A stretch of 25,466 nucleotides of DNA from a virus. The stretch is from IMG/VR virus record IMGVR_UViG_3300025872_000276, positions 1 to 25,466 of that record; one strand, given 5' to 3'. Of the stretch, positions 1-25,466 are shown one piece after another. The notes under the pieces are model-generated. The model saw nothing but the letters and a program-made list of their open reading frames with translations, was not told the DNA's origin and did not search any database. The translations under genes and the position numbers were made by a program. Every line of letters begins with the position of its first letter. Positions within the stretch are counted from its first letter, which is position 1.

Positions 1-152
1 CCTTGGAGGCTATATGCTTCTCTTGTTAACTTAAGAGAAGGCGTATAACCAGCAGTTACATTATATCCTTCGGCACCTACTGTTACAGAAGATCCCCCAG
101 AAGAACTTGTAACTACATTATAACTAGTACTTCCAATTGATACTGAAGGCAT
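1..152 (-). CDS. Partial structural protein, N-terminal 50 residues
   Basis: The 5' end of a gene that runs off the left edge of the window. The frame opens with MPSVSIGSTSYNVV and stays open for 50 residues to base 1. What is visible is rich in Ser, Thr, Val and Gly, the composition of beta-structured phage fibre or decoration proteins. Its start codon shares one base with the stop codon of the preceding 110-residue gene (TAATG), an arrangement that points to translational coupling and to the same late tail operon. I do not recognise the family, and the rest of the protein would be needed to name it. Confidence 0.7.
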   Translation of the reverse strand, partial: MPSVSIGSTSYNVVTSSSGGSSVTVGAEGYNVTAGYTPSLKLTREAYSLQ

Positions 153-484
153 TAAATTGACTCACTAGGGTTTACGAGGACCATACCATCAACGACTTTA
201 CTCTTTTTTCCGACAGTTGAAGTTACAATTACATCATAATAATATCTACCTGCTTTTAAATTTGCAGTTGTTGTATTTGCAAGTGATACTACAACTTGAC
301 CTGCTGCAGAAACAATGCCGACAGTAAAAGGAGTAGACGTAAGAGAATCTGGAAACTTACGTATTTTTGCAGTTCCAGTATGCCCAGATAAATCTAAAGG
401 ACTTCCATCTGGATTATTAACAGTAAAAACTTCTTGATAATCTGTTCCCTGTTCTATAACAATATTAACTGCAGCGACAGCCAT
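152..484 (-). CDS. Small virion structural protein, BppU-like fold candidate
   Basis: A 110-residue protein. Its opening IEQGTDYQEVFTV, then DGSPLDLSGHTGTAKIRK, and its close VVDGMVLVNPS follow a pattern I associate with small immunoglobulin-like or BppU-type N-terminal domains of phage baseplate and fibre proteins, and similar proteins recur in cyanophage tail operons. No signal peptide or membrane segment is visible. Codon use resembles its neighbours. A late-promoter-like octamer (CATAAATA) lies about 23 bases upstream of the start, and the stop overlaps the next gene by one base. The role as a tail or fibre-attachment component is inferred from family resemblance and context. Confidence 0.8.
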   Translation of the reverse strand: MAVAAVNIVIEQGTDYQEVFTVNNPDGSPLDLSGHTGTAKIRKFPDSLTSTPFTVGIVSAAGQVVVSLANTTTANLKAGRYYYDVIVTSTVGKKSKVVDGMVLVNPSESI

Positions 485-506
485 TTGCTTCTAACCATTT
501 TCAAAT

Positions 507-514
507 TATTTATG
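507..514 (-). promoter_or_regulatory. Candidate T4-like late promoter (CATAAATA)
   Basis: On the minus strand this reads CATAAATA, seven of eight matches to the T4 late consensus TATAAATA. It lies in the 55-base gap between the 477-residue fibre gene and the 110-residue gene, about 23 bases before the latter's ATG. Location and spacing support it, but it is a short motif in AT-rich DNA. Confidence 0.5.
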
Positions 515-539
515 ATTCAATCACAAATAAGTCTTATAT

Positions 540-1973
540 TTATTGAACTTTTTTCTTGAGTTCTTCTACTTCGGAAGATAATTCTTTAACTGCTTCAATT
601 AAAAATCCAATTAAACCATTGTAGTTTACAGATTTATTTTGTCCTTCATTTACAAGATTGGGCAAAACCGCTTCAAGTTCTTGTGCGATCACGCCATAAG
701 AAGATTTACCACTTTCTTTCCAATCAAAAGAAACTCCTCTTAAAGATTTGATTGTTTCTAATGAATTTTCAACTGTTTTAATATTTGTTTTTAATGTTTC
801 GTCAGAAGTTGAATTGAAATTAGTTGCAGTTATAGTTCCAGCAGTAAAATCTCCAGAAGAATCACGAGCAACAATTGGGAAGTTTGCAGGATCGTCATTT
901 AAAGAACTTGCATTAACATTTATTGTTCTTGCAGTAGATCCATTATAAGTTGTGCCGCTATCAAGACTAAGATATGAACCAACTGTTAAAGAATTTAAAT
1001 TAGATCCAAGAGAAACTCCAGAAATAGTAGAGTTTGCAAGATTTGCATTTGTAATTCCAGCAGTTCCAGATAAATTAGAATTTGTAAGACCACTGATAGT
1101 ATTAAATCCAGCAGCAATTGTTTTATTCGTAAGAGTATCTGTCGTATTTCTTGCTACTAAAGTATCAGTTGCTGCAGGTAACGTTAAAGTACCAGATGCA
1201 GTTGCAGATGCGCGTAAATTTGTAGTTCCTGAAGTAGAACCACTAAAATTAGCACCACCACCTCCAATTGTTGGAGTTGTTAATGTTGCAGAATTTATTG
1301 TTGGAGAAGTTAAAGTTTTATTTGTTAATGTTTGAGATGCATCAGTCGAAACAATATCTCCTGCTGAATTTCCTCCTAATATTTTTCCTCTTAAGAAATC
1401 TGCATTTAAATTCGTAACAACAGTATTTGAAGATACCACAAAAGGAGATGTTCCTGTCGTTACCGTAGAAATAAAACGACTTGCAGAAGCATTTCCAATT
1501 ATTGATAATCTTTCAGATGGAAAACTTGTTCCTATTCCAACATTTCCATTCAATCGATAAATTGAACTACCAGTGCTAACTAACCAAGTTTGAAGTATCG
1601 GGTCAACTAATGGAGTTTCATTTAAATAAAATGCACTTGCGGTAATAATTCCCGAAGTATATAAATTTGAAGTTGATACAATACCAGAAGTTAGTGTAGA
1701 TAAACCAGAAATTATTGCATAATTTGCAGAAATTGCATTCGTTGCAACGCCAGAAACAGAAGAATAATTAGATGCCTCAACTGTTCCTAAAAAAGTTCCA
1801 TAAAAAGAATTTGCAGTTACATCTCCATTAACTGTTAATTTAGAAGTAGGATTTACCGTTCCTATTCCAACAAATGGAAGACTGTTGGTAGCAATTCCAA
1901 TATTTTGAGTTGTATTATCAATATAAAGAAAAGATCCAAATTGTGAAAGTTCTCTATTTCTTATGATAGACAT
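540..1973 (-). CDS. Tail fibre protein with C-terminal S74 intramolecular chaperone
   Basis: A 477-residue fibre-like protein. The N-terminal part carries Val-Gly-Ile-Gly-Thr motifs (VGIGTVNPTSKLTVNG and NVGIGTSFPSERLSIIG) and a GIITASAFY motif typical of cyanophage fibres. The middle is a low-complexity Ser/Thr/Asn-rich beta region (TLTNKTLTSPTINSATL). From residue 390 to the end is an endosialidase-type chaperone (peptidase S74): SDETLKTNI, then RGVSFDWK and YGVIAQELEAVLPNLV, then a coiled coil (LIEAVKELSSEVEELKKK). Ser390 and Lys395 have the spacing of the Ser-Lys pair known in that family, where the domain drives trimer folding and then cuts itself off. Translation is supported by a strong AGGAG sequence just before the ATG. 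The host target is unknown. Confidence 0.88.
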   Translation of the reverse strand: MSIIRNRELSQFGSFLYIDNTTQNIGIATNSLPFVGIGTVNPTSKLTVNGDVTANSFYGTFLGTVEASNYSSVSGVATNAISANYAIISGLSTLTSGIVSTSNLYTSGIITASAFYLNETPLVDPILQTWLVSTGSSIYRLNGNVGIGTSFPSERLSIIGNASASRFISTVTTGTSPFVVSSNTVVTNLNADFLRGKILGGNSAGDIVSTDASQTLTNKTLTSPTINSATLTTPTIGGGGANFSGSTSGTTNLRASATASGTLTLPAATDTLVARNTTDTLTNKTIAAGFNTISGLTNSNLSGTAGITNANLANSTISGVSLGSNLNSLTVGSYLSLDSGTTYNGSTARTINVNASSLNDDPANFPIVARDSSGDFTAGTITATNFNSTSDETLKTNIKTVENSLETIKSLRGVSFDWKESGKSSYGVIAQELEAVLPNLVNEGQNKSVNYNGLIGFLIEAVKELSSEVEELKKKVQ

Positions 1974-1988
1974 TGCCTTCTCCTTATA

Positions 1989-4900
1989 TTAATATTTAGA
2001 ATTTGCTTCAAGAACTTTCACTTTTTCTGTTAATTCTTTAATCGCTTCAATTAATAAAGAAGTAATTTTTCCATAAGCAACAGTTTTAGTTCCCTCACTA
2101 TCTTCAGATACTAATTCTGGAACTATTGCTTCAATTTCTTGGGCAATTACGCCGACTTGGTGCTTATTATTCAAATCAACTCTATCAAATTCAACTCCTC
2201 TCATCGAAAGAACTTTATTTAAAGAATTTGTTAATGTTTGAATATTTGTTTTTAATTTAATATCAGATGTTGAATTTACATCAACACAAGTAATAACATT
2301 TGCACTAAAGTTTCCAGAAGCATCTCTTGCAACAATTGTTGATACTGTGTTTGTTGATGCAGAATCAAGTCCATCAAGTAAGTCAGCATTCAAATTAGTT
2401 ACTTTAGTTGTAGAAGAAACCGTAAGTGGTGCTGTTCCTGTTGCAACTGTTGAAGTTAAAGTTGTTCCTTCAATAGCTCCACCTGTTGTTAATTTTTGAG
2501 TTCCTGGATTAAATGTAAATGGAGTAGAAGCTGCAGTTCTTATTAATGGGGATGAAGATGTTCCAGTAACAAAAACAGGATAATAATCTGCAGAAGTAGT
2601 TGTTGCAGTTGAACTTAATAAGTTTGCAGGTCCACTATTTCCTTGAATACCTTGAGATCCAGCACCTTGAATTCCCTGAATACCTTGTCTTCCTTGTGTA
2701 CCCTGAATACCTTGAGATCCCTGGATACCTTGAGAACCAAGTCCATCATTTCCTTTTATACCCTGAGTTCCCTGACCTCCTTGAATTCCCTGAATTCCTT
2801 GTCTACCTTGAGTACCTTGATCACCCTGAATACCCTGAACATTAGCACCAGATCCCTGAATTCCTTGCGTACCCTGAATTCCTTGCGAACCTTGAGTTCC
2901 TTGAGGTCCTTGAGCACCTTGGATACCTTGAGTTCCTTGATTACCACCAGTACCTTGAACAGAACTTCCTTGAGTGCCCTGAATACCTTGAGTGCCTTGA
3001 GGTCCTTGAGCACCTTGAATACCTTGAATGCCTTGAATACCCTGGATACCTTGTCTTCCTTGAATGCCTTGAGGTCCTTGAGAACCTTGAGTTCCCTGAA
3101 TACCCTGATTTCCTCCAGTACCCTGAACAGAACTTCCTTGAGTACCTTGAATACCCTGTGTTCCTTGAGGTCCTTGAGCACCTTGTATCGAAACACCTTG
3201 AATACCTTGTGTACCTTGAATACCTTGTGCTCCCTGAGTACCTCCTGTTCCCTGAGCAGCACTACCCTGAATACCCTGAGAACCTTGAACTGAAGTACCT
3301 TGAGTGCCCTGAATACCTTGCGAACCTTGAGGTCCCTGAATACCTTGAGTACCCTGAATACCTTGTGAACCTCCAGTACCTTGTACTGAAGTTCCTTGAG
3401 TACCTTGAATTCCCTGTATTCCTTGAATTCCTTGAATTCCTTGTCTTCCTTGAATACCTTGAGAACCTTGTGGTCCCTGAATACCTTGAGTGCCTTGAAT
3501 GCCTTGATTACCACCAGTACCTTGTACTGAACTTCCCTGAGTACCTTGAATTCCTTGAGATCCCTGAATTCCTTGAGCGCCTTGAGGTCCCTGAGTGCCT
3601 TGAATTCCTTGAATACCCTGAGATCCTTGAATACCTTGATTACCGCCAGTACCCTGAACGGAACTTCCTTGAGTACCTTGAATTCCCTGAGAACCTTGAA
3701 CTGAAGTACCTTGAGTGCCCTGAATACCTTGCGAACCTTGAGGTCCCTGAGTACCTTGAGTACCCTGAATACCTTGAGAACCTTGAGGTCCCTGAGTACC
3801 TTGAGTACCCTGAATACCCTGAATACCCTGATTACCACCAGTACCTTGGACAGAAATTCCTTGAATACCTTGAATTCCTTGTCTTCCTTGAGTACCTTGT
3901 GCTCCTTGAATTCCTTGTGATCCTTGTACAGAAATTCCCTGAGATCCCTGAATACCTTGAGGTCCTACAATTTTTCCTACATCAGACCAAGTGCCAGTTG
4001 GCATTGTTCCTGAATAAACCCACAAGTTTCCAGTATCTTGAGCAATTACTCCATTACCAGAAGATGGAGGATACCAAGGATAAATTGTGTCATTAGCAGT
4101 TAAAGTTGTTGCTCCAGCACCAGTTGTTTTTGAAGGAATTGATCCAACAATGGTAACAGAAGTTCCCGTAGCTCCTTGAATTGAAAAACCTTGAATACCC
4201 TGAGAACCTTGAGTTCCACCAGTTCCTTGAACTGAAATTCCCTGAATACCTTGAGAACCTTGAACTGAAGTGCCCTGAGTACCTTGAATTCCCTGAATAC
4301 CTTGATTACCACCAGTACCTTGTACTGAAGTTCCTTGAGTACCCTGAATACCTTGAGATCCCTGGACTGAAGTTCCTTGAGTACCTTGAATTCCCTGAGA
4401 TCCTTGAGCACCCTGGATTCCTTGAATTCCTTGTGAACCTCCAGTTCCTTGAACTGAAATTCCTTGAATACCTTGAATACCCTGGATACCCTGTATGCCT
4501 TGTCTTCCTTGAATACCTTGAGATCCCTGAGCACCCTGAGCACCTTGAATACCCTGAGATCCTTGAATACCCTGATTACCGCCAGTACCTTGAACAGAAG
4601 TTCCTTGAGAACCTTGAATTCCTTGAGTACCTTGAGAACCTTGAATTCCCTGAATACCCTGATTACCCCCAGTTCCTTGAACAGAAGTGCCTTGAGTTCC
4701 TTGAATTCCCTGAGATCCTTGAATACCTTGAGTTCCTTGAGTACCTTGAGATCCCTGAATACCTTGAGATCCTTGAGCACCTTGAACTGAAGTTCCTTGC
4801 GTACCTTGTATTCCCTGAACACCAAGTCCCTGAGAACCCTGAATCCCCTGGTTTCCTCCAGTTCCTTGAATAGAAGTACCCTGAATTCCTTGAGTACCTT

Positions 4901-5525
4901 GAGTACCCTGAATCCCTTGATTACCTCCAGTACCCTGTACCGAACTTCCTTGAATACCTTGAATACCTTGAATACCCTGTCTACCTTGAGTGCCTTGAGT
5001 ACCCTGAATTCCTTGATTACCACCAGTTCCTTGAACTGAACCTCCTTGAATACCCTGAATACCTTGAGAACCTTCAGTTCCCTGAGCTCCTTGAGCTCCT
5101 TGAGTTCCTTGCTGTCCTTGTTGTCCTTGAATACCTTGAGATCCTTGAACAGAAATTCCTTGAGTTCCTTGAGTTCCTTGTATCCCCTGAATTCCTTGAA
5201 TTCCCTGTCCACCACCAGTTCCTTGAACTGAAGATCCTTGGATACCTTGAATTCCCTGATTTCCTTGAGTACCTTGAGGTCCCTGAGTACCTTGAATAGA
5301 AACTCCCTGAATACCTTGATTACCCTGAATTCCAAAGATACCCTGGATTCCCTGAACTCCTTGAGTACCTTGAGCTCCGTTATCAGTCCAATATCTTGTT
5401 CCGTCAGTTAAAGATGCTAATACTTGCCCACTAGTACTAGGTATACCAAGATATCTCTCTGTCTGTTCAAGAGAGATAAATTGACCGTCTGCACCTATAA
5501 CCTGACCGCTATTTAAAGTTGCCAT
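1989..5525 (-). CDS. Collagen-like Gly-X-Gln tail fibre with S74 chaperone
   Basis: An 1178-residue fibre protein. Residues about 1-50 form a head that ends at YWTDNGAQG. Residues about 50-450 and 522-963 are collagen-like Gly-X-Y tracts in which Y is almost always Gln and X is mostly Ile, Thr, Ser, Ala or Pro. The tracts are broken about two dozen times by a five-residue unit such as GTSVQ or GSSVQ, usually followed by GTGGNQ. Residues about 450-522 are a non-collagen insert containing TIYPWYPPSSGNG and GNLWVYSGTMPTG. After a beta region with NLNADLLDGLDS, residues 1087-1178 are an S74 chaperone (SDIKLKTNI, VGVIAQEIEAIVPELV) ending in a coiled coil. Expected to be a long thin trimeric fibre. 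The start lies five bases after the previous stop, with little visible Shine-Dalgarno sequence. Confidence 0.9.
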   Translation of the reverse strand: MATLNSGQVIGADGQFISLEQTERYLGIPSTSGQVLASLTDGTRYWTDNGAQGTQGVQGIQGIFGIQGNQGIQGVSIQGTQGPQGTQGNQGIQGIQGSSVQGTGGGQGIQGIQGIQGTQGTQGISVQGSQGIQGQQGQQGTQGAQGAQGTEGSQGIQGIQGGSVQGTGGNQGIQGTQGTQGRQGIQGIQGIQGSSVQGTGGNQGIQGTQGTQGIQGTSIQGTGGNQGIQGSQGLGVQGIQGTQGTSVQGAQGSQGIQGSQGTQGTQGIQGSQGIQGTQGTSVQGTGGNQGIQGIQGSQGTQGIQGSQGTSVQGTGGNQGIQGSQGIQGAQGAQGSQGIQGRQGIQGIQGIQGIQGISVQGTGGSQGIQGIQGAQGSQGIQGTQGTSVQGSQGIQGTQGTSVQGTGGNQGIQGIQGTQGTSVQGSQGIQGISVQGTGGTQGSQGIQGFSIQGATGTSVTIVGSIPSKTTGAGATTLTANDTIYPWYPPSSGNGVIAQDTGNLWVYSGTMPTGTWSDVGKIVGPQGIQGSQGISVQGSQGIQGAQGTQGRQGIQGIQGISVQGTGGNQGIQGIQGTQGTQGPQGSQGIQGTQGTQGPQGSQGIQGTQGTSVQGSQGIQGTQGSSVQGTGGNQGIQGSQGIQGIQGTQGPQGAQGIQGSQGIQGTQGSSVQGTGGNQGIQGTQGIQGPQGSQGIQGRQGIQGIQGIQGIQGTQGTSVQGTGGSQGIQGTQGIQGPQGSQGIQGTQGTSVQGSQGIQGSAAQGTGGTQGAQGIQGTQGIQGVSIQGAQGPQGTQGIQGTQGSSVQGTGGNQGIQGTQGSQGPQGIQGRQGIQGIQGIQGIQGAQGPQGTQGIQGTQGSSVQGTGGNQGTQGIQGAQGPQGTQGSQGIQGTQGIQGSGANVQGIQGDQGTQGRQGIQGIQGGQGTQGIKGNDGLGSQGIQGSQGIQGTQGRQGIQGIQGAGSQGIQGNSGPANLLSSTATTTSADYYPVFVTGTSSSPLIRTAASTPFTFNPGTQKLTTGGAIEGTTLTSTVATGTAPLTVSSTTKVTNLNADLLDGLDSASTNTVSTIVARDASGNFSANVITCVDVNSTSDIKLKTNIQTLTNSLNKVLSMRGVEFDRVDLNNKHQVGVIAQEIEAIVPELVSEDSEGTKTVAYGKITSLLIEAIKELTEKVKVLEANSKY
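1993..2000 (-). promoter_or_regulatory. Weak late-promoter candidate (TCTAAATA)
   Basis: The minus strand reads TCTAAATA, one mismatch from TATAAATA, about 20 bases before the ATG of the 477-residue fibre gene and inside the last codons of the collagen-like gene. It fits the placement of other candidates here but has a mismatch in the core, so it is weaker. Confidence 0.3.
2636..3975 (-). repeat. Collagen-coding tandem repeat block 2
   Basis: Degenerate 9-base-scale repeats of the coding type CAA-GGN-NNN encode the second Gly-X-Gln tract of the collagen-like fibre. Individual nine-base words recur many times with changes mainly in third positions. The block is an obvious substrate for slippage and recombination. 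Boundaries are approximate. Confidence 0.85.
4180..5370 (-). repeat. Collagen-coding tandem repeat block 1
   Basis: The first Gly-X-Gln coding tract of the same fibre gene, separated from the other block by about 200 bases of unique sequence encoding the insert. Repeats are translated in frame without interruption, with Gln (CAA) the most constant codon. Boundaries are approximate. Confidence 0.85.
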
Positions 5526-5530
5526 TTAAC

Positions 5531-5866
5531 TTACTTTGCTGATTCAAGAATACTGATCACAAAATTCATTGTGCTATCTGAAGCTCCCTGAACTTCAATT
5601 CTATCACCAACTTCAAGAACAAGACTCCCAGTAATTGGAGTTAAAGCATCAGTCGTAGGAATTTTTGCATTTTTAACCAGTTCAAATCTACTTCCAGATC
5701 GATTATGATAAACAGTTACCGTTGCAACTCCAGAGGAAATATTTGATACTACAGAATATAAATGAATGGAAGCAACTCCATTAGGGACAGTATAAGCAGT
5801 AGTTATACCAGTCGTCACTCCAGTTCTATAAGTCTTATATGTGTTAAGTGCTAGTGCTCCAGCCAT
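5531..5866 (-). CDS. Small virion structural protein
   Basis: A 111-residue protein with a regular beta-strand look. Residues about 20-35 read TGITTAYTVPNGVASIH, then come VATVTVYHNRSG and LVLEVGDRIEVQG. I recognise this as the pattern of short beta-sandwich proteins found between fibre genes in cyanophage tail operons, with no biochemical function known to me. It begins only three bases after the stop of the 908-residue fibre gene and ends five bases before the collagen-like fibre, so it is almost certainly co-translated with them. A role as connector or decoration protein of the adjacent fibre is inference. Confidence 0.8.
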   Translation of the reverse strand: MAGALALNTYKTYRTGVTTGITTAYTVPNGVASIHLYSVVSNISSGVATVTVYHNRSGSRFELVKNAKIPTTDALTPITGSLVLEVGDRIEVQGASDSTMNFVISILESAK

Positions 5867-5869
5867 TTT

Positions 5870-8596
5870 TTATTTTGCCCCTAATGCGATAATAAATGGT
5901 GTTACTGTATTTAGAAGACTACGTTCAAACGATCTTCCGCGAATAGTTCCTGTCGCCTGATCAATGACTAAATCTTCACCAATTGCAAAGTTTCCATCTT
6001 GGTCCGTGCTTGTATAGACAACCTCGCCACCATTATTTTTAACAACTTCATTTGCTTGAATCGTCACACCACCTTTAGATGGTCTTGCATTTTCAATTGC
6101 ATTACCAGCTCCAATATATTCAAATGAATGTGAAGAAACAATTTGTAAACTTTGACGGAATATAAACGCTGTCGTACCTATTCCAACATCATTATTTAAC
6201 CTTTGAGCAAGAGTTACTGTAGAAACTCCAGAAACAGGTGCAGTTGCAGAACGAACCTGATAATAAAGAGGTCTTGTAACAACTTGACCATAAGCAGTAT
6301 TCCCAACACCAGTTGGTGGATCAAAAGTTACGAAAACACCATCAGAAGAACGATAATTTCTACCATTACCAATTATATTAACTGCAGTTACTTTTCCATT
6401 TTCAATTGTAGCAAATGCTTCTGCTTTAATTGGAGAAGGACCTCCTGGAATTCCATTGGCAGGATCAGCTACTGTTGGGAAATTAACTAAAGGAGCTTCG
6501 GTGTATCCAGATCCAGGATCAGTAATCGTTACATCAAAAACTTCATAATATAACTCACCAAAATACATTGCTTGTCCAGAATATGGTCTTTCATTTCCAA
6601 TTCCACTAATTGTAATAGTTAAATCATCTTCTAAAGCATTAGCATTCACTGTGCCTGTATAATGATATCCAGAGTCAGTATCTGGAGTACTCAATCCATT
6701 AGAAACCAATCCATAAGTTCCAAAAGAAGAGTTTGAGTTTGTAATATCACATTGACCACCACTTTCTGTTACAATAGCTTCATTACAACAAATTGTAAAG
6801 ATAGATACCAATTGAGCATATGCACCATTACAAACTTTAACTCCAACCCCACCTTGATTATATTGAGTGTAAGAATCAACACTCATCATACCCGTGATTC
6901 CCATATCATCTTTATCACCAGGTTCAGCGTGGAACCCATCAACCTTCATTCCAATACTATCTGGAATAAAATTAGTACAGTTACGGATATATGGACCTTT
7001 TGTTACATTACCAACACCAGGAGAATAAGAAGGATCATTTGGATCAGTAGTTCCAATTCCAGCATTTCCTGGATATGTCAAATTAAATAAAGTTCCAACC
7101 GCAGTTGTACCAACTCCAATAATAGTAGTAACAACTCCAACGCAAGAATAAATTGCAGAAACTACATTTGCACAACTATTAATGTTTTGATTTCCATATC
7201 CGCCATCAGGTTGCATACTCAAATCTTTAATTTGAGTAAAATGAGTTTGATAATTACCATTCCAAGAAACATTATTAATACAAGATTTTGCAATCCCTGC
7301 AGCATAATAAATGGTATCAATAGTTTCTGTTCTCACCCCAACAATATGCTGAAGAACTCCTCCATTATAATAAGAAAGACCAGCACCTACACACTTTGAA
7401 TTTCCACCTCTCGTAATATCGTGACAAACTGCTCTAAAAATATCTTTAATATCGTCTTTACAAGAAGTATAATCACCACTTGTTAAACTGAAAGGACCGT
7501 TTGGATAATCAACACTCGTTAAAAATCCTACTGCTTCTGATGCAATAAAGTCTAAATTATAACGAATCATTCTTGCCGCATCAAAAAATCTATCTGATGC
7601 AACCCCAACAAGAGGTTTGAATGCAACTACTGCAGCACCACTAGTTGCTGCTTGCCCTTGGAAAGATAAGTCTGTAATATGATTTCCATTTGATACCCAA
7701 AATAAATCAGAAGTATTATCAACAGGTCTTACAATACAATTTCTTAATTCTGCTCCTTCAATTGCTACATCTTCTGCAAGAACAAGTGGATTATTTTCGT
7801 CATAAACACCTGGCGAAACCTTTACTGTATCACCAGCAGTTGCAATAGATAATGCAGATTCTATGGTTTGTTTTGCATAATCTAAAGTTAATCCATCATT
7901 AAGATCACTACCATTTTTAGCAACATAAATTGTTTTTCCTGGAGGATTAGTAACACCATTAATTGCTACATCAACCCCAAAAGGACCAGAACTTGTTACG
8001 GTTACTCCAGCACCAGTAAAATTAACTATAGAAATAGAACCGGCAGTTCCTACAACAGCCCCTTCATCTTTAACTGTTAATCCTACTCCTATTATGGGAG
8101 GACCTTCTGCAACAGGTACAGTTTGATTTGCAAGAATCTCAACAATTTCTCCACCAAAACAAGAATCATTTAAAACAACGGTTGATCCATCAATAGCTAC
8201 AAATTCATTAGGTGCTAACCTAACGCCGTTTACATAAACTTCTACTGTTCCAATTTCATATGTTAAGTAAAATGTGGTCTGTCCAGCAAATGCTTCGGAA
8301 TAGACGGAGTTTCTTGAAAGAGCTGACCAAGAAACACCAGCACCAGTAGAAATTAAAACATAATTTTGTTTTCCTGTAGTACCACCAATATTTACAGATC
8401 CATCAAGCCTTAAATTATTAAAAGTAGCAATACCAGTTACTTTTAAATGTGTAGCTCCAATTCCACCATTTACGTGGAGAGTGTATTGTGAATTAGTAGT
8501 ACCGACACCAACTCTATTAGTATCGGCATCTGCTACTAATAGACTATTATCTACCTCTAAACCGTTCTTTACGACGAAATTCTTATTAATCGCCAT
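5870..8596 (-). CDS. Beta-helix tail fibre-like structural protein
   Basis: A 908-residue structural protein. The N-terminus has the fibre motifs VGVGTTNSQYTLHVNG and TGIATF (about 29-60). Residues about 109-157 form a small fibre domain (VEVYVNGVRLAPNEFVAIDG). From about 220, the IYVAKNGSDLNDGLT...TIESAL...VSPGVY pattern is the DUF1565-like start of a right-handed parallel beta-helix. Around 607 is ESGGQCDITNSNSSFG, around 692 DPGSGYTEAPLV, and around 819 HSFEYIGAGN, all with counterparts in the upstream 1933-residue fibre. It ends in DQDGNFAIGEDLVIDQATG and has no S74 domain. A perfect late promoter stands 35 bases before its ATG. The likely role is host-surface binding or polysaccharide contact; no catalytic residues could be identified. 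Confidence 0.85.
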   Translation of the reverse strand: MAINKNFVVKNGLEVDNSLLVADADTNRVGVGTTNSQYTLHVNGGIGATHLKVTGIATFNNLRLDGSVNIGGTTGKQNYVLISTGAGVSWSALSRNSVYSEAFAGQTTFYLTYEIGTVEVYVNGVRLAPNEFVAIDGSTVVLNDSCFGGEIVEILANQTVPVAEGPPIIGVGLTVKDEGAVVGTAGSISIVNFTGAGVTVTSSGPFGVDVAINGVTNPPGKTIYVAKNGSDLNDGLTLDYAKQTIESALSIATAGDTVKVSPGVYDENNPLVLAEDVAIEGAELRNCIVRPVDNTSDLFWVSNGNHITDLSFQGQAATSGAAVVAFKPLVGVASDRFFDAARMIRYNLDFIASEAVGFLTSVDYPNGPFSLTSGDYTSCKDDIKDIFRAVCHDITRGGNSKCVGAGLSYYNGGVLQHIVGVRTETIDTIYYAAGIAKSCINNVSWNGNYQTHFTQIKDLSMQPDGGYGNQNINSCANVVSAIYSCVGVVTTIIGVGTTAVGTLFNLTYPGNAGIGTTDPNDPSYSPGVGNVTKGPYIRNCTNFIPDSIGMKVDGFHAEPGDKDDMGITGMMSVDSYTQYNQGGVGVKVCNGAYAQLVSIFTICCNEAIVTESGGQCDITNSNSSFGTYGLVSNGLSTPDTDSGYHYTGTVNANALEDDLTITISGIGNERPYSGQAMYFGELYYEVFDVTITDPGSGYTEAPLVNFPTVADPANGIPGGPSPIKAEAFATIENGKVTAVNIIGNGRNYRSSDGVFVTFDPPTGVGNTAYGQVVTRPLYYQVRSATAPVSGVSTVTLAQRLNNDVGIGTTAFIFRQSLQIVSSHSFEYIGAGNAIENARPSKGGVTIQANEVVKNNGGEVVYTSTDQDGNFAIGEDLVIDQATGTIRGRSFERSLLNTVTPFIIALGAK

Positions 8597-8630
8597 CGGG
8601 TTTCACTCTCCACCCTTTTTTATTATTAGT

Positions 8631-8638
8631 TATTTATA
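8631..8638 (-). promoter_or_regulatory. T4-like late promoter, perfect TATAAATA
   Basis: An exact minus-strand TATAAATA in the 43-base gap between two fibre genes, 35 bases before the ATG of the 908-residue gene. A GGTGGAG stretch that could serve as ribosome binding site lies between it and the ATG. This is the best late-promoter match in the window. Confidence 0.75.
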
Positions 8639-8639
8639 A

Positions 8640-11600
8640 TTAATTCAATTTCTTTTTTAACTCATCAATTTGTTCTTGTTGCTCACGAATTGCTTCAATC
8701 AATACTCCAATTAATCCATTATAATTTACAGTTTTATTTTCACTGGTGCTTACAAGTTCTGGGAAGATTTTTTCAACCTCTTGAGCAATTACGCCCATAG
8801 ACTGTTTATGAGTATCTTTCCATTCAAAATTAACTCCACGAATTTGAAGAATTTTATCAATTGGATTTTGTATTTGGATAATATTTGTCTTCAGATTAAT
8901 ATCAGAATTTGAATTGAAGTCTGAAGCAGTTACAATTCCGGTATAATTACCATTTAAAGCAGAAATAGTTCCCGTAGTTGCACTTATATTTCCATTAGCA
9001 CTTATGTTTCCAGTAGCACTTATGTTTCCAGTAACACTAATTCCAGAAGAGGTTGTAGAAAGTTTTGAAGAATTATTAAAGAATAAAGAAACTCCACCAT
9101 CTCTTTGTAAAGTGATAGCATTATGAAAATCTGCATCGTTCTTTAAAAGTCTTAAATATACAACTTCATTAGCATTTGTATAGAATTCAAGATAGTGATC
9201 AGATGCAGGAGTAAAGTTAAGTTCTCCACTATTTCCAATAGTTAATGATCCAGAAGTCTGAAGAACCCCGTTAGAACTATTATCAAGTCTATAAGTATAA
9301 TCTGAAGTATCTGTTGCGGTGTTATGGAAATCAATATATCTACCAATTTCGATAACACCATCAGAAGAAACAATAGGATCAATATTCCAGCGATTTCCTG
9401 AAGAACTACCAGTAGTTCCAAGTCCAACAAATGATAAAGTTGTAATTCCAGTCTTAGAGTCGTACTGAGAATTAATTGAAATGTTTGTTCCGACAAATTT
9501 TATTAAACTAGAAAATCCAACATATCCACTACTAGTTGATACATTAACACCAGTTTGTGCAGCACCAACAGTATATCCACCAATCGCACCAAATAATTCC
9601 CATTGATTATTTGTGGTATAAACCCAACCTATAGTTCCTCCACTTGTTGGATTTGCATCATATTGAATATCTCCTGGGTTTCCAGCGAGAATTGGAGTAG
9701 AAATTCCAACAGTGTACTTTCTAGAAACATCAACATTTCCTTGTAAGAATAAAGAACTTGCCTCAATACCCTTAATTGATGTTGATGTAACTTTATCTCC
9801 AAATATTACAGGTCCATTAAATTCAGAAATAGCATTTCCTCCAGATCCTCCTTCAACTTTAATCGAACGACTAAAGTTTCCTTCAACTAGATTAATAACA
9901 TTCAGTGCTGGTTCATTACCAATATCTTCACCAGTTACAGTCTGAATTGGAGTATCAAAGATCTCTTCTTGTCCAGTAACTGTGCTTAACTTCTTATTAC
10001 CAGAGTATGAGATACCCTTATCATTCATACCAGTATAGAAGTTAATTCCACCTTCTCTTCTGGTCGATTGTGCAAGAAGTTCTTCCTGTGCAGAAATCTG
10101 ACGATCTTGCTTATCTGGGAATGCGGTTGAATAATTACCAGGACCAAATCCAACATATTCAAAAGTATGTCCAGATGCACGAATGATAGAATGTCTTCTC
10201 AATTCAACTGGAAGTGGATTAACTCTTCTTACGGTAGCACCTAAAGAATGAGTACTTGCCTTAGTTCCAAGAACTCCACGGAAAACTTTAATTGGATCAC
10301 CACTAACAATAGAACCAGAAACAGTTGTTTTGACTCTTACTAATTCATCTTCAATCTGCAAATAATCGCCAATTTTAATATCAAGTTTATCAATTCCTGT
10401 AATTGTAATATCTTCCGTAGTTTCATCACCAACATTATAAAGTAAAGTTGTACTGATTCCAGCATAACTTACATTCATTCTTCCAGAAATATTTTCATAA
10501 TTGGAAGAAATAGAACCATCATTTGAAGTAACACCCTCAGGATATGCATAAATTGTTCCAGATACTGAAGGAATAGTATTAGAAACTCCAACATTAAGAA
10601 TAAATGTTTTTAATCCAAGTTTTTGTTTTACAACAAAATCACCATTATAAAAACTTTGGGTGGATCCTGTAATTCTAATCTTATTATCTACAGAGAATCC
10701 GTGGTTATCAATTGTCGTAACAGTTGCCAATCCAGTAACATTATTGTAAGTAATATTACTTACACGAATTGATTTGCCTGTAAGATACGCATACGCATTT
10801 TGAGAAAGAGTTGATCCAACACCAACTGTCGAGAATCCAGAAATTGAATTTGAGGACGTAACTGTAAAACTCTTAGCAGCACCAACTACAATATTTGTAA
10901 TTCTATAAAGATCATTATACCCTTGTAAACTTTCCGAAGAAACACCAGAAACTCTTACGACATCACTAACGTTATTATAAATTTCAGCAACTTGTACAAT
11001 TGCTCTTATAAATCCAGTTGTTGTAGCAATACCTGTTACTGTAAGAGTATTACCAATTCCATATGCGCTACCTCCATCCATTATACGGATATCAGTAATA
11101 TTACCAGAAGGATTAACTGCAACTCTTGCAGTTGCGTGATATCCTGTTGTTGATCCAGCAAATCCAACTAATCGTGCATTATAATAAGTCCCTCCAGATC
11201 CTTCACCATATCCAACACCACCATAAACAATATTGAGTTTTGTAATACGGTTTAATCCGTGATCAATTGTTGTGTGTACAGTATGAGTTGTTGAACTAGT
11301 AGAAACAATATTTGTAATTCCTACGCCAATGTTAGTATCAGATAGTATTTTAGATACAGTTTCTTTAGTGATACTATTGCGAACATCATTTACAACAACT
11401 TCTCCAATTAAAGAAGAAGATGCGAAAGATTTTGCCTCTTTTGGATCAGATACTGGATTATCACGGTTTGTTTGTGGATATAACTCTTTAACAGGTTGAG
11501 AATAACTTTCTCCCGTAAAGGGTTGTACTACAGGAGTATTTGATGAGTTAACTATAGTTAAATAGTAAACACCATCTTGCTTTCCTGGAACATATTTTTG

Positions 11601-14441
11601 TACTTCTTGATTCCTGTAGATATAATAAATGTTATTGTATCTCTTTCTCTTAAAATAAGGTAAAGAAGTAGTTCTAGATGACGTATTATTAGCAAATGTT
11701 CCTGGGTTTGTATTTAATCCAACAGAAAATTCTTTAGCACTACTAATTCCAGAAACAACATAAGTTCTATTAAATCCAGAATCTCCTATTCCAGTTGTAT
11801 TAAATGTACTCTTAACATTTACAAGTTCAACCTGAGATCCTACTTTTAGATTATGAGGAAGTTCAGTGGTAATTTTTGCAGTACTAGACCCATCCCAAGA
11901 AGCATTTGCAATAAATTTGAAGTTTCTCTGTTCATCAAATTCCGTAAATGTCCCACTGTTAAAGTATTTTTGAATTTCAGTATCTGATGCTCCAGTAGTA
12001 TCATTAGATTCTTGAAGAATAAATCCATCACTTGGCGGTCTTGCATACTTTTCAGATGTTCCTTTAGGAATTACATAACGAAGTCTATAAATTGTATCTG
12101 ATGCGTTTCTATTATACTTCTTACGTTTAATATAAGTTCTTGGTGTTGCTTCTCCAAGTCCACCAGTTCCAAGACTTACAATAATTGGTCTAATCGTATT
12201 ATCTGTAGAAGATGTCGATACTTTTACATACCATTGACCAACAGTAGTATCATATTGAATCGGATGTCCAATATCTCCAGGAACTTTATCAGATACTCTA
12301 CTTACAACTTTTAAAGAACCACCTTTATTGTTAAGGGTTATTTCTGATGCATCTTTAGCATCATTCAAAGTTTTTGCTATCTTAATAAGTGAAGTATCAC
12401 CCGAAGTAAATCCACTACCAACATTTGTATTTGTAATAGCATAATAAACGGTATTTTGAATTATTCCCTCTGGTAGTTGTCCAGTTTCACTTATAACACG
12501 AATAGATTCTCCATTCTCAAATGTATGTGGAGAAGTTAAAGTAATAATATTAGATGTAATGCTATTAATACCAATAGAACTTCTACCAACATTAAAAGAC
12601 TTCTCAGAACTTGTCTGAGAATTAGGCATTACGATACGTGAACTATATTCGTTAGTTATTCCGCCACTTGAGATTAAAATTCGAATCGTATCATTTTCTC
12701 TTGCACCAATTCTATACCCCTCAATAACGTGATTTGGAGAAACATCACGATTTTTTTCATTATACAAATATAACCTTTCATTTGTAGAGACTCCTACAGT
12801 AGAAGAAACATCTATAGCACCAAATTCAATTGATATCTCTTCATTTGAAATTTCTTTTGGAGGGATAATATGAGTAATATATCCACGATCATCTTGTGGG
12901 AATGCATTCTTTCTAAATCCAGAAGCAACAAGTGATTTTGATCCGAAGTTTGAGTTTGAGTTTGTAACAGATTGATCACCACCACTTTCTACAGAAAAAT
13001 GTTCCGCATATCCAATTGCAAATATAGAAACGTTCTGAATAAATGCATCATTAATACACTTAATATGGAAGTTTCTATATGAAGGTTTATATATTGCTCT
13101 TGAATTTGAACTTATAGTTTCATTTCCGGCAAAAGTATTATCTTTATATGTTCCCGTTGTTTCATCATAAAGAACAAATGCATTATTGTCTTTTTGAAGC
13201 CCAATTCCAGTGAATTGAGCAATGACCATAGATTTAAATCCAGAAGCCTTATCACCATCAGCAAGAACACCACACATACCATAAACAGATCTCAATGAGA
13301 GGTTGAAAATGTACGGTGACGCTGAAGTTACAGTATCAGAAGATAATGATAACACAGATCCTATTGCAGAAGGAGCAGCAACAGTAGGTGCATTTTGCAC
13401 TTTATACTTAATCTGAGTATCACTTACTTTTTCAGTTACAACAAAGTTTCCATCATATCCTTCTGCTGATATTCCTTCAATTCTAAAAGGAGTATCAACT
13501 TCCAATCCAGAAACAGCAGACTCCGTTGTTACGGTAATTGTCGTAGAAGAAGTTACTCCATCACCAGAACGAATACTTGTAATTCCTACAGATAATCCAG
13601 TAGAACCTACAATACGATATTCATCAATCTTAGGTTCAATATCAATTGAAGTTGAAGGATAATCTGGTTCAATAGAACGCCCAGATGATGCTCCATAAGC
13701 AAGACCAACTTTCTCATAATACATATCCAGATCTGTACGATCTGTAGAATATGTTTGGAATTCATCTTTAATTGATACTGGATTTACACCATCAACATAC
13801 TCAAAACAAGAAAGTTTATGGTGTGAGAAGTTTGGAACAAATAAGTTAGTAGTATAATCAATATAGCATTGTCCATTTGGATCCGCATCAAAGAGAGAAA
13901 ACTGCCAGAAATAACAACCACCAGTTACTCGGAAAATAGAAGATCTTCCAATATTATCATTAATTGGATTTGGAACATACTTTGGACGAATTTTTGTCTT
14001 TCTTAAATCTAATCCAATTAAAGAAGTTCCCCTTGGTACAATTACACCACCGTGAATACTATTAAGTTTATAAAGTGCATTACCAGGATCACTAAGATCA
14101 AAGTTAGTTGATAATTCAAATGGAGGAAAGTTATTTGAAGTAGTACCGTTTCTTAATCTAAAATTATTAGATCCATCTGGTATCCATCCCGGACGGTTAT
14201 CAATTATATGATCACCCGGATAAACTAAAATTGTAGTTTTACCAAATCTATCGTTATTCAGACCTCTCTGATATGAAAATCTTGCCGCTTCAACGAGTGC
14301 TCTTTGAATAGTTTTAAACGGACGAGTTAAACTATTTCCTTGATTTTCAATACTATCAGTAGCATCAAGACTGTTTGGATCAACATACAGAATATTACCA
14401 CGAACAGACTTCAGAAAATTTTCCAGGCGTGAAAGACCCAT
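8640..14441 (-). CDS. Very large tail fibre protein with S74 chaperone
   Basis: A 1933-residue structural protein, the largest gene here. The N-terminus (MGLSRLENFLKSVRGNILYVD, then ATDSIENQGNS and TRPFKTIQRALVEAARFS) is a conserved cyanophage fibre opening that leads into a beta-helix. Around residue 484 is ESGGDQSVTNSNSNFG, around 1070-1119 are GGVGYGEG and GGSAYGIG motifs, and around 1424 is HTFEYVGFGPGNYSTAFP, all related to parts of the 908-residue fibre. Residues 1846-1933 are an S74 chaperone (SDINLKTNI, RGVNFEWK, MGVIAQEVEKIFPELV) with a terminal coiled coil. Ser1846 and Lys1851 match the family's catalytic pair. Expected to trimerise and release its own C-terminus. A late-promoter candidate lies 32 bases upstream of the ATG. 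The receptor is unknown. Confidence 0.9.
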   Translation of the reverse strand: MGLSRLENFLKSVRGNILYVDPNSLDATDSIENQGNSLTRPFKTIQRALVEAARFSYQRGLNNDRFGKTTILVYPGDHIIDNRPGWIPDGSNNFRLRNGTTSNNFPPFELSTNFDLSDPGNALYKLNSIHGGVIVPRGTSLIGLDLRKTKIRPKYVPNPINDNIGRSSIFRVTGGCYFWQFSLFDADPNGQCYIDYTTNLFVPNFSHHKLSCFEYVDGVNPVSIKDEFQTYSTDRTDLDMYYEKVGLAYGASSGRSIEPDYPSTSIDIEPKIDEYRIVGSTGLSVGITSIRSGDGVTSSTTITVTTESAVSGLEVDTPFRIEGISAEGYDGNFVVTEKVSDTQIKYKVQNAPTVAAPSAIGSVLSLSSDTVTSASPYIFNLSLRSVYGMCGVLADGDKASGFKSMVIAQFTGIGLQKDNNAFVLYDETTGTYKDNTFAGNETISSNSRAIYKPSYRNFHIKCINDAFIQNVSIFAIGYAEHFSVESGGDQSVTNSNSNFGSKSLVASGFRKNAFPQDDRGYITHIIPPKEISNEEISIEFGAIDVSSTVGVSTNERLYLYNEKNRDVSPNHVIEGYRIGARENDTIRILISSGGITNEYSSRIVMPNSQTSSEKSFNVGRSSIGINSITSNIITLTSPHTFENGESIRVISETGQLPEGIIQNTVYYAITNTNVGSGFTSGDTSLIKIAKTLNDAKDASEITLNNKGGSLKVVSRVSDKVPGDIGHPIQYDTTVGQWYVKVSTSSTDNTIRPIIVSLGTGGLGEATPRTYIKRKKYNRNASDTIYRLRYVIPKGTSEKYARPPSDGFILQESNDTTGASDTEIQKYFNSGTFTEFDEQRNFKFIANASWDGSSTAKITTELPHNLKVGSQVELVNVKSTFNTTGIGDSGFNRTYVVSGISSAKEFSVGLNTNPGTFANNTSSRTTSLPYFKRKRYNNIYYIYRNQEVQKYVPGKQDGVYYLTIVNSSNTPVVQPFTGESYSQPVKELYPQTNRDNPVSDPKEAKSFASSSLIGEVVVNDVRNSITKETVSKILSDTNIGVGITNIVSTSSTTHTVHTTIDHGLNRITKLNIVYGGVGYGEGSGGTYYNARLVGFAGSTTGYHATARVAVNPSGNITDIRIMDGGSAYGIGNTLTVTGIATTTGFIRAIVQVAEIYNNVSDVVRVSGVSSESLQGYNDLYRITNIVVGAAKSFTVTSSNSISGFSTVGVGSTLSQNAYAYLTGKSIRVSNITYNNVTGLATVTTIDNHGFSVDNKIRITGSTQSFYNGDFVVKQKLGLKTFILNVGVSNTIPSVSGTIYAYPEGVTSNDGSISSNYENISGRMNVSYAGISTTLLYNVGDETTEDITITGIDKLDIKIGDYLQIEDELVRVKTTVSGSIVSGDPIKVFRGVLGTKASTHSLGATVRRVNPLPVELRRHSIIRASGHTFEYVGFGPGNYSTAFPDKQDRQISAQEELLAQSTRREGGINFYTGMNDKGISYSGNKKLSTVTGQEEIFDTPIQTVTGEDIGNEPALNVINLVEGNFSRSIKVEGGSGGNAISEFNGPVIFGDKVTSTSIKGIEASSLFLQGNVDVSRKYTVGISTPILAGNPGDIQYDANPTSGGTIGWVYTTNNQWELFGAIGGYTVGAAQTGVNVSTSSGYVGFSSLIKFVGTNISINSQYDSKTGITTLSFVGLGTTGSSSGNRWNIDPIVSSDGVIEIGRYIDFHNTATDTSDYTYRLDNSSNGVLQTSGSLTIGNSGELNFTPASDHYLEFYTNANEVVYLRLLKNDADFHNAITLQRDGGVSLFFNNSSKLSTTSSGISVTGNISATGNISANGNISATTGTISALNGNYTGIVTASDFNSNSDINLKTNIIQIQNPIDKILQIRGVNFEWKDTHKQSMGVIAQEVEKIFPELVSTSENKTVNYNGLIGVLIEAIREQQEQIDELKKKLN

Positions 14442-14472
14442 CTTATTAATACTTATAGTTTCCGTTATAAGT

Positions 14473-14480
14473 TATTTATC
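14473..14480 (-). promoter_or_regulatory. Late promoter candidate (GATAAATA)
   Basis: The minus strand reads GATAAATA, seven of eight matches to TATAAATA with the core intact. It lies between the terminator hairpin and the ATG of the 1933-residue fibre, 32 bases before that ATG, so it would restart late transcription after the accessory cassette. Confidence 0.6.
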
Positions 14481-14486
14481 TACAAG

Positions 14487-14511
14487 AAAACCTCCTACAA
14501 GAGGAGGTTTT
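14487..14511 (-). terminator. Rho-independent terminator after the accessory cassette
   Basis: A perfect ten-base-pair stem (AAAACCTCCT with AGGAGGTTTT) around a five-base loop, ending in a run of four T on the minus strand. It begins six bases after the stop of the Mom-like gene and just before the late promoter of the fibre operon. The stem also ends in T on the other strand, so it could act both ways, but no plus-strand gene faces it. Confidence 0.75.
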
Positions 14512-14516
14512 ACAAG

Positions 14517-15164
14517 TCACACGGAAGGAGTTTGGTTAGTATCGCCTTGATTATTATACCACTTCTCTTCTTTCCAAGTCAAGTTTTTTTGTAGTTGTCT
14601 ATCAAATACCATCAAATATCTATGTTTACGACTTCTTTCTCTCCATTCACCTTCAGAACCTTTTACTTTACCTCGTGAATGTTTAGTTCCGTCTGAATAG
14701 TAGAAATCTTTTTTTGAATCTGTAAGACCGTAATACTTAAAGTTACAAGCCCGATAAATTGTACCACTATGAAAGTCATTATCAGCATATGAGAGGATTG
14801 CTTTGACTTCAGTATCCTTTCGCAGTTGTCTAATCGCTTTTGAAACGAACCAAGAAGTGATATTATACTCGCTCTGTTGAGTTTGCGGATGAATACAGAG
14901 TCTTGAGAGTTCAAAGAGTCCTTGTTGCTCATTTCTTTCAAGTCCAAAAGCGCCTTTTGCAATTTCTGGAACTGGTAGTCCTGTGAAAATCACGACCCCC
15001 TTTAATCCACCAATATTTAGAGGTGAGAACTCATTTCTTTGAAACAATCCATAATTCCAACCACTTTTGAAACTTTTTGAAATATCTTTAAGATAATGAT
15101 ATTGAAGTAAAAGTTCCTCTGCTTGCTTTTTGGAAACTACATCAATATAAAAATCAGATTTCAT
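14517..15164 (-). CDS. Mom-like GNAT protein, candidate DNA adenine modification enzyme
   Basis: A 215-residue protein that resembles the Mom family of phage Mu, a GNAT-fold enzyme that modifies adenine in phage DNA and protects it from restriction. Visible matches are an HY pair at residues 23-24, FELSRLC at 84-90 (Mu Mom has a similar Glu-Leu-Asn/Ser-Arg-Leu), and SYAD at 125-128 followed by GTIYRACNFKYYG at 134-146. Mu Mom, as I recall it, has a closely similar Ala-Asp...GTIYRA segment. A Ser-Asp-Gly-Thr segment follows at 157-160, and a basic C-terminal stretch with KHRYLMVFD at 180-188. It starts four bases inside the preceding 57-residue gene and is followed by a terminator. The Mom assignment is from motif memory; a general GNAT acyltransferase with another substrate remains possible. 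Confidence 0.75.
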   Translation of the reverse strand: MKSDFYIDVVSKKQAEELLLQYHYLKDISKSFKSGWNYGLFQRNEFSPLNIGGLKGVVIFTGLPVPEIAKGAFGLERNEQQGLFELSRLCIHPQTQQSEYNITSWFVSKAIRQLRKDTEVKAILSYADNDFHSGTIYRACNFKYYGLTDSKKDFYYSDGTKHSRGKVKGSEGEWRERSRKHRYLMVFDRQLQKNLTWKEEKWYNNQGDTNQTPSV

Positions 15165-15334
15165 TCAAATTGCTTACATTCCATCATATATTCTACAGTA
15201 TTTGCTACATCATTCATAGCATCACGCAAAAATGGTTGTTGTCCTGATTCTTGCCTTACAATGGGCCTTGAATCATCAGTTAGAATCCATCGCCACTGTT
15301 TCATAGATTCGCAGTACCAGAGTTGCACCTTCAT
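15161..15334 (-). CDS. Small protein overlapping the Mom-like gene
   Basis: A 57-residue frame with an ATG at 15334, opening MKVQLWYCESMKQWRWILTD, passing through VRQESGQQPFLRDAMNDVA and ending EYMMECKQFE. Its TGA overlaps the ATG of the Mom-like gene (ATGA), the usual sign of coupled translation, which is the main evidence that it is real. The composition is that of a soluble, folded small protein with aromatic residues near the N-terminus, and no membrane segment is seen. In phage Mu a small protein, Com, also precedes and overlaps mom and controls its translation. This protein has only two Cys and no zinc finger, so it is not recognisably Com. Function unknown. Confidence 0.7.
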   Translation of the reverse strand: MKVQLWYCESMKQWRWILTDDSRPIVRQESGQQPFLRDAMNDVANTVEYMMECKQFE

Positions 15335-15356
15335 TTTATAGTTTTATAAGAACTAA

Positions 15357-15429
15357 AGCCCTCATTCGGAATCGAACCGAAAATCTTCCGCTTACAAGGC
15401 GGATGCAGTAACCGTTATGCTATAAGGGC
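15357..15429 (-). tRNA. tRNA-Thr (anticodon UGU)
   Basis: A complete cloverleaf of 73 bases. The acceptor stem GCCCTTA pairs with TGAGGGC (one G-U pair), a D arm contains GG in its loop, the anticodon stem is TCCGC/GCGGA with loop CTTGTAA (anticodon TGT), and the T arm is TTCGG-TTCGATT-CCGAA. CCA is not encoded. It would read ACA codons, which are abundant in the surrounding AT-rich structural genes. Its 5' end is separated by a single base from the stop codon of the 89-residue gene, so the two are probably on one transcript and parted by RNase P. Confidence 0.96.
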
Positions 15430-15430
15430 A

Positions 15431-15700
15431 TCAATCAGCAGGCATCATTTCTGGATTTTCCAGTTCAACTTCAAACATAAGAGGATGGCATTCTTCACAC
15501 ATCAAATAATATGATGCCTGATAGAGATGTTCTGGTTCAAAGCGTTTTTCGTTGTCTGCTAATTCTATGAGTTCCATATCGTACATAAGACTATCTGGAA
15601 CATCATCAAAGGTAAAGGGAATATTCTGAATGAAGTACATCAGGACCAATTGAGACCCTTTATTGTACCAAACGTATCTGGCGTCTATTCTGTATTTCAT
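15431..15700 (-). CDS. Hypothetical protein between two tRNA genes
   Basis: An 89-residue protein of unknown function. It opens MKYRIDARYVWYNKG, has a hydrophobic beta-like stretch (SQLVLMYFIQNIPFTF, 16-31), an acidic middle, and one CEECH segment at 68-72. A single CxxC pair is not enough for a standard zinc ribbon, though a dimer could share a metal. No signal peptide is apparent. It sits between tRNA-Leu and tRNA-Thr, with only one base between its stop codon and the tRNA-Thr. A TCTAAATA octamer lies about 24 bases upstream of the ATG. It may be a small early phage protein, but I do not recognise it. Confidence 0.7.
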   Translation of the reverse strand: MKYRIDARYVWYNKGSQLVLMYFIQNIPFTFDDVPDSLMYDMELIELADNEKRFEPEHLYQASYYLMCEECHPLMFEVELENPEMMPAD

Positions 15701-15723
15701 AGAATAGTCCTTTACTTTTGATT

Positions 15724-15731
15724 ATTTAGAG
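15724..15731 (-). promoter_or_regulatory. Weak late-promoter candidate (TCTAAATA)
   Basis: The same seven-of-eight variant seen before the 477-residue fibre gene, here about 24 bases before the ATG of the 89-residue gene. It overlaps the foot of a hairpin following tRNA-Leu. In a cassette that looks early-expressed, this may be chance. Confidence 0.2.
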
Positions 15732-15749
15732 GAGGTTAAGTCCTCTAAT
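15727..15749 (-). other. Hairpin directly after tRNA-Leu
   Basis: An eight-base-pair inverted repeat (TTAGAGGA / TCCTCTAA, seven-base loop) starts immediately after the tRNA-Leu discriminator base. On the minus strand it is not followed by a T run, so it is a poor intrinsic terminator. It could guide tRNA 3' processing or protect the downstream message from exonucleases; this is inference. Confidence 0.4.
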
Positions 15750-15833
15750 AGGAGCGGGGGGAATCGAACCCCCACGGTCATACGACCAGCAGATTTTAAG
15801 TCTGATACGGCTACCAGTTACGTCACGCTCCCA
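15750..15833 (-). tRNA. tRNA-Leu (anticodon UAA), long variable arm
   Basis: A class II tRNA of 84 bases. The acceptor GGGAGCG pairs with CGCTCCT (G-U at the end pair), the D arm is ACG...CGT with GG in the loop, the anticodon loop is CTTAAAA (anticodon TAA), the variable arm GGTC-GTAT-GACC identifies Leu, and the T arm is GGGGG-TTCGATT-CCCCC. CCA is not encoded. The first pair of the anticodon stem is a T-C mismatch, a slight irregularity. It would read UUA codons, which suits AT-rich phage genes. Confidence 0.93.
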
Positions 15834-15839
15834 TAAAAA

Positions 15840-16046
15840 TCACCCTTTGTAGGTGATAGGATTATACTTGAGATACTCACGAAATGTCAACTTCATTTCT
15901 TTTTGTGACATTCCGCAGTGTTTTGCTGCTTCAGGAAGATTCATTTTAGCATAAAACAAACCTTCATTTGATTGTTGGACATTTAGAGGAGTCGTTTTGA
16001 CTGGTTCCTCTTTGAGGGATTTATAATTGATTTTGTATAAATTCAT
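15840..16046 (-). CDS. Small protein with AraC-like helix-turn-helix pattern
   Basis: A 68-residue protein. Its C-terminal half, LPEAAKHCGMSQKEMKLTF (37-55) followed by REYLKYNPITYKG, follows the rhythm of the second helix-turn-helix of AraC-type regulators (Ala-Ala, Gly-Met-Ser, Phe-Arg/Lys, then Pro..Tyr). Such a single half-domain could bind DNA only as an oligomer or act on a partner protein. The N-terminal half is polar and probably disordered. A seven-pair A/T-rich hairpin (16047-16062) lies directly before the ATG and no clear Shine-Dalgarno sequence is seen. It belongs to the sigma70-driven cassette. The regulator role is a hypothesis from pattern alone. Confidence 0.65.
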   Translation of the reverse strand: MNLYKINYKSLKEEPVKTTPLNVQQSNEGLFYAKMNLPEAAKHCGMSQKEMKLTFREYLKYNPITYKG

Positions 16047-16109
16047 ACTTTTTCAAAAAAGTATCGTGTGAGATTTTTACCGGGAAAATTTTTAGACCAA
16101 AAATGGAAC

Positions 16110-16292
16110 TTAAAGTGGATTTGCGTATGAGAGTGTCTCTTCATCCACCGTAGCACGAACAAAATCTAGCACATTCATAAACTCTTGAACAGTATCACAG
16201 GACACTTGCTTTTCTGACCCTTCGCTGGAATACAGATACACTGTTCGCTTCAGAGGATCAACAACACATCGGGTCAGGTACTCATCTTGCAT
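16110..16292 (-). CDS. Hypothetical small protein, first gene of the cassette
   Basis: A 60-residue acidic protein (MQDEYLTRCVVDPLKRTVYL, then SSEGSEKQVSCDTVQEFMNV, then DFVRATVDEETLSYANPL). It looks like two or three beta strands followed by a helix. No known motif was recognised. Its third positions are visibly richer in G and C than those of the flanking tail genes, closer to host-like codon use. It is the first gene after a sigma70-type promoter whose predicted start point leaves an untranslated leader of about 20 bases. A clear Shine-Dalgarno sequence is not visible. Probably an early phage protein; function unknown. Confidence 0.7.
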   Translation of the reverse strand: MQDEYLTRCVVDPLKRTVYLYSSEGSEKQVSCDTVQEFMNVLDFVRATVDEETLSYANPL

Positions 16293-16317
16293 CAGTTCGT
16301 TTCGTGATTACCCAAGT

Positions 16318-16346
16318 ATCATAGCACGGTCAGGGGGGAAAGTCAA
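16318..16346 (-). promoter_or_regulatory. Host-type sigma70 promoter (TTGACT-17-TATGAT)
   Basis: On the minus strand a -35 box TTGACT (16346-16341) and a -10 box TATGAT (16323-16318) are separated by exactly 17 bases. Each box differs from consensus at one position. It lies immediately after the hydrolase stop codon and would start RNA near 16311, leading into the 60-residue gene. The position at the head of a group of small genes and tRNAs, and the lack of such promoters before the fibre genes, support a genuine early or constitutive promoter. Confidence 0.75.
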
Positions 16347-16348
16347 GG

Positions 16349-17374
16349 TCAAACAAAACCAATCCGTTTTAAATGAGTTGTTATGAAGGTACTTATATCG
16401 ACAGTTGCTGCTCCGTTTGCAATTTGACTTGGTGTTGGTAATGAATTTCCTGGCGGAATTAAACGAGGATCCCCTATGTACTCTTGAATTTGTTCATGAT
16501 CATACGTATTAACACCAATATACAAACATAAAGATCTCCCTATTCCAAAAGGCTCTAATGAATCTATAAAATCTATAGCAATTTGTCTTCTTTCACTAGT
16601 ACCTCTAGTACACATTAAAAATTCAGTAACAATTCCAGAAGAAACGAATAAAGTTGGAGATCCATCAGTATAAATTTCATTTTGTTGCGCTGTACTTGAA
16701 AAGTCATTAAATGCTCTACCTGAATCATACGGAACACCAAATGCATTTTTAGTCATAACTACAGTTTCAGGATTAGAGTCCACTAGACCATCAAAAGCAT
16801 TAAGACCAGCACTATCTAAAGAAACACAAGCACGTATACAAGAAGTCGCAATTCCAACATTATTGATATATGAGGTGTTAGTACAAAGTAATGTTGCTAA
16901 ATGTGCTCCTGCGCTATGACCAAAAACTGCAATTCTATCTGGATCTCCTCCATAATCTTGAATGTTATCTCTGACCCATTTTAAAGCATTTGCAACATCT
17001 TTTATATGTGTTGGGTGTTTTACTCTATTTACATCCCAACTTACATAATCATCATTTCCAGATGCAACCCAAGCTGTAGTAATTCCAAATGGTCTACTCA
17101 ATCTATAATTAATACTCACATAAATGCAGCCTAACTCATTAAAAAATTTAGGTTTATAAGCATCATATTGATTTTTGTCTCCAAGAACCCAAGCGCCGCC
17201 ATGAATCATAAAAATGACTGGTTTTTTTACGGGAACGTTTGGTCCTTCATTAAAATGGTAAACATTCAAATCAATAGAAGGTTTTAATTCATCAAAATTA
17301 TTCAACCAAGATACAAAACTATAAGCAATTCCCACACTATTAGGAGTGTTACTCATTATAATTGATACCGTCAT
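16349..17374 (-). CDS. Alpha/beta-hydrolase (esterase-like) in the tail operon
   Basis: A 341-residue protein with the marks of an alpha/beta-hydrolase of the carboxylesterase or formamidase type. HGGAW at 58-62 supplies the oxyanion hole, VSINYRLS at 86-93 is the usual following strand, and GHSAG at 152-156 is the nucleophile elbow with Ser154. His293 in TYDHEQI is the likely catalytic His. The acidic residue is less clear; Glu251 lies about where it is expected. No signal peptide is seen. It starts one base after the stop of the fibre-like 226-residue gene, with an AGGAG ribosome site inside that gene, so it is co-translated with tail proteins. It probably removes acyl groups from host surface sugars or lipids, as part of the virion or with the fibre. 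Substrate and virion location are inferred. Confidence 0.85.
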   Translation of the reverse strand: MTVSIIMSNTPNSVGIAYSFVSWLNNFDELKPSIDLNVYHFNEGPNVPVKKPVIFMIHGGAWVLGDKNQYDAYKPKFFNELGCIYVSINYRLSRPFGITTAWVASGNDDYVSWDVNRVKHPTHIKDVANALKWVRDNIQDYGGDPDRIAVFGHSAGAHLATLLCTNTSYINNVGIATSCIRACVSLDSAGLNAFDGLVDSNPETVVMTKNAFGVPYDSGRAFNDFSSTAQQNEIYTDGSPTLFVSSGIVTEFLMCTRGTSERRQIAIDFIDSLEPFGIGRSLCLYIGVNTYDHEQIQEYIGDPRLIPPGNSLPTPSQIANGAATVDISTFITTHLKRIGFV

Positions 17375-17375
17375 A

Positions 17376-18056
17376 TTAAGTAACTCCTGCTCCAGAAATT
17401 ATATAATAATTTGGTGATATGCAGAGAATTGTTGCTAGACCATATCCATTCAATCCCCTACTATTAGCAGTATCCCCAATTGATACTCTTCTCATTGTTA
17501 CTCCAGTACCAACAGAAATTGACTGAGCATATTCTGAGTCATTGTAAATGGTAACAACATCACCAACATCAAATGTTGATGCATTTAAAGTTACTCCTCC
17601 AGTAGAAATTGCTACGTGTTTTCCTGCGTCTGAAGCAGTCAAAACATATGAATTTGTCCTAAGATTTTGAGGGAGTCCAACTCCATAAAATGCAGATGCC
17701 GTTATGATTCCTGTAGTATTAATGTTGTCATTTGGTCCAATTCCGGAACCAGAACCAGATGAAGTAACAGTAACCACACCTGCTGATATTGGCGATACAC
17801 TTAGATTAGAACCAAAATTAATTGCTGTTGCAGTTCCTACCAAAACATTATCATCTTTAATCACAACACCAGAACCAGATCCAACAATTCCAGTAAGTCC
17901 AGATCCGTCTCCAACAAAAGTTGTAGCGGTAACAATTCCAGCACTTATATCTGGACTTACTCCCATTCCAAAAAGATTTGCTTCATTTTGGATATTTAAA
18001 ATACTGGACTGTCCTGCCGATACATTATCATAAAAAAATGTATATTGTTGAGCCAT
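17376..18056 (-). CDS. Short fibre-like structural protein
   Basis: A 226-residue protein. The N-terminal part contains the cyanophage fibre repeat GIVTATTFVGDGSGLTG (40-56) and a related NTTGIITASAFYG (113-125). Residues 136-226 (SYVLTASDAGKHVAISTGG, then FDVGDVVTIYND, then GLATILCISPNYYIISG) match a beta domain that often ends phage fibre and receptor-binding proteins. GAGGAAG precedes the ATG at good spacing. The downstream hydrolase starts one base after its stop, so the two proteins are probably made in similar amounts and may form one structure. Host target unknown. Confidence 0.85.
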   Translation of the reverse strand: MAQQYTFFYDNVSAGQSSILNIQNEANLFGMGVSPDISAGIVTATTFVGDGSGLTGIVGSGSGVVIKDDNVLVGTATAINFGSNLSVSPISAGVVTVTSSGSGSGIGPNDNINTTGIITASAFYGVGLPQNLRTNSYVLTASDAGKHVAISTGGVTLNASTFDVGDVVTIYNDSEYAQSISVGTGVTMRRVSIGDTANSRGLNGYGLATILCISPNYYIISGAGVT

Positions 18057-18067
18057 TGTCTACTTCC

Positions 18068-18772
18068 TCATTTATTAATACTGTAAATTGAATTATCCCC
18101 AGGATAGTCTTCTATATTTGTTCCCTCATACTCTACGATTAATTTTTCTCCATCTTTTCTCTCACCATTAACCATAAAATAACAATCAATATTTGCACCT
18201 GTTCCTGACTTAATAATTATTCTTTTCCCCCATTCAATTTTTTCAACAATTAAATCTTGAGAATACCCTATTTGCGTAAGGGTAACTGTAATACTTTCTG
18301 GGTCTACAAGACCAAACCAATAACCAGGAAGATTTATTATATTAGAATCTTTGAGTCTTCCACGATAATAAACTCCAGATTCTGGGCCTTCCAAACAAAC
18401 GTGGCGAAGTCTATGCCCAGTTTTTGTAGGATGTGGAATATCAAATGGTTTCCTAGATGTTAAAGTAATTCCACTAGCAGTAACCTGATTAGCAAAAACA
18501 TTTCCACTAAAGTTAGTAGCATTTGCCTCCACATTAAACGTGGGAATTGGACCAGTACTTCCTTCTAAAGTAACGATAGATGTACTAGTACCATTTAAAT
18601 GCATATAAACATAATCAGCAGGAGAAGCAGTTGTGTTTGCAAGGACCATAGAGACATCATCAAGATTAAAAGACCCCTCAAAAGGTTCTACAGAAAAATC
18701 ATCATTATCTCTAAACTCAATTGGTGTACCTGGTCCAGCAAAAGTTCCATATTTTTCAAATGTAAACGCCAT
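18068..18772 (-). CDS. Virion structural protein with HPTK/CLEGPE C-terminal domain (copy 2)
   Basis: A 234-residue structural protein. The N-terminal 100 residues are beta-rich and fibre-like (NFSGNVFANQVTASGITLTS at 87-106). Residues about 110-224 carry a domain seen widely in marine phage structural proteins: DIPHPTKTGHRLRHVCLEGP, then GVYYRGRL, INLPGYW, LVDPESITVTLTQIG, and YFMVNGERKD. The layout (HP, H-x-C-x-E-x-P, Tyr-x-x-Gly, Leu-Pro, Leu-Thr-x-Ile-Gly) also resembles C-terminal domains of fibre-like proteins beginning DHP and containing ESPD. Its function is not known to me, and a folding or attachment role is inference. Its start codon overlaps the stop of its paralogue upstream by one base (TAATG). 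Confidence 0.82.
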   Translation of the reverse strand: MAFTFEKYGTFAGPGTPIEFRDNDDFSVEPFEGSFNLDDVSMVLANTTASPADYVYMHLNGTSTSIVTLEGSTGPIPTFNVEANATNFSGNVFANQVTASGITLTSRKPFDIPHPTKTGHRLRHVCLEGPESGVYYRGRLKDSNIINLPGYWFGLVDPESITVTLTQIGYSQDLIVEKIEWGKRIIIKSGTGANIDCYFMVNGERKDGEKLIVEYEGTNIEDYPGDNSIYSINK

Positions 18773-19434
18773 TATCCTTTAATCTCCGTAATCAATTTGG
18801 GTACATCTTTTCTAGTTCCAAAAATATGATAAAAACAATTTATAGGTATTCCTGGTTTTGCTTGCAGATAAACTTTATTATTCACAATTCTTTTTACAAT
18901 AATATCTTGATGAGCACCAATAGGAGTAAGTGATACCGTTATTGAATCTGCATCTACTAAGTTTATCCAGTATTCTGGAAGTTCAATTTCAGTATTATTT
19001 AATAATCTTCCTCGAACATATACGCCGTTTTCAGGACCTTCAAGACAAGTATGAACTAATTTTTTACCTGGTTTTGTTGGATGATCAATTACAAAATTCT
19101 TAATTGATGCTTGAAGAATTTTTGTTCTTACAACTTTTGCTTCAATATAAGTTGATTTAAGTAGCAAATCAACCCTCACAAAACTTTGAAATCTTGAATA
19201 AAGTCTACACCATAAAGAATATAATGGAACTGTTTTAGCATCAGGATTTTTAAGTTGTCCTACCATTAAAGTTGCTTTGCAACTATTATGATCAGTCGCT
19301 GCTCCAGTTTGAAATGGACCCTCAACAAAAGCAGACCCATTTATTTTTGCGGGACCAATTCCAAGTGCTTTGGGTGTTCCAGCACCACACATTATTTGCC
19401 CACCAGAAGCTACATCATCCATTAAAAATGCCAT
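18772..19434 (-). CDS. Virion structural protein with HPTK/CLEGPE C-terminal domain (copy 1)
   Basis: A 220-residue protein. Residues 114-220 (FVIDHPTKPGKKLVHTCLEG, GVYVRGRL, IELPEYW, LVDADSITVSLTPIG, HIFGTRKD) are clearly paralogous to the C-terminal half of the next gene. The N-terminal 110 residues differ: Gly-rich GGQIMCGAGTPKALGIGPAK then VEGPFQTG, a pattern I recall from cyanophage baseplate-region proteins but cannot name. A strong AAGGAG ribosome site precedes the ATG. Position directly after the needle-like protein suggests a place near the baseplate tip, with fibre or tip attachment as a possible role. Confidence 0.82.
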   Translation of the reverse strand: MAFLMDDVASGGQIMCGAGTPKALGIGPAKINGSAFVEGPFQTGAATDHNSCKATLMVGQLKNPDAKTVPLYSLWCRLYSRFQSFVRVDLLLKSTYIEAKVVRTKILQASIKNFVIDHPTKPGKKLVHTCLEGPENGVYVRGRLLNNTEIELPEYWINLVDADSITVSLTPIGAHQDIIVKRIVNNKVYLQAKPGIPINCFYHIFGTRKDVPKLITEIKG

Positions 19435-19445
19435 AATCTTTCTCC

Positions 19446-20114
19446 TTACTTGTTGTTTTTGCTTTGAATTGCTCTGCCACCAACTTTAGAATCTCTATTT
19501 GCAACAGCATCACTGACCCCACGAATCAGAGATGCATAAAGAGACATTCCCCCATTCGCAGCAATCTCTGCTGTTCCAGGAGTTGCTAATTTGTACATAC
19601 TTTTTGCATTGATAAGAATTTTAGAGTCTGCATCAATTTCAATATTTGAACTTGCTTTCAATCGTATATTGCCTTTAGATCCTCCTTGCCCAACAGCAAT
19701 CAATTCAATATCAGTTCCTTGAAGTCTTAACTTTCCATTTGATGCATTAATAACAATATTTCCATTGTGAGAATGTATGAATAAAGTTTCTTCAGACTCA
19801 GTTTTATCTATACCAGATTCTATTGAAATGCGACCAGGAGCAGTAATTTGAGTAGATCCCTTTCTTGGCCCATCCTTATCAAGAACAATGGATTGTCTTG
19901 AATCAGATGCCTGAATCATTACATCTGCAGTTACATCACCTTGCTTATGAATATGACCAAAATTTATTGAACCGTGATCATTTCCATACCGAACTGCCGT
20001 ATAATTTTGTTTAGCAGTATTATTTCCGGAAATATTTCCGGCAAGAAGTTCTTCCCTACCTGCTTTAGGTGGAGTTGCTACTTTTGTATTATTAATATTC
20101 TGAGCAGTCGCCAT
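19446..20114 (-). CDS. Beta-prism/needle-like baseplate protein
   Basis: A 222-residue protein. Residues about 95-195 show short strand-turn repeats (GRISIESG, TLFIHSHNGNIVINASNGKL, RLQGTDIELIA, GNIRLKASSNIEIDADSKI) in which hydrophobic residues alternate and Gly or Asn sits at turns. This is the texture of the C-terminal triple-stranded beta-prism of T4 gp5 and VgrG spikes. The N-terminal 60 residues contain NYTAVRYGNDHGSINFGHI. It lies two genes after the gp5-like hub, whose C-terminus lacks such repeats, so it may supply the membrane-piercing needle as a separate polypeptide. The spike role is inferred. Confidence 0.78.
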   Translation of the reverse strand: MATAQNINNTKVATPPKAGREELLAGNISGNNTAKQNYTAVRYGNDHGSINFGHIHKQGDVTADVMIQASDSRQSIVLDKDGPRKGSTQITAPGRISIESGIDKTESEETLFIHSHNGNIVINASNGKLRLQGTDIELIAVGQGGSKGNIRLKASSNIEIDADSKILINAKSMYKLATPGTAEIAANGGMSLYASLIRGVSDAVANRDSKVGGRAIQSKNNK

Positions 20115-20148
20115 TATTGAACAATCAATATACTACTATTTAATCAGT

Positions 20149-23100
20149 TTAAGTTTGTTCTGTTGTGGACTGAGGAGTTCCTGGAATATTAAGTCTTGGA
20201 TCATTACTTCTAATATCAGTACCAGATCTCTGAATTGCGCTTGGAGGTGTAGTAACTTTCGCAGTGATACTTTCTTGAAGAGTTGCATAAACTCTTACCT
20301 GAGTACCAGCAGTCTTATAATATCCCGCATATGGAACACCTTGATCATAGTAAACAGCACCATAATATGCTCTTCCATCAACATATCCAGTTTGCTTAAG
20401 ACCAACAAGATCAGTAACTTGAATAAGTTTTTCTGGGGGAAGAAGTGGATCTCTAACAACACGAAATACTGGTCTAAACGATGCGTTTACTCCAGTTTCA
20501 GATAAAATAGTAATTGATGGATAAACGTCAAATCCAATACCAGGATTTAGTACATTAACAGAATTAATTCTACCAAAGGAATCACAATTGTAAGAAAGTT
20601 CTGCTCCATTGCTTGGAACAATTGTTATTTGATCCTCTCCACATCTATAATTAATACCGGGATCTTCTACAATAATATCATCTAAAACAAGCGTAACTGG
20701 ATATCCAGGACCAAGAGGTTGAGGAGGAAGATATCCATTACCAGGATCATTTACAACAACTTTTTCAACTACACCCTTACCTCCTATCTTTTTAGCACAA
20801 GGAGGAGGAATCAATATTGCGGAAACAGCCATTGGATTAACTGTCCAAGGAGTTTTATTTGTTTGTTCAAGAAAAATATCTTTACTAATATAAAGTGCAA
20901 CTCCTCTGGGGTTATCTTCATTACTACCACTTGGGTTTTTTACATTTTCAAGTTGAATTGAAATATCATATTTTCCAGAGGTTGCATTAAAAGTATATTG
21001 AACTTTATTTCCCACAAAATCAGATGTAGTATAAATTTCTTTCCCACCTATAGTTAATTTTGCTATATTATCTGCTTGAAAATTAAATTTATACGTACCA
21101 TCTTCAGGGAAATTTACATTTTTCCAATTTAATGTTACTGTTCCAACTTCATTTACTGGAGTTGGAGAAACTGAAAAATCATTCATAAATGTACTCCACC
21201 TTTTATCAACATATCCAGTTAAAGGAGGTCCACTATAAGTAACACCATTTTTAGAAGAACTCTGAGATGTTGGAGGTGCAGCAGAAGATCCTTGTTTTAC
21301 ACCACTAATAGTAATCTGTATATTTTTATCATCACCATCAGCGTCTCTAAGTGATAATGTATTAGAACTTCCTGTAATTGGTATAGGACCTCTCGCCGCA
21401 GGATCAGCGCCTATAATTTCAATAGGTCCATATGTCTTACCTCCAGTAAAAGTTCCAGATTCTTTTATAGTTTCTTCTGTTGGGGCGCTTAATCCCAAAA
21501 CTCCACCTAAACCATATTCAGTTCTTTGAAATTTAACTTTACCAGAATCTGAAGGTATTATAACCTCTTTAGCAGCCAATCCGGCAATATAAGTAGCATC
21601 ATTAATATCCATCACGAAAGACACTTCTCCGGATCCAGTTCCGTCAACCTGAAGATAATAACTAGATCCTTTTTGAATAAACTTTGCACTTATACTTGAT
21701 GGGGAGGAAGAAGGAGAAGATCTCCAATCTTGAGTACTAAAAATTTTAGTATCTATTATAGTAATACCTTCTACCAATTCATTAGAAACTTCAACGGTAA
21801 TTATATGTCTACCTTTTGTAAGGTATTTTTTTGTTATTTTTGGATTATTTACGCTAGATGAATCAAGTTTTGATACTTCCTGCCCATCTATAAGTAGTCT
21901 TCCATTATTATCTCTTGTACCTTTGACTCCATAATATCCAGCATAAGGAAGATCGATTTCCCAAGAATTAGAAAATGTCGTTCCAGAACTATCACTTCCA
22001 GGAGTATTTAAAGGAAGAACAGGTGATATTGCATACCTATTCATAAATTTACTCCAAACACTGGTTTGACTTTCAGATGAATTTGAAGATGTCGAAAATG
22101 TTTGTAATAATGACAATGCATTGTCATTAAGTGGCAATCCTTGTCTTTGCGCTTCTTCTTGAATTTGTGTAGCGGTTAATCCATCAGCAAGTGCGTTGTT
22201 AATTGCTGTAGCCCCCAATATATCTGGATTTGTATCATTTGGACCTTGTACAAATTTATATTGAGGATATATAACGGGATACCATTTTTGGGTAGATGTA
22301 GGAAATCTGGTAGTCCAAATTGGATTTGGTGGACATTTACCTTCTTGCTCTGGTAGTTTTTCCTGAGGAACAGGCGGAATAGGTGCCTCAATGAGCATTG
22401 AAACTCCCATAGGATTTTCATTCCAAGATTTTGGAGAAATAATCTTTTCCCCAGTTGTAGTTGTAGTTGTTGAAGATGAAGAGGAATTAATAACAGTAAT
22501 CTCAATATTTTTATCATCACCATCAGCATCTCTAAGTGCTAACTTATTAGAACTTCCAGAAATTGGTAGTGGACCTTTTGCCGCAGGATTTGCGCCTAAG
22601 ATTTGAATAGGTCCATATGTCTTACCTCCAGTAAAAGTTCCAGATCCCTTATCACTATCTTTCTCTTTTGAAGGATCTCTTTTTAATGAAATATTTCCAC
22701 CATCTGATGGAATAACAACTTCTTTAGCTGCAAGTCCAGCAATATTAGGATTATCATCAACATCCATAGAAAATGATACTGTCCCACTTCCAGTTCCATC
22801 AACTTGGAGATAATATCCAGATCCTTTTTGAATAAACTTTGCACTTACATTTGAAGTTTTTGGTGCATTTTCTTCTACTGGAGAATTTAATAAATCAACT
22901 CTAATGATATGATTTCCTTCTTGAATTGTTTTCTGAAGGGGAGAGGGGTTATCTTTAAATGATTTTAAATTTCCAACTAAATTATCATCAATATAAACTT
23001 TAGCGGTATTGTCGCATACTCCTCTAAAAATATATTCTCCACTTATTGGAAATTGGTACTCCCATTCAATCTTAAATGTTTTTCCTGCTTCATCAGTACC

Positions 23101-23913
23101 CGTAGTATCAGATGGTTTAACTGGAGATACTGCATACAAATTCATAAATTCTCCCCATCTAGAATCAGTTACTGAATATGAATTTTGTGTAGCATATTCT
23201 TGCCCCAACACAGTAATTCTATCTGGTTGCCCCTTTCTTGTAGTCCAGAAAGGTTTTTCTAGTGCCTTTTGAAATTTTTCTATTTCCCTTCTAATTGGAT
23301 CTTCACCTATTTTTGTATAAAGATCTGGTTCCCAGGGACCTAAATCTTGACCCCCTTCTCCATACTTACGTCCATAACCAACATCAGTGTCTTCGCATAA
23401 TTCATATTCTTCAAAATCTTCTTCACCTTCATAAACTTCTGTTTCATCTGCAGTTTCTCCTAATACTGCATTAAGGACTGCACCATTACCAAATTGACAA
23501 TCATCTTTTGCAGCGACTATAGGAGGATATTGATATCCATTACCACCAGTTACAATATCAACAGCGAGCAAAGAACCATCCTTACCAACTACAGGATTGC
23601 CGGTAGCACCTACTCCACCTCCGCCAAAAAATTGAATCCTTGGAGGTCCACATTCTTTATACTGTTGTATTCCACCACACTCATCACTTTTCTTTGGAGA
23701 AAGATCCTGAGGTGTTAAGTTATTAACTTCGTTAATATTCAAATACTGAAGATTATTGTCACCATCCTTAAAAATAAAAGTTGTCCCTGGATTATCTTTA
23801 ACATAATCATTTGCCTGACATATAGTGACTCCATCAACATACCCCAAAGTCGGATCTATGTATCCGACTTTAATATCATCAGTAGTTGGAGTACCAAATA
23901 AATTAAAAGACAT
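20149..23913 (-). CDS. Large modular structural protein with three PA14-like domains
   Basis: A 1254-residue structural protein. The N-terminus (about 1-165) holds SFNLFGTPTTDDIKVGYID, a glycine-rich patch, and GGNGYQYPPIV. Three related domains begin with Trp-x-x-Phe-Met-Asn at about 251 (WGEFMNLYAVSP), 617 (WSKFMNRYAISP) and 902 (WSTFMNDFSVSP). Each continues as a PA14-like beta-sandwich with an Asp-Asn pair followed by a strand such as VYIDDNLVG or LLIDGQEV. The first two are followed by a near-duplicate 120-130 residue module (FIQKGS.YYLQVDGTGSG to DADGDDKNI). WxxNPM[GA]VS closes the first and third units. The end carries several Pro-Gly-x-Gly-Tyr repeats. PA14 folds often bind carbohydrate, so adhesion is plausible but inferred. 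Confidence 0.85.
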   Translation of the reverse strand: MSFNLFGTPTTDDIKVGYIDPTLGYVDGVTICQANDYVKDNPGTTFIFKDGDNNLQYLNINEVNNLTPQDLSPKKSDECGGIQQYKECGPPRIQFFGGGGVGATGNPVVGKDGSLLAVDIVTGGNGYQYPPIVAAKDDCQFGNGAVLNAVLGETADETEVYEGEEDFEEYELCEDTDVGYGRKYGEGGQDLGPWEPDLYTKIGEDPIRREIEKFQKALEKPFWTTRKGQPDRITVLGQEYATQNSYSVTDSRWGEFMNLYAVSPVKPSDTTGTDEAGKTFKIEWEYQFPISGEYIFRGVCDNTAKVYIDDNLVGNLKSFKDNPSPLQKTIQEGNHIIRVDLLNSPVEENAPKTSNVSAKFIQKGSGYYLQVDGTGSGTVSFSMDVDDNPNIAGLAAKEVVIPSDGGNISLKRDPSKEKDSDKGSGTFTGGKTYGPIQILGANPAAKGPLPISGSSNKLALRDADGDDKNIEITVINSSSSSTTTTTTGEKIISPKSWNENPMGVSMLIEAPIPPVPQEKLPEQEGKCPPNPIWTTRFPTSTQKWYPVIYPQYKFVQGPNDTNPDILGATAINNALADGLTATQIQEEAQRQGLPLNDNALSLLQTFSTSSNSSESQTSVWSKFMNRYAISPVLPLNTPGSDSSGTTFSNSWEIDLPYAGYYGVKGTRDNNGRLLIDGQEVSKLDSSSVNNPKITKKYLTKGRHIITVEVSNELVEGITIIDTKIFSTQDWRSSPSSSPSSISAKFIQKGSSYYLQVDGTGSGEVSFVMDINDATYIAGLAAKEVIIPSDSGKVKFQRTEYGLGGVLGLSAPTEETIKESGTFTGGKTYGPIEIIGADPAARGPIPITGSSNTLSLRDADGDDKNIQITISGVKQGSSAAPPTSQSSSKNGVTYSGPPLTGYVDKRWSTFMNDFSVSPTPVNEVGTVTLNWKNVNFPEDGTYKFNFQADNIAKLTIGGKEIYTTSDFVGNKVQYTFNATSGKYDISIQLENVKNPSGSNEDNPRGVALYISKDIFLEQTNKTPWTVNPMAVSAILIPPPCAKKIGGKGVVEKVVVNDPGNGYLPPQPLGPGYPVTLVLDDIIVEDPGINYRCGEDQITIVPSNGAELSYNCDSFGRINSVNVLNPGIGFDVYPSITILSETGVNASFRPVFRVVRDPLLPPEKLIQVTDLVGLKQTGYVDGRAYYGAVYYDQGVPYAGYYKTAGTQVRVYATLQESITAKVTTPPSAIQRSGTDIRSNDPRLNIPGTPQSTTEQT
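21305..21690 (-). repeat. Internal duplicated module, copy B
   Basis: Encodes the second FIQKGSSYYLQVDGTGSG...DADGDDKNI module of the 1254-residue protein. It is clearly homologous to copy A at about 22495-22850, with an extra short insert (YGLGGVLGLSAPTEE) in the middle. Approximate boundaries. Confidence 0.8.
22495..22850 (-). repeat. Internal duplicated module, copy A
   Basis: Encodes the first FIQKGSGYYLQVDGTGSG...DADGDDKNI module of the 1254-residue protein. Long stretches such as GGKTYGPI, AAKEV and LRDADGDDKNI are the same in both copies, while linkers differ. Approximate boundaries. Confidence 0.8.
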
Positions 23914-23933
23914 ATCCTACTTTTTATTACTGA

Positions 23934-23941
23934 TATTTATT
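23934..23941 (-). promoter_or_regulatory. Late promoter candidate (AATAAATA)
   Basis: The minus strand reads AATAAATA, seven of eight matches to TATAAATA with the core intact. It overlaps the stop codon of the gp5-like gene and lies about 21 bases before the ATG of the 1254-residue gene. The spacing is like that of the other candidates in the window. Confidence 0.5.
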
Positions 23942-25466
23942 AGTAAAGTGTAACCTGTCCACTTTCAACTGCTTGAACTGCTTCTTGTCTAGTTCCAAAA
24001 TCAATATCAGGTTGATTCTGACTTGGTTGAGCAAATGGAGTTTGAGTTGTAGCAGGTGCTGTAGTTGGTTGTTGCGCTGCTTTATCAACTTCTGCAGGTC
24101 TTGGTTGCTGAGGTTCTTCAGCAGCACCGCTACCATTTTGTAATGTATAATAATCAGATGCAGGACAATTGGGTTTTAAATCACATCCAAAAATATTTAA
24201 CGTAATATTTTCAAAACTTAATGCAGAAGTTATACTTCCACTAATTCCTCCAATTAAGTCTTTTGTCTCTGTAATAGATCCTATTTCAGAAAGAGTATCA
24301 TTTAAAAAATTATTTACATTATCCAAAACACTATTAACTGTAGTAGTCATTTCATCCATATTGAGAGAAATAAGATCACCAGTTAATTTTTCAACAGAAC
24401 ATATTGGAGTAATTGGAGTTTGTGGTATTTCATTTCCCTGAGGAGTTGTCTTTTTAGGAGGTAATTCCTTTTTAAGTTGTTGATCTAATAATCCCTGTAC
24501 TTGTTCTCCTAATCCATTTACAATTTTACCAAATAAACAAGATATTAATTCAGTAATTTTTGTTTTAATATCAAAATACCTTTGCCTCATATTTGGAGGC
24601 ATAAGTTCTACCGTTTTTGCCAGTCCTTTATTAATTTGCTTTAAAGTATACTCCATAATTTTATCAAAAACAACTTTCATATACTTAGCAATAACACCAG
24701 AAAACTTAGAAATTAAAGTCTGAACATCAGGAAGATTACTTGAAACTGCATCAACATAACTTTCAGCAGCATTTAAAACTTTATCAATATCTTTTGTTAA
24801 ATTTTCTAATTCAGTTTGAATCGCTTTTAATGCCGATTTTGGAACATCGCAAGGAGACATTAAGACAGTTTTTCTTTGATAATAATCATTTCTTGTTACA
24901 TCTGCTTTTGATTGTTCGTGAACTGCATCAACATTTTCTTTTGTTGCCCCAGGTTGAGATGGAGAAGTTGGAGAATTTGCTTCCTTACATCTTGCCGAGA
25001 TACCAGAAGAAACTGCTTGTTGAACAAAATTATCTTTTTCAGTCCCAGTTAATCCTCTTGCCTCTGCTTCAGCAAGAGCACTTTGTTGGTCTTGAAATTG
25101 AGTTGAAGTTAAAGATTTATCTGCTCTTAATCCAAACTCATTTGTCGCTACTCCAGGTGGTGGAGGAGCACATTCCTCAGATTGTTCTTTGGACTTTGGT
25201 TTATTAATTACAAGTCCATCATCAGGAACCTTTGCATTTGGATCCTTATTTCCATCTGCAGGAGTTGCATATCCACTTGTTGCAAGACTTCCTGGTTGAG
25301 TATTTGTTACACGACTATCGCCAATTTTTGTCGAAAGTTCTGTTTGGGCATTATTCCCAAGAACTCCCATAATCACAGGAACTTGTTGTTCCTGCCCATC
25401 AAGGAAGAAACCAAAGACAAACATTCCTTGCCTTAGGTTCGGAGTTGCACCTGCATTTGTTTGACC
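23940..25466 (-). CDS. 5: gp5-like baseplate hub protein, partial (5' end outside window)
   Basis: The 3' part of a gene whose frame is open to the right edge: 14 further residues (GQTNAGATPNLRQG) precede the first internal Met, so the true start is outside. The opening NLRQGMFVFGFFLDGQEQQV followed by PVIMGVLGNNAQTE is the end of the OB-fold domain typical of gp5 hub proteins of T4-like cyanophages. After a Pro/Gly-rich linker comes a long helical region with AIQTELENLTKDIDKVLNAA and KVVFDKIMEYTLKQINKGL, then a Pro/Gln-rich tail (TTAPATTQTPFAQPSQNQ) ending VTLY. No lysozyme active-site pattern and no beta-prism repeats are visible in this part. The hub assignment is good for the N-terminal part; the function of the helical half is unknown to me. 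Confidence 0.8.
   Translation of the reverse strand, partial: GQTNAGATPNLRQGMFVFGFFLDGQEQQVPVIMGVLGNNAQTELSTKIGDSRVTNTQPGSLATSGYATPADGNKDPNAKVPDDGLVINKPKSKEQSEECAPPPPGVATNEFGLRADKSLTSTQFQDQQSALAEAEARGLTGTEKDNFVQQAVSSGISARCKEANSPTSPSQPGATKENVDAVHEQSKADVTRNDYYQRKTVLMSPCDVPKSALKAIQTELENLTKDIDKVLNAAESYVDAVSSNLPDVQTLISKFSGVIAKYMKVVFDKIMEYTLKQINKGLAKTVELMPPNMRQRYFDIKTKITELISCLFGKIVNGLGEQVQGLLDQQLKKELPPKKTTPQGNEIPQTPITPICSVEKLTGDLISLNMDEMTTTVNSVLDNVNNFLNDTLSEIGSITETKDLIGGISGSITSALSFENITLNIFGCDLKPNCPASDYYTLQNGSGAAEEPQQPRPAEVDKAAQQPTTAPATTQTPFAQPSQNQPDIDFGTRQEAVQAVESGQVTLY

Follow-up and report, generated by a model that had tools for sequence, protein, structure and literature searches.

A predicted early-type accessory locus nested in the late tail operon of T4-like cyanophages, with a candidate short RNA at its downstream end

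Organization of the locus

The DNA analysed here (the window) is a stretch of 25,466 nucleotides from virus record IMGVR_UViG_3300025872_000276; in our comparisons it is locus L001, also labelled WIN and identical to L088, which was counted once with it and excluded from the 57 relatives. On its minus strand, the order is tail hydrolase, P1, p60, p68, tRNA-Leu(UAA), p89, tRNA-Thr(UGU), p57, Mom, terminator, late promoter and giant fibre (Table 1). All the elements named in an earlier description, made from the letters alone (the sequence-only reading), were recovered on this strand where it had placed them, using ORF calls, ARAGORN, a promoter scan and folding. Two conserved sigma70-like sites, P2 and P3, were absent from that description.

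Table 1. Features of the island and its flanks
Feature	Position	Strand	Evidence or remark
Carboxylesterase-like tail hydrolase, left flank	16349..17374	-	COesterase E 1e-23
P1 sigma70-type promoter, TTGACT-17-TATGAT, extended -10 TG	16318..16346	-	predicted start ~16311
p60, DUF7294 (PF23966, phrog_662)	16110..16292	-	Pfam E 1.5e-21; PHROG E 1e-17
p68 (phrog_1920), predicted helix-turn-helix-like	15840..16046	-	PHROG; AF2 pLDDT 78
P2, TTGACA-18-TATAAT inside p68 codons (Leu-Thr ... Tyr-Asn)	15861..15890	-	score 12/12
tRNA-Leu(UAA)	15748..15833	-	ARAGORN; Rfam RF00005
p89 (phrog_4134), conserved small protein	15431..15700	-	PHROG
tRNA-Thr(UGU)	15357..15429	-	ARAGORN; Rfam
p57 (phrog_2818), conserved small protein	15161..15334	-	PHROG
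Mom-family protein, predicted DNA adenine modification enzyme, cargo	14517..15164	-	PF25680 E 4e-27; phrog_1384
P3, TTGACT-18-TATAAT, extended -10 TGG, within mom 3' end	14553..14582	-	predicted start ~14546
Candidate short RNA, ~62 nt, family A: 5'-GGCGAUACU...CCUUCCGUGUGAC.. then terminator	14482..14546	-	motif and promoter site upstream
Intrinsic terminator, ten-pair stem AAAACCTCCT/AGGAGGTTTT	14487..14511	-	folding
Late promoter GATAAATA (NATAAATA type) of fibre gene	14473..14480	-	motif match
Giant tail fibre, right flank	8640..14441	-	relatives annotated fiber / tail fiber protein

The p60 protein scores far above the curated cut-off of its Pfam family (76.6 bits versus 27) and has a homologue, T4-GC 29, in S-SM2 and P-SSM2. 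Its matches in bacterial genomes fall on four contigs, one of which is plainly phage (the fibre starts in L182). The AF2 model of p60 (pLDDT 85) has no PDB match at E 0.001, and we did not trust the leading fold hits as guides to function, be it an FtsH periplasmic domain (top Foldseek row, E 0.04) or a small eukaryotic large-ribosomal-subunit protein (Z 6.1). For the p68 model, the leading PDB rows are mostly helix-turn-helix domains, with none reaching significance (best E 0.22 in Foldseek, best Z 5.5 in VIA). Both p89 and p57 occur in 47 of the 57 relatives, with homologues T4-GC 730 and T4-GC 1162, respectively, in S-SM2.

The Mom-family protein, a predicted DNA adenine modification enzyme, scores 95.5 bits against its profile (curated cut-off 27.1); a search of PDB sequences returned nothing better than E 0.35. 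It belongs to the same PF25680/phrog_1384 family as Mom of phage Mu (NC_000929), with which it shares 46 of 181 aligned residues. In the alignment with 26 other sequences, 32 residues of Mu Mom are retained in 90% or more of them. In Mu, com adjoins mom; the window's Mom, unlike that of Mu, belongs to a T4-like phage and is one of the genes of an early-type island.

A fixed order with internal turnover

Most loci compared here are the best 80 of one fibre search and thus lean toward near relatives. Near-identical sequences were removed before counting, at varying thresholds, and loci with a short upstream region were skipped; the left homology limits (72 loci), the ten-locus alignment and the 116 RNA stretches discussed below were not dereplicated.

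The gene anchoring the island is p60, present in 55 of the 57 dereplicated relatives (each with at least 3 kb upstream). As for the other two, p68, both tRNAs and p57 persist in L007, and the sole hit in L058 is to Mom. Gene order is broken in none of the 57, and in no case are the flanking genes directly adjacent with the whole island missing; among the 55 relatives with p60, the distance from p60 start to fibre ranges from 277 to 3194 nt and is never empty. Genes are gained and lost inside the island. Mom, for example, occurs in 24 of the 57 relatives, and at the island slot it was seen in uncultured contigs alone; in other contigs, a close copy is flanked by gp32 and a baseplate wedge gene. 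Where the fibre does not come next, Mom is preceded by its own promoter in 18 of 25 loci; where the fibre does come next, this is so in 1 of 31, as if the island supplied Mom expression there.

In lambdoid phages, morons combine their own sigma70 promoter and terminator with accessory content inside a late operon. The sequence-only reading had proposed a cargo island of this kind, inserted as a unit, and the resemblance is real in part: an own promoter and terminator (as predicted from the letters), accessory genes with variable content, and a late operon around them. Homology to the window also ends within 16293-16348, i.e. in P1 and its leader, in 62 of 72 loci, and identity falls from 79.5% to 67% near the terminator in L101, as might be expected of a recently acquired cassette entering and leaving as one unit between conserved boundaries. 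However, the left limit arises because the upstream tail gene differs, and in the ten loci shown homology extends, with interruptions, across the island and on into the fibre. Unlike lambdoid morons, which are expressed from prophages, the island is found in nearly all relatives examined, in a fixed order and with no empty site among the 57, and it is probably early in a lytic phage. We therefore consider recent acquisition as a unit improbable, and we rejected whole-cassette exchange on the grounds of the fixed order and near-constant p60. The comparison between relatives that the earlier reading had called for, with conserved order and no gain or loss as the outcome that would speak against it, thus returned one half of that outcome: order is conserved in the 57, and content varies.

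Base composition does not point to a separate origin either. The first gene was said to be less AT-rich at third positions, which holds for p60 but is no peculiarity of it: third-position G+C is 0.25-0.38 in all five island proteins versus 0.10-0.185 in 12 flanking genes. In the cultured relative S-SM2, it is 0.42 in five island genes, 0.41 in replication genes and 0.30 in late genes (hand-picked sets, island n=5). The island thus resembles the non-late genes of its own phage type, with no sign of recent import, a possibility that we dropped after this comparison. From these comparisons, the island is best described as a resident locus whose cargo is gained and lost within it.

This locus is very likely the same genome region as hot-spot (i) of cyanomyoviruses, described as lying 'near gp5 with tRNAs' and having variable content (Sullivan et al. 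2010, PMC3037559, excerpts). The cultured relatives have gp5-side tail genes on one side of the slot and the fibre on the other, and the slot itself often contains tRNAs and small genes. Additional here, relative to the hot-spot as described in those excerpts, are the frame of promoter, terminator and late promoter, the p60 anchor and the short RNA. The left neighbour of the island in the window, the carboxylesterase-like hydrolase, has no match upstream of the fibre in 80 fibre loci, and upstream of p60 it is represented by one distinct sequence, which the window shares with the identical L088.

Promoters and terminator

Of 81 dereplicated regions upstream of p60, 80 contain a P1 that scores 10/12 or better (shuffle mean 1.0) on a scale built on the E. 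coli consensus. The window's own P1, at 10/12, lies at the weak end of the range. A lone match of this kind is weak evidence, as promoter-type matches are not above expectation in the window between 10000 and 22000 (39 versus 50.7 expected); the support comes from the relatives. Among 70 related promoters, TG and TATAAT are nearly exclusive at P1 and replace each other (TG in 1 of 27 with TATAAT and 29 of 43 without; Fisher p 5e-8). When other starts represented by more than one sequence (n=10) were scored in the same way, seven were near chance. Those above chance were tRNA-Leu (17/44), raised in part because of P2, mom (20/56), raised because of Mom's other genomic site, and u19446 (8/61, shuffle 1.5). 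P1 is absent in P-SSM2 and P-TIM68, both of which carry p60 alone before the fibre, and it reaches merely 9/12 in S-PRM1 and S-CAM9. Inverted repeats in the P1 spacer slightly exceed those of swapped halves (mean best arm 3.38 versus 3.14, sd 0.09, 0/200 as high); they have no fixed register, and we dropped the idea of an operator, which leaves a weak signal without explanation.

P2 and P3 are written into coding sequence. P2 ends 27 nt before tRNA-Leu. Of the 22 L-type p68 genes left after dereplication, 21 retain its codons TTG ACA, against an island background of 0.15 for TTG and 0.33 for ACA. We rejected a plain coding coincidence because there is variation at the other Leu and Thr positions of these genes; I-type p68 genes (n=28) have no Leu codon at the P2 position. 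In the interval 125-160 nt upstream of the fibre, a P3 site of at least 10/12 is present in 34 of the 43 loci that have Mom (shuffle 3.1) and in 12 of the 39 that lack it (shuffle 2.1), and the Leu codon of P3 is TTG in all 41 dereplicated Mom C-termini with an LTW motif.

At the right end, the 45-nt stretch around the ten-pair hairpin folds at -14.2 kcal/mol (z -3.35 versus dinucleotide shuffles). Of the 80 dereplicated loci, 56 have a terminator-like structure before the fibre (shuffled 0.6) and 24 show none, while NATAAATA is present there in 68 (shuffled 6.8); TAAATA occurs in 80/80, a count with no control. Upstream of p60, the late motif is found in 0/80 loci. The late NATAAATA consensus and early sigma70-like motifs are known from cyanomyoviruses, with early motifs not found in S-RSM4, according to excerpts of PMC2984593. 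By these classes (early sigma70, late NATAAATA), each motif is fixed before the expected class of gene, with P-SSM2 and P-TIM68 as exceptions. The host-type promoter, terminator and late promoter restarting the fibre that the sequence-only reading had reported are thus conserved across relatives, and the unit is likely to be early, its timing being inferred. No gene-level timing for the locus was found in the literature listings and excerpts covered. The same reading had called the unit self-contained, which applies to its right side, closed by the terminator, and fails on its left, as the 160 nt to the left of p60 contain a terminator-like site in 2 of 79 loci, i.e. at chance level (shuffle mean 1.8). 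Late read-through into the island is therefore to be expected.

The open left side, the two phages without P1 and the weak lone promoter score would all suit ordinary late genes that belong to the tail transcript and carry incidental promoter matches. Yet incidental matches would hardly give the conservation of P1 (80/81), of the P2 codons (21/22) and of the P3 Leu codon (41/41), nor a terminator set directly before the fibre's late promoter, and we regard this explanation as very improbable.

A candidate short RNA

The predicted product running from P3 to the terminator looks like a previously unrecognised short RNA gene, its novelty being judged on Rfam and on excerpts of the literature on Yfr1 and cyanophage RNAs. 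Neither the window nor the loci scanned gave a significant Rfam match for it; the window's P3 RNA reaches the threshold of no family, unlike the RNA elements CfrI, PhotoRC-II, wcaG, glnA, manA and abiF of T4-like cyanophages (PMC9964418, excerpts). The motifs of three RNA families (A, B and C) were found in 116 IMG/VR stretches, each of which has a promoter-type site scoring 9/12 or more immediately upstream; this upstream figure has no shuffle control, and several of the contigs had been met earlier. GTGTG is the most shared 5-mer, present in 51 of 58 terminator-bearing loci (shuffled 5.8), and GTGTGA the most shared 6-mer (40 of 58). Among cultured phages, the unit is carried by S-SM2, Bellamy, S-SCSM2R and S-B43; its expression, as well as the possible Yfr1 link discussed below, is thus directly testable.

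The fibre is the next gene in 28 of 29 family A, 34 of 45 family B and 38 of 42 family C stretches, and 9 of the remaining 16 stop too soon to judge. Such constancy could mean that the unit acts in cis on the fibre, its promoter being weak and of the early or middle type, and its terminator an attenuator that is opened late. On the other hand, the family B leader also heads tRNA operons (L191, L194, L210 and L227) and a short terminator unit ahead of another gene (L187 and L207), and in the RNAs shown the conserved sequence starts at the predicted +1, as if the 5' end mattered. A cis element accordingly strikes us as somewhat unlikely, and a trans-acting RNA as probable. We rejected extended Shine-Dalgarno or anti-Shine-Dalgarno pairing, for which 16 to 40 of 100 shuffled sets were as low, leaving no clear excess.

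The shared GUGUG(A) is complementary to the ultraconserved motif ACUCCUCACAC of the host sRNA Yfr1 (PMC2190773, excerpts), which is suggestive. Family B starts with GUGUGAAGGAAG, close to the 5' motif GUGUGUAGGAG of the host Yfr2 family, a motif said to pair with Yfr1 (PMC2518516, excerpts), while families A and C have just GUGUG(A), the GUGUG being present in nearly all the phage RNAs. Yfr2 is reported to relieve repression by Yfr1 (PMC6778093, excerpts), in line with a sponge or Yfr2 mimic that would sequester Yfr1 and Yfr10. The interaction energy with MED4 Yfr1 is -8.1 versus -5.1 for shuffled leaders (sd 0.37, 0/60 sets as low), and permuting the hexamer weakens it to -5.4; as the leaders are related, these binding tests are not independent. 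Against such a role, the link was found after the fact, the sole exact B leader taken by itself is equalled by 25 of 100 shuffles, those members of family A that have GUGUGC are weak binders (-2.6 to -4.0), and the window's own RNA (scored as L088) is moderate at -7.5. The predicted phage RNAs are also shorter than the 89-95 nt of the Yfr2 family (PMC2190773, excerpts): those shown span 55-78 nt and the 46 distinct ones average 65 nt, lengths that are measured up to the late motif and hence slightly overlong. On balance, we find sequestration of Yfr1 or Yfr10 doubtful.

A model for the locus

Taking all this together, we think it probable that T4-like cyanophages have here a resident accessory locus that lies within the late tail operon and is driven mainly early. 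Its predicted frame, as shown by the comparisons above, consists of P1 at p60, P2 in p68, P3 in the 3' end of the final gene, the terminator and the late promoter, around genes in fixed order with variable cargo.

On entry, unmodified host RNA polymerase would read P1-P3, so that the two tRNAs, the small proteins and Mom are made ahead of virion gene expression. The terminator would block early transcription into the fibre, which would be expressed late only, from its own promoter, and later read-through from the upstream late operon would add to island expression, since there is no terminator on the left. Mom may modify phage DNA against restriction, and tRNA-Leu(UAA) may serve TTA-rich late genes: TTA makes up 0.46 of Leu codons in late genes of the window and 0.09 in island genes. 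This rationale for the tRNAs is weak, because the contrast is small in S-SM2 (0.20 late, 0.16 of 31 codons in the island) and ACA shares of Thr codons hardly differ (0.32 late, 0.27 island). Transcription from P3 to the terminator would yield the short RNA of ~62 nt, probably acting in trans.

Such a locus would explain how early genes can be housed in a late tail operon without premature expression of the giant fibre, and it gives a known variable hot-spot a fixed regulatory frame, with predicted promoters written into coding sequence. A bolder proposal, and a decidedly speculative one, is that the phages possess a new family of short RNAs, expressed from a promoter concealed within the last gene, which copy the Yfr1-binding end of Yfr2 and titrate Yfr1/Yfr10. 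Yfr1 is a near-universal cyanobacterial sRNA; if the proposal is true, host messages held by Yfr1/Yfr10 would change hands during infection, and the same 5' leader would have been reused before tRNA operons in other viral contigs.

Promoters and boundaries of the island

The window is a virus record of 25,466 bases. Compared by DNA with the phage collection, this locus matches cyanophages, chiefly Synechococcus phages (253 of the 312 records), and S-SM2 best of all. Every element attributed to the island by the sequence-only reading (the ORFs, the two tRNAs, the promoter, the hairpin and the late motif) was recovered on the minus strand. The Mom-like protein belongs to PF25680 (Pfam, E 4e-27; PHROGs agrees) and p60 to DUF7294 (Pfam, E 1.5e-21); p68, p89 and p57 match PHROGs of unknown function.

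Positions of features in the window
Feature	Position	Strand	Description
P1	16346-16318	minus	sigma70-type promoter before p60
P2	15890-15861	minus	12/12 site in the end of p68, codons Leu-Thr and Tyr-Asn
P3	14582-14553	minus	TTGACT-18-TATAAT, extended -10, in the 3' end of mom
Terminator hairpin	14511-14487	minus	
Late motif	14480	minus	before the fibre gene
Repeat protein	5525-1989		1178 residues, chiefly collagen-like GxQG repeats

In dereplicated 100-nt regions before gene starts, sites scoring at least 10/12 against the E. coli consensus (spacer 16-18 nt) precede p60 in 80 of 81 cases (shuffle mean 1.0), and 29 of the 81 regions carry a perfect P1 (12/12). Equivalent sites were found in 1/57 regions before p68, 0/65 before p89 and 0/61 before p57; counts are also elevated before tRNA-Leu (17/44), mom (20/56) and u19446 (8/61). 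The extended -10 TG is absent from 26 of the 27 P1 sites with TATAAT and present in 29 of the 43 with other -10 hexamers (Fisher p 5e-8, among related sequences). Among nine further cultured phages, P1 reaches 10/12 in five, scores 9/12 in two and is absent from two. In the window and its relatives, the P1 spacer has a small excess of short inverted repeats over chance, in a shifting register.

At the P2 codons, TTG ACA is found in 21 of 22 dereplicated p68 genes of the window's type, against an island background of 0.15 for TTG and 0.33 for ACA. Elsewhere in these genes, TTG occupies 1/21, 7/21, 2/21 and 3/17 at other Leu positions, and ACA 9/21, 8/21 and 0/21 at other Thr positions. GAG, TTC and AAG are likewise common near P2, so this stretch is less AT-biased in general; in the 28 p68 genes of the I type, that position is not a Leu.

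At the right edge, terminator-like sites precede the fibre in 56 of 80 loci (shuffled 0.6), the late motif NATAAATA in 68 of 80 (shuffled 6.8) and TAAATA in all 80 (without control). On the left, terminators within 160 nt of p60 are at chance level (2/79 loci, 1.8 expected) and no late motif lies within 100 nt before p60 (0/80 loci). The nearest preceding exact sense late motif in the window is at 23941, so late transcripts probably traverse the island as far as 14487. Expression of the island from its own promoter would be early. The regulatory frame of the locus is real and common to its relatives.

A candidate short RNA

A P3-like site (at least 10/12) precedes the fibre by 128-160 nt in 34 of 43 loci with Mom (shuffle 3.1); where Mom is missing, 12 of 39 loci have such a site (shuffle 2.1), at a distance of 125-153 nt. 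Mom C-termini with the LTW motif encode its Leu by TTG in 41 of 41 cases; of 26 Mom gene ends not followed by the fibre, only that of L155, a locus whose contig ends there, shows P3 by eye. The terminator is present in 43 of 48 P3 loci versus 15 of 34 others. The stretch between the predicted +1 and the terminator is conserved in sequence, whereas the position of the Mom stop codon varies.

A short RNA of about 62 nt may be released here as a free transcript. Three families were defined and then scanned, giving 29 (A), 45 (B) and 42 (C) stretches; all 116 are immediately preceded by a site scoring 9/12 or better (without shuffle control), and the fibre is next in 28, 34 and 38 of them, respectively. 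No significant match was found among Rfam families. In four contig loci (L191, L194, L210 and L227) the 17-nt family B leader and its promoter directly precede tRNA genes, a long foldable stretch separating leader and tRNA in L191, L210 and L227; wcaG RNA motifs lie at L191 5338-5436 and L210 660-560, on contigs with such leader-B tRNA clusters. In another locus (L276), a family C unit, late motif included, stands before a reading frame that is not the fibre; the promoter-RNA-terminator-late promoter block may hence be used at other sites too.

The commonest 5-mer in terminator-bearing loci is GTGTG (51/58; shuffled 5.8), and the host sRNA Yfr1 is a putative target. Excerpts of the literature give ACUCCUCACAC as the ultraconserved Yfr1 motif (PMC2190773), propose that Yfr2-family 5' ends, GUGUGUAGGAG, pair with it (PMC2518516), and describe Yfr2 as lifting Yfr1 repression (PMC6778093). 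With MED4 Yfr1, 46 distinct phage RNAs have a mean interaction energy of -8.1. Shuffling the leaders weakens it to -5.1, with none of 60 sets reaching -8.1, and permuting the hexamer in place gives -5.4; the unpaired probability of GUGUG was 0.56 versus 0.42 for the whole RNA. Against this link, 25 of 100 shuffles of the exact family B leader alone bind Yfr1 equally well, and GUGUGC-bearing RNAs reach just -2.6 to -4.0. By chance, 6 in 4096 random 6-mers would match the complement of an 11-mer, but Yfr1 was picked after the motif had been seen.

Composition and codon use

p60 is indeed less AT-rich at third positions, as had been noticed, but this is not limited to the first gene: GC3 is 0.25-0.38 across the island proteins versus 0.10-0.185 in 12 flanking genes. 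Compared with the N-terminus of the fibre in the same locus, p60 has the higher GC3 in 82 of 83 cases. In S-SM2, with gene sets picked by hand, GC3 is 0.299 in late (n=32), 0.411 in replication (n=23), 0.377 in small hypothetical (n=32) and 0.422 in island genes (n=5). TTA makes up 0.46 of Leu codons in late genes of the window (n=424) versus 0.09 in the island (n=43), and 0.20 (late), 0.08 (replication) and 0.16 (island, n=31) in S-SM2; ACA is near-equal in the window (0.32 late, 0.27 island). Any roles of the island tRNAs are putative.

Variable content, Mom and the turnover of the left-hand gene

IMG/VR was scanned with the fibre N-terminus (best 80 of at least 600 loci), and content was counted in the 57 fibre loci that remained after dereplication and had 3 kb or more of upstream sequence. 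p60 is present in 55, p89 and p57 in 47 each, p68 and tRNA-Leu in 39 each, tRNA-Thr in 34 and Mom in 24, the p60-to-fibre span being 277-3194 nt (median 1493). In cultured relatives, going by their annotation, the slot also holds a 2OG-Fe(II) oxygenase, CpcT or CpeT, an HNH endonuclease, and tRNA-Met, -Pro, -Gly or -Ile; in P-SSM2 and P-TIM68, p60 is the sole gene before the fibre. This variable content agrees with the cyanomyovirus hot-spot "near gp5 with tRNAs" described in an excerpt of PMC3037559. Homologues of p60 also occur in four contigs filed as bacterial genomes (L182-L185); the one in L182 continues into a phage fibre gene, so at least that contig is phage DNA placed in a bacterial bin.

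The Mom scan of IMG/VR (best 80 of 431 confirmed stretches) left 57 loci after removal of 23 duplicates. The fibre is next in 23, not next in 32, and the contig ends early in 2. In a second context, as read in L121 (with families assigned), L126 and L162, Mom has gp32 on one side and a baseplate wedge gene on the other. Mom copies of the 32 loci without the fibre next (L117-L165) reach at most 90% identity to that of the window and usually have their own TTGGCA-17-TATAAT-like promoter. Where the fibre is not the next gene, 18 of 25 loci have a promoter at most 120 nt before Mom; where it is, 1 of 31 has one. Mom thus appears to be one cargo gene at two sites. Cultured matches of Mom, among those listed, are distant (Roseobacter phage CRP-212, 54.6%; S-SSM7, 29.3%), and all 130 records of one search, 60 of them listed, are below 60%; no annotated Mom was found at the locus in the 15 cultured records examined. 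Its role here is putative; an excerpt of PMC7824862 describes acylation of adenine N6 by Mom.

Among 72 loci (non-dereplicated) with a DNA match across p60, 62 lose homology with the window within 16293-16348; in 9 it stops inside p60, and in the remaining one a single base past that interval. The tail gene upstream of the island differs among loci, and none of the 80 fibre loci has a match to the window's hydrolase upstream of the fibre. One locus, L089, matches the window at 84-85% identity from 16331 on, across the island and into the fibre (Mom 98% identical), and has no DNA matching the window's hydrolase. Genes are gained and lost inside the island, but insertion, as in the sequence-only reading, and exchange of the whole unit are not supported: p60 is nearly constant, and the order of the elements present is broken in 0 of 57 loci. 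The island therefore travels with the fibre, and it is the left-hand gene that turns over.
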